In this document: positions 1 to 49,320 of the stretch, piece by piece
How positions within the stretch are numbered: position 1 is the stretch's first letter
Layout of the letters: each line of letters starts with the position of its first letter
Assembly: GCA_902538225.1 (NCBI GenBank)
Contig: CACBEF010000008.1
Span: forward strand, 1 to 49,320
Source of the DNA: an uncultured Prochlorococcus sp.
GTDB lineage: Bacteria > Cyanobacteriota > Cyanobacteriia > PCC-6307 > Cyanobiaceae
Direction: 5' to 3'
DNA: 49,320 nt
Made by a program: the position numbers and the translations under genes
The notes under the pieces: generated by a model
What the model saw: only the letters and a program-made list of their open reading frames with translations
What the model was told of the DNA's origin: nothing
The model's database searches: none

Positions 1-729
1 GTTGTTTTAAATGCAGGATTGCAATATACGGGTTCTTTTTACCCTAAAGTATCAAAACAAGGAATAGAACTAACTTTTGCAGTTAATCATCTTGCACATT
101 TTTACTTAGTGAACAACTTAAAAGATTTAGTTAGAGATGTAGAAGAATCTAAAATCATTATTACATCATCAGATGTGCACGATCCCAAAAGCTCAGGTGG
201 AAATATAGGAAAGAAAGCAGGACTTAATAATCTAGTTGATTTTAGAAAAAAAGTTACGGGCCAATTTTTAAATTTTAATGCTGATGAAGCTTATAAAAAT
301 AGTAAGTTATGTAATATTTTGTTTGCTAAAGAACTTGCAAAAAAATTAAAAATATCCTCTAGTAAAATTTCTGTAATTACTTGGGCACCCGGTCTAGTAA
401 TACCAAATGATGATTCAGGTTTTTTTAGATATAGTAAACATTTTAATCTCTTTGGATATTTGATTTTTTCTAATGTTGCAAAAAATATTTTAGGAATTTC
501 TGAAAGTATAGAAAATGCTGGAAAAATTCTTTCTCAGATTGTACTTGATTCAAATTTAAATAATGTTGGTTTCATATATTTAAGTAATAAATTTATAGCT
601 AGAAAAAAACATAAATTAGTTGAAAGTAAGGTTAGTGATGAGGCAAATAATTCTGAGTTGGCTTCAAAACTCTGGGTTTTAAGTGAAGAGATTTGTAGAT
701 CATTTGGCTTTGTTACTTTCAATATTTAA
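1..729 (+). CDS. Short-chain dehydrogenase, protochlorophyllide-reductase-like (5' end outside window)
   Basis: The reading frame is open from base 1 (V-V-L-N-A-G), so the gene starts upstream and the TTG at 19 is internal. The NAG turn, an N-H-L-A-H-F segment and the active-site Y-K-N-S-K-L-C-N stretch are those of NADP-dependent short-chain dehydrogenases close to light-dependent protochlorophyllide reductase and retinol dehydrogenases. Where true LPORs usually read Y-P-G-C-V, this protein reads A-P-G-L-V, so a cysteine often linked to LPOR activity is absent. None of the chlL/chlN/chlB genes is nearby. I therefore see it as a POR-like paralogue of unknown substrate rather than the main chlorophyll enzyme. 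Its 3' end overlaps the convergent MscS gene by 30 bp. Confidence 0.8.
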   Translation, partial: VVLNAGLQYTGSFYPKVSKQGIELTFAVNHLAHFYLVNNLKDLVRDVEESKIIITSSDVHDPKSSGGNIGKKAGLNNLVDFRKKVTGQFLNFNADEAYKNSKLCNILFAKELAKKLKISSSKISVITWAPGLVIPNDDSGFFRYSKHFNLFGYLIFSNVAKNILGISESIENAGKILSQIVLDSNLNNVGFIYLSNKFIARKKHKLVESKVSDEANNSELASKLWVLSEEICRSFGFVTFNI

Positions 730-1737
730 GGTTTGTGTTGGGAATGCAAACTCTATATTATTAGCCGTAAATTCCTCAATAATTCTTAAATTTATAGATT
801 GTTGAGCTTCCATTGCAGCGAGATAATTATTTGTTGGGATGTAATAAACAAGTTCGAAATTAAGACTGAAGTCGCCGAAATCTGTGAAATGACATCTATC
901 AAAAGACGCATCTTTTGTTTCTTCAACTATTTTTTTAATTATTATTGGAATCAATTTCATAAGTTTTGGAGAGGTTTCATAAATAACTCCCAATTTATGC
1001 ACTAACCTCCTTTTTTCCATTTGTGCGTAATTTGAAATTATTCCATTTGTTAGGGCGCTATTGCTCATTACTATTACTTCTCCATTAATACTTCTTATCC
1101 TTGAGGATCTTACTCCCACCCTCTCAACCATTCCGAGGACTCCATCAGATTTTATAAACTCCCCTTTTTGAAAAGGTTTATCAAGCAAAATAGTTATATA
1201 TTCAAAAAACTCCTGAACTGGATCTTTCAAAGCTAATCCTGCTCCTATTCCACCTGCACTTAGTAAAGCCCAAATAGCAGTCATTTGAACACCTATATTT
1301 TGTAAGAAAAATATTGAGCCAATAGTCCAGGTTAATGCTTTTATCAATGGAGTTAGTGAAGATACCATTGAACTAATTGATAAATCATTAATTTTCGATG
1401 TCGATTCTGTTAAAGATCTTATTAAAACTTTGTTGAGAGCTTTTATGATGATTATTAATATAAATAATTTCAAAATATTCAATAAGACAGAGATAAAAGT
1501 TATTTCATCAGCAAAAAAATAGTCAATTGAAAAATAAAATGAGAGGAGGAAACCTATAGGCTTTATAATTCCAGAGATCACCTCATAAATAAAATCATCG
1601 AAATTTGTTTTTGTTCTTTTGGAAATCTTTTTAAAAAATATTTTCGAAAATTTTGAAATTATTATCGACAATAAAGTTCCAATAAAAAAAATAGATATTG
1701 CCAGAAGGAAGTTTTCAGTAACAAATTTCATATTCAA
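700..1737 (-). CDS. MscS-family small-conductance mechanosensitive channel
   Basis: A 345-residue inner-membrane protein. Hydrophobic helices lie at about residues 10-30, 55-73, 85-102 and 130-148. They are followed by the glycine/alanine-rich pore helix at about 153-170 (A-L-L-S-A-G-G-I-G-A-G-L-A-L-K-D), the hallmark of the family. The soluble part after about residue 195 has the usual beta domain (F-I-K-S-D-G-V-L-G, V-I-V-M-S-N-S) and a C-terminal alpha/beta domain. Such channels open under membrane tension and release solutes during osmotic downshock. It stands alone between the convergent dehydrogenase and the co-directional isochorismatase-like gene 72 bp upstream. MscS membership is clear; the exact subtype is not. 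Confidence 0.9.
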   Translation of the reverse strand: MNMKFVTENFLLAISIFFIGTLLSIIISKFSKIFFKKISKRTKTNFDDFIYEVISGIIKPIGFLLSFYFSIDYFFADEITFISVLLNILKLFILIIIIKALNKVLIRSLTESTSKINDLSISSMVSSLTPLIKALTWTIGSIFFLQNIGVQMTAIWALLSAGGIGAGLALKDPVQEFFEYITILLDKPFQKGEFIKSDGVLGMVERVGVRSSRIRSINGEVIVMSNSALTNGIISNYAQMEKRRLVHKLGVIYETSPKLMKLIPIIIKKIVEETKDASFDRCHFTDFGDFSLNFELVYYIPTNNYLAAMEAQQSINLRIIEEFTANNIEFAFPTQTLNIESNKAK

Positions 1738-1809
1738 ATAAACCGTAAAAATTTATCTCTAATAAAATTTTAAATTATCTCTAAACAACAAACCAGTCTT
1801 TATTTTTAT

Positions 1810-2379
1810 TTAACTCATTATTATATTTCTAATTTCTTTAAATTCTTTTCTATCCGCAGTTTTGCATAATTCAAAAATTATTGATTCAGTTGTCGTTAAG
1901 ATCGCCCCACTCTCAGCCATTCTTTGTAATGCTATTTTATGATCTACCCTATTTCGACTTCCCATGGCATCTGATACGAGAAAAACTTCAAATTCTTTTT
2001 GCAAACAATCTAAGACTGTTTGTTGAATACAAATATGCGTTTCGATCCCACAGACTATCAAATTAGTAATTTTCTTATTTTTAAGTTCTTTTAAAAATTC
2101 TTCTAATTTAGCTAGGCTGAATTCCATTTTTTCAAATTTTTTAAATCCTACTATGGGTGATAATTCAGGTATTGTTACCCCCAATTTGAGTGGATTCTGT
2201 TCAGATATAAATATGTTTTCTTCTAAAATTTGGTAAGCATTTAATAGCTTTTTGATGTTTTTGATTATTGAATCCTTATTTAAAATTGGTCTTATTATCT
2301 TTTCCTGAATATCAATAATTAGCAAAGCGTTTACTTTCGATGATAATTTATCAGAAGAGATTTCATGATCATTCATCAT
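1810..2379 (-). CDS. Isochorismatase-family cysteine hydrolase
   Basis: This 189-residue protein has the full catalytic triad of the isochorismatase-like fold: Asp23 in I-I-D-I-Q, Lys84 in the F-E-K-M-E-F-S stretch, and Cys117 in G-I-E-T-H-I-C-I-Q-Q-T, which also holds the expected cis-peptide region. The family includes nicotinamidases, N-carbamoylsarcosine amidases and YcaC-like hydrolases, so the substrate cannot be named. Two Met codons stand together at the start (M-M-N-D). It is divergent from the Fur-family gene, with a 116-bp gap that must hold both promoters. Confidence 0.85.
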   Translation of the reverse strand: MMNDHEISSDKLSSKVNALLIIDIQEKIIRPILNKDSIIKNIKKLLNAYQILEENIFISEQNPLKLGVTIPELSPIVGFKKFEKMEFSLAKLEEFLKELKNKKITNLIVCGIETHICIQQTVLDCLQKEFEVFLVSDAMGSRNRVDHKIALQRMAESGAILTTTESIIFELCKTADRKEFKEIRNIIMS

Positions 2380-2495
2380 TTACATATAAAGATACACTTA
2401 ACATAATATTTTGAAGAACTTTAGTAAACATTTTAAATCAAAAAGTTGTTTTACTCTCATCAAGAGTTATTATTGAGAATAGCCATTGGTTACTT

Positions 2496-2948
2496 TTGTC
2501 ATTATCCTCTCAATACAATGTCATTACATCTCCTTTTGGTGATGGTTTACACAAAGATGGGAAGAGGTTAACTCCTCAGAGGCTAAAGGTTCTTAATTTA
2601 TTTGAAAATATTGGCTCTGGAAAGCATCTTAGTGCTGAGGAGGTTCATGAAAAGTTAGTTAAAACAAGCTCCAAAGTTTCACTAGCAACAATTTATAGAA
2701 CTTTAAGACTTTTAGTACAAATGGGTTTGCTTCATGAATTAGAACTCAGTGAGGGTGGACACAGATATGAATTGCTTAGTAACGATACACCGGATCATCA
2801 TCATTTAATTTGTATTAGGTGTGGAAGAACAGAAGAATTCGAAAATGACGAAGTTTTAGAAGCAGGCAAAATTGCAGCAAAAGTTAATGGTTTTAAACTA
2901 ATTGAATCCTCTTTAAATGTAAGAGCTATTTGTCCTAATTGCATTTAG
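2496..2948 (+). CDS. Fur-family metal- or peroxide-responsive repressor
   Basis: This 150-residue protein has the Fur architecture. The winged helix-turn-helix ends in the DNA-recognition stretch V-S-L-A-T-I-Y-R-T-L (about residues 61-71). It is followed by the His-rich metal site H-H-H-L-I-C (101-106) and two CxxC pairs, C106/C109 and C146/C149, which form the structural zinc site. TTG at 2496 is the chosen start; it gives an M-S-L-S-S N-terminus of normal family length. Prochlorococcus carries more than one Fur-family gene (Fur, Zur and PerR types), and the motif set does not decide which metal this one senses. The radical SAM gene converges on it 6 bp downstream. Confidence 0.9.
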   Translation: MSLSSQYNVITSPFGDGLHKDGKRLTPQRLKVLNLFENIGSGKHLSAEEVHEKLVKTSSKVSLATIYRTLRLLVQMGLLHELELSEGGHRYELLSNDTPDHHHLICIRCGRTEEFENDEVLEAGKIAAKVNGFKLIESSLNVRAICPNCI

Positions 2949-2954
2949 TAGGTT

Positions 2955-3887
2955 TTAACTTAAAGTCCCTCCACAACTTGACCCTGCACCTGCAGTGCAA
3001 GCAAAACAATGTTCTTTTACAGCTACCTCGTAGTCAAAAGTAAATGATTCATCCAATAGATCAAAAAGTGTCTTTGGTCCTTTATTCTCTCGGAAATTTA
3101 TCTGTTGGTTAAAGTCACAATCATAAATTTCTCCTAGCCAATTTACGCTAATTGTCTTTTTACACATAAGATTTTCTAAATTTTTTTCATTAAAATTTTC
3201 TTTTAATAATTTGTAATAAGTATTTAGTTTCCCTTCTCTTCTAAGAGATTCTTCATATCTATTTATTGGCATATTAGTTATTGTGTATAAATTATTAAAA
3301 ACGATATTGTATTTTTCGAATAGTATTTTTTTATAATCCTTCTCCAATATTTTCTGAGAAGGAGGAAGAATTGGGCTTACAGGATTGTAAACAAGATTTA
3401 ATTGTAATCCATTTTCTTTCTTTCCATAGCCTAAATCATTAAGAATTTTTATGGCATTAATACTTTTTTCAAAAACCCCAAAACCCCTTTGAAAATCAAC
3501 ATTATTTTTTTCATAACACGGTAGCGAAGCCGTAACTATCACTTTATTCTTTGCAAGGAATTGAGGAAGATCTTCATAACCTTCTTCAAAGAAAATTGTC
3601 AAATTGCACCTATCAATAATATCAACTTGTTTTGAGCTCAAACTGATTATTAGGTTTTTAAATTCTGGGTGGAGTTCTGGCGCACCACCTGTAATATCTA
3701 AAGTCTTGATTTTGTATTTTTCAATTATCTTTGGGATAAGAGATATCATTTCATTGGACATCTTTTCAGTCCTTAGGGGACTCGAATTGACATGACAATG
3801 TTTACAAGCCTGATTACATTTATAACCTATGTTAATTTGCAATGTTTCTATAGGTTCTTTATATGTTGAGGGGAATTTTTCTTTCAT
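2955..3887 (-). CDS. arsS: Radical SAM enzyme, ArsS type (arsenosugar biosynthesis)
   Basis: A 310-residue radical SAM protein. Cys24, Cys28 and Cys31 form the CxxxCxxC site for the 4Fe-4S cluster. The next part follows the ArsS (DUF3641) pattern, with D-I-T-G-G-A-P-E-L and N-L-V-Y-N-P motifs. The C-terminus carries extra cysteines, C294, C297 and C305, in C-F-A-C-T-A-G-A-G-S-S-C. In other cyanobacteria ArsS acts after the arsenite methyltransferase ArsM and adds the S-adenosylmethionine-derived ribosyl group that leads to arsenosugars. No arsM-like gene is recognisable in this window. Family assignment rests on the core motif and the unusual Cys-rich tail; the substrate is inferred from the family. 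Confidence 0.78.
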   Translation of the reverse strand: MKEKFPSTYKEPIETLQINIGYKCNQACKHCHVNSSPLRTEKMSNEMISLIPKIIEKYKIKTLDITGGAPELHPEFKNLIISLSSKQVDIIDRCNLTIFFEEGYEDLPQFLAKNKVIVTASLPCYEKNNVDFQRGFGVFEKSINAIKILNDLGYGKKENGLQLNLVYNPVSPILPPSQKILEKDYKKILFEKYNIVFNNLYTITNMPINRYEESLRREGKLNTYYKLLKENFNEKNLENLMCKKTISVNWLGEIYDCDFNQQINFRENKGPKTLFDLLDESFTFDYEVAVKEHCFACTAGAGSSCGGTLS

Positions 3888-3927
3888 GAATCTATTCTTT
3901 ATAAATTTTCATTCGAAAAATAAAAAG

Positions 3928-5148
3928 TCAACTATTTTTTTTAATGTTTGATCTCTCACTCGCAAGTTCAATAAACCATCTTATGTATTCTTTGGGCCCA
4001 TTTTTAAAAACTAGGTCAAACTTTAATTTATCATAAACATCACTGATCCCAGTTAAACCAGTTTTTTTTGTAGAGGGTCTTTCAACTTCGCCAGAACTAC
4101 TATCTACAAAAATTATTTTATTCTTAATCCCAAATTCATTACCTAATATTTGTATGAATTCTAGAAAAGACCTATCACTGCCTCCTCTCAAATAACATTT
4201 TTCATCATTATTTTTTTTTGATGTGACTGTGTCACCAACTCCTACAATCAAAGGCATATCTTCTTTTTGAATAGTTCTTTTGCATAAATCAATTTTTTCC
4301 GTAACAGAATTTGGAGAGTCTCTAAAATTAAAATTTCTTCCAAAAGGGGCTTTACCAGTTTTATCTGCAATAAATTTATTTAAAAGAAATAAAACTCCAG
4401 AATCTTTAACTGCTCCTTTAATAAGTAATTGTATGTCTGTTGATCCAATATCATCTTGCGAAGAAAGTTTAATTGTTTCTCTATCATTTTTATTACCTAA
4501 ATTTGGTGAAATATGAAGGAAAAATGAGTTTTTGAGGCCTTCGGATTCAGCTTTTAAGATGATTTCATTCATCATCTTTTCAAAACTAATTTGAATAAGC
4601 TTTCTTTTATCAGAATTCTTTTGTATTAAATCAAATAGACTATTAAAATTAATCGTTGGCGAGAAGCGTGTTTCACATATTGATTTTACTGCGTGAAAAT
4701 TGATATCTTCTTGGCTAAGTTCAGGAAAAATATTCTTAACTATGAAATTAAATTTTGGTCTAATTAAACTAGGTACTTTTGATAAAAAATTTAGTTCTTT
4801 TTCTGAGACTCCTTCAAAACTTATTTCACCATTATTGTCTTGATACTCTACTCCACAGGCAGCTAAACCTCTTAAATATAGCTCTTTGTTTTTAGGCTCA
4901 GTAGTGCTCCCTAAACTCCTTTCTATTATTCTGTTAACTCCTCTTGGACCTTCATGTTCACCGCAAGTTAATACAAAGAATTCCTCGGCGAGTTCTTTCG
5001 CTGCATAAATATATTTTGATTCTAACTCTCTAGTCATTGGATCTTTAACTAGAGGGATACAAACTCCGTCAATGTCTTGAATAAATAAGATATTTTTAGA
5101 AGAAATTAAATGTTTTTGTACCTTTAAATTACTTGCCATGTATTCCAT
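3928..5148 (-). CDS. stpA: Glucosylglycerol-3-phosphate phosphatase
   Basis: A 406-residue HAD-like phosphatase. The catalytic D-I-D-G motif is at residues 25-28. Later stretches (F-V-L-T-C-G-E-H, Y-L-R-G-L-A-A-C-G-V, I-V-G-V-G-D-T-V-T-S, R-G-G-S-D-R-S-F-L) closely follow the cyanobacterial StpA/GgpP family as I know it. The enzyme dephosphorylates glucosylglycerol phosphate, the last step in making the salt-stress solute glucosylglycerol. The synthase GgpS, which makes the substrate, is not in this window. The first Met gives M-E-Y-M; the Met four residues in is an equally plausible start. It is divergent from the gene at 5312 across a 163-bp AT-rich gap. Confidence 0.88.
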   Translation of the reverse strand: MEYMASNLKVQKHLISSKNILFIQDIDGVCIPLVKDPMTRELESKYIYAAKELAEEFFVLTCGEHEGPRGVNRIIERSLGSTTEPKNKELYLRGLAACGVEYQDNNGEISFEGVSEKELNFLSKVPSLIRPKFNFIVKNIFPELSQEDINFHAVKSICETRFSPTINFNSLFDLIQKNSDKRKLIQISFEKMMNEIILKAESEGLKNSFFLHISPNLGNKNDRETIKLSSQDDIGSTDIQLLIKGAVKDSGVLFLLNKFIADKTGKAPFGRNFNFRDSPNSVTEKIDLCKRTIQKEDMPLIVGVGDTVTSKKNNDEKCYLRGGSDRSFLEFIQILGNEFGIKNKIIFVDSSSGEVERPSTKKTGLTGISDVYDKLKFDLVFKNGPKEYIRWFIELASERSNIKKNS

Positions 5149-5311
5149 ATTTATAATAATTTCTGTTTTTATAAAATTTCTATTTTTTGAAATTATAAAT
5201 TAAAAAATTCAATATTTACAATAAATAATTTGCTATGGTCAAAAATTGCTTTAATGTAGAAAAATGTTGTTAAGGGTAAGAAATTAAAAAAATTATCAAG
5301 AATTTCCAAAA

Positions 5312-6820
5312 ATGAAGAATAATTTCATAGAAAACATAAATGATGAAAAATATTTTTATTCATTGATTGAAGATATAGAGAACAGCAAAGTTGGATTCTA
5401 CAGTGTTGGTTTGTATCCTGCATCATTAGCTTACAACTGTGCTATGCATGGAAAATCAAATAATATTCTCTTAGCTCCTAGGAAAGATAGAGATTTGTTA
5501 GGTGCTTTCTCAAATGATGTTCTTTCTGATATGGATAATGAGATTATTGAAAAGATTAAGAGAATGGGACATTATTCTGCAGAGGGAAAAATAAACTCCT
5601 TTGATCTAAAAGATCTTCTCTTGGAATGTGAGATAGTTATTCTTGCTTCAAACAGTAATCACATAAAAGATGATGTTAAACATGCTTTGGAACTCAGAAA
5701 AACTTTAAAAAGAGAAAATGTGGTTCTTGGCTGTCTCGTCGGTTCTTTTTGCGTTGACAATAAAAGTAAAAATCCTTTTATTCTCTGTAATAAATATCCA
5801 AATTTAGCTTTTTTTACAGGATTTCATCGTCACGGAGCTTTACGAAATCCTAATGATAGTTTTACTGCAAATTTCTGCCATCCTGATGCACTAACTGCTT
5901 TAATAGGAGCTCGCATTTTGAATCAATTGTCCCCTAAAATTCAAGTTTCTCCTGGAGTTCATAATATTGAATGTCAATATATAAAATCAATAAAAAATAT
6001 CTCATCCATATTTGCAGGTTTTGTAAATAACTTTCATTCCGATAAGCCAGGAATGCTACCTAGCATTAATACAATTTTGTTAACTCAATGTTTAGATCAG
6101 GCCGCATCAGTATCATTACAAGTTAGAAAAGAAAATAAATTAGAAAATAAATATCTTTCATTAAAAGAACTTGGTTATGGTGAAGAAATAATTAGTGCAA
6201 AAGAAATAATTAATGATAAATTTTGTGAAAAAGGAGATTATACTTTTTCTCAATTAAATGCTGTTAAGGCTGATGTATTAGGGAGTATGACTCTACCAAC
6301 TGAAGGAAAACCAACGCGGAATTTTCAAGCTGGACAAGTTTTATCAGATATGCTTTTGCAACTCAATAGATGTCCAAAAGATGTCTCGGAATTTGTAAAT
6401 TGGTGTAATAAATACTCTCTCAGTCAAGGAGGTTTAGAAGGCCTAAAATCTTTAAAATTTTGGCCAGATATTTATAAAGAATTCAAAATCAAAAATAATA
6501 ATTGTTCAATGATTAATCTTATTTATTTATGCTTTAATGCTAATTTGGAAGAAAAAAAAGAAATTTATAAGGTTTTAATTAGTTCAGAAGAGATCACTAA
6601 TTTTTGCCAAGAATCTGTGAAATCTGAATTATCTTTAGAACTAAATGAAAAATTAAAAGGAGATTATCTTTTTAATGATATTGAAACCCTTTACAAGAAA
6701 TTGTTTATTAACAAAGGGGAAAATGATATTAAAAAAAATGAATATAGCAATCAAATTCCTAAAAAATATCCAAGCTACATCAATGTATTGAAAATTATCA
6801 ATAATTATTTTAATAATTGA
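5312..6820 (+). CDS. Conserved hypothetical protein, Rossmann-like N-terminus
   Basis: I do not recognise this 502-residue protein by name. The first 160 residues look like a dinucleotide-binding fold: a beta strand V-G-F-Y-S-V-G-L-Y-P-A-S at about 27-38, a charged end to the second strand, and I-V-I-L-A-S-N-S-N, a pattern seen in glycerol-3-phosphate and 6-phosphogluconate dehydrogenases. The classic GxGxxG is not intact. The middle is rich in conserved-looking loops (F-F-T-G-F-H-R-H-G-A, S-P-G-V-H-N-I-E) and the last third is helical and charged. It is divergent from stpA, so a role around glycerol phosphate is tempting but only a guess. Confidence 0.7.
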   Translation: MKNNFIENINDEKYFYSLIEDIENSKVGFYSVGLYPASLAYNCAMHGKSNNILLAPRKDRDLLGAFSNDVLSDMDNEIIEKIKRMGHYSAEGKINSFDLKDLLLECEIVILASNSNHIKDDVKHALELRKTLKRENVVLGCLVGSFCVDNKSKNPFILCNKYPNLAFFTGFHRHGALRNPNDSFTANFCHPDALTALIGARILNQLSPKIQVSPGVHNIECQYIKSIKNISSIFAGFVNNFHSDKPGMLPSINTILLTQCLDQAASVSLQVRKENKLENKYLSLKELGYGEEIISAKEIINDKFCEKGDYTFSQLNAVKADVLGSMTLPTEGKPTRNFQAGQVLSDMLLQLNRCPKDVSEFVNWCNKYSLSQGGLEGLKSLKFWPDIYKEFKIKNNNCSMINLIYLCFNANLEEKKEIYKVLISSEEITNFCQESVKSELSLELNEKLKGDYLFNDIETLYKKLFINKGENDIKKNEYSNQIPKKYPSYINVLKIINNYFNN

Positions 6821-6912
6821 TTATTTATTTAATTTACTAAAAAGCTAAGTTCTTCATTTATTTACTAATCTTGATTGCGGGGTTAGAATTATTATGGTTT
6901 TAAAAGGTTTTT

Positions 6913-7572
6913 TTGAAAAAGGAATTATCACATCGTTCTCATGAACTGAAAGCTCTTGGTTGGAATCCAGAAGATTTAACAAGATACGAAGATTTATGGG
7001 ACTATAGTCAAAGATGGGGATTAATAAATTTAGAAAGAGAAGACAGACAGTTTTTAAAGAAAGCAGAAAAGTTACTCCCAAAGATCCAAAACAAAAAGAT
7101 ATCAGTTAAAAAAAATATTGAAGAAAAATCATATTATTTATGGTTAAATTTTTATCTCGATGAAATTAATATTTTTAGTAACTCTAATCTTCCAAAAAGT
7201 AAACATGGTGTTTGGACACTCTTAATTGAAGAGGAAATAAAACTTCTTAAGGAATTACAACCAGTTATGGGTCTTCCAGATACTTTAAAAGCCAAAAATC
7301 TATTTGAAAATAGAAAGATGCTCATAAATAAAGCTTTTAGCGAATTTGACGCTAAAAACAACGATAAGGTTTTCAATTTTGATAATGTTCTAAACAATTC
7401 AGAAAAAAATGTTAGTAAGAATTGGAAATCAATTACTGAAAAAGATCCTGAAGCTAATAAAACTTTTCCAATAATAGATTCTGCAAATATTGAGAAATTC
7501 AGATCTGCGATAAAAGAGGATTTGAGTTTATATATGAGAGATAATTACCCTTCATTAAAAAAGGATTTATAA
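6913..7572 (+). CDS. Hypothetical protein, helical and charged
   Basis: The 219-residue protein starts at a TTG (6913). It is Lys/Glu-rich and probably mostly helical, with no signal peptide or membrane segment. The N-terminus (R-S-H-E-L-K-A-L-G-W, L-W-D-Y-S-Q-R-W-G) is the best-ordered part and has several tryptophans. I do not recognise a family. It lies 92 bp after the 502-residue protein and 71 bp before metY on the same strand, so it could be read with either. Full length without stops and ordinary amino-acid use support it as a real gene. Confidence 0.65.
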   Translation: MKKELSHRSHELKALGWNPEDLTRYEDLWDYSQRWGLINLEREDRQFLKKAEKLLPKIQNKKISVKKNIEEKSYYLWLNFYLDEINIFSNSNLPKSKHGVWTLLIEEEIKLLKELQPVMGLPDTLKAKNLFENRKMLINKAFSEFDAKNNDKVFNFDNVLNNSEKNVSKNWKSITEKDPEANKTFPIIDSANIEKFRSAIKEDLSLYMRDNYPSLKKDL

Positions 7573-7628
7573 ATATTTATCTTTTTTTTGTTTTTTTTTG
7601 GGACTTTTTTAAGTTAAATAGATAATAG

Positions 7629-8972
<1,344 letters not shown>

Positions 8973-8985
8973 GAAAGGAGATTTA

Positions 8986-9876
8986 TTGGCTTTAATAATT
9001 CCTAGTAACTATCACAAGATTAGTGATGTTGAGAAAAATCATATATCTTGGATCGAACCAGAATTGGCAAAAAGACAGGATATACGTCCTCTTAGGATCG
9101 GTATTTTAAATATCATGCCTCTTGGCAAGCAGTATGAATTTAACTTACTACATCCACTTGGTTTATCTCCTCTTCAAATTGAGCCAGTTTGGATAAAGCT
9201 TAAAACTCACTCTTATAAAACATGGGATCTGGATCATCTTAATAATCTATACATAACTTGGGAAGAAGCAAATAATCCAGAACCGTTAGATGGAATCATT
9301 ATTACTGGAGCACCTATTGAGCACCTAGCCTTTGAGGAGGTTAAATATTGGGATGAATTTGTGAAAATTGTAAATGAAGCCAGAAATTCTTGTGCGAGTA
9401 CTCTTGGATTATGTTGGGCTGGTTTTGCGCTGGCTTATTTGGCAGGGGTCGATAAGAAAGTTTTTGATAGGAAATTATTTGGGGTATTCCCTTTAAAAAG
9501 TCTTGTTCCTGGTCACCCTTTGATGGGTACACAAGATGATGAATTTATTTGTCCTCAAAGTAGATTTGCGGGATTACCTGATTTTGAGATGGAGAAGGCC
9601 CAAAAAGAAGGGAAATTGAATTTGTTGGCTTATGGAGAGAACGTCGGATATACAATATTTGAATCTTATGATCAAAAACAATTTATGCACTTAGGTCATC
9701 CTGAATATACGGTGCATAGAATTATTAGTGAAATTGAAAGAGACAAAGAAAAGGGAGATGTGCCTCTTCCTGAAAATTTTGATCTAAATAGTTCTAAAAC
9801 TGCTTGGAGATCTCATAGGAATTTGCTTTTTCAGCAATGGCTTTGGTTTTGTTATCAACAAGTTAGTCTTAATTAA
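8986..9876 (+). CDS. metA: Homoserine O-acyltransferase (likely acetyl-specific)
   Basis: A 296-residue MetA-family enzyme that activates homoserine for methionine synthesis. The catalytic Cys143 is in L-C-W-A-G, and His238 and Glu240 are in L-G-H-P-E. In this family a Glu rather than Gly at position 111 (E. coli numbering) goes with acetyl-CoA instead of succinyl-CoA. Here Glu112 in T-G-A-P-I-E fills that place, so acetylation is expected, which matches metY just upstream. The start is TTG at 8986 with a strong Shine-Dalgarno (AGGAAAGGAG) 4 bp before it. It ends 5 bp from the convergent SulP gene. Confidence 0.92.
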   Translation: MALIIPSNYHKISDVEKNHISWIEPELAKRQDIRPLRIGILNIMPLGKQYEFNLLHPLGLSPLQIEPVWIKLKTHSYKTWDLDHLNNLYITWEEANNPEPLDGIIITGAPIEHLAFEEVKYWDEFVKIVNEARNSCASTLGLCWAGFALAYLAGVDKKVFDRKLFGVFPLKSLVPGHPLMGTQDDEFICPQSRFAGLPDFEMEKAQKEGKLNLLAYGENVGYTIFESYDQKQFMHLGHPEYTVHRIISEIERDKEKGDVPLPENFDLNSSKTAWRSHRNLLFQQWLWFCYQQVSLN

Positions 9877-9881
9877 CTTTT

Positions 9882-11447
9882 TTAATGAGCGCTTTCCATA
9901 CCACCTAGTCTTTCAAATAAGTTAAGACTTTCTTTATTTAATCCTACAATTTCAACTTTAGAACCACCATTCTGGAATTTTCTAATAATTTGCTCAAGAG
10001 CAACTACACCACTTTGATCCCAAATATGAGCTAAAGACATATCAATTACAATATTTTCAGGATGTTCATAAATTTCAAATCCTTGTAAAAAATAAATTTT
10101 ACTAACAAAAAATAATTGTCCTTTTACTTTATAGGTAGTCAAATTATTTTCTTTAGCTCTTGAGACAGTTATAACTTTTGCGACTTTTCTGCTGAAAAGA
10201 ATTGCAGCTAATGCAACTCCTGCAATAACTCCAAGTGCAAGATTATGAGGTTTTGTAAGCATTGTAACTGCAAAAGTCATAAGCATTACTGCAGTATCGC
10301 TTTTAGGTATCTTTCTAATATTTTTTAATCCGTTTATATCTGCTGTACTTATTGCGATCGTTATCATGATTGCTACTAAAGCAGCCATTGGTATTGCTCC
10401 AATCCAAGACTTCAAGAGGATAATCATAATTAGTAGAGATATACCTGAGGAGAGGGTTGATAATCTAGATTTACCACCATTCTCAGTATTCATAACAGAT
10501 TGCCCAACTAAGGCACATCCTGCCATTCCACCAAATAAGGATGCCACAATATTTGCGATTCCCTGTCCTCTTGCTTCTTTATTTTTATTAGAACTTGTAT
10601 CAGTTACATCGTCTAAAATGTCTTGAGTTAAAAAGGTTTCCATTAAACCCACGAGAGATATCGCAAGTGAAGTCGGTAAAATTATTCCTAATGTTTCAAG
10701 ACTAAAAGGTACTTTCCCATTTTCTGTTGATCCAAAAGGGAGAGAAATACTTGGTAATCCATCAGGTAATTTACCCAAATCGCTAACAGTTGGGACATCT
10801 AGATTAAAGAATATGCTTATAAGAGTAATTACTACTATTGCAATAAGTTGAGATGGGACTACTTTTGTGATTTTTGGTAGCCCATATATAATTATTAATC
10901 CTAGTATTACAAGAATCCAAACTACTGGAATCTGAGAGTTAACTGGATATTGACTTATAGTTTGTTCAACTAATTCTTTTGATTCTTTAATACCTATTCC
11001 TAACTGAGGGAGTTGTGCTTGAAATATTAAAAGTGCTAGTGCATTTACAAATCCACTTAATACTCCTGTTGGCACGAATCGCATTTGGTACGCAAGTCTT
11101 AAATATCCCCAAAGAATTTGGAATATTCCAGTTAATATTCCAGCTGCAATAAGATATGGGACTCCTAATCCAGGAGCTTGTGATTCTCCATAAGCAACAA
11201 GTCCAGTCATTAAAAGAGCTGTTGAACCTGTAGCTGAAGTGATCATCCCTCTTCTTCCTCCAACTATCGCAATTGTTATAGATAAACAAAATGCACCAAA
11301 AAGGCCAACTTTAGGATCTACACCTGCGATACCTGAAAAAGCAATTGCTTCTGGGATCATTGCAAAAGCAACAACTAAGCCAGAGAGAATATTTGACTTT
11401 GGATCATCTAACCAATTTTTTGATAAATATCTTGATAAATTTGACAT
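9882..11447 (-). CDS. SulP-family anion transporter (sulfate or bicarbonate)
   Basis: A 521-residue inner-membrane transporter. The N-terminal part holds the SulP signature (G-L-V-V-A-F-A-M-I-P-E-A-I-A-F-S), followed by a series of hydrophobic helices to about residue 420. A cytoplasmic STAS domain fills about 435-515 (I-V-I-D-M-S-L-A-H-I-W-D, V-E-I-V-G-L-N). SulP proteins carry sulfate, and some cyanobacterial members (BicA) carry bicarbonate with sodium. Sequence alone does not tell which. Placement beside metY-metA favours sulfate, but the genes are convergent. The FAD oxidoreductase lies 30 bp upstream on the same strand. Confidence 0.88.
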   Translation of the reverse strand: MSNLSRYLSKNWLDDPKSNILSGLVVAFAMIPEAIAFSGIAGVDPKVGLFGAFCLSITIAIVGGRRGMITSATGSTALLMTGLVAYGESQAPGLGVPYLIAAGILTGIFQILWGYLRLAYQMRFVPTGVLSGFVNALALLIFQAQLPQLGIGIKESKELVEQTISQYPVNSQIPVVWILVILGLIIIYGLPKITKVVPSQLIAIVVITLISIFFNLDVPTVSDLGKLPDGLPSISLPFGSTENGKVPFSLETLGIILPTSLAISLVGLMETFLTQDILDDVTDTSSNKNKEARGQGIANIVASLFGGMAGCALVGQSVMNTENGGKSRLSTLSSGISLLIMIILLKSWIGAIPMAALVAIMITIAISTADINGLKNIRKIPKSDTAVMLMTFAVTMLTKPHNLALGVIAGVALAAILFSRKVAKVITVSRAKENNLTTYKVKGQLFFVSKIYFLQGFEIYEHPENIVIDMSLAHIWDQSGVVALEQIIRKFQNGGSKVEIVGLNKESLNLFERLGGMESAH

Positions 11448-11477
11448 TGTAAGTTTATTTATACTTAAGAAGTTACC

Positions 11478-12758
11478 TCATAAAGGAGGTAAAATACCTT
11501 GTGGGTCAAAAATATTCTTTAAAGTTTTTAATTCATTCACTCTATTTCCAAAAGCTAAATTAAGTTCTTCCTCATGAGAATTTAAATGATTATGCAATTG
11601 GGCCAAGTGAATATTTGGGAAAAACCTTTTCAACTTACTCCATGATTTATAAATCCAGTCCAAAGCGACTTCTTTTTCTTGAAGATCATTTTTTCCCCAT
11701 GATGCATATATCCATGGTTTCCAAGTACTTTTTCTATGAATAAAAAAACTTGAGCCATGATTTAACTTTTTAGTTCTGCAACCTAGTTGTTGAGAAGCAA
11801 TATAACAGGAATCATTAGGTTTATTGTCCATTATTTCATTCAAACATTTTATAAAAATTGGGATATCATTTTTTAAATCTTCTCCAAGAAGACTCATTAC
11901 CTCAGAATGGTTATTTGCATTCAGCTCATATAAATTCAATTCCTTTGGGAAGAAATTTATTTTGTTAAAGTTCTCATATAGCTTTATTTCTAGAGCAGGA
12001 AATTTGTTTAAAGGCATTAAGCATTCTTCTGTTCTTTTATCCTCCAAATTATTTTTGAGTTCAGCAAATACATATATATAAATTTTTTGGGCATAAATCC
12101 ATTGAAGACTAATATTTTCTGGAAATTCCTCTGATAATTGTATTATTTCTGAAAGTTCATTTAGATTTACAAATCCTTCTATAACCTTAATTGGATTAGA
12201 TTGGATAGTCTTAAGTTCTATTTCGGTGATGATTGAGAAGAAGGGTGCTGCGCCTTTAATTGCTTCCCAAATCAATTTCTCTTCTGGATTTATTTGATTT
12301 TTTTTAAAAGAGATAAATTTTCCATTACCCAAGAACCCTTTAATTGATTCAATATTATCAATGGCTAATCCGTATGCTCTACTAAGTGGGCTTACTCCAC
12401 CAGTAAGTATGTAGCCTGCTCCAGGAAGTTTAGAAAGACCGATTGGAAAACTTCGATTGTGTTTTTGTAAATGATTTACTAGATCCCCCATTATTACTCC
12501 TCCTCCAATTGTTACTAAATTGCTATCTCTATCAAGGTGGATTTTGCCGTGATTTTTTCTTAAATCAAGAGTTGTAAAACCATTTTTTGCACAGCTAGAG
12601 GTTGTACCTCCACTACAAACGCAAAGGTGCTCAAATTTTTCCTTAGAATAATTTTCCCTATCAAATAAGGATTCATCCACGTCATAAATTAATTTCTTTA
12701 ACTTTGCATCCTTTGAATTAATATTTGGAATTTCAAGCAAATTATTATTTTTTTTCAC
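11478..12758 (-). CDS. FAD-binding oxidoreductase, VAO/berberine-bridge-like
   Basis: A 426-residue flavoprotein. The FAD_binding_4 domain covers about residues 45-195, with the pattern V-T-I-G-G-G-V, L-P-G-A-G-Y-I-L-T-G-G and G-L-A-I-D-N-I. The C-terminus ends in F-D-P-Q-G-I-L-P-P, the substrate-domain tail seen in this class. An early Cys-rich stretch (C-V-C-S-G-G-T-T-S-S-C) precedes the domain. These enzymes oxidise small alcohols, sugars or aromatic compounds; the substrate here is unknown. It is divergent from the cobaltochelatase gene across only 47 bp, so the two promoters overlap or face each other closely. Confidence 0.82.
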   Translation of the reverse strand: MKKNNNLLEIPNINSKDAKLKKLIYDVDESLFDRENYSKEKFEHLCVCSGGTTSSCAKNGFTTLDLRKNHGKIHLDRDSNLVTIGGGVIMGDLVNHLQKHNRSFPIGLSKLPGAGYILTGGVSPLSRAYGLAIDNIESIKGFLGNGKFISFKKNQINPEEKLIWEAIKGAAPFFSIITEIELKTIQSNPIKVIEGFVNLNELSEIIQLSEEFPENISLQWIYAQKIYIYVFAELKNNLEDKRTEECLMPLNKFPALEIKLYENFNKINFFPKELNLYELNANNHSEVMSLLGEDLKNDIPIFIKCLNEIMDNKPNDSCYIASQQLGCRTKKLNHGSSFFIHRKSTWKPWIYASWGKNDLQEKEVALDWIYKSWSKLKRFFPNIHLAQLHNHLNSHEEELNLAFGNRVNELKTLKNIFDPQGILPPL

Positions 12759-12805
12759 TACATAATATTGTTCTTTACTATTATGGTATAAAGATTAATT
12801 AGATA

Positions 12806-13957
12806 TTGGATAATTTAGATTCGAAGTTAAATAATCAAGTTGCGATTCTTATCTGTGGCCACGGTAGTAGAAATAAACTAGCCATTACGGAATTTCAAGA
12901 ATTAACTAAACTTATCCAAAAAAGATATCCAAACATTTTTGTTGAATATGGGTTCTTGGAATTTGCTAAACCTTCAATTGTTGATGCGCTAGACAAGTTA
13001 AAAGATAATTCTATAAAAAAAATAATAGCAATACCCGCAATGCTTTTCGCCGCTGGCCATGTGAAAAATGATATACCGAGCTTGCTTATGAATTATTCAA
13101 GTAAAACTGGTATTGAAATAATTTATGGAAGAGAATTAGGTATTAATAATTTAATGATTAGTGCAGCTTGTGAAAGAGTAAAAGATGTATTTAAACAAAA
13201 TAATACTCTCAAACCTCAAGAATCATTATTAGTAGTTGTTGGTAGAGGCTCTTCTGACCCAGATGCGAATTCCAATGTTTCAAAAATTACGAGAATGATT
13301 GTAGAGGGTATTGGTTTAGGGTGGGGGGAAACAGTTTTTTCTGGAGTAACTTTCCCCCTTGTTGAACCTGGCTTGAAAAATGTTGTGAGACTTGGTTATA
13401 AAAATATAATTATTTTCCCTTATTTCCTTTTTTCAGGTGTCCTTGTCACAAGAATAAAAAGGCAAAGTGATTTAGTTGCGATTAATAATCCAAATATTTC
13501 ATTTATACATGCAAAATATCTTTCGTCACAGTCTTATGTGGTCGATACTTTTGTAGAAAGGATTGAAGAGATTCTTAATAACGAGGGTAAGAATTTTATG
13601 AATTGCTCAACTTGTAAATATAGATCAAATTTATTTGGCTTTGAAAAAGAAGTTGGAATGATACAAGAAAGTCATCATGACCATGTAGAGGGCTTGGGGA
13701 TCAGCTGTGATTTATGTGATCCTGAATGTAATGGTGCTTGTGAAATACAGAATCAAATCCCAAATCATAATCAAGAAAAATCAAACCTTAGAGAAGGTGA
13801 TTGCTTAGAACATGAACATATCGAGGCTCATCAACATGAACATAATCACCATCATCATCATAGTATTTATCCAAATTCAAAACACCCTTTGGGACCTGTC
13901 ACGCTTCGCTTGCCTAATGAAGATCAAATCTTAAGAAAATCCGTTGAAAATAACTGA
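12806..13957 (+). CDS. cbiX: Long-form CbiX-like sirohydrochlorin cobaltochelatase
   Basis: The 383-residue protein has two chelatase-like halves. The first carries C-G-H-G-S (His19) and A-A-G-H-V-K-N-D (His85), the metal-binding histidines of the family. The second begins at about residue 142 with V-V-G-R-G-S-S-D-P-D. A C-terminal tail holds M-N-C-S-T-C (C267, C270), further cysteines at 301, 304, 308 and 312, and a His run at about 340-352. Long CbiX proteins have a comparable Cys pair that binds an iron-sulfur cluster and a His-rich stretch thought to hold cobalt. The enzyme inserts cobalt early in cobalamin synthesis and so supports the B12-dependent NrdJ encoded further on. The start is TTG. 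Confidence 0.85.
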   Translation: MDNLDSKLNNQVAILICGHGSRNKLAITEFQELTKLIQKRYPNIFVEYGFLEFAKPSIVDALDKLKDNSIKKIIAIPAMLFAAGHVKNDIPSLLMNYSSKTGIEIIYGRELGINNLMISAACERVKDVFKQNNTLKPQESLLVVVGRGSSDPDANSNVSKITRMIVEGIGLGWGETVFSGVTFPLVEPGLKNVVRLGYKNIIIFPYFLFSGVLVTRIKRQSDLVAINNPNISFIHAKYLSSQSYVVDTFVERIEEILNNEGKNFMNCSTCKYRSNLFGFEKEVGMIQESHHDHVEGLGISCDLCDPECNGACEIQNQIPNHNQEKSNLREGDCLEHEHIEAHQHEHNHHHHHSIYPNSKHPLGPVTLRLPNEDQILRKSVENN

Positions 13958-14308
13958 ATCATCTGTCTCTTTCTCGACTAAGTCTTAATAGACTCAGTAT
14001 ATATAAGTATTCCTAATATAAAATCTTAAAAGTATTTTGAGCTAGATTTTCCACAATTTACAAGTTGTTTTCCACGTCCAAATCCACATTGGATTAGAAA
14101 TCCCAGCAGTTTTTTAAAAAAACAGGACTTCAACATTATTGTTGACTTTTCTTTAAGATCTAATCAATTTCCTTATTTAAAAAGTTAATTTTTTAAAAAC
14201 AAACTTATAACTTGAGTCTCATTTGATAATTTGAAAAGTTTACATGCAGATTTTTTTTGATGTTTTTAGAAAAAAGTATCATTATATTCATGTAAGGAAT
14301 ATAGATTT
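13958..14308. other. Intergenic region of 351 bp
   Basis: No convincing reading frame. It holds an imperfect hairpin at about 13977-13998 (arms ACTAAGTCT / AGACTCAGT) just after cbiX, a cluster of DnaA-box-like sites at 14047-14088, and a small perfect inverted repeat with arms TCAACA/TGTTGA at 14132-14147. Long A/T runs follow. The DUF2811 promoter should be at the right end, ahead of the AAGGA ribosome-binding site at about 14295-14299. Confidence 0.6.
14047..14088 (+). promoter_or_regulatory. Cluster of three DnaA-box-like 9-mers
   Basis: TTTTCCACA at 14047-14055 is identical to the box reported for cyanobacterial DnaA. TTTTCCACG at 14068-14076 differs by one base and AAATCCACA at 14080-14088 by two. 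All are in the same direction, with start spacings of 21 and 12 bp. They lie in a long gap with AT-rich DNA on the right. They could be regulatory or titration sites. No dnaA, dnaN or other origin marker is nearby, so I do not call an origin. Confidence 0.45.
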
Positions 14309-14566
14309 ATGGATCAAATCAGCCAATCAAACTTAACTGATAAGAAACTTGTTGAGTGTTCATCAAATAAAGTCTCTTTAGAGACAGAGCTTTCAGAAAC
14401 TCTTTATAACACTATGAAAGATTTCGTATTAAGTAACCCAACTTGGGATCAATATAAGCTTATAAATTCAGCATTAGCTACTTTTCTCATTCAAAACGGA
14501 TGTACAGATAATTCTGTCTCAGAAATTTACTTAAATCAATTATTTACACCTTCTAAGTCTTTTTAA
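14309..14566 (+). CDS. DUF2811 family protein
   Basis: An 85-residue small soluble protein. Residues 23-70 follow the DUF2811 pattern found across cyanobacteria (V-S-L-E-T-E-L, F-V-L-S-N-P-T-W-D-Q, A-L-A-T-F-L-I-Q-N-G-C). Its function is unknown. The start ATG has an AAGGA ribosome-binding site about 10 bp upstream. The 3' end overlaps the convergent GMC oxidoreductase by 14 bp. Confidence 0.8.
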   Translation: MDQISQSNLTDKKLVECSSNKVSLETELSETLYNTMKDFVLSNPTWDQYKLINSALATFLIQNGCTDNSVSEIYLNQLFTPSKSF

Positions 14567-16193
14567 TATTTAAACAGGCTCTTCTACTCAAAGCCATCAT
14601 TGTAAGTGTGGGGCTTTGCCAAGATGATGTGGGCCAGCATGCTCCATCTAGTACAAGCACATTCTTGCATCTCCATAATCTATTAAATTTATCAACTACA
14701 CTATTTTCTTCATTTATCCCCATTGGTGCTCCCCCTACTTCATGAATGTAATATCCAGGAGGAGGAGGACTATCTGAAAGTGCGATTAAATTTTTTGTAA
14801 ATAAATTCCCTAATGGGATATTCATTAGTTCATCAATATTTTTCATTTCTCCATTTGCAGCTTTTATTGATTTTCGTATTGTGTTTTCCATATGTTTTGC
14901 CATATTTAACTCATTCTCGCTCCATTCGAATTCAATGAAGGGAATTGGGATACCCCATTCATCTGTTTTTTTTGAGAGAGAAACTGAGTTTTTCTCTCTA
15001 GGAAGGACCTCGCCATGAGCGATAAGAAAGCCAATGGATTTGTTTTTGTCTTTTTGCAAAAATTTAGGTATTCCTAATCTATCAATTGCCCCCCAGATTC
15101 CATAACCTCTATGGAAATTCATGTCGTCAATTTCTGGTAAATTTGAACCAAATGGAATAAAGAAGCTGCCTGCTCCAGAAAGATTGGGCGGATAATCTAC
15201 TGGTTTATCTGAGTTTTTTGTTTTTGGAACTGAAAAAAATCTACATATAGATACGTGATCCATGAGGTATTTGCCTAATTTCCCAGAATTATCTTTAAAC
15301 CCTGAGGAATTTGATTTGTATTCTGAGTTAAGGAGTATTCTTAGCGTTGAAATTGTTGATGCGCAGAGAAGAATTAAATCACAATTCAATACTTCTTTTT
15401 GTCCATTTTCTAGGTTTACGATCGTTAGTTTTGAGGCAAGCTCTGTTCCCTTTTTAATCTCAAAAGACTCCACTAGGTAATTAGAGATTATTTGTACATT
15501 TCCAGTATCTAAAGCTTTTTTTAAAGAGCTTCCTAAGCTAGAGGACTTGGGCCATTTTTTTTCTTTTACTGATGAATTACGGTCAAATCCTCTTGACTGG
15601 ATAAATGGATAGTTTAATTTTGATTTTACTTTGCTGCCAAAAACATTTTCGTTTTCTGTAAGAGGTATTTCACCAATATATTTACCGTTTGGGACTTCTT
15701 TAATATCATCTTTTCGTCCATAGATGCCGCAGAAATTTTCAATGAAATCATAGTGAGGGGATAGTTCATCGTATGAAATAGGCCAGTTTGGCCCGAATCC
15801 GTCTTTTTTAGCCGGATGAAAGTCTTCTGAGGAAAGTCTTAATGTTATGCCTCCCCAAGTTAATGATCTCCCCCCATATTGTTTACCTTGTGTCCAAAGA
15901 AATGGCTTTTTTTTTGGGAAGTCATAAGGATGCTTCAATTCATTTGAATATAAGTCAGGATTATTTTTCCAATAACCAGGATGTTGGCATTGATTGGCAT
16001 GTTTTTTTGTTAAAAATCCTGATAATCTTTTTAATGTACTTTTTGGCTCATGATTACTAGCTTCATGCCTTTTAACTTGAGGCCCTGCTTCTATTACTAA
16101 AACTTTGATCCCTTGTTCTGCCAATGTAAGTGCTGCTATTCCTCCTGTAGCTCCAGAACCAACAACAATTGCATCATAAGGACTTATATCCAA
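14553..16193 (-). CDS. GMC-family FAD-dependent oxidoreductase
   Basis: A 546-residue flavoprotein of the glucose-methanol-choline family. The FAD-binding G-S-G-A-T-G-G is at residues 12-18, with E-A-G-P closing the second strand at about 35. A second family site, Y-G-G-R-S-L-T-W-G-G, follows at about residue 107. Near the C-terminus are the G-G-A-P-M-G loop and V-L-D-G-A-C-W-P-T-S. The catalytic His usually sits just before that loop, where H-E-V-G-G is seen here. The family oxidises alcohols and sugars; the substrate cannot be read from sequence. It stands alone, divergent from the pentapeptide-repeat gene. Confidence 0.88.
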   Translation of the reverse strand: MDISPYDAIVVGSGATGGIAALTLAEQGIKVLVIEAGPQVKRHEASNHEPKSTLKRLSGFLTKKHANQCQHPGYWKNNPDLYSNELKHPYDFPKKKPFLWTQGKQYGGRSLTWGGITLRLSSEDFHPAKKDGFGPNWPISYDELSPHYDFIENFCGIYGRKDDIKEVPNGKYIGEIPLTENENVFGSKVKSKLNYPFIQSRGFDRNSSVKEKKWPKSSSLGSSLKKALDTGNVQIISNYLVESFEIKKGTELASKLTIVNLENGQKEVLNCDLILLCASTISTLRILLNSEYKSNSSGFKDNSGKLGKYLMDHVSICRFFSVPKTKNSDKPVDYPPNLSGAGSFFIPFGSNLPEIDDMNFHRGYGIWGAIDRLGIPKFLQKDKNKSIGFLIAHGEVLPREKNSVSLSKKTDEWGIPIPFIEFEWSENELNMAKHMENTIRKSIKAANGEMKNIDELMNIPLGNLFTKNLIALSDSPPPPGYYIHEVGGAPMGINEENSVVDKFNRLWRCKNVLVLDGACWPTSSWQSPTLTMMALSRRACLNIKKT

Positions 16194-16300
16194 AACCTAT
16201 TTTGTGAGTTGCTATTTCAATAAATATAGCATTCAGTAAATAATTAATTTTTAGATTTCAGCTTAAGAAGTTAGAATTTATTGAAATACTACTCAAACAA

Positions 16301-16774
16301 ATGAGATTTATAATTTTAACTTTTTTAATAGTTGTTTTAACCCTCCCTACTAGAAGCTTCGCTGCGTTGGATTATGGTAAACAATCTTTGGTAGGAGCTG
16401 ATTTTTCTGGATCTGATTTAAAAGGAGCAACTTTCTATTTGACTGATTTACAAGACGCAAATTTGTCAGGTTGTGAACTCCAAAATGCGACTCTTTATGG
16501 AGCAAAATTGAAAGATACTAATTTAAGTAACTCTAACTTAAGAGAAGTTACTTTAGACTCAGCTGTTTTAGATGGAACAGATTTATCAAATACTAACTTG
16601 GAGGATTCTTTTGCTTTTAGTACCCAGTTTGAAAATGTAAAAATACAAGGTGCAGACTTCACAAATGTTTTTTTGCCAAAAGATATTATTAGGAAATTTT
16701 GTGAAAGTGCTACTGGAACTAATCCAATTACAAATAGAGAAACCAGAGAAACTTTAGAGTGCGATTACATTTAA
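16301..16774 (+). CDS. Exported pentapeptide-repeat protein
   Basis: A 157-residue protein with a signal peptide (residues 1-22, cleavage likely after S-F-A-A). About 14 pentapeptide units of A(D/N)LxX type follow from about residue 32 to 110 (for example G-A-D-F-S, D-A-N-L-S, D-T-N-L-S). Such repeats form a right-handed square beta helix. After it come a short tail and two cysteines (F-C-E-S and L-E-C-D). Cyanobacteria have many of these proteins in the thylakoid lumen or periplasm, with roles mostly unknown. It converges with the 130-residue gene, leaving a 2-bp gap. Confidence 0.85.
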   Translation: MRFIILTFLIVVLTLPTRSFAALDYGKQSLVGADFSGSDLKGATFYLTDLQDANLSGCELQNATLYGAKLKDTNLSNSNLREVTLDSAVLDGTDLSNTNLEDSFAFSTQFENVKIQGADFTNVFLPKDIIRKFCESATGTNPITNRETRETLECDYI

Positions 16775-16776
16775 AT

Positions 16777-17169
16777 TTATGCACATAAAAGTTCTTTTTT
16801 GATCTTTCTTTGTTTATAAAGTGAACTTCCAATAGGCCAACCTAAAGTAGATAAATGTTTCATTAAAGCACCTGAGTATTTAAAATAAAAATTGTCAGAA
16901 TATTTGATGCCAAGTTCTTTTAGAGTGACTATTAATAAATATAGATCTTTCTTTTTGCCTTTTTTCATATCCAATAATATTAATTCTTCACTTGATAATT
17001 TTTTTTCTAGAACCTTATCATTTTCAGCAAAGCCAACTTTAAGTGAATTAAATTCATCAGAATAAAGAGTATAAATTATTCCATCTTTGAATTTATCTAC
17101 AGAAGTATCTACATTAAATTTTGATGATATTAATGTTTTGTATCCTTTAATGATTTTTCTGTTATTCAT
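16777..17169 (-). CDS. Hypothetical protein, weakly GIY-YIG-like
   Basis: A 130-residue basic protein with no signal peptide. The segment G-I-I-Y-T-L-Y-S-D followed by L-K-V-G-F-A-E-N (about residues 29-50) resembles the GIY...KVGxx opening of GIY-YIG/T5orf172 domains, but I cannot place the catalytic Arg and Glu with confidence. The resemblance may be chance. It starts 2 bp after the stop of the ribbon-helix-helix-like gene, so they are almost certainly co-transcribed and perhaps translationally coupled. Confidence 0.6.
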   Translation of the reverse strand: MNNRKIIKGYKTLISSKFNVDTSVDKFKDGIIYTLYSDEFNSLKVGFAENDKVLEKKLSSEELILLDMKKGKKKDLYLLIVTLKELGIKYSDNFYFKYSGALMKHLSTLGWPIGSSLYKQRKIKKELLCA

Positions 17170-17171
17170 AA

Positions 17172-17669
17172 TTATTTGATTTCATCCTGAGCTAATTCGT
17201 ATTTCTCCAAGAGATTGTTTACTTCTGCTAGTGCAATCCTCTTTTGACAGGCCGAGTCATATCTATTTACCGCTATTGAAGGTATTGAACCTTTGCTTTT
17301 CATTTCCCTTATACCAGTTTCTAAACATTGAAAAGCAACACTTGATAGATCTCTTCCTTCTGCTGCGGCCCAAACTTTCAAAAGATAAGTAAGATTTGAT
17401 GGTACTGAGATCTGTACTTTGTTTGAATTTGAAGTATTTAATGCAATATCATCGAGACTAATTTCTTTAGAGGAAATAGTTTCTTTAACCTTTTTCTTCA
17501 AAAATTTTACTTGGCTTAAAGTTTCCTCTTTATTCTTTATTTTTTTTTCTATTTCAAATAACTCTTCTTCAGAATTAATTAAAGCTTCTAATGCCCATTT
17601 AGCATCATCTTTCGCAACTGCGGTTCTATCAAGCCATTCATCTCTTATTTTTGACCAATTACTAGGCAT
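17172..17669 (-). CDS. Ribbon-helix-helix-like (CopG-type) DNA-binding protein, putative
   Basis: A 165-residue protein in two parts. Residues 1-75 are a charged, probably coiled-coil helix. Residues 84-125 hold K-V-Q-I-S-V-P-S-N-L, then A-A-E-G-R-D-L-S-S-V-A-F-Q-C-L, the strand-helix-helix pattern of CopG-like repressors. The C-terminus is another helix. The family usually binds short repeated operators and represses its own operon. A phased 11-bp repeat lies 37-80 bp upstream of its start. It heads a two-gene unit with the 130-residue gene. An inverted repeat with arms GCATAA/TTATGC (17666-17680) covers the start codon. Confidence 0.6.
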   Translation of the reverse strand: MPSNWSKIRDEWLDRTAVAKDDAKWALEALINSEEELFEIEKKIKNKEETLSQVKFLKKKVKETISSKEISLDDIALNTSNSNKVQISVPSNLTYLLKVWAAAEGRDLSSVAFQCLETGIREMKSKGSIPSIAVNRYDSACQKRIALAEVNNLLEKYELAQDEIK

Positions 17670-17705
17670 AAGCTTTATGCGATAATTCTATGATATAAAA
17701 ATCTG

Positions 17706-17749
17706 TATAGATTGTCTACTTATTCTATATAGATTTTATATAGATTGTA
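17706..17749 (-). promoter_or_regulatory. 11-bp phased repeat, likely operator of the RHH-like gene
   Basis: Four consecutive 11-bp units read TATAGATTGTC, TACTTATTCTA, TATAGATTTTA and TATAGATTGTA (written on the plus strand). Three share the exact core TATAGATT at 17706, 17728 and 17739; the unit at 17717 is degenerate. A spacing of one helical turn puts every site on the same DNA face, as expected for cooperative binding by ribbon-helix-helix dimers. The array lies upstream of the gene starting at 17669. The rest of the gap to gloA (17750-17931) shows nothing convincing. Confidence 0.55.
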
Positions 17750-17931
17750 TAAAGTTTTAATTTTATTTTTAATAATTCCTCATCTTAGAATTAATCTTTT
17801 ACAATAATTGAAACTGCAGAATCTATTCAATGTGATCTTAGAGGTATTCTTTCGCTAATTGAAAACGATACATTTGATAACTTAATCTTTTTAAATTTTT
17901 GTTATTTATTTAATTAAAAACTTCTGAGCTT

Positions 17932-18321
17932 TTAATCTCTTTCAATAAGTTCAATTTTATAACCATCAGGATCCTCAACAAAAGCTAAGACAGTAGTACT
18001 GTTTTTCATTGTTTTAGGTTTGGTTGTTATTTTACAACCATTATTTTCTAATCCTTGGCAAATTAGATGAATATCTTTTACTCCAATAGCTATATGACCA
18101 TATTTATCTCCAAGCTCATAGTCTTCAGACTTTTTGTCCCAGTTATAAGTTAGTTCAATTACTGTGTTTTCTTTTTCTGAGCCATAACCAACAAATGCCA
18201 AAGTGAATTTCCCATGAGGGTAATCCTTTTTTCGCAATAAATTCATTCCTAATCTATTGACGTAGAAATCAATGGACTTATCTAAATCTCCAACCCTCAA
18301 CATTGTATGTAGGATACGCAT
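17932..18321 (-). CDS. gloA: Lactoylglutathione lyase (glyoxalase I)
   Basis: A 129-residue glyoxalase I. All four metal ligands of the E. coli enzyme have counterparts: His5, Glu56, His76 and Glu124. The glutathione-site motifs L-H-T-M-L-R-V-G-D and G-H-I-A-I-G-V are present. It converts the hemithioacetal of methylglyoxal and glutathione to S-lactoylglutathione in the cytosol. Length is normal. It is a single gene divergent from the Tic20-like gene. Confidence 0.95.
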
Positions 18322-18454
18322 TTTGAATTATTAACCTGAATCAATTATCTAATATTTAATAACCATCTGACAAAGTTGATTTTTTCGAAAGTAAGTCTTT
18401 TTATTAAGTTCAAAAAATTAGGTTAAAATATGAATATGATATTTCAATAATATA

Positions 18455-18889
18455 TTGAATCAGATATTCCAGAGACTCTCATCAGTATTTTTGTATACTT
18501 TGCCATTAAATGCATCAATACCTTTTGGATATTATTTGTTCTATAAATATTCATTTTTAAAAATACTATTATTAATAACTTTCCCTATAGCAATAATTGA
18601 AAAATCTTTGCCTTTTGGTAGTTTTTTATTATTTATAATTTTGTTTGCTGGATTAGCAAGAAATCAAAATGTTCCCTATTTCGTTAGATATAACGCATGC
18701 CAAGCATTACTTATTGATATTGCTTTGATAATAATTTCATATCTCTTGAGAATATTTCCCATAGTTGAATTAGGCTTAATAATTTTTATATTTGCACTAT
18801 GTATTTTTATTTATTCGATTTCTCAATGTATTTATGGAGTTGAACCTGAAATTCCCTTAATTAGTAAATCTGTAAGAATGCAAATTTAA
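18455..18889 (+). CDS. Tic20-like membrane protein
   Basis: A 144-residue protein with four hydrophobic helices (about 10-30, 35-48, 55-70 with 85-99, and 103-122). The stretch V-P-Y-F-V-R-Y-N-A-C-Q-A-L-L-I-D-I at 74-90 is the hallmark of the Tic20/DUF4870-like family. In plastids Tic20 belongs to the protein import channel; the role of the cyanobacterial relatives is not settled. The start is TTG at 18455, which gives M-N-Q-I-F-Q-R-L. The 3' end is 27 bp from the convergent 109-residue gene. Confidence 0.8.
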   Translation: MNQIFQRLSSVFLYTLPLNASIPFGYYLFYKYSFLKILLLITFPIAIIEKSLPFGSFLLFIILFAGLARNQNVPYFVRYNACQALLIDIALIIISYLLRIFPIVELGLIIFIFALCIFIYSISQCIYGVEPEIPLISKSVRMQI

Positions 18890-18916
18890 AAAGATTTATA
18901 GAATTACTGACTTTCT

Positions 18917-19246
18917 TCAGCACTCATTCAGAATAGATTCCCATCTTTGTTGACTTGCCTTTATTGCTTGCATTGGCGGATTAGCCCCCTCTATTTCAAA
19001 GGCTTTAATTAATGATTTGTTAGCTAATAGACCTAATCTTGCGGCCTCTCTTTGCCTAGAGCATACTTTTTTTCTTGATCCCTCTTTTAAACTATTTTCG
19101 ATTTCTTTAAGAATCTGGCTAGCTTCATTCGATTTAGAATAAAAATCATTCATGTAAACATCAAGTGCCGTATCAGCAAAGATTTCATCAGGAGAGATTA
19201 TTGTGACTAAGCACACTATAAAACTTAAAAATACTAATATTTTCAT
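18917..19246 (-). CDS. Small exported hypothetical protein
   Basis: The 109-residue protein has a signal peptide (residues 1-25, likely cut after I-F-A). The mature part is helical, with two cysteines (K-V-C-S-R at about 62 and the C-terminal N-E-C) that could form a disulfide in the periplasm or lumen. I do not recognise the family. It starts 7 bp after the stop of the membrane protein gene at 19254, so they probably form one unit. Confidence 0.7.
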   Translation of the reverse strand: MKILVFLSFIVCLVTIISPDEIFADTALDVYMNDFYSKSNEASQILKEIENSLKEGSRKKVCSRQREAARLGLLANKSLIKAFEIEGANPPMQAIKASQQRWESILNEC

Positions 19247-19253
19247 AAGAATC

Positions 19254-19838
19254 TTAAGTAATTTTTTTGTCCGATCTCTTTAATACTAAATAAAAGGTAA
19301 GGACACTAATTGTTCCAGATGGGCCTATTAAAACATGCCAAAATTGATCGCCACTAATTGAGAGCCTTGTGCCAAAGAAAGTCGTAAAAATAATACCAAA
19401 TATTGGGTAAAGAATGAAAAGCCAATCTTTAAAAACTCTTTGCCAATTTATAATTAGAAGGATACTTATTATTACTTGAAAAAGGAGAGCAATAGTTTTA
19501 TCAAATAAAAAATATGAGATTATTGAACATAAAGAAATGCAAAAATTAGTTTTTTGAATAGATTTATTTTTTATAACTGATATCGATAAACACGTTAGAC
19601 CTAAAGATAGGAAAGAATAAAATAACCAATTAAATAAAGAGGAGCGATCTACATAAATCCAAGATGTTTGGGTATGATCTATCATTTCAGAAATCGATGC
19701 CAATCCTAAAAAAATAAAACCCAAAGGTATCAATTTGTTCTTGCTTATATGTTTGAATTTATTGATCGATCTAATACCTAATAATATTGGGATGATTGCC
19801 GCTTGAAAGTGGGCAAATAATAAAATTGAAAAAAACAA
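19254..19838 (-). CDS. Hypothetical integral membrane protein
   Basis: A 194-residue protein with about six hydrophobic helices and short loops, beginning F-F-S-I-L-L-F-A-H-F-Q-A. No family was recognised. A conserved-looking loop (M-I-D-H-T-Q-T-S-W-I-Y) and G-D-Q-F-W-H-V-L-I-G-P near the C-terminus may bind a cofactor or lipid. The only standard start is the TTG at 19838; an in-frame TGA lies 9 bp before it. It is followed closely by the small exported protein gene. Confidence 0.7.
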   Translation of the reverse strand: MFFSILLFAHFQAAIIPILLGIRSINKFKHISKNKLIPLGFIFLGLASISEMIDHTQTSWIYVDRSSLFNWLFYSFLSLGLTCLSISVIKNKSIQKTNFCISLCSIISYFLFDKTIALLFQVIISILLIINWQRVFKDWLFILYPIFGIIFTTFFGTRLSISGDQFWHVLIGPSGTISVLTFYLVLKRSDKKIT

Positions 19839-19890
19839 AATAAATTCTCAAACTTAATTCATCCTAATTTAAATAAAAAACAGTTTCGAG

Positions 19891-20091
19891 TCACCTGAGT
19901 AGAGAAAGGTACCATTGCCCGATAACTATAATCAATATTGTAAGAACAAAAGGGAAAGCAGGATATCGTGTTTGAAAATTAGCAGGTGGCCAAGGAGACC
20001 AAGATATTAATCTTCCTTGAGGTTCATTTGAAATAACTTTTTTTTTCGATTTTTTGGATATTAAATTATCTTTGGCAAATCCTTTACTCAT
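19891..20091 (-). CDS. Small single-span membrane protein
   Basis: The 66-residue protein has a Lys-rich N-terminus (K-K-S-K-K-K), a Pro/Trp-rich middle (S-W-S-P-W-P-P-A-N-F) and one hydrophobic helix near the C-terminus (about residues 46-63). It was not recognised, but the composition resembles small thylakoid or inner-membrane proteins conserved among cyanobacteria. It lies between the 194-residue membrane protein and tRNA-Ser. Confidence 0.6.
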   Translation of the reverse strand: MSKGFAKDNLISKKSKKKVISNEPQGRLISWSPWPPANFQTRYPAFPFVLTILIIVIGQWYLSLLR

Positions 20092-20165
20092 AATCTAAAT
20101 AAAATTTATCCTAACAAGAACGTTTCAAAAGGGCGTTTATATTATTCAGTTCTTTCTATTTGAAC

Positions 20166-20251
20166 GGAGGGGGTGGGATTCGAACCCACGGTGCCCTTGC
20201 AGACACGCTAGTTTTCAAGACTAGAGCCTTAAACCACTCGACCACCCCTCC
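20166..20251 (-). tRNA. tRNA-Ser (UGA anticodon)
   Basis: Read on the minus strand, a perfect seven-base-pair acceptor stem (GGAGGGG with CCCCTCC) encloses a D arm, an anticodon stem CTAGT/ACTAG with loop CTTGAAA (anticodon TGA), a long variable arm typical of tRNA-Ser, and a T arm with GTTCGAATC. The length is 86 nt. The 3' CCA is not encoded. The 5' half is repeated at 21614-21659, so this gene marks one edge of an integrated element. Confidence 0.97.
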
Positions 20252-20370
20252 AAAAATGCGAGTATCAAGTTTTACTCACCTATCATTATAGCAAAGGGAA
20301 TTAACGGTCTAAATATTCCTTGATTGTCTATATAAATAAATAAGATTGCAACTATATAGTTTATTGAAAG

Positions 20371-21276
20371 TTAATTAAACTTTTTTGAAAATAGATTTTT
20401 GATCTTTTTTTTAATTAAATAAACTTTCAAAATTCTAAATGAGGCAAACATTTTTACAAAAATCAAAAATTGAATTTTTGCTAAATATTTATTCAAATTA
20501 AATATTCTAAAAAGAAAAAACCTCTGGAATAATGTTAAAACATAATTTAATTCAACATTGAATTCAGATAATTTTTTATTGACATGCAAAGAATTGGGTT
20601 CTTTATTAATTCTTAGATAAATTAAATTATCAATTTTTAATTTATCTGAGGGTTCAAGATTTTTACAAATATTATTTATTAAGATCTTTCCTGGGAAATC
20701 TTTAGTAAATTCTTGCATTGAGTATTTTATTAATTTAACTTTTAAGGTCCTGTTGAATAATTCAAAATATTTATGATAATCAAAAATAAATATCCATTTA
20801 GTCTTTTCGTTACCTGTAGAATAATATCCTTTTTTTAATATTTGATTTGCCATTAATTTATAGTTAGTCACGATATTATGTTTTGAAAGTTCACTATATA
20901 GAGATTCGAAATATGAAAATTGATCTCTCGTACAGACATGCCACTCTATGTCATATATTTTAAATTTATTTGCAATCGTTACTAACTCTTTTGCAAGGGA
21001 AGATTCTTTTAAATAATATTCGAAATCTTCAGATGAAAATAAAATAATACTGTTATCTTTAAGCAATTTCTTAGCCTTTTTTAGTGAATATGTAAAAAGT
21101 GAAAAATTATTATTTATTACTTCGTGAGCAACTCTGTGATGACCTGGACCTTCAAAATTTTCATAAGTTGGATAATACAACCCAAATTTTTCAAGGTTAT
21201 TCTTCTCTTTAAATATTAGTGATTGAAAACTTGTAGTAGCTGTTTTATGCAATCCTATATGAAAAACTATTTTCAT
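20371..21276 (-). CDS. Sulfotransferase-like protein (island cargo)
   Basis: The 301-residue protein begins with H-I-G-L-H-K-T-A-T-T-S (residues 6-16), which matches the 5'-phosphosulfate-binding loop of PAPS-dependent sulfotransferases (G-x-x-K-(T/S)-G/A-T-T). A plausible second family segment, I-I-L-F-S-S-E-D-F, lies at about 77-85. The C-terminal third is very Phe/Lys-rich and less conserved in look. Such enzymes often decorate cell-surface glycans and are common in genomic islands. The gene is more AT-rich by eye than the core genes around it, and it lies between the two tRNA-Ser copies. The actual substrate is unknown. Confidence 0.65.
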   Translation of the reverse strand: MKIVFHIGLHKTATTSFQSLIFKEKNNLEKFGLYYPTYENFEGPGHHRVAHEVINNNFSLFTYSLKKAKKLLKDNSIILFSSEDFEYYLKESSLAKELVTIANKFKIYDIEWHVCTRDQFSYFESLYSELSKHNIVTNYKLMANQILKKGYYSTGNEKTKWIFIFDYHKYFELFNRTLKVKLIKYSMQEFTKDFPGKILINNICKNLEPSDKLKIDNLIYLRINKEPNSLHVNKKLSEFNVELNYVLTLFQRFFLFRIFNLNKYLAKIQFLIFVKMFASFRILKVYLIKKKIKNLFSKKFN

Positions 21277-21613
21277 TAATTAATTAAAATAGAAGAATGG
21301 ATAATCAAACTTTAGTTTAAGGAGTAAGATATTAAATGTTCAACTTGAGATGTTTAATATAATATTTGCGTCAATTGGATTTTTCAAGAAAAATACTTCA
21401 ACTGTATACACCTCAAGAATGAAATCTACTGGTGCAAGCTAAAAAATTAGATAGTTCTTGTCCTGAGGACTAGAGTCCTAAACAAGTTTAGAAAGTGGCA
21501 ACATATTGGCAACGCTATGGAGCTATAGCAGTTTTATGATATTTTGAGACTTAATAAGAAGATAGTTATATTAGTTGTTCTTGAGGATTATATTTTTTCT
21601 TCTTAAAATAGTT
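21277..21613. other. Non-coding part of the island, possible decayed gene
   Basis: No intact gene. An ATG at 21336 follows a good AAGGAG site, but its frame meets TAA after eight codons. The same frame then continues to 21539 with five stops in total; pieces such as K-V-A-T-Y-W-Q-R-Y-G-A-I-A-V-L look protein-like. The number of stops is about that expected by chance, so this is weak evidence for a pseudogene. The palindrome AGGACTAGAGTCCT (21466-21479) and a near-repeat TGGCAACATAT/TGGCAACGCTAT (about 21497-21519) lie here too. Confidence 0.35.
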
Positions 21614-21659
21614 ACGATAGTTTTCAAGACTAGAGCCTTAAACCACTCGACCACCACTC
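21614..21659 (-). repeat. Partial tRNA-Ser copy (att-site remnant)
   Basis: Forty-four of 46 bases match tRNA-Ser positions 20205-20250, including a run of 38 identical bases (21618-21655). It contains the anticodon loop but lacks the variable and T arms and the 3' acceptor strand, so it cannot make a tRNA. The long gap that follows, 21660-21874, shows no gene. Confidence 0.85.
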
Positions 21660-21874
21660 TCAAGGGTTCTTCAGTTTTATTGAAATAAAAACTATAACAT
21701 AACAAATTAGTCACAGTCTATAAATTCAAAGATTTAAAAATTATTTCAAGAAACTAGTTTGAGATAGGAATTTTTATTAATAATCATGAGTTAAACCGTT
21801 TTAACAATCTATCATTAGTCAAATCTAGTCCACAAAATGTGTTCACAAAAAATCTAGTTTGCTTTCAAAAAAAA

Positions 21875-22024
21875 TCACCCAAAGTTGACATTTTGTTGAA
21901 ATAAACCAAATAAGTTATTCCCAACTATGGCAGCGATTATTAAAACGAAGGCAACTATGGCGAAAAGAGCACTTACATCTTTTATGTTATAGGGTGCTTT
22001 AAATAAAGGTTTTTGGTCTGCCAT
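21875..22024 (-). CDS. 49-residue single-span membrane protein
   Basis: A short gene that length filters would miss. The ATG at 22024 begins M-A-D-Q-K-P-L-F-K-A-P. A hydrophobic helix runs over about residues 20-38 (A-L-F-A-I-V-A-F-V-L-I-I-A-A-I-V-G), and the protein ends N-V-N-F-G before a TGA. The form (polar N-terminus, one helix, short amphipathic tail) is that of small photosystem or thylakoid proteins, but I cannot match it to a named subunit. It lies just outside the tRNA island. Confidence 0.6.
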   Translation of the reverse strand: MADQKPLFKAPYNIKDVSALFAIVAFVLIIAAIVGNNLFGLFQQNVNFG

Positions 22025-22116
22025 GGTTATCTAAATATATAAATGCAATTGAATCATATTATTTTAATGCATTTGAGAAGTATTAAGTTATTTTTTTAGT
22101 CTAAGAATGGATAATA

Positions 22117-22141
22117 AAAAAGCCACTAAAAGTGGCTTTTT
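22117..22141 (-). terminator. Rho-independent terminator, bidirectional form
   Basis: A perfect 11-bp inverted repeat, AAAAAGCCACT / AGTGGCTTTTT, has a 3-nt AAA loop, with T runs on both strands. On the minus strand it ends the DUF4278 transcript, whose stop is at 22182. A 20-bp tandem duplication containing GTTAAATAAACTAG (22152-22165 and 22172-22185) separates the two. Confidence 0.8.
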
Positions 22142-22181
22142 CTATTTAATGGTTAAATAAACTAGTTAATTGTTAAATAAA

Positions 22182-22283
22182 CTAGCTTGTGTAAGCTTTT
22201 CCTCTATAAGTTAGTTCATTGTGCTGCTTTTTAGCTGCTTCTTTGTTCTGGACGTACTTTTGTCCTCTGTAAATTAGAGTCAT
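22182..22283 (-). CDS. DUF4278-type small peptide
   Basis: A 33-residue gene. The protein starts M-T-L-I-Y-R-G-Q-K-Y and repeats the motif later as L-T-Y-R-G-K-A-Y before the stop. This (L-x-Y-R-G-x-x-Y) is the signature of the DUF4278 family, very common as short genes in marine picocyanobacteria. Function is unknown. A GGAG ribosome-binding site is 8 nt before the ATG, inside a predicted hairpin. The terminator at 22117-22141 follows. Confidence 0.78.
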   Translation of the reverse strand: MTLIYRGQKYVQNKEAAKKQHNELTYRGKAYTS

Positions 22284-22286
22284 TTT

Positions 22287-22380
22287 TTAAGCTCCGGTTT
22301 CGCTTAAGTCCCCGTTCCATGGCTTAAGTCGATTTGCGGCTTGCTATACGCAAGTTGAACGTTTTGGTAGCGGTTGCTAC
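22287..22380 (-). ncRNA. Structured 5' leader or small RNA upstream of the DUF4278 gene
   Basis: This stretch is clearly richer in G and C than the surrounding DNA. Read on the minus strand it has three simple hairpins: GTAGC/GCTAC with an AACC loop (22367-22380), CTTGC/GCAAG (22340-22354) and TTAAGC/GCTTAA (22287-22307). The last holds the GGAG ribosome-binding site. It may be a translation-controlling leader or a separate small RNA. I do not recognise it as a known Yfr RNA. The rest of the gap, 22381-22588, is AT-rich with no clear gene. Confidence 0.45.
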
Positions 22381-22588
22381 AAATTTATAATATCATCCAT
22401 TGAAATTATTTGTCTAGGTTTTTAATAAATAAACTTAATAGATTAATGATAAATTAGGTTTCTGATAAAAATATTTATCATAATCCCGGCGTAATTGCTT
22501 ACAGGTTACATTTTGTTCGTTTTTGAGATGTATTTTTTATTTAATGAACTTTTAAATGTAAAATTCTTAAGATTATAAAATTTGTTTT

Positions 22589-22783
22589 ATGTTTTCTAGA
22601 AGCAAAAAACCTACAGTAAAAAAATCTGCAATAGTTGAAGAGACTCCATTATTTGCTCAATTATTACCATTCGCAAACAAAATGAATGATAAGGTTCAAT
22701 TGGTAAATGCTTTGGCTTTTACTTTTATTATGGGATTCTCAATTTTTGGAATTGCTTTATGGAAATTATCAGGGCTGACCTAA
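22589..22783 (+). CDS. Small single-span membrane protein, 64 residues
   Basis: The protein starts M-F-S-R-S-K-K-P with a basic N-terminus, then a mixed segment, then one hydrophobic helix (about residues 42-60, A-L-A-F-T-F-I-M-G-F-S-I-F-G). A full-length frame, a start ATG and a basic, inside-positive head make a real gene likely. No family was recognised. Its stop overlaps the convergent 88-residue gene by 4 bp. Confidence 0.6.
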   Translation: MFSRSKKPTVKKSAIVEETPLFAQLLPFANKMNDKVQLVNALAFTFIMGFSIFGIALWKLSGLT

Positions 22784-23046
22784 TTATTTAATTTTTGCAA
22801 TGCATTAATTTTTGATTCTTTGTTTTCAATTATCGTTATCAACCATCTAGAGGCTAGACCTCTGGATATTGATCTATTTTTTAGAAATCTACATATATAT
22901 ACGTGTAGATTTTTTTCGTTTTTGGAGTTAAATTTTTCCTCAAAAGCTAAGATATCCTCTTCTGACGTTCTTTTTCTTAACTCGTCCACTAATGCATGAC
23001 TAGAGGAATCATTAAAAAAGTTCCCAATATTTAAGCTTAATGTCAT
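22780..23046 (-). CDS. Hypothetical protein, 88 residues
   Basis: A small, mostly helical, charged soluble protein with no signal or membrane segment. Features are S-S-S-H-A-L-V-D-E-L near the start and H-V-Y-I-C-R-F-L in the middle. The family was not recognised. It is convergent with the 64-residue gene and is 88 bp upstream of the nrdJ stop on the same strand. Confidence 0.55.
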   Translation of the reverse strand: MTLSLNIGNFFNDSSSHALVDELRKRTSEEDILAFEEKFNSKNEKNLHVYICRFLKNRSISRGLASRWLITIIENKESKINALQKLNN

Positions 23047-23134
23047 AAATAATTTATGTCCCTATTTAAGAGGTAGCCATAAATTAAATTTTTAAAAACT
23101 AATTTATATTTTTTATTTACAAATAATTCAAAAT

Positions 23135-25468
23135 TTAATCCTTTGGTTTAGCAAGAGGAAGCAAGCACTTATCTGAATCACAACCTGCTGGTCCTGCTTC
23201 AGATAGTTCTCCAATATCATATTTATTAAGAGCATCAAAGAAATCGTTATTAACTTTCCTTTCTATTACTTTATTTTGCAATGATATATATTCATCTTTA
23301 CTTATTGGTTCAAATGGTAATCTAGGGAAAGTAGCGTTAGCACTAAATCTAGCTAGCAATGCCGCTGAAATATATCCCTCGTTATTTTCTATTGCAGTAT
23401 GAATAGCTTTAGCTAAATCCTCGATTTCATTTTCTCTAAATTCTACGGTTGCAGAGGTATTATGCTCTGTGTAAAATTTCTGCACTTGCATGTAAAAATC
23501 AAATTGAGCTAATGCTGAGAAATTATTGATGTCTATTTGGTCTGCGCCGTCTATATTTGCCCAACTAACTTCTGTAGGGATTTCAACTAACCATTCTGTA
23601 CATCTAGGATCAAATGGATTATCGAGCAAGCAACCATTTTCATCTTTATCAGATTGAGAGGGAACAACTGAGTAACCATAATCCATGCAAGCTAAAGCGA
23701 TTGGATCATTTTTTCTGAAAGTTATTCTTCTAATGAATCTTTGAGCTTTTGGAGGATGCCATCCTGGAGCTGCTCCTGTTAAAAGACTTTTAGTCCCAGC
23801 TGGCTGAACAGTTGTACATCGATTTGGTCTTCTTAGATTATGTTTATCACAATATTCCCAGACAGTTTCTTTTACTATCTTTCTCCAGGAATCTAGGAAT
23901 TTAGCTTCCTTTTCTTTGAAAGCCTTTCCTTCTTCGCTATTTGGCCTTCCTGCTTCCCACCACTTCAACCATGGCGTCCCAAAAGCATGAACACAAAAAT
24001 CAAATAATCCAGTGAAACTTACACCGACAATAGGGTCATATTCTCTACTTTTTCTGTAACGCTCAACTTCAAATTCATGATTAAGTAAGCATGCTACAGA
24101 AAGAGCTGCTGCCTTAAAAGCTTTTTTTTGCTCTTCAAAATTTTCAGGATCTATCTGATTTAAATGAACTTCAGCCAAATTGCAGTGGAAATCATTTCCC
24201 AAGATCTCACCACAAGGGTTAAGTCCATATCGGCTCATCCTGTGGTCTAGTTCTTCTTCAGAGAATGGACCATAACTACTATTTATCCAATTTCTCGCTT
24301 CATCCTTACCTTGCTCTGAGTAGATTTCAATAAATTCCTTTCTCAATTCGTCATCTTTGAGAATATCTGCATTTGACCTTGCGATTGCTTCTGGAGCAAA
24401 TTGAATAGCTCCCTCACCTGAGTGGAATTGTTTTGTTACAGCATCCAAAACAGTTTGGTAAGTGGGTTTTGTATGGTAAACCCTAGTATGATTAGCCATC
24501 CTGAGGGCATCTTTCTCAGGATCTATTCTCCAATTACCATTCTCATCTTGACTCCATAAATTTTCTTTTGCCGATGCTGCTTCTTTATCATCTGAAGCAA
24601 ATTGTCTCATTCCAGCACTTCTTCTTATATTCCCAGCAACTATAGTTACTGCAGCTTCATCAATTAATAAACAACACTCTACTGTACTTAATTTCCTGCC
24701 TATCGCCTTTCCAAGAAGTGATGCGACTCTGGAGTAGAGATCTTTCAATTTAATAGGATTTGCCATCCCACCAAAACCTTTTAATGATTCTCCAGCAGGT
24801 CTAATATCTTCCAAATTTATATAAACATCAATTTCTCTTTCAAGATTTTCATTACTTGATGCCTCAAGAAGATATTTATAGCTATCTACCCAGCCTCTTC
24901 TGCTATCTCCAACTTTGATGTGAAGATCTTTCCCTTTTATTTCTAATGATGACTTTTCTTCTCTTTGATCTTTAGGAGTTATTCCAACTTCACTGACTGA
25001 TTTAATATTTATTTTGTTAATTACCGTAGGTAAATTATTTATAAAATGAGGCTCAATTATTGCACCTGTTCCACATCCCATCATTGCTAAGTCCATCATT
25101 AACGCGAAGGCTTCCCAATCAATTAAGTTCGTTGAAGTACAGTTATACGCCCCAGAGAAATTTTGGTTTTTATTAATCCAAGGAGTTCCTCCAATCCATA
25201 GCCATCTCCCTGAAGGTTGGGCTTTTTGGTTGCTTTGCATCTCTCTCATTAGGATCAATTCTTCATCAGAAAGTTTTCCTAATTCTTTTAATCCAGATAA
25301 ATTCCTTTCGCCTACTTCGCTCCAGTTCTCCCTTTTGCCAGATGAAGTTTTTCTACTGTAAGATCTGAAAAAAACTGGATAAGCAGCTGGCGCAGTGTTT
25401 GGAAAATCATCTTTTTTAAGATTATTGGAATTGCTCTCTGAAGAAGCTTTATTTGGTGCAACAGTCAC
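23135..25468 (-). CDS. nrdJ: Class II (adenosylcobalamin-dependent) ribonucleotide reductase
   Basis: The enzyme reduces ribonucleotides to deoxyribonucleotides using vitamin B12. Key residues are visible: the N-P-C-G-E loop with the radical-site cysteine, P-A-G-T-K-S-L-L-T-G-A-A-P-G, and the C-terminal redox pair in A-G-C-D-S-D-K-C. The C-x4-C spacing is that of the monomeric triphosphate reductase type. I placed the start at GTG 25468, giving M-T-V-A-P-N-K and 777 residues. The frame stays open to an ATG at 25531, but those 21 extra residues (Phe/Tyr-rich) do not look like family sequence. The CbiX at 12806 fits the B12 need. Confidence 0.93.
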   Translation of the reverse strand: MTVAPNKASSESNSNNLKKDDFPNTAPAAYPVFFRSYSRKTSSGKRENWSEVGERNLSGLKELGKLSDEELILMREMQSNQKAQPSGRWLWIGGTPWINKNQNFSGAYNCTSTNLIDWEAFALMMDLAMMGCGTGAIIEPHFINNLPTVINKINIKSVSEVGITPKDQREEKSSLEIKGKDLHIKVGDSRRGWVDSYKYLLEASSNENLEREIDVYINLEDIRPAGESLKGFGGMANPIKLKDLYSRVASLLGKAIGRKLSTVECCLLIDEAAVTIVAGNIRRSAGMRQFASDDKEAASAKENLWSQDENGNWRIDPEKDALRMANHTRVYHTKPTYQTVLDAVTKQFHSGEGAIQFAPEAIARSNADILKDDELRKEFIEIYSEQGKDEARNWINSSYGPFSEEELDHRMSRYGLNPCGEILGNDFHCNLAEVHLNQIDPENFEEQKKAFKAAALSVACLLNHEFEVERYRKSREYDPIVGVSFTGLFDFCVHAFGTPWLKWWEAGRPNSEEGKAFKEKEAKFLDSWRKIVKETVWEYCDKHNLRRPNRCTTVQPAGTKSLLTGAAPGWHPPKAQRFIRRITFRKNDPIALACMDYGYSVVPSQSDKDENGCLLDNPFDPRCTEWLVEIPTEVSWANIDGADQIDINNFSALAQFDFYMQVQKFYTEHNTSATVEFRENEIEDLAKAIHTAIENNEGYISAALLARFSANATFPRLPFEPISKDEYISLQNKVIERKVNNDFFDALNKYDIGELSEAGPAGCDSDKCLLPLAKPKD

Positions 25469-25602
25469 GATAAAAAAAACGTATGTAAATAACCCGTATT
25501 GGAAGAATAACTCTACCTGTGGCGTCTGCAACCATTCTTACCACTATTTAACGGTTTGTGTAGAATTATGTTTAATATGAAATCTTTGTTTCAAGAAAGG
25601 AT

Positions 25603-26298
25603 ATGGAAAGAATCCCTGAACCTGAATTAATGGTAGAAAAAGAGCAGGTCATTTCTTATGACGAAGCTGATTTTTCAGAAGGGGAAGTTAATCTAATTAA
25701 TCAAATAAATTATTATCTTTTGAGAAAAAATATTTCTTTAGGTGAAAAAGATTTAATAGTTGATTTAGGATGCGGCCCAGGAAATATTTCGGAGAAGTTA
25801 GCAATAAAATGGCCTAATACTGAAGTAGTTGGAATAGATGGTTCTAAAGAGATGATTTTAAGAGCAGAATATAATAAAAGTATTTCTACTAATCAAAATA
25901 AATTAAAAAATTTAAGCTACATTTGTTCTGACATCAAAGACATTAAATCAAATAATTTCTTACTTAAAAAAAAAATTAGTTTGCTTGTAAGTAATAGTTT
26001 GATTCATCACATTACCAATCTTGAAGATTTCTTCAAAACCATAAGAAGTTTGTCGAGTAATATCACTGTAAATTTTCACAAGGACTTAAAAAGGCCATTA
26101 GATGAAAAGTCTGCTTTAGAACTCAAAGCACAATGTTCAAATAAATATAATGAGATTTTAACTAATGATTATTATGCATCTTTAAGAGCTTCTTATACTT
26201 TTAAAGAGTTAAAAAATTTCACTTTAGAGAATGATCTATCCTCTTTAGATGTGTTTGAAGAAGGTGATAATTATTTAATAGTCTATGGTAATGTCTAA
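25603..26298 (+). CDS. SAM-dependent methyltransferase (class I)
   Basis: A 231-residue protein with the class I methyltransferase fold. Motif I is V-D-L-G-C-G-P-G-N-I-S (about residues 51-61), the acidic end of strand 2 is V-G-I-D-G-S (about 80-85), and strand 4 is V-S-N-S-L-I-H-H. The rest is not diagnostic, so the target is unknown. The ATG at 25603 follows AAAGGA. prfC begins 31 bp downstream on the same strand. Confidence 0.8.
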   Translation: MERIPEPELMVEKEQVISYDEADFSEGEVNLINQINYYLLRKNISLGEKDLIVDLGCGPGNISEKLAIKWPNTEVVGIDGSKEMILRAEYNKSISTNQNKLKNLSYICSDIKDIKSNNFLLKKKISLLVSNSLIHHITNLEDFFKTIRSLSSNITVNFHKDLKRPLDEKSALELKAQCSNKYNEILTNDYYASLRASYTFKELKNFTLENDLSSLDVFEEGDNYLIVYGNV

Positions 26299-26329
26299 GA
26301 ACTAAGTGAAAGACCCTTATATTAGATAA

Positions 26330-27967
26330 ATGAGCTTAGGTACTAAAATTTTAAATAATAAAGAAATACTGGATGCAGTAAATAAAAGAAGAAATTTTGC
26401 TATTATTTCTCATCCAGATGCTGGGAAAACGACTCTTACTGAGAAGCTTCTTTTGTATGGAGGTGCCATTCAACAGGCAGGAGCAGTAAAAGCTAGGGGT
26501 AATCAGAGAAAAGCTACCTCAGACTGGATGGAACTTGAGAAACAAAGAGGTATTTCTATTACATCAACTGTATTGCAATTTGAATATGAAAGATCAGTAA
26601 TCAATCTATTAGATACGCCAGGTCACCAAGATTTCTCCGAAGATACTTATAGAACATTAGCTGCTGCTGATAATGCAGTTATGTTGGAAGATGCGGCTAA
26701 AGGACTAGAACCTCAAACTAGAAAATTGTTTGAAGTTTGCAAGATGCGAAAAATACCAATATTTACTTTCATAAACAAAATGGATAGACCAGGAAGAGAG
26801 CCATTTTCTTTACTTGATGAAATTGAATCAGAACTTGGATTAAATACCTTACCAATTAACTGGCCAATTGGGAGTGGCGAGGAATTTAGAGGAGTTATTG
26901 ATAGATTCTCAAGAGAGGTGATTTTATTTGATAAAGCCGTGAGAGGTAAACAATCGAATGAGAAAAGACTAAGTCTTGAAGATAAAGAGCTATCAAAATA
27001 TGTAGAGAGAGATTTACTTGAAAACGCACTTGAAGAATTGGAGGTTCTTGATGAGGCAGGATCAAAATTTGAAAAAGAAAAAGTTTTTAATGGCTCTTTA
27101 ACCCCAGTTTTCTTTGGATCTGCCATGACTAATTTTGGTGTAAGACCATTTTTAGATAGTTTTTTAAAAATGGCACAAAAACCAACTTCAAGAAATAGTA
27201 ATAAGGGGGATATTCAACCTGCAAGCGATGAATTTAGTGGGTTTGTTTTTAAGCTTCAGGCAAATATGGATCCAAAGCACAGAGATAGGGTTGCTTTTAT
27301 AAGAGTTTGTAGTGGCAAATTTGAAAAGGATATGTCAGTTAAACATTCCAGAACTGGGAAAACAATCAGATTATCAAGACCACAAAAAATATTTGGGCAA
27401 GATAGAGAAGTAGTTGATGATGCCTATCCTGGAGATGTTATTGGTTTAAATAATCCAGGTATGTTTTCTATTGGAGATACTCTTTATACTGGTGCTCATT
27501 TGGAATATGAGGGCATACCATCTTTTAGTCCTGAAATATTCAGCTGGCTAAGAAATCCAAATCCCTCAGCATTTAAAAACTTTAGAAAGGGTGTTAATGA
27601 ACTTCGAGAAGAAGGTGCTGTTCAGATTCTTTATGACTTTGATGAGAGCAAAAGAGACCCTATACTCGCAGCTGTTGGTCAATTGCAGTTGGAGGTAGTA
27701 ACTCACAGATTAAAAAGTGAATATGGTGTAGATGCAAATCTTGAAGCAATGCCATATCAATTGGCCAGATGGATTTCTGATGGATGGCCAGCTATTGAAA
27801 AACTCGGCAGAATATTCAATTGTAAAATAGTTAAAGATTGTTGGAATAGGCCAGTTATTCTTTTCAAAAATGAGTGGAATCTAAATCAATTTGTTGAAGA
27901 CAATAATCAATTAAATTTAAACAAAGTTGCTCCCGTTGTTAGTGGAGTCGAACCAATTGTTTTATAA
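26330..27967 (+). CDS. prfC: Peptide chain release factor 3
   Basis: A 545-residue GTPase that recycles release factors RF1 and RF2 from the ribosome. G motifs are [10 protein letters not shown] (about residues 27-36), D-T-P-G-H (about 96-100) and I-N-K-M-D-R-P for guanine binding. The switch I stretch G-I-S-I-T-S-T-V and the later domain with A-V-G-Q-L-Q-L-E-V are typical of RF3 rather than EF-G, as is the length. It is the middle gene of a co-directional run with the methyltransferase and the CPP1-like gene. Confidence 0.97.
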
Positions 27968-28018
27968 AGTCTTAATGGATTATAAAATTGGTTAATCTGT
28001 TAGTATTGGTAAAAAATT

Positions 28019-28693
28019 TTGGATTCAAACAGTAGTAAAAACAATAACGAAAAATCACCTTATGAAATTTTAGGTGTAAAGGAAGGGGCTGCTTTTGAGG
28101 ATATTCAGAAGGCTAGAGATATTAAAGTTGAAGAAGCTGGTGAAGATTTAATTTTGAAAGCGAAAATAGAGTCTTCCTTTGATCAATTACTCATGGGGAG
28201 TTTGAAAGCCAGGCAATCAGGAAATGTAAGCTATGAAGCTGTGAGTGCCTCAAAAAAAGAAAAACAAATTAATCAATTTACCAATAATAATTTCCCACTG
28301 CTTTCTAAGATAAAAAATTTAAATAATAACTCTAAGAACTCAAGTCAATACAGTCTGCCTAAACTAACCACCCCCTCATTTGATAATCTTTCAATAAAAA
28401 TATCTGTTGGGCTATTATTTTTAATTTTGTTATTTATCAGTCCAGACTCTAATAATAGACTTTTACTCTCTATCTCAACATTAATACTTACCTATACTCA
28501 AATTAAATCTGGGAAAAGATTTATAGGTTCTCTGGGTTGGAGTGTTACCTTTCTCTCGATAGGATTAATATTTGGTGGATTGCTTGAAAATAATTCTTTC
28601 ATTCAGGAAGTATCAAACAACTCTTTATCAATACAAAAAATTCAAAGTATTCCAGCCATGGTTATTTTATGGCTAGGCGTAATTTTTTTATGA
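28019..28693 (+). CDS. CPP1-like protein (DUF3353, J-domain-like plus membrane helices)
   Basis: A 224-residue protein. The first 60 residues ([15 protein letters not shown]) are like a J-domain without the H-P-D motif. The last third has about three or four hydrophobic helices. This is the layout of CPP1, the chloroplast chaperone-like protein that stabilises protochlorophyllide oxidoreductase, and its cyanobacterial relatives. The function here is inferred from that family only. The start is TTG at 28019, giving M-D-S-N-S. The stop overlaps hslO by 6 bp in the convergent direction. Confidence 0.8.
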
Positions 28694-29596
28694 TTGATTT
28701 TCTATCATCGATTTAATTTCTTCATAATTTATAAGATATTTATTCTTACAAAATTCACAAACTAACTCTGCTTTGCCATCTTTCTTGAGGATGTCCTCCA
28801 ACTCGCTCTTATCAAGCATTTTCATCGCATTCAAACTTCTTTGTTTGGAACACTTGCATTTAAAACTAACTTCTTGGGAACGAGCTTTTTCAGAGATAGA
28901 TTTATCGTCAATATCGGGAAATATATCTCTAATTAACGAAAGAAGATTATCTTTTGACTTAAATAGATCTTCGCTGAAAGAATTAATTTCTTTACATCTT
29001 TCTTCAAGTAGTGAGACAAGTAGAGGGTCAGTATCTTTTTTAGGTAGAACTTGAGCTAATAAGCCACCACTACAAATAACACTTTTATTTTGAATTTTTT
29101 CTCCAATAAATACAGCAGAGGGAGTTTGCTCTGAATGATATAAATATGAAGCTAAGTCTTCAGCAATATTTCCATTTACTAGTTCAACAGTGCTTGTAAA
29201 GGGTTCTCCAAATCCACTATCTCTAATTACATTTAAATATCCTGTACCTATTGCTTTTGTGAAATCAAAAGAATATTTATTATTGCTTATTTTGACTAGG
29301 TCTAATTCTAAATTAGGATTCCCTACATAACCCCTAACTTTTCCGTCTCTACCTGCATCAACTAGTAATCCTTTTAAAGGTCCGTCAGATCTGACTCTTA
29401 AAGTAACTCTCCCATGAATTATCTTCATCGAGCTTGCTAAAAGCAGTGAAGCACTAAAGGCTCTTCCTAAGATGCAGGTTGTTAGATAAGAAAGACCGTG
29501 TCTTTTTTTTGCTTCTAAAGAAGATTCTGTTGTTAAGACAGCAACTAATCTTATTCCTCCATTTGCTGCAGTAGCCCGAACTATCCTATCCTGCAT
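28688..29596 (-). CDS. hslO: Redox-regulated chaperonin Hsp33
   Basis: A 302-residue cytosolic chaperone that turns on under oxidative stress. The N-terminus D-R-I-V-R-A-T-A and [11 protein letters not shown] match the family. The C-terminal zinc switch has the C-x-C pair (K-C-K-C) and the C-x-x-C pair (C-E-F-C), with about 30 residues between, which form a disulfide when oxidised. The gene overlaps the ATPase gene upstream by 11 bp, so they are probably one transcript. Confidence 0.95.
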
Positions 29597-30233
29597 GATT
29601 TTCTTTCATAAAATTTTTGATTTTCCCTTTTTCCAAGAATAATATCCTAGAAGGAATTCCTTCAAATAAGGCAGGTTCATGAGTAACAATAATAATTGTA
29701 TTTTTATTTTTTAAATCAAGAATTAAATTCTTCACATCATTTCTCATTGAATTGTCTAATCCAGCAGTTGGTTCATCAAGTAAAAGAATTGAGGGGTTTC
29801 TAAGAAGTTGAACTGCTACAGCTAATCTTCTTTGTTGTCCGCCACTTAGTTGTTCTGGTGGTTGGGTCAGATTAATTTTTTTTAAACCAACTTTATTTAA
29901 AACTATTTCTATATTTTTTTCTCTTAAAGATTTATGGCCTATTTTTAATTCTTTCCCAATGGTTGTACCTATAAAGTATCTTTCAGGAAACTGAAAAACT
30001 ACTCCACAAAACCATCTTCTTTGTCTAGGAGATAAAAGTTTATTCTTCCAAGTAATTTTTCCTTTTTGCGGATTTGTTAATCCACTTATTATTTCGAGTA
30101 GTGTTGTTTTCCCAGAACCACTATTGCCGCAAATTAAAATGATTTCATTTTCATGAACTTTTAAATTTAAATTGTTTATTATTTTTCTTTCACCAGTTTG
30201 GGGTTGATAAGATATTTCTTTTAAATCAAGCAT
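29586..30233 (-). CDS. ABC transporter ATP-binding protein, ECF/CbiO-like
   Basis: A 215-residue ATPase: Walker [12 protein letters not shown]-loop V-F-Q-F-P-E-R-Y-F, signature L-S-G-G-Q-Q-R-R, Walker [12 protein letters not shown], and switch V-T-H-E. The F-P-E after the Q-loop glutamine is common in ATPases of energy-coupling factor (vitamin or metal uptake) systems. No membrane partner is next to it, so its substrate is unknown. It overlaps hslO. Confidence 0.85.
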
Positions 30234-30316
30234 TATTAATTAAGTTATAGCTATGAATTTTAATCTAGTAATAACTTACTTATAATAGCTGTAGATCTAA
30301 AAAGTTATTAGTCAAT

Positions 30317-30760
30317 ATGAATATTATTTTTAGGGAAGTTGATCCCTTTAATTGTTGGATATGGATCAGGTTTTCAGAATCACCAACTCAAGATGAAAAA
30401 AATTATTTAGATGGTGTTTTTGATAGTTGGTACGTTTTAGGAAGGTTAGGTGGATTTAATTCTGAAAATTTGCAAACTCATGAAGAGGGTTCCGATCTAA
30501 GTTGGATGTCCTACGATAATGACCAAAAAAACGCATCTCTTCCAGCCTTAATGCATAATTTAGGAATTATGGAATATCAAAACCTGTGGGGAAGATGTTG
30601 GGTTGATTTTGGAACTTCAGACTCCATTTCAATAGATATATTAATTAATTCTTTAAATGAGATATCAAATAATTATGTAAAAATTGAAGAGTTAATTATT
30701 GGGGGTGAAAATAATGATTGGGCAATTGAAGAACATGAAGATTTAGTTTTCAAAGATTAA
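30317..30760 (+). CDS. DUF3531 family protein
   Basis: A 147-residue soluble protein with the DUF3531 pattern (F-N-C-W-I-W-I, F-D-S-W-Y-V-L-G-R-L-G-G, W-G-R-C-W-V-D-F-G-T-S-D). It is present throughout cyanobacteria and plastids, and its function is not established. It lies 9 bp ahead of rsmE on the same strand; rsmE and the DUF92 gene continue the run, so the three are probably co-transcribed. Confidence 0.85.
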   Translation: MNIIFREVDPFNCWIWIRFSESPTQDEKNYLDGVFDSWYVLGRLGGFNSENLQTHEEGSDLSWMSYDNDQKNASLPALMHNLGIMEYQNLWGRCWVDFGTSDSISIDILINSLNEISNNYVKIEELIIGGENNDWAIEEHEDLVFKD

Positions 30761-30769
30761 GTGTTTTAG

Positions 30770-31543
30770 ATGGAAGACTTAACAAGATTAATTATTTCCC
30801 CTGAAAGAATTGAAAATATTAAGAACAATAATTTAGAACTTTCTAAAGAAGAGGATCATTATATAAATAAAGTAATGAGGATAAAAAATGGTAAAGAAAT
30901 ATTTATAGCTAACGGAGAGGGTTCATTATGGAAAGCTACAAAAGTTAAAAATGATTGTTTAGAAATAATTCAATTAAAAAAACCTTACTTATTTCAAAAA
31001 CAAGAAATTTACTTATTGGGCATAGCTGTTGTTATACCAAAAAGTGGTTTTGAGGATATTTTAAAAATGTGTACTGAAATAGGAATTGATTTTATACAGC
31101 CATTATTTTCCGAAAGACAGGTAAACAAAAATTTAAATTTTTCTAGAAAACTTTTGAGATGGAATTCAATTATCAAAGAAGCAGTTGAGCAAAGTGAGAG
31201 ATTATGGAAACCATCTATTTTAAATGGTATGGATATTATTGAATGGCTAAAAAGTAGAGATAATCAAGAAAGAGTTTCAATTTCTATAACTAGAGAAGAT
31301 ACTAGTTATGACTTAAATCAATGGTTAAGAAAACAACAAGAATTTGTAAATAAAAAAGGAGGTATTTTTTGGAATGTAATTGGCCCTGAAGGGGGTTGGT
31401 CCTCTAAAGAAATTGATTTTTTTAATAAAAATAATGTTACCTTTGTTAAACTTTCCGAAACTATCTTAAGAACTTCAACGGCTAGTATTAACGCATCATC
31501 AATTCTAAATCAGTGGAGAATTGATTTGAAATTAAGGCATTAG
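30770..31543 (+). CDS. rsmE: 16S rRNA m3U1498 methyltransferase
   Basis: A 257-residue SPOUT-class methyltransferase that methylates N3 of U1498 in 16S rRNA. The knot region motifs are present: G-P-E-G-G-W-S, and L-S-E-T-I-L-R-T-S-T-A-S near the C-terminus. The N-terminal PUA-like part runs to about residue 75. Length is normal. It is the middle gene of the 30317-32293 run. Confidence 0.93.
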   Translation: MEDLTRLIISPERIENIKNNNLELSKEEDHYINKVMRIKNGKEIFIANGEGSLWKATKVKNDCLEIIQLKKPYLFQKQEIYLLGIAVVIPKSGFEDILKMCTEIGIDFIQPLFSERQVNKNLNFSRKLLRWNSIIKEAVEQSERLWKPSILNGMDIIEWLKSRDNQERVSISITREDTSYDLNQWLRKQQEFVNKKGGIFWNVIGPEGGWSSKEIDFFNKNNVTFVKLSETILRTSTASINASSILNQWRIDLKLRH

Positions 31544-31549
31544 ATAAAT

Positions 31550-32293
31550 ATGGATTTAATTAGAAATCAATTTTTTATAGGTTTTTGCATTAATTTTATT
31601 TTAATTTATATATTTTGTAAGATTCCTTTGATGACAAAAAGTGGTTGGATAAGTGCAGGCATTTTAGGCACAATTTTGTGGGGATGTTTGTCTTGGCAGG
31701 GATGGATGTCAGTTGTAATTTATTTATTATTTGGATCTCTCGTTACCAAAATAGGTTTTAAATTTAAAAAAGAACAAGGTATAGCTGAAAAAAGAGGTGG
31801 GAGAAGAGGTCCTGAGAATGTATGGGGCTCTGCAGCTACAGGATTATTTCTTGCCATTATGACCAAATTTAATGCTGCCAACTTAGTGATTTTTAAAGTA
31901 GGTTTTGCTGCAAGTTTCGCTGCAAAGTTGGCGGATACTTTTGGAAGCGAAATTGGAAAAAGATTTGGTAAAGACACATATTTAATTACTTCACTTAAAA
32001 AGGTTGAAAGAGGAACTGAAGGAGGAATAAGTATAGAAGGAACATTAGCTAGTGTTTTGGGATCAATATTTATGGCTTTTATTATGCTTCGTCTATCAAT
32101 TATTTCTACAAAATATCATTTTATAGTTGTTGTAGTTTCTGGATTCTTGGCAACACTTTCTGAAAGTATTATTGGTGCTAAATTTCAAAACAAATATAAA
32201 TTAAGTAATGAATTGGTAAATGCTATTCAGACAAGTATTGCTTCTATTTTTGCTATGTGTGCTCTTATTTTATATTCATATTTTTTAAATTAA
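31550..32293 (+). CDS. DUF92 family membrane protein, phytol phosphate kinase (VTE6)-like
   Basis: A 247-residue protein with about six to seven hydrophobic helices. The block R-R-G-P-E-N-V-W-G-S-A-A-T-G, then K-L-A-D-T-F-G-S-E-I-G and L-K-K-V-E-R-G-T-E-G-G-I-S-I-E-G-T, is the DUF92 (TIGR00297) signature. The plant relative VTE6 phosphorylates phytyl phosphate to phytyl diphosphate, which recycles phytol from chlorophyll for tocopherol or new chlorophyll. That function is inferred. It starts 6 bp after rsmE. Confidence 0.85.
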   Translation: MDLIRNQFFIGFCINFILIYIFCKIPLMTKSGWISAGILGTILWGCLSWQGWMSVVIYLLFGSLVTKIGFKFKKEQGIAEKRGGRRGPENVWGSAATGLFLAIMTKFNAANLVIFKVGFAASFAAKLADTFGSEIGKRFGKDTYLITSLKKVERGTEGGISIEGTLASVLGSIFMAFIMLRLSIISTKYHFIVVVVSGFLATLSESIIGAKFQNKYKLSNELVNAIQTSIASIFAMCALILYSYFLN

Positions 32294-32309
32294 AAATATT
32301 TGGAAAGGA

Positions 32310-32954
32310 CTAGGATTCCTTCCATTTTGTAAGAATCTCCCAGCTCTTAAGTCTTTGGAAAAGCCAGAAATGACCTTCGGAATTTAGATGAATCCCATCA
32401 TGTGTAATCCAATTTTTACTCCTTTTATCAGAGTACATTTCTCTAAAAGTAGGAAGAAATGGGACATTCTGATTGAGGCATACTTCCTCCATTCTCCTTT
32501 CATAAGAATTACAAAAATCATTTGAGTACCATAGACATCCTGCAAACGGCATTTTGCTTTCGTCAACAGGTGTCAAACCAATAACAAAGACATTTGTTTG
32601 AGAGTGCATTTCATTAATAAGTCTCTCTAATCCATATTCAAATCCATCTATATCTAATTGATGTCTTCCGTTTTTTTGACCAATTGCTGCAGTGTCGTTA
32701 AGACCAACATTAAGCAGGATTGCTTTAGGTTTATTTCTTCTAGTTTCTCCTCTAGATGACCATTCTTTTTCCCATCTAGATGAAACTTTTTCTATCCCAT
32801 CTCCCCTTACGCCAAGTTGATAAATTACTGGCCCATTTTGGTTGTTGCACCAATCTTTTCTAAGCCTCTCACACCATCCGCCACCTTCATTATCTCCCCA
32901 TCCATAAACTGAGCTATCTCCGATTACAACTAGCTGTTTTGGTAAACTAATCAC
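32310..32954 (-). CDS. SGNH/GDSL-type hydrolase
   Basis: A 214-residue hydrolase. Block I is I-G-D-S-S-V-Y-G (Ser12-14 region), the oxyanion-hole Asn is in N-V-G-L-N-D, and the catalytic Asp/His is in H-D-G-I-H-L-N near the C-terminus. No signal peptide, so it acts in the cytosol. The substrate could be a lipid or an acyl-sugar. The stop is 16 bp from the convergent DUF92 gene; the phn genes lie upstream of its start on the same strand, 49 bp away. Confidence 0.85.
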   Translation of the reverse strand: MISLPKQLVVIGDSSVYGWGDNEGGGWCERLRKDWCNNQNGPVIYQLGVRGDGIEKVSSRWEKEWSSRGETRRNKPKAILLNVGLNDTAAIGQKNGRHQLDIDGFEYGLERLINEMHSQTNVFVIGLTPVDESKMPFAGCLWYSNDFCNSYERRMEEVCLNQNVPFLPTFREMYSDKRSKNWITHDGIHLNSEGHFWLFQRLKSWEILTKWKES

Positions 32955-33003
32955 TATAACCGGAAAAAAATAATTACTTGATTCAACAAATTATTCTTAC
33001 AAA

Positions 33004-34506
33004 TCAAGTTAAACTATTTTTGATTTTACCATTTATTAATTCGCCAACTATTGCAATGGAGCTATAAGCTATCAAAACTATTGTAACTTCTTGCCATGCG
33101 AAGGAAGTTAGAGATTCTTGCAATTGCCAACCTAGACCAATACTTCCAATGACCCCAACAATTGCAGTTTCTCTAATAATAATGTCAGATCTATAAGCGC
33201 AATATGCTAAGTAACTTTTTGCTTGTTGAGAAAATAAACCTAAAAGCCAACTAGTCTTTTTTGAGATTCCTAGAGATTTCATTGCAATGTAATTTCTCCT
33301 GTCTTGGCTTTCTAGATTTGTAAAAAGTAATTTGCTTGTAATGCCAGCGTTGTGAAGACCTAATGTTAAAGCTGCTAAAGATAAAGAAGGATTATTAAAA
33401 GTTAATAGAATTAGAAGTATTACAGGTGTAGGTATTAAACGTAATATAAATGCAAAAATTTTTATAAAAAATTTAGAGGTATTGTTGTTAAAAATTCCTA
33501 TTACTACTGGAGGTAAACTAATTGCGATTCCTGTTGATAAGAGACTTAAAATTATTGTTTCTAATATGAGTTTTAAGAAATCAAACAATCCTAAATCTGA
33601 GCTTGATTTAAATAGAGAACTAACGGAATTAAAATTTTCAAAATTATTATTAAAAATAAAATAAAGAAAATATGAAAAAGAAAATAAAATTGTTATGAAA
33701 AAAACTGCAATAAAAAAAATAGATATGATTTTATTTGTAGTATTAAATTTTATTTTTTTGAATATTAATCCAGAAAGAATTATCAAAATTGCTAAGGACC
33801 ATAAATAAGTCCATAACTCCCTAAAATTCAAAGTTTGGAAGGATAAAAAAATATTAGTACCTATTCCTCCAATCCCAAAAAGTCCTAAAATCACTGTACT
33901 TCTTATTGAACACTCTAATCGATATAAACCAAAGTTTTTAAATGTATTTATTATTGGATTCCATACTATAGTTAATAAAGAAGAAAATTTAGGAGCATTT
34001 ATTTGATTTATGGATTCAAATCTTTTGTAGTCAATAGTTTCTAATTGTTCAGCAAAAACTTTTGAATTTACTGCAATATAAGGTATACATATAGCTATTA
34101 TTCCTATTGAAAAATTTATGCCATATATTTGCATTAATACTATTCCCCAAACCACTTCATGAATTGATCTAATTATTGTTAGAAAAAACCTTATTATGCG
34201 GTAGAAAAAATTTGGAATATTAAAGATTTTATAAAAAATATTTGAGGATATTATTCCAAAAATTGCTCCAAAAATAATACTTACTAACCAACTAAAAAAA
34301 CCAATTAAGATAGTTTCATTTAATCGATTAATTACGGTAATAATAATTTCATTATCGATCTTGGGATTAAATGCAGAAATTAAGAATTCTTGGAATAATT
34401 TAAATCCTCCAAAATGAATATTGTTTATTAATTGAGACCCTAGAGGTATGCATACCAAAATTGGAAGAAAAGATAATGAGGTATAGTTTAATTTTAATTT
34501 ATTCAA
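33004..34506 (-). CDS. phnE: Phosphonate/phosphite ABC transporter permease, double-length
   Basis: A 500-residue membrane protein, about twice the size of a normal PhnE. It looks like two permease domains in tandem. The first (about residues 55-255) ends in a cytoplasmic loop with A-E-Q-L-E-T-I-D, and the second (about 300-495) has the same loop (N-L-E-S-Q-D-R-R-N-Y-I-A-M-K-S-L-G) with the clearer EAA-type motif. The two halves would form one transmembrane pathway with one polypeptide. It is the last gene of the phnD-phnC-phnE order, 4 bp after phnC. Confidence 0.85.
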   Translation of the reverse strand: MNKLKLNYTSLSFLPILVCIPLGSQLINNIHFGGFKLFQEFLISAFNPKIDNEIIITVINRLNETILIGFFSWLVSIIFGAIFGIISSNIFYKIFNIPNFFYRIIRFFLTIIRSIHEVVWGIVLMQIYGINFSIGIIAICIPYIAVNSKVFAEQLETIDYKRFESINQINAPKFSSLLTIVWNPIINTFKNFGLYRLECSIRSTVILGLFGIGGIGTNIFLSFQTLNFRELWTYLWSLAILIILSGLIFKKIKFNTTNKIISIFFIAVFFITILFSFSYFLYFIFNNNFENFNSVSSLFKSSSDLGLFDFLKLILETIILSLLSTGIAISLPPVVIGIFNNNTSKFFIKIFAFILRLIPTPVILLILLTFNNPSLSLAALTLGLHNAGITSKLLFTNLESQDRRNYIAMKSLGISKKTSWLLGLFSQQAKSYLAYCAYRSDIIIRETAIVGVIGSIGLGWQLQESLTSFAWQEVTIVLIAYSSIAIVGELINGKIKNSLT

Positions 34507-34510
34507 CTAA

Positions 34511-35251
34511 TTAATATATTTTGTCTAAATGAAGCTTCTTTAAGTTATTACTTTTAATATTGAAAAAAATCTTACCATCCCTTATTCCAATAACTTTATC
34601 GAAATCTTTAAGCAAATCTAATCTATGTAATGCAACTAATGCCGTCTTTGGGGATTTTTTTGTATTATTTTTATCTAGATTTTCTAGCAGCAGGTTTTTA
34701 ATTGTTGTTATCAATTTGGGATCTAAATTATTAAAAGGCTCATCTGCAAGTAATATATTTGATCCTTGAATTAATGATCTAGCTATAGCCACCCTTTGTT
34801 TTTGCCCCCCAGATAGTTTCCTGATTTTTTTGTGGTAAACAGAGTTATGAAGTCTACATAATTGCATATATTTATGCGCCTTCTTAAAAGAACTTATATT
34901 TAGCAAATTTTTAAAAGCAAAATAAAAATTGTTTTCCGCTAGTAGTCCACAATTAACATTTTGTTCTGCAGAGAGATCTTCTATTAATCTTAAATCTTGC
35001 CAAATAGTTGTTATCTTACTTTTCTGCTTTCTATCTAATTCCTCAAAACTTTTATTGAATAATTTAACCTCACCTTGAGTTGGCTTGATAGTGCCATTAA
35101 GTACTGATATAAGTGTAGTTTTTCCTGAACCGCTTTTACCTAAAAGTGCAATTTTTTCCCCTGAATTTATTTTTAAATTTACTTTATTTAGAATCAGATT
35201 ATTTTTGTATTTATAAGATATATTTTTTAATTCTAAGAGAGTATTATTCAT
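34511..35251 (-). CDS. phnC: Phosphonate/phosphite ABC transporter ATPase
   Basis: A 246-residue ATPase with Walker [11 protein letters not shown], signature L-S-G-G-Q-K-Q-R-V-A-I-A-R and Walker B I-L-L-A-D-E-P-F-N-N-L-D. It drives uptake through the double-length permease. The start overlaps the phnD stop by 4 bp (ATGA), a sign of coupled translation. Confidence 0.9.
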   Translation of the reverse strand: MNNTLLELKNISYKYKNNLILNKVNLKINSGEKIALLGKSGSGKTTLISVLNGTIKPTQGEVKLFNKSFEELDRKQKSKITTIWQDLRLIEDLSAEQNVNCGLLAENNFYFAFKNLLNISSFKKAHKYMQLCRLHNSVYHKKIRKLSGGQKQRVAIARSLIQGSNILLADEPFNNLDPKLITTIKNLLLENLDKNNTKKSPKTALVALHRLDLLKDFDKVIGIRDGKIFFNIKSNNLKKLHLDKIY

Positions 35252-36141
35252 CTAATTTTATTTAATTTCCTCCCTATTTCCTCTATATTTTTATACTGTT
35301 TTGCTTCTGAATTTATAAATCTTTTTGCATTGAACATATCTAAAATCTGTTTATTTGAATTTTGATTTATATCTAAATTTAGAATTACTGATTTAAGTTC
35401 TTTTGTAAACCCTTCCCCGAATCTATTTTCAAGATCCCCTTGAGCTACCCAATGATAGTCAACATATTCTGGGGTGATCCAGAATAATTCTAAATTACTT
35501 GTTCTTTTGGGATTATTTTTAAGATTATTTTCCCAAACTTGTTTATTTAAAGCTCCAGCATCAAATGCCCCACTATTAACTAAAGCTATAGTGGCATCAT
35601 GACTCCCACTAAAACCTGCTTTTTTTCCTTTAAAGTGTTTAATTTCAACCCCTGCTCGATTTAAAAAATATTCTGGCATTAATCTTCCAGAAGTTGAGTT
35701 TTCGGAGCCAAAAGTAAATCTCAAATTTTTTAGTTTTTTAAGTCCTTTAATGTTTGAAATTGGGTTAAGTTCTAAATTTTTGTTTACTATAAAAACACTT
35801 TTAAATTCCTTATCGATATCTCTTTGAGCTATGACAATTGAATTAGGAGTTTGTAGTCTGGCTTGAACTCCTGATAAACCGCCAAACCAGACTAAATCTA
35901 AATCTTTAGTTCTAAATCCAGTTACTGCTGCAACATAATTAATAACAGGAATGTATTTAACTTCTACATCAAGTTGTTTGGATAATTCTTTTGAAAATAA
36001 ATTAAATCTTTTGTCCAAAACATCTTGGTTTTGATCAGGTATTGCTCCAACTTTTAAAACTTTGGGATTTGAAAATACAGGTGATGAAAAAATAGAAAAT
36101 AATAGGGATGAACTTAGTAGAAAATTTTTTAAATTAAACAT
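35248..36141 (-). CDS. phnD: Phosphonate/phosphite-binding protein
   Basis: A 297-residue periplasmic protein with a signal peptide (residues 1-24, ending V-F-S). The mature part opens with V-G-A-I-P-D-Q and carries the ligand-loop motif T-F-G-S-E-N-S-T-S-G-R-L-M-P. Published work on Prochlorococcus PhnD reported binding of phosphite and methylphosphonate. No phosphite dehydrogenase or C-P lyase gene is in this window, so the fate of the ligand is open. It is the first gene of the phn unit; the aminotransferase stop... start region lies 12 bp upstream of its start on the same strand. Confidence 0.88.
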   Translation of the reverse strand: MFNLKNFLLSSSLLFSIFSSPVFSNPKVLKVGAIPDQNQDVLDKRFNLFSKELSKQLDVEVKYIPVINYVAAVTGFRTKDLDLVWFGGLSGVQARLQTPNSIVIAQRDIDKEFKSVFIVNKNLELNPISNIKGLKKLKNLRFTFGSENSTSGRLMPEYFLNRAGVEIKHFKGKKAGFSGSHDATIALVNSGAFDAGALNKQVWENNLKNNPKRTSNLELFWITPEYVDYHWVAQGDLENRFGEGFTKELKSVILNLDINQNSNKQILDMFNAKRFINSEAKQYKNIEEIGRKLNKIR

Positions 36142-36153
36142 AACTAATTTTAA

Positions 36154-37350
36154 TTAATAGTATTCAGAGATTGCTTTTTCAATCCTTTGTAGTCCATCTT
36201 TTATTTTAATTTCTGATGCCGCACAAGATATTCTTATACATTGATCATGCCCAAAAGCTTTTCCAGGTACAACAACTAATCCGTAATCTTGAAGAGCTTT
36301 ATTGCAGAAATCAATAGAGGTAATTGAGGAGTTAGGTAATTTTGGAAATGCGTAAAATGCTCCATTAGGTTCTTCAATATAAATACCATTTATATTGTTA
36401 AGGCCCTCATAGAGAAGTCTTCTTCTGTGATCATAATGGCTATTTATCATTGAGAAAAACTCATTATTAATTTTTAAAGCCTCTAAAGCACCTTTCTGAA
36501 CAAAAGAGCAAACATTACTTGTACTTTGACTTTGTAATGCTGAGGATGCTTTGATTACATCTTTGGGACCTACTAAATAACCTATCCTCCAGCCAGTCAT
36601 AGCCCATCCTTTCGCAAACCCATTTATTATAAAAATCCTATCTTTTAAGTCATTTGCTAATGAAGATAAACTGTAGTGTTTATATTCTTTTTTAAGGATT
36701 AGTTCGTAAATCTCATCAGAAAGAATATTGATATTTGGATTTTCTCTAGCTAAATCGGCAATTTGTAATAATTCTTCCTTTGACATAACTCTTCCAGTAG
36801 GATTATTAGGCGAATTGATAATTATAAATTTAGTTTTTGAAGAGATTTTAGACTTCAAGTCTTTTATATTTATTTTAAATCCATCTTCAGCAGAAGAATT
36901 TGTAAAAATTGGCTCCCCACCCGCCAATCTAACCATCTGGGGATAACTCAACCAATATGGAGAAGGAATAATAACTTCGTCTCCAGTATTTAACAAGACT
37001 TGGAAAAGATTGTATATTGCTTGCTTAGCACCATTTGTGACCATTACATTTTCAAATTCATAATTTAAATCGTTTTGAATTTGAAGTTTATTTGCAATTG
37101 CTTTTCGGAGATCTAAATTCCCCGCTGCGGGCCCGTACTTTGTGAATCCATCAAATATAGCTTTGCTAGTAGCCTTTATAACTTCTTTTGGAGCATCAAA
37201 ATCAGGTTCTCCTGCACTTAAATTGCAAATGTCTACTCCTTCTGCAGATAATTGATTTGCTTTAGCACTTATCTGCAATGTAAGAGAAGGCTCAATTGAA
37301 AGTGCCCGATCAGATAAATTAACTTGAATCATTGACTTATGACTTTTCAA
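36154..37350 (-). CDS. Pyridoxal-phosphate aminotransferase, aspartate aminotransferase type I
   Basis: A 398-residue class I/II aminotransferase. The PLP lysine is Lys247 in G-F-A-K-G-W-A-M-T-G-W-R. N-S-P-N-N-P-T-G and L-S-D-E-I-Y-E supply the ring-binding Asn and Asp/Tyr, and the substrate-carboxylate arginine is in C-I-R-I-S-C-A. Aspartate is the likeliest donor by overall pattern. The first Met gives M-K-S-H-K-S-M, with M7 an alternative. It is 12 bp from phnD on the same strand and may be read with the phn genes. Confidence 0.9.
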   Translation of the reverse strand: MKSHKSMIQVNLSDRALSIEPSLTLQISAKANQLSAEGVDICNLSAGEPDFDAPKEVIKATSKAIFDGFTKYGPAAGNLDLRKAIANKLQIQNDLNYEFENVMVTNGAKQAIYNLFQVLLNTGDEVIIPSPYWLSYPQMVRLAGGEPIFTNSSAEDGFKINIKDLKSKISSKTKFIIINSPNNPTGRVMSKEELLQIADLARENPNINILSDEIYELILKKEYKHYSLSSLANDLKDRIFIINGFAKGWAMTGWRIGYLVGPKDVIKASSALQSQSTSNVCSFVQKGALEALKINNEFFSMINSHYDHRRRLLYEGLNNINGIYIEEPNGAFYAFPKLPNSSITSIDFCNKALQDYGLVVVPGKAFGHDQCIRISCAASEIKIKDGLQRIEKAISEYY

Positions 37351-37493
37351 ATATGACTTTTAATAATGACAAATGCATAAATTAAGAATAAATAAAACTA
37401 TCACACTATGGTTGAATTTAGTTCATTTTCTTAATCTATTTTATTTTCATGTTTTGAATTCTTAAGATAAAAATATTTAAAGTTTTATTTTCG

Positions 37494-37997
37494 GTGAAAA
37501 GGTTAGTAATTGGGAAAGGAAGTGTATTCGCAGATTTGTTAATAATTGGTGAAGCACCTGGAGCACAGGAAGATTTAGAAGGAAAACCTTATGTAGGTAA
37601 ATCTGGTAAGCTATTAAACGAATTATTAATACAAGCTGGGATTGACTATAAGAAGGATGTTTATTTTTGTAATGTAATTAAATGTCATCCACCAAATAAT
37701 AGAAAACCCACTGCTAGAGAAATTAATATTCATAAACCTTGGTTATTACAGCAAATAAAGCTAGTTGATCCAAAATTTATATTACTTACTGGTTCAACTG
37801 CTATGAGAGCTATTTTAGAAGTTAAAGATCCTATAAGTAATTTAAGAGGTCAATGGATTAAAAAAGATGGGAGAGAAATTATGGTAATTTTTCATCCATC
37901 TTATTTGTTGAGATTTCCTTCAAAAGAAATCAATAAACCTTACCATCTAACTTTGAAAGACCTAGAGAATGTAAGTGGTAAACTATATGCCGTATAA
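37494..37997 (+). CDS. Family 4-type uracil-DNA glycosylase lacking most Fe-S cysteines
   Basis: A 167-residue DNA-repair enzyme that removes uracil from DNA. The active-site motif G-E-A-P-G and the DNA-binding F-H-P-S-Y-L-L-R are intact, as is C-N-V-I-K-C. Typical family 4 enzymes have four cysteines for a 4Fe-4S cluster: two in an N-terminal CxxC, one in N-V-V-K-C and one about 16 residues later. Here the N-terminus starts right at V-I-G-K-G, with no CxxC, and the fourth position reads His. GTG at 37494 is the first usable start; the upstream frame is open only to a TGA at 37455 and holds no cysteine. Confidence 0.82.
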   Translation: MKRLVIGKGSVFADLLIIGEAPGAQEDLEGKPYVGKSGKLLNELLIQAGIDYKKDVYFCNVIKCHPPNNRKPTAREINIHKPWLLQQIKLVDPKFILLTGSTAMRAILEVKDPISNLRGQWIKKDGREIMVIFHPSYLLRFPSKEINKPYHLTLKDLENVSGKLYAV

Positions 37998-38032
37998 TTT
38001 AGTGAAATCCTTTTTGAATATCAAGAATTTTA

Positions 38033-39250
38033 ATGTCATTAACTCAATCAAAAGAGGTTAATAGTCTCTCCAAAAGATATTCAACTCATATTGAGAGAAG
38101 GATAACTAAAACAGTAATGGTGGGTGATGTCGCTATTGGAAGTGATTATCCAGTAAGAGTTCAATCGATGATAAATGAAGATACGATGGATGTCGAAAAT
38201 GCTTACTTAGCTATCAAAAGACTTCATGATGTGGGTTGTGAAATAGTAAGGTTAACTGTCCCTTCCTTAGCACATGCCAAAGCAGTAGGAGATATAAAGG
38301 TAAAATTACTAGAAAATAATATCAATACCCCCTTGGTGGCTGATGTTCACCATAATGGTATGAAAATTGCAATGGAAGTTGCAAAACATGTTGATAAAGT
38401 AAGAATTAATCCTGGATTGTTTGTTTTTGAAAAATCAGACCCTACAAGAACTGAATATACAGATGAGGAATTTGAAACTATTAAGCAAACAATACTTAAA
38501 AGATTTACCCCTTTAGTTGAAGTTTTAAAGGCTGAAAAAAAAGCTCTAAGGATTGGAGTTAATCATGGGTCTCTATCTGAGAGGATGCTTTTTACTTATG
38601 GAGATACGCCATTAGGAATGACAGAATCTGCGATGGAGTTCGTCAAAATTTGTGATGAGCTTGATTTTCATAACATAATTATTTCTATGAAAGCTTCTAG
38701 GGCTCCTGTCATGATGGCAGCTTACAGAATGATTGCAGATAGGCTTGACTCAGAAGGATATAACTATCCCTTACATTTAGGAGTGACCGAAGCTGGTGAT
38801 GGTGATTATGGAAGGATTAAAAGTACTGCTGGAATTGGAACGCTTTTAGCAGAGGGATTAGGAGATACCATCAGGGTTTCCTTAACAGAAGCTCCAGAAA
38901 AGGAAATACCAGTGTGCTATTCAATTTTGCAATCTCTAGGATTAAGAAAAACAATGGTTGAATACATCAGTTGCCCTAGTTGTGGTCGAACACTTTTCAA
39001 TCTAGAAGAAGTTGTAGATAAAGTTAGGAACGCCACCTCACATTTAACGGGTCTAGATATAGCAATAATGGGATGTATTGTTAATGGGCCAGGAGAAATG
39101 GCAGATGCTGATTATGGTTATGTCGGGAAGGGTAAAGGAACTATTGCCTTATATAGAAGGAAAGAAGAGATAAAAAGAGTACCTGAAGATGAGGGGGTTA
39201 ATGCTTTAATTCAACTTATTAAGGATGATGGGAAGTGGATTGATCCTTAA
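38033..39250 (+). CDS. ispG: 4-hydroxy-3-methylbut-2-enyl diphosphate synthase
   Basis: A 405-residue iron-sulfur enzyme of the methylerythritol phosphate pathway, which makes isoprenoid precursors for carotenoids and phytol. The TIM-barrel part begins [23 protein letters not shown] and V-T-E-A-G follow. The cluster ligands are in S-C-P-S-C-G-R-T and G-C-I-V-N-G-P-G-E. Length matches the bacterial type without the plant insertion. It is 35 bp after the glycosylase gene on the same strand. Confidence 0.97.
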
Positions 39251-39311
39251 GGTTTTGTCAAAATTTTGAATTATAAATAAATTCTTTTTATAATAAAAAA
39301 TATCGAATTAT

Positions 39312-40646
39312 TTGAAGATAAGAAAATTGCTTAAAAAAAAATATATATTTCTGTTTGCGACATCCTTTTCTGGACTATTTTTAAATAATTTTGCAGAGGC
39401 AACAGTTTTAAATAATAGTTATAAAGAAGTAATTGATCATGTTTGGCAAATTGTATATAGAGATTTTCTTGATTCAAGCGGCAAATTTCAAAAGTCCAAT
39501 TGGATTAATCTAAGAAAAGAAGTTTTATCAAAAACATATTCAGATAGCAATGAAGCATATGATGCGATTAGAGATATGCTTTCTAACTTAGATGATTCTT
39601 ATACAAGATTTTTAGAACCTAAGGAATTTAATCAAATGAGAATCGATACCTCTGGTGAATTAACTGGAGTTGGTATCCAAATAGTTAAAGATAAAGAATC
39701 TGATGATTTAATAATTATTTCTCCAATAGAGGGCACCCCTGCATTTGATGCTGGAATTAAATCTAGAGATAAAATATTATCCATAGATGGTATTTCTACT
39801 GAAGGTATGAATATTGAGGAGGCCGTGAAATTAATAAGAGGACAAAGAGGTACTAAAGTAAAGCTTGAAATTCTTAGAGGTTCTAATTCCTTTTTTAAGA
39901 TTTTATCAAGAGAAAAAATTGAAATAAAATCTGTATCAAGTAAAGTCAATCAAACCAAAAATGGCTTATCAATTGGCTATGTAAGAATTAAACAATTTAA
40001 TGCAAATGCATCAAAAGAGACTAGAGATGCTATTAAGGATTTAGAAACAAAAAAAGTCGCAGGATATGTTCTTGACTTGAGAAGTAATCCTGGAGGTTTA
40101 TTAGAATCAAGCATTGATATCTCAAGGCACTTCATTAACAAAGGAGTAATAGTAAGTACGGTAAGTAAAGATGGTTTAAAAGAAACAAAAAAAGGAAACG
40201 GTCAAGCTCTAACAAAAAAGCCCTTAGTTGTCTTAGTTAATGAGGGTTCTGCTAGTGCTAGTGAAATAGTCTCTGGTGCAATAAAGGATAACAAAAGAGG
40301 AAAATTAGTCGGGAAGAAAACGTTTGGTAAAGGTTTAGTTCAATCTATGAGAACATTAGTTGATGGTTCAGGTCTAACTGTTACAGTCGCTAAGTATTTA
40401 ACTCCTAACGGCACTGATATAAACAAATCTGGAATTATTCCAGACATAGAAGTAAAAATGAATACAAACCCTATACTTCAAATAGAGATAGGAACTAGAA
40501 AAGATAAACAATATAGAGCTGGTGAAAAAGAGCTAATAAATATAATTAATAGAAAGAATCAGATAAGCGAATTTAAACCCGACACTGCAAACCTTAATGC
40601 ATTCCTAAAAATTAATAAGGAAGATAAAGTATTTTCATTAAATTAA
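39312..40646 (+). CDS. ctpA: Carboxyl-terminal processing protease
   Basis: A 444-residue exported serine protease. The signal peptide is residues 1-30. A PDZ domain covers about 105-195 (G-V-G-I-Q-I, I-S-P-I-E-G-T-P-A). The catalytic Ser315 (G-S-A-S-A-S-E) and Lys340 (T-F-G-K-G) are 25 residues apart, as in D1-processing proteases. Cyanobacterial CtpA trims the C-terminus of the photosystem II protein D1, but there are paralogues, so the exact member is uncertain. The start is TTG at 39312. Confidence 0.92.
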   Translation: MKIRKLLKKKYIFLFATSFSGLFLNNFAEATVLNNSYKEVIDHVWQIVYRDFLDSSGKFQKSNWINLRKEVLSKTYSDSNEAYDAIRDMLSNLDDSYTRFLEPKEFNQMRIDTSGELTGVGIQIVKDKESDDLIIISPIEGTPAFDAGIKSRDKILSIDGISTEGMNIEEAVKLIRGQRGTKVKLEILRGSNSFFKILSREKIEIKSVSSKVNQTKNGLSIGYVRIKQFNANASKETRDAIKDLETKKVAGYVLDLRSNPGGLLESSIDISRHFINKGVIVSTVSKDGLKETKKGNGQALTKKPLVVLVNEGSASASEIVSGAIKDNKRGKLVGKKTFGKGLVQSMRTLVDGSGLTVTVAKYLTPNGTDINKSGIIPDIEVKMNTNPILQIEIGTRKDKQYRAGEKELINIINRKNQISEFKPDTANLNAFLKINKEDKVFSLN

Positions 40647-41557
40647 TTACTCATATCCAGCATTCTCTTAATTGGCACATAGGCTCTTCTTATTATTTCT
40701 GGGTCTAGTTCGATAGACGGGGAATTATTTTTCAAACAATCAAGAATTTTTTCTAAAGTATTTAATTTCATATATGGACACTCGTTACATTTACAACCTT
40801 CTACATCAGGGACTTCAATAAAAATTTTATTAGGTTCTTTCTTTTTCATTTGATGAATTATTCCAGGTTCAGTTAATACTATGTAAGTTTTAGATGGATC
40901 TTTACTTACGAAATCAAGCAGCTTACTTGTTGATCCAATAAAGTCTGAGAGAATTAGTAAATTTTGACTACATTCAGGATGAGCAATTACTTTTGATCCT
41001 GGATTTTGATATTTTAATTTTAGAAGTGCTTCTTCACTAAACGATTCATGAACAATGCAGCTGCCAGGCCATAATTTAAGATCTCTTCCTGAATTTTTCT
41101 GTACCCATCTTCCAAGGTTCTGATCTGGTGCAAATATTATCTTTTTATCTTCAGGTATCTTTTTAATTAATGAGACTGCATTACTGCTTGTACATATCAG
41201 ATCACTTTGAGCTTTTACTTCTGCAGTACAATTTATATAACTTACGACATAGTGATCTGGATTTTCTTCCCTGAACTTTTGAAATTTATCTGAGGGACAA
41301 TCGTCTGCTAATGAGCATCCTGCGTCAATATCTGGTAAAAGTACTTTTTTATTTGGGCTTAGTATTTTTGCGGTTTCGGCCATAAAGTGCACACCGCAAA
41401 AAATTATTATGTCTGCGTCATTATTTGCAGCTTTCCTAGATAGATCTAATGAATCGCCAATAAAATCTGCAATTTCCTGAATCTCAGGAGCTTGATAATA
41501 GTGCGCAAGAATAATTGCATTCGCTTTTTCGCAACGCTCCTTTATTTCAGAAATCAA
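40643..41557 (-). CDS. nadA: Quinolinate synthase
   Basis: A 304-residue enzyme that condenses iminoaspartate with dihydroxyacetone phosphate to quinolinate for NAD synthesis. It has a 4Fe-4S cluster held by three of the cysteines, placed in F-C-G-V-H-F, C-T-S-S-N-A and C-K-C-N-E-C. The N-terminus I-L-A-H-Y-Y-Q is typical. TTG at 41557 is the first usable start, but the frame stays open another 57 bp upstream with a plausible extension and no standard start codon. The 3' end overlaps the convergent ctpA by 4 bp. Confidence 0.95.
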   Translation of the reverse strand: MISEIKERCEKANAIILAHYYQAPEIQEIADFIGDSLDLSRKAANNDADIIIFCGVHFMAETAKILSPNKKVLLPDIDAGCSLADDCPSDKFQKFREENPDHYVVSYINCTAEVKAQSDLICTSSNAVSLIKKIPEDKKIIFAPDQNLGRWVQKNSGRDLKLWPGSCIVHESFSEEALLKLKYQNPGSKVIAHPECSQNLLILSDFIGSTSKLLDFVSKDPSKTYIVLTEPGIIHQMKKKEPNKIFIEVPDVEGCKCNECPYMKLNTLEKILDCLKNNSPSIELDPEIIRRAYVPIKRMLDMSN

Positions 41558-41660
41558 ATCCTCTTCGTTTTGAACTGATTTCTGTTTTGCAGTAGAAGTT
41601 ATACTGGTCAGGATTTAGAATATCTCTAAATAGATTATATGCCTTTAAAGAGAAAAAATT

Positions 41661-42494
41661 CTGACAAATTTTAAAATTGCTATTGTTGGTGACTGTCATG
41701 GTCAATGGTCTGAATTAGACTTGAAAGTTTTATCGATTATCAAACCAAATATTGTTTTATTTGTTGGTGATATTTCTGATGGAAGTGTAAAAATTATTAA
41801 AAAAATTAATGAGATCAAAATTCCTACTTTTGTGATTTTAGGAAATCATGATAGAGGAAAAGATTTTACAGGCGAAACTCTCTCAAAGCAGATACGTGTT
41901 CTTGGTGAAAAATATTGTGCATGGGATTTGAAAGTTTTTAATAATCAAATAAATTTATTGTCTGCTAGACCATGTAGTTCTGGCGGAGGCTATTATCTTT
42001 CAAAAGAAGTTAAAGGTGTTTATGGACCTATAACCGAACAAGATTCAACAAATAAAATTATCAAATGTTCAGAAGAGACTGTTGAAGAAATACCTCTAAT
42101 AATTATGTCTCATGCTGGTCCTTCAGGTTTAGGTTCAGAACCTAAAAGCATTTGTGGGAAAGACTGGAAATTACCCTCTTTAGATTGGGGAGATAGAGAT
42201 TTGTCTGCTGCTATTTCTCAAATACAAAAGAGAAGAAAAGTTGATCTTGTAATTTTTGGTCATATGCATAACCAGCTTAAAAGAAATCTTGGTTTAAGAG
42301 AGATGTTTAAAATTGATAGCAAAGGAACGATTTATTTCAACACTGCTGTGGTACCAAGATATAAAACTGATGAAGATGGAAAATTGCTAATTAACTTTTC
42401 ATGGATTGAGTTTGAAAATAAGGAATTAAGGCATGTTTCTCATCGATGGTATTCAGAGTCTGGTGTAATTCGTGAAGAAGATAAATTTTTTTAG
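41661..42494 (+). CDS. Calcineurin-like metallophosphoesterase, TIGR04168 type
   Basis: A phosphoesterase conserved in cyanobacteria and plants. Metal sites are V-G-D-C-H-G-Q-W, V-G-D-I-S-D, G-N-H-D-R-G, M-S-H-A-G-P and F-G-H-M-H-N. The first of these, essential for metal binding, lies upstream of the first normal start (TTG at 41721, which would begin M-K-V-L). The in-frame stop is TAA at 41646; between it and the motif only ATT (41658) and CTG (41661) could start translation. I chose CTG, with AGAGAA just before it. The target is unknown. Confidence 0.78.
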   Translation: MTNFKIAIVGDCHGQWSELDLKVLSIIKPNIVLFVGDISDGSVKIIKKINEIKIPTFVILGNHDRGKDFTGETLSKQIRVLGEKYCAWDLKVFNNQINLLSARPCSSGGGYYLSKEVKGVYGPITEQDSTNKIIKCSEETVEEIPLIIMSHAGPSGLGSEPKSICGKDWKLPSLDWGDRDLSAAISQIQKRRKVDLVIFGHMHNQLKRNLGLREMFKIDSKGTIYFNTAVVPRYKTDEDGKLLINFSWIEFENKELRHVSHRWYSESGVIREEDKFF

Positions 42495-42517
42495 GATTAA
42501 ATATCTCTGATCATATT

Positions 42518-43315
42518 TTAAGTATTTTTGGGCTTTTCATATCTTGAAAATAATGTTTGAGATAAGATATAACCCGCAATTCCTGCGGCTGTAAAAGCTA
42601 AACCATTTTTAAATAAAGGTAATAAATCATTTGTTCTGGATATTATCGGTGCCAAACCAAAAATTCCAAATAACATTCCCCATAAAGGAGAAAGAAGAGC
42701 TAAAAATCCAATTGATATGACTTGACCTTCTTTCCTTGGGGCAGATGCGAAACCTGCTACTAAACCTCCAAGAATCGATGTACATAAAGTCCATATATAT
42801 TGCTCTTTGGGCAGGCCAGGGACAACTTGGCATCCTCCTCTTTCGAGGCAAATCTTTACTGAATCAATTGCATCTAATACTGCACCATCCTCACCATGAT
42901 CTTTAACATAGTATTGGTTACCAAATCTTGTTTGAAGTTCAACCCAAAATAACCTTGGCATAAAATTAAAATAAGCCTCTCCTACGTTAAAGTTCAGTAA
43001 ATTTCCCCCTCTAGGATCCGCAACTATCAACAAACTTGTCTCATCTAAATCCCAATAGTCCTTTATTGCACTACCAGGAGAACTTTCAAACTGAGATAAA
43101 TATTTAATTTTCCACCCACTTTCAATTTCTAGATTGTTGAGCTTTTCCTCTAAAGATTTTTTCTGATTAGGGCTTAATGTTTTAGCTAAATCAATTACTG
43201 GTGTTTTTTCTTCTGGTAAGAGATTTGGATTATTTATAGCGAAAACGGGTTTATGTGAAATTAAAACTAATATAGATAGAAATATTCCTAATAAATAGTT
43301 AATCTTTGAAGGCAT
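42518..43315 (-). CDS. TPM-domain protein (Psb32/TLP18.3-like)
   Basis: A 265-residue exported membrane protein. The signal peptide is residues 1-26. The TPM domain (about 38-165) has V-I-D-L-A-K-T-L-S, L-L-I-V-A-D-P-R-G-G and F-W-V-E-L-Q. Two or three hydrophobic helices follow after residue 178. In cyanobacteria Psb32 and its plant relative TLP18.3 help photosystem II repair in the thylakoid lumen; that role is inferred for this one. It converges with the phosphoesterase. Confidence 0.85.
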   Translation of the reverse strand: MPSKINYLLGIFLSILVLISHKPVFAINNPNLLPEEKTPVIDLAKTLSPNQKKSLEEKLNNLEIESGWKIKYLSQFESSPGSAIKDYWDLDETSLLIVADPRGGNLLNFNVGEAYFNFMPRLFWVELQTRFGNQYYVKDHGEDGAVLDAIDSVKICLERGGCQVVPGLPKEQYIWTLCTSILGGLVAGFASAPRKEGQVISIGFLALLSPLWGMLFGIFGLAPIISRTNDLLPLFKNGLAFTAAGIAGYILSQTLFSRYEKPKNT

Positions 43316-43346
43316 AAATAAGTTTTGTCTCTTTATATTTTCGCCG

Positions 43347-44537
43347 ATGAATAGCTTACCCGCGAATAATCCAGATTGGTTAGTAAAAAAAATAATAAAA
43401 ATGGGTGGGACTATAAGTTTTTATGACTTTATGAATTTTGCATTAAATGATCCTCTTAATGGTTATTACGGCAGCGGTAAAGCTGAGTTAGGCGTTCGAG
43501 GCGATTTTGTCACATCACCATCTTTATCTGATGATTTTGCTTTTTTAGTTGGTAAACAAATAGAAGATTGGTTGATTCAGTTCAAAAGTAGTTTTTTATC
43601 TAATGAGACATTATCTGTAACTGAATTTGGAGCTGGAGATGGAAGCTTTATGAGTGGATTAATTAAATACTTTTTAGAAAATAGCAAGAATTTTTTAGAA
43701 GGTATTTCTTTTGTAATTATTGAACCTAATGAAGGGATGGTAGAAAAACAAAAAAATAAATTGGAGGAATTTTTGAACTTAGGTATTGATATTTTATGGA
43801 AAGGTTTGGATGAAGTAGAGAAAAATAATATAAATGGAATAGTTCTAGCAAATGAAGTTTTGGATGCTTTGCCAGTTGAAAGAATAACCTTCTCAAAGGG
43901 AAAACTAATTCGACAAGCAGTTTCTATAGACAAAAAATCTCATAAATTATTTTTTGATAAAATGCCAATTACACGTGAATTGGAAAAAAGTTTTGAACTT
44001 GCTAAAAGTGAGTTGGGAATAACTATTCCGCCTGAAGATGCTCTTGAAGGATGGACGACAGAATGGCATGTAGATAACTCAAAATGGTTAGAAGCTATTT
44101 ATGGGAAAATCAATAATGGCATTTTATTGATAATTGATTACGCTAAAGAAGCTAAAAAATACTATAACTCTAAGAATTCTGATGGGACTATAGTTTCATA
44201 TGAAAATCAAAAAATGAAGAATAATGTCCTAGATTCTCCTGGAAATTGCGATTTAACATCTCATGTGTGCATAGAAACTTTAATTAATGATGCTGAGACT
44301 CTTGGATTTGATACTGTTGGAATAACAAAACAAGGAGAGGCTTTATTGGCGCTTGGATTGGCTGAGAGACTTTATGGGATTCAGAAAGAATTTAAGGAGA
44401 ATTTATCAAATGCTCTTTTAAGAAGAGAGGCATTACTTAGACTCGTAGATCCTGTTTGTTTAGGTGATTTTAAGTGGTTTGTTTTTAAAAAGTTTAATGA
44501 GAAGAAAATGAATATAAATTCAACCTGTTTGCGTTAA
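43347..44537 (+). CDS. MidA-family SAM-dependent methyltransferase (DUF185)
   Basis: A 396-residue protein with the MidA/NDUFAF7 pattern: [21 protein letters not shown], motif [21 protein letters not shown], and L-I-I-D-Y-A. In mitochondria NDUFAF7 methylates an arginine of a complex I subunit; cyanobacterial NDH-1 is a possible target, but this is not shown. The stop overlaps the convergent aroB stop by 4 bp, and it is divergent from the TPM gene across 31 bp. Confidence 0.9.
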
Positions 44538-45625
44538 GAAAAAAACTTTAAAAATAATGAATCTTCCACGTCATCATATATATCAACAGCACCAATTTCT
44601 TTCGGTAATATAAATCTCATTTTGCCATCACGAACTTTTTTATCACCCATAAGTATTGTTAGAACGTCTTCTTTATTTATTTTGGGGATCTCGGTAGGAA
44701 GATCATAACTCTCTAAGAGAATTCGCTGTCTCTCTAATTCTTCTTTAGACCATAACCCTTTTTCAATTGCTATTTTCCCCGCAATATTCATACCAATTGA
44801 TATTGCCTCACCATGCAGAAATTTGCCGTATCCACATAAATTTTCAATAACGTGACCAAAAGAATGACCATAATTCAATATTGCTCTAACACCATTTTCA
44901 TGTTCGTCTTGAGAAACAACATGAGACTTTGTTTTAATTGAACTATTAATTATTTTAATTAGATATTCATTTTTGAGATTTATAAGTTCATTTTTGTTTT
45001 TTTCAATTTCTAAGTATTCGAAAAGTTCTTTATCTCTTATTACTCCGTATTTTATTACTTCGGCCATGCCTGCACTAAATTCTCTTTTGGGCAAACTTTT
45101 TAAAGTTTCTGGATCAATAAAAACTGCTTTAGGTTGATTGAAAGCTCCAATTAAATTCTTACCTTTTGGATGATTTACTCCTGTTTTTCCTCCCACAGAT
45201 GAATCAACCATTGATAATAATGTTGTTGGAATCTGAATATATTCGATACCTCTCAGCCAAGTCGCAGCTGCAAAACCACTTACATCTCCAACAATTCCTC
45301 CTCCAAGGGCAATAATTATTGAATTTCTATCTAAGCCAAATTCAAATGCTACATCATATATTTCACTTAAGGTTTTTAAGTTTTTATATGATTCTCCAGC
45401 CTTGATAAGGAACATTTTGGCCTGAAATTTATTATCTTTTAAATTATTTAAAAATTTTTCTCCATACAAATTTGATATTTCTTCATTTGAAATCACAAGT
45501 ATTTTTCTATTCTTTGTTATTCCAATTTTTAAAAGTTCTTCGCTGATATTCTTCAGTATCCCTGCTTCTAGAGTTACTTCGTATGACTTATCACCTAATG
45601 GGACTAATATTTTTCTCTTATTCAC
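44534..45625 (-). CDS. aroB: 3-dehydroquinate synthase
   Basis: A 363-residue NAD- and zinc-dependent enzyme, the second step of the shikimate pathway. NAD motif [10 protein letters not shown] is followed by [16 protein letters not shown]. Metal ligands lie in [16 protein letters not shown] and L-H-G-E-A. Length is normal. Divergent from purK across a 125-bp gap. Confidence 0.97.
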
Positions 45626-45750
45626 AATTGATTACCTAGTTAAAATTTATAAATATTTGGTATTAAATATTTTATATATTAGCAAAATCTAAGCTCTAGA
45701 TCCTTAAAAATTCAGTTGTTAAGAATTAGAAATGGTAATAAAATCATGCT

Positions 45751-46941
45751 ATGAGTTTTAAAAAAAATATAAACGATATTAAGAAAAATTATTCCCTAGG
45801 AATAATTGGAGGTGGTCAACTGGCGTTGATGTTAACCGAGGCAGCAAAAAAAAGAGATCTTGAAGTATGTGTGCAAACAAAATCTTGTGATGATCCTGCT
45901 GGTTTAAAAGCAGATCATGTCATAGAAGCTGATCCTTTAAAGATAAGAGGTAATAAATCATTAATTAATGAGTGTGAAAAAATAATTTTTGAAAATGAAT
46001 GGATAAAAATTGATAAATTAAATTTAATTGGCAATAACGATATTTTTGTTCCAAGCCTTAATGCAATTAAGCCATTAGTAGATAGGTTTTCTCAAAAAAA
46101 ATTAATAGATAGAATGAATATTCCCTGTCCAAAATGGATAAGTATTGAAGATTTTAAAAATCTTTCGGATGAGGAAATCAAAAATTGGACTTTTCCTCTA
46201 ATGGCAAAATCAAATAAAGGTGGATATGACGGTAAAGGGAACAAAAAAATAAAGACAAAAGAAGATTTAGATTCTTTTTTAACAGAGAATAATTCTGATG
46301 AATGGTTAATAGAAGAATGGATAGAGTATGAAAAAGAACTGGCTCTTGTTGGTTCCAGAGATAGGACCGGTAAGATAAGATTCTTTCCAATAGTTGAAAC
46401 GTTCCAATCAAACCATGTTTGTGATTGGGTTCTTGCACCTGGAATAAATGAATATGATTTGAACTTATTTGCAATAAATATTTTCTCTTCAATAGTCAAT
46501 GAACTTAATTACGTTGGAGTTTTAGCTATTGAATTCTTCTATGGAGATAATGGTCTTTTAATTAATGAAATAGCTCCAAGAACACATAATTCAGCTCATT
46601 TCTCTATTGAAGCTTGCACTTCAAGTCAGTTTGATCAATATGTTTGCATTTCTTCTGGGATAATGCCACCTGAAATTAAAATGAACTGTGAAGGGGCAAT
46701 TATGATAAATCTACTGGGGTTAAAAAAGAATTTCCCAATCTCAATGGAAACCAGAATTAAAATGTTATCTGAAATTGAGGGTTCTAATATTCATTGTTAT
46801 GGTAAATCTCGAGAAATTCTGGGAAGAAAAATGGCTCACATCACATTTTTATTAAATGGTAAAACGCATTCAGAAAGATATGATGAAGCTCAAATTTTAT
46901 TAACTATGGTAAGAGACATTTGGCCATCTCCAAATGGATAA
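45751..46941 (+). CDS. purK: 5-(carboxyamino)imidazole ribonucleotide synthase
   Basis: A 396-residue ATP-grasp enzyme of purine synthesis that makes N5-CAIR from AIR, bicarbonate and ATP. The N-terminus has L-G-I-I-G-G-G-Q-L-A-L-M. The ATP-grasp core shows K-S-N-K-G-G-Y-D-G-K-G and E-E-W-I; N-E-I-A-P-R-T-H-N-S-A-H is the late family motif. The 6S RNA follows 17 bp downstream, as is reported for other Prochlorococcus. Confidence 0.96.
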   Translation: MSFKKNINDIKKNYSLGIIGGGQLALMLTEAAKKRDLEVCVQTKSCDDPAGLKADHVIEADPLKIRGNKSLINECEKIIFENEWIKIDKLNLIGNNDIFVPSLNAIKPLVDRFSQKKLIDRMNIPCPKWISIEDFKNLSDEEIKNWTFPLMAKSNKGGYDGKGNKKIKTKEDLDSFLTENNSDEWLIEEWIEYEKELALVGSRDRTGKIRFFPIVETFQSNHVCDWVLAPGINEYDLNLFAINIFSSIVNELNYVGVLAIEFFYGDNGLLINEIAPRTHNSAHFSIEACTSSQFDQYVCISSGIMPPEIKMNCEGAIMINLLGLKKNFPISMETRIKMLSEIEGSNIHCYGKSREILGRKMAHITFLLNGKTHSERYDEAQILLTMVRDIWPSPNG

Positions 46942-46958
46942 AAAAATAAGTTAGAGTT

Positions 46959-47141
46959 AGGTTACTGGATCTTTGGTTAAGTTCTTCTTTATGTGCTCTG
47001 ATCTGACTTTCTTTCGACGTGAGGAGACTGTCGTGACGCGGTAGTAAACCGATCTAGTAATCGGAAACGAAAGCCCACTTTGAATCCTCTTCTGGCTTTT
47101 CCAGGTCGATGCAGCAGAGAACTAACGGGGATCCGGTACCT
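46959..47141 (+). ncRNA. ssrS: 6S RNA (Yfr7)
   Basis: A region of about 183 nt, richer in G and C than its surroundings. The two ends pair: 46959-46971 (AGGTTACTGGATC) with 47130-47141 (GATCCGGTACCT), and 46976-46985 (GTTAAGTTCT) with 47118-47126 (AGAACTAAC). An inner arm uses CTTTCG/CGAAAG and a hairpin CCGAT/ATCGG. A long rod with a central opening is the 6S form, which mimics an open promoter and binds RNA polymerase. Position right after purK supports it. End points are approximate. Confidence 0.85.
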
Positions 47142-47162
47142 CTTTCACAGTATGCATAAGGG

Positions 47163-48479
47163 TTAAGCATCATCATTTTTTTCTAAAAGGTAATCTACTT
47201 TTTCTAGTGCACCTTTAGGTGTTGAGTCTCCATCGGTATTAAGTTGTGAAATACTTTGTATTTGTGCTTTTTCAGGATTCTTATTATTTTTCAAAAACGA
47301 CTTATAGTCTTTTTCGAAAATAGATAAACCTCCATATGCGGTGATTCTTTTTAATATTCCTGGACCGCCAGGCTTTTTACTAGATATATTTCTAGCTGTT
47401 GGAAATTTTTTATCAATTAAAATATTATTTAAGTCAAAAAAACTTTTTACATCACTGAATAACTTATTAATTTCCCTTTCTGCATCATTAGAACTCTTGA
47501 TTATATTATTTAGTTCTAAAAGTATTGGAAGGTAGGTCTTATTTAAAGTAAGTAATTGATCTCCAAAAAATTTTAATTTTGCCTGAAGTTCTTGCCATCT
47601 ATAATTTTCTATTCTTTTATCACAAAATATATTTTCACCTATTAGAGATTTTTTAGCAGCATAAAAATAATCTAAAAATAAGTTTTCAGCTTCTTTATTA
47701 AGGTTATTTTCGAGAGCTTTTTTTTCAACTTCGGAATGACAGCCTTCATAATTAATATCTTTATGATTAATGCTTCCGACATATGGTTTTGGGTTTATTG
47801 GTTTAATAGGTTCTTTTATTGCCATTGGGATAACATATTCGTGTTTTTTTAATTTGTTAAAAGGTTTTTTTGTAGATGATTTTTTCGTTGGAGTATTTCT
47901 AGGCCTTTTATTTAATTCTTTGTGTATGAGATAAGTTTGGTACAAGCTAAGGATTTCTCTTGATCTTGGAAATTTCTTCATTTGATTAATAATTGATAAA
48001 AATTCTTTATCAAACTCAAACCTACATAATTTTTCTCTTCCTAAATCCCTTACAGTCAGACTTTTTGTCTTTTCTAAATTTTCTAAATAAATATTTTCAG
48101 TGGATTTTTTGTAGATAAGAAAATCATTTTGTTCAGGAGATTGCCAAGGAAAAATTGGTACGTGCTGAGGGAGAATTGCATGAATAAGAGGGAATAGTGG
48201 TACAGTTTCACTCACTTTTTCATCTATATAGTATTCAGCGCCAATTAACTCGCAAAATAATGTATATGATTTTTCTTGTTCGATTGATATTGAATTATCT
48301 TCAAGTTGATCTTGAATATCTTTTATATTTGCGGACCCTGTTGAAACTGATTCTCTTGAAAAAGATTTAAATGTTTCTATAACAAATCTAATTGTCTTTA
48401 TATCTTTGATGCAGCGATTAATAGATATAAGATATTCATCAAAATTTTCGGCAGTTATTTTTTTGAGAGCTGAACGCAT
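47163..48479 (-). CDS. Hypothetical protein, 438 residues, highly charged
   Basis: I do not recognise it. It is helical and charged, with no signal peptide or membrane segment. A low-complexity Lys/Pro/Thr stretch sits in the middle (about residues 200-230) and splits the protein in two. Two short ordered patches stand out: P-L-F-P-L-I-H-A-I-L-P-Q-H-V-P-I-F-P-W at about 94-112 and K-K-P-G-G-P-G-I-L-K-R at about 368-378. It lies between 6S RNA and the palindrome region and stands alone. Confidence 0.7.
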   Translation of the reverse strand: MRSALKKITAENFDEYLISINRCIKDIKTIRFVIETFKSFSRESVSTGSANIKDIQDQLEDNSISIEQEKSYTLFCELIGAEYYIDEKVSETVPLFPLIHAILPQHVPIFPWQSPEQNDFLIYKKSTENIYLENLEKTKSLTVRDLGREKLCRFEFDKEFLSIINQMKKFPRSREILSLYQTYLIHKELNKRPRNTPTKKSSTKKPFNKLKKHEYVIPMAIKEPIKPINPKPYVGSINHKDINYEGCHSEVEKKALENNLNKEAENLFLDYFYAAKKSLIGENIFCDKRIENYRWQELQAKLKFFGDQLLTLNKTYLPILLELNNIIKSSNDAEREINKLFSDVKSFFDLNNILIDKKFPTARNISSKKPGGPGILKRITAYGGLSIFEKDYKSFLKNNKNPEKAQIQSISQLNTDGDSTPKGALEKVDYLLEKNDDA

Positions 48480-48715
48480 TAAAACCGCTAGAAACAGTTC
48501 AATTAATATTATACCAAAAATGAATACCTAAACAATTGAAAGAGCATTTATTTTGTCTAACTTTTAATGTAGAAAAAAATACATCCATATATTTTAGAAA
48601 TAGAATTCTTAAATTTTAACTAAAGACAAAAGCAATACTTGAGTTTAGGGATATAAGTCTCCCTGAAACTACTTCTAGAATGTTTTGATTTGTAAATAAA
48701 CTTATAAAGTACAAA

Positions 48716-48737
48716 ATTTGTCTACTAGTAGACAAAT
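48716..48737. promoter_or_regulatory. 22-bp perfect palindrome upstream of an 82-residue gene
   Basis: The half-site ATTTGTCTACT is followed at once by its exact reverse complement, with no spacer. It ends 5 bp before the ATG at 48743. A TATAGT at 48737-48742 overlaps its right end and could be a -10 element. An operator for a dimeric repressor is the simplest reading. It does not match a cyanobacterial LexA box. The rest of the 263-bp gap (48480-48715) shows no clear gene. Confidence 0.5.
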
Positions 48738-48742
48738 ATAGT

Positions 48743-48991
48743 ATGCACATACGCATATTATTATTGTTTATGTTTCTAACTAATTTGACAACAGGAGCTT
48801 GGCTGTATTTTGTGAAAATGTTCAGATTATTGCTTCAATCACCAAAAAATGTATCTTTTGCAGGATCTTGCAAAGAATTAAATAAAAACAATTTTCCAGA
48901 AAAAAATCTTTTTTTGCCTCAAAAAGAAGAAAACTACTGGAGAAATAACCCACATGTCCCCGATAGCGAGTACTACAGTCATGAGAATTAA
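48743..48991 (+). CDS. Small membrane-anchored or exported hypothetical protein
   Basis: An 82-residue protein with a hydrophobic N-terminus (residues 3-30, L-L-L-F-M-F-L-T-N-L) and a polar C-terminal half with many Asn, Glu and Pro. No family recognised. If the TATAGT next to the ATG is a real -10 element, the true start may be the ATG at 48770 (M-F-L-T-N-L). The stop lies inside the start of the following gene (11-bp overlap), so the two are probably coupled. Confidence 0.55.
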   Translation: MHIRILLLFMFLTNLTTGAWLYFVKMFRLLLQSPKNVSFAGSCKELNKNNFPEKNLFLPQKEENYWRNNPHVPDSEYYSHEN

Positions 48992-49320
48992 ACCTTTTAT
49001 TAGTGCATGGGCTAGGGACTTTTCCTTTGATTCATACGATTTTTCTACTGATAAAGATAATGGGGTAGAAAATAATTTTGATATTGGAATTGTGGGAAAA
49101 GTGTTTCCCACAATTAAACATAGTAGTAAAGGACCTTTCGTTAACGCTCTAGTCTGGAAGGGAGACATTAAATGCCTTCTTCTTATCTGTTGTGGTCCGA
49201 AATCTGATTTTAGTTATAAAAGTGCGCTTTCTCTTGAAGGGTTGCCTATAAAACTAAATCTGCAAAAAGGAAATTTATATTTAATCAATTCTTTTGATGA
49301 CGTTATTGATAAAGAAGCTA
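48981..49320 (+). CDS. Hypothetical protein (3' end outside window)
   Basis: An open frame of at least 113 codons starts at ATG 48981 and runs off the window. It begins M-R-I-K-P-F-I-S-A-W-A-R-D-F-S and has a beta-rich look, with short strands (L-V-W-K-G-D-I-K-C-L-L-L-I-C-C). The family was not recognised. A perfect 12-bp hairpin (49088-49115) lies inside it. It overlaps the 82-residue gene. Confidence 0.6.
   Translation, partial: MRIKPFISAWARDFSFDSYDFSTDKDNGVENNFDIGIVGKVFPTIKHSSKGPFVNALVWKGDIKCLLLICCGPKSDFSYKSALSLEGLPIKLNLQKGNLYLINSFDDVIDKEA

Follow-up and report, generated by a model that had tools for sequence, protein, structure and literature searches.

Part of the tRNA-Ser gene in the DNA analysed here (a 49,320-nt stretch of an uncultured Prochlorococcus sp., contig CACBEF010000008.1, positions 1 to 49,320, referred to below as the window) recurs some 1.4 kb away, with a single protein-coding gene in between. 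This raises the question as to whether the interval entered the chromosome by site-specific recombination at the tRNA and, if so, what kind of element it represents. An initial annotation made from the letters alone suggested that it may be a stripped tycheposon-like element whose integrase has gone. To answer this question we compared the locus with the corresponding site in other genomes of the genus.

A hybrid tRNA-Ser(UGA) gene and its displaced 5' half

The tRNA-Ser(UGA) gene, detected with ARAGORN, occupies 20164..20252 on the minus strand. The direct repeat described in the initial annotation is plainly visible in the alignment: two 46-bp copies, 20205-20250 and 21614-21659, lie 1409 bp apart and differ by exactly two mismatches. 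It is also correct that the repeat corresponds to the 5' half of the tRNA, from the anticodon stem to the 5' end, and that the insert sits on the tRNA's 5' side. A 40-bp probe allowed up to 12 mismatches matched the plus strand of the window only twice (0 and 3 mismatches), and none of 88 site stretches with the tRNA (621 kb), when reversed as a control, gave a match. The proximal copy (20205..20250), which runs from the anticodon stem-loop to the tRNA 5' end, is perfect and is followed by a distinct upstream region of its own; the distal copy (21614..21659) continues into the ancestral upstream region of the tRNA. This arrangement indicates that the 5' half of the working tRNA and its promoter-like site are element-borne. 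As judged from the alignment of the junctions with empty sites, the tRNA gene is a hybrid of a chromosomal 3' half and a 5' half from the inserted element, and the distal copy is the displaced, decaying 5' half of the original gene.

Both copies are followed by a promoter-like site on the minus strand. The element-borne site at 20285..20313 reads TTTAGA, 17 nt, TATAAT, with TG before, and the displaced original at 21691..21720 reads TAGACT, 18 nt, TATAGT, again with TG before; the TATAGT box of the latter is also found in empty sites. A consensus match alone proves nothing, since the region holds 13 promoter-like sites compared with 10.6 +/- 3.8 in shuffles. Position is more telling. At 75 % identity the leaders of 88 genomes can be grouped into 14 classes, 13 of which have a TATAAT-like box (up to one mismatch) 26-32 nt from the tRNA; dinucleotide shuffles give 2.1 +/- 1.3 such classes, and 7 at most in 500. 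We infer that the element-borne site acts as the promoter of the present tRNA.

The insert and its cargo

The insert has a G+C content of 24 %, against 31 % for the window. Its left end (20253..20325) resembles, by z comparison, the left ends of the recombinase-bearing class A elements discussed below. The leader between the tRNA and the cargo ORF measures 118 bp, and the cargo gene itself (20371..21276, minus strand) encodes 301 aa. The ~340 bp between the cargo ORF and the distal copy hold no ORF of at least 50 aa; they comprise ~210 bp that are likewise free of such ORFs and a right end (21488..21613) that is common to the insertions in G074 and G073 (~86-87 % identity over 130-135 bp), where it accompanies different cargo. 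A palindrome resembling the anticodon stem-loop was noted by eye at 21458-21480, with similar ones in G009, G050, G102 and G148; in several right ends it is positioned roughly 100-160 bp inside. No recombinase is encoded in the window's insert, the sole ORF of at least 50 aa having no recombinase match.

The initial annotation had the cargo as one sulfotransferase-like gene. The single ORF stands, and the sulfotransferase identity has to be held more loosely. The 301-aa protein gave no sulfotransferase match in Pfam, PHROG or NCBIfam and nothing convincing in a PDB sequence search, and its single-sequence structure prediction, with a mean pLDDT of 40, is uninformative. Among 150 other genomes of the genus, many of them incomplete, it has no close relative and two weak partial matches with 27-29 % identity; no relatives were found in phage records, IMG/VR or GTDB contigs, the last two of which reach close relatives only. 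Both weak relatives have sub-cut-off matches to Pfam Sulfotransfer_3 (E 0.033 and 0.022), and all three proteins have an N-terminal HxGxHxTxTT motif in common. On the basis of these relatives and the motif, it is plausible that the cargo is a sulfotransferase.

The site is empty in some relatives and variably occupied in others

The initial annotation predicted that relatives without the element would have the tRNA joined directly to the sequence that follows 21659. A search with window 19880-23050 produced matches in 147 of 151 genus genomes (the window's own included), from which 100 stretches were merged to a site set of 89 genomes plus the window. The full tRNA is present in 88 of these 90, being absent from G052 and G088. 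Occupancy was counted for the 62 of these 88 that have the tRNA and the nearest right-flank piece on one stretch, leaving out the other 26, and a site was called empty when the net length difference was at most 3 bp. By this measure, 17 of the 62 sites are empty, with the tRNA joining the homologue of window 21660 onward just as predicted. The 45 occupied sites (window included) hold 0.16-39.8 kb; four have 163-165 bp extra and 41, among them the window, 0.4-39.8 kb. At the base level, the 5' end of the tRNA in the empty sites of G047 and G146 is joined directly to the sequence following the window's distal copy. The G132 site was rejected as an empty site: the junction is the same, but the sequence upstream soon ceases to resemble the window's flank, and the site serves as a junction example only, outside the empty count. 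Its upstream region (L117) has a tandem TTTAGTCCACAA repeat, like an arm site. A second survey used named GTDB contigs (the best 80 of 149 loci, with titles naming Prochlorococcus or uncultured Synechococcaceae), and this set partly overlaps the 62 sites. The full tRNA is present in 69 of the 80, and 20 of the 40 assessable loci are empty.

With 17 of 62 sites empty, only the two weak cargo matches in 150 other genomes (many of them incomplete) and no chance matches of this quality in 621 kb of reversed sequence, we reject the reading of the interval as ordinary core sequence, or of the repeat as a coincidence, which we consider next to impossible; one of the outcomes that the initial annotation named as fatal to its proposal, fixed core content in all relatives, is excluded by the same cargo matches. 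The flank beyond the distal copy is less simple. Window 21660..21868 is the upstream region of the ancestral tRNA as it occurs in empty sites, and it is also homologous to class D left ends (z 4.3, 6.0 and 11.5 for three of them, 2.8 for the fourth); for the tRNA upstream region of empty sites, z against class D left ends reaches 14.1. Since three of the four class D left ends clearly match, we dropped the description of 21660-21868 as simple ancestral intergenic DNA. The 'empty' sites may hold the oldest left-end remnant, or elements may have taken up sequence from the host.

To what extent are the site states inherited? A flank tree could be made for the 32 of 90 genomes with both flanks long enough; many of its forks are weak and the states were labelled by hand, G029 being labelled empty, yet with 597 bp of extra DNA further out. 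On this tree the site states need at least 14 changes, compared with 17.9 for shuffled labels, and one of 200 shuffles was as low as 14. The states are therefore partly inherited. The changes themselves speak for the history of entry by recombination that we prefer below; the partial inheritance counts against it. Empty and class B states are clustered, and cassette and recombinase states show no clustering. Vertical inheritance alone was rejected, as it misfits the tree even though states are partly clustered.

Element ends form classes and bound very small units

The left leaders and the sequences preceding distal copies form classes, many with a short direct-repeat pair like recombinase arm sites, and in several classes the arm-like motif agrees between left and right end (both by eye). 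Against four class A left ends (G013, G050, G102 and G148), all of which sit before recombinase genes, the left end of the window scores z 8.9-13.2, compared with z -0.9 to 2.3 for five other left ends. Its right end is of the GGCAAC class and contains an arm-type-like repeat pair, GTGGCAAC/TTGGCAAC, at 21495..21513, a putative binding site; the motif is also found in the left end of G042. No arm-like repeats were seen by eye in the window's left end. Of the features of class A elements, the window unit has the left end adjoining the tRNA 5' end, and neither arm-like left repeats nor a matching right end. Such a combination is not confined to the window: G148 has a class A left end and a right end unlike those of G102 and G050.

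Second copies of the 5' half are present in 35 of 88 genomes, window included. Among the 41 copy spacings, 21 are exactly 166 or 167 bp, 12 (including the window) fall at 0.66-1.41 kb, and eight are larger. Eleven units of 656-1252 bp bounded by 5'-half copies occur in ten other genomes (G043 has two), and no recombinase was found in any of them. The class C units of G009, G017, G053 and G150 have similar ends around different genes, and G043, G055 and G057 have one gene in common. These observations, together with the window-type right ends next to other cargo in G074 and G073, argue for an alternative in which the window unit is no relic. It would instead be a complete non-autonomous single-gene cassette with two recombinase-recognised ends, mobilised in trans and belonging to a population of such cassettes. 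That the window's ends are of different classes, with arm-like repeats (by eye) at the right end only, that an ORF-less stretch of ~210 bp precedes the right end, and that the distal repeat is decaying all speak against a complete cassette, and we regard it as a possibility that falls somewhat short of an even chance.

The 166-bp unit, class B, combines a single tRNA 5' half with a leader and with repeats resembling recombinase arms. It is present in 39 of 151 genomes, once each and in some of them partial, and for 37 of the 39 copies the contig also carries this tRNA or its flanks (G132 and G096 left out). The right half of the unit resembles class A right ends, with B2 scoring z 11.5 against G102 and 9.1 against G050, and B1 scoring 12.5 against G050 and 5.4 against G102, which amounts to a subtype agreement with the two class A right ends. 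There is no match between this right half and the G148 right end (z -0.7 and -0.9), and the left 48 bases of the unit fit class A leaders poorly and fit G002, and G005 (B2) or G042 (B1), better; both points speak against deriving it simply from class A. An interpretation of the 166-bp unit as a random scar was dropped in view of the 21 spacings of 166 or 167 bp and the similarity of its right half to class A right ends. The class B unit of G007 is precisely inserted, in a clade otherwise made up of empty sites. Against mobility of the small units, no excision product is known and tree support is often weak.

A divergent tyrosine recombinase adjoins the same tRNA in relatives

The initial annotation suggested looking in relatives for a tyrosine recombinase beside this tRNA, and one is indeed found on the 5' side in many genomes. 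In 17 site stretches with the full tRNA, a tyrosine recombinase gene adjoins the leader and points away from the tRNA; these genes encode 159-415 aa (the shortest is cut by a contig end) and lie 146-428 bp from the tRNA 5' end. A profile search of 266 genus genomes gave 37 matches with E < 1e-40 in 34 genomes. Leaving out two (G244 and G184) from placement, 32 of the 37 lie 5' of a full tRNA-Ser(UGA), including G257 at ~700 bp, two lie beside a 5'-half copy only, and one (G088) lies beside the 3' half. Seven aligned members have invariant R260, K283, R354, H355 and Y386, which we take to be the catalytic set of tyrosine recombinases. The profile of this divergent family matches the XerC-like structure 4a8e with E 1e-4, Pfam did not recognise the two members scanned, and PHROGs gave a weak integrase match. 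The recovered part of the window's own genome (67.5 % complete) has no match to the family.

The class A recombinase was not found in phage records, and IMG/VR contains it on one contig, L157 (IMGVR_UViG_2667527299_000001). L157 includes this tRNA site, with the recombinase on the 3' side, a gene with a VapE-like domain and small cassette-like genes, and it looks like a satellite-type element in a chromosome. Two class A elements contain a small second recombinase of 190-211 aa (G102, oriented 3931-4503; G050, oriented 4342-4977); Pfam clearly recognises the G102 copy as an integrase, and the G050 copy resembles it. Weaker matches to the recombinase profile are widespread, some match being present in 222 of 266 genomes. 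Among the matches listed these are mostly a homologue of ~386-404 aa with E near 1e-37, for example G109:C1:505109-506233 (L152:2074-3243), which in L152 passes the Pfam integrase cut-off and neighbours a gene that is presumably ferrochelatase-like. This homologue is possibly a core gene and a candidate helper in trans.

Where would such a recombinase act? In G088, which has an element on the 3' side, identity to the tRNA extends up to TTTTCAAGAC, just past the anticodon loop, after which comes a recombinase gene of this family. A 3' fragment has been retained in several other genomes, where the complete tRNA lies further inside, and the 5'-side copies begin at the same anticodon-stem position across many genomes. 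Taken together, these boundaries suggest a crossover within the anticodon loop for both polarities, and in the window the palindromic anticodon stem-loop at 20208..20224 is the candidate crossover region. Further 3'-side insertions at the same tRNA were seen in L046, L064, L065, L087, L121 and others; some end in the anticodon loop and some in the last bases of the tRNA, and these different end points imply that one tRNA serves several insertion types.

The constant starting position bears on another explanation, in which the 46-bp copy and the cargo were placed by homologous recombination or illegitimate duplication, with no site-specific recombinase involved. Repeats of a tRNA can recombine, and the recovered part of this genome is devoid of the family's recombinase. 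Set against this are the many genomes in which the copies start at the same anticodon-stem position, ends that are conserved while the cargo differs, recombinase genes at the same place in relatives, and empty sites that are exact. A recombinase-free origin is therefore very unlikely in our view.

A proposed history of the window unit

We consider it likely that an element entered by site-specific recombination at the tRNA and was subsequently reduced to a one-gene remnant of 1.4 kb. In the history that we propose, a mobile element would have entered tRNA-Ser(UGA) by means of a divergent tyrosine recombinase like the enzyme encoded next to this tRNA in relatives. With the crossover in the anticodon loop, and with an element carrying its own tRNA 5' half followed by a promoter, the insertion would restore a full tRNA, now with the 5' half and the promoter of the element, pushing away the original 5' half and promoter, which now decay at 21614-21720. 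The remainder would be a 1.4-kb unit in which a class A left end and a class E right end enclose a single cargo gene. Several points count against this history: neither excision nor a circular form was observed, class E ends were not found with any recombinase, so that they may use another enzyme, and general homologous recombination between tRNA copies could also shuffle cargo.

The mixed ends need an explanation of their own. A left end of one class combined with a right end of another is the expected product of a deletion across two tandem elements, and the simplest history would have two such elements fused by a deletion that removed any recombinase gene. The unit is perhaps such a collapsed pair. 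On the other hand, no intermediate of such a collapse was seen, an exchange of ends in a single cassette would account for the unit equally well, and the mixed ends of G148 suggest that end exchange is wider than one collapse would need. The proposal of a stripped tycheposon-like element is supported in outline, both of the checks that it suggested having come out as predicted. As the ends belong to two classes, the unit probably arose by collapse or is a non-autonomous cassette, and is less probably a single tycheposon that has lost its integrase. Moreover, since short integrase-less units recur at the site, an integrase need not have been lost from the window unit. In either case it is a non-autonomous, partly decayed derivative, which could move only with a recombinase supplied in trans.

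Relation to known tRNA-associated elements

The recombinase of tycheposons is a deep-branching tyrosine recombinase, and tycheposons have further hallmark genes of a mobile lifecycle. The tycheposons of Prochlorococcus are reportedly the subject of Hackl et al., Cell 2023. According to the available portions of PMC10872708, they measure 4-200 kb, sit at one of seven tRNAs and carry the recombinase xerD. Likenesses to our locus are the host genus, the tRNA border, the cargo genes, gain and loss and, for related elements at the site, a tyrosine recombinase gene next to the tRNA; the differences are that the window unit is without a recombinase, measures 1.4 kb versus 4-200 kb and has mismatched ends. 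The window unit has the tRNA border, and it has neither the recombinase, nor the size, nor a second ORF of at least 50 aa. We do not file it as a tycheposon because the recombinase and size are wanting; it is not itself a tycheposon and works like a derivative of one.

The tRNA and tmRNA islands catalogued by Islander are similar in that a regenerated tRNA and a displaced fragment mark the ends, and the parts of that paper at hand describe an anticodon-centred crossover class as common (PMC4383910). The window unit has an intact tRNA with a 5' fragment upstream in the same orientation. Islander, however, rejects islands that are smaller than 2 kb or fail an integrase test, on the same parts (PMC4383910), and its range is 2-200 kb; with less than 2 kb and no integrase, the unit would be discarded by these filters. 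The review PMC8371274 states that bacterial tRNAs rebuilt in this way retain, with rare exceptions, the promoter that they had before, and that an attB at the 5' half is seldom met in bacteria. The archaeal integrases of the pTN3 type described there use the tRNA 5' half as attB and provide a new promoter for the rebuilt tRNA, and in both respects they are like the system described here. They differ in that the promoter is the integrase's own, whereas here a separate leader faces the tRNA and the recombinase gene points away, and the hosts are unrelated. Closer in taxonomy are picocyanobacterial integrases located upstream of tRNA-Phe and tRNA-Cys, which have in common with ours the upstream position, the variable islands and the same genera (PMC10187409, in part). 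They concern other tRNAs, are set apart here by description only, and form, per the authors, a family distinct from tycheposon integrases (same portions of PMC10187409). Neither the 166-bp unit nor 5'-side cassettes at tRNA-Ser(UGA) are reported in the portions at hand of PMC10872708, PMC10187409, PMC11389934, PMC12595487, PMC4383910, PMC8371274, PMC10865867 and PMC2784084. The 5'-side tRNA-Ser(UGA) units may be new, a provisional view, and some of these features may have been described before.

Implications for island formation in Prochlorococcus

Few catalogued tRNA islands show 5'-side integration that replaces the tRNA promoter: a 5' fragment is recorded for 159 of the 3919 in PMC4383910. 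At tRNA-Ser(UGA) such integration is seen again and again, and the relatives include empty, minimal, single-gene and recombinase-bearing sites. From these coexisting states one can follow, one step at a time, how ocean genomic islands are gained, stripped and built up, and the system offers a defined attachment site, a recombinase and a 166-bp candidate substrate for mobility in trans. A bolder proposal, which we put forward tentatively and with less than even confidence, is that the tRNA-Ser(UGA) of Prochlorococcus is a docking port for non-autonomous cassettes down to the 166-bp unit, moved in trans and each swapping the tRNA promoter. The mobilisers would be the divergent tyrosine recombinases with matching arm repeats of their own. 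The promoter swap would follow from entry on the 5' side. If this proposal is true, the site would collect genes much as an integron does and would at the same time switch the expression of the tRNA.
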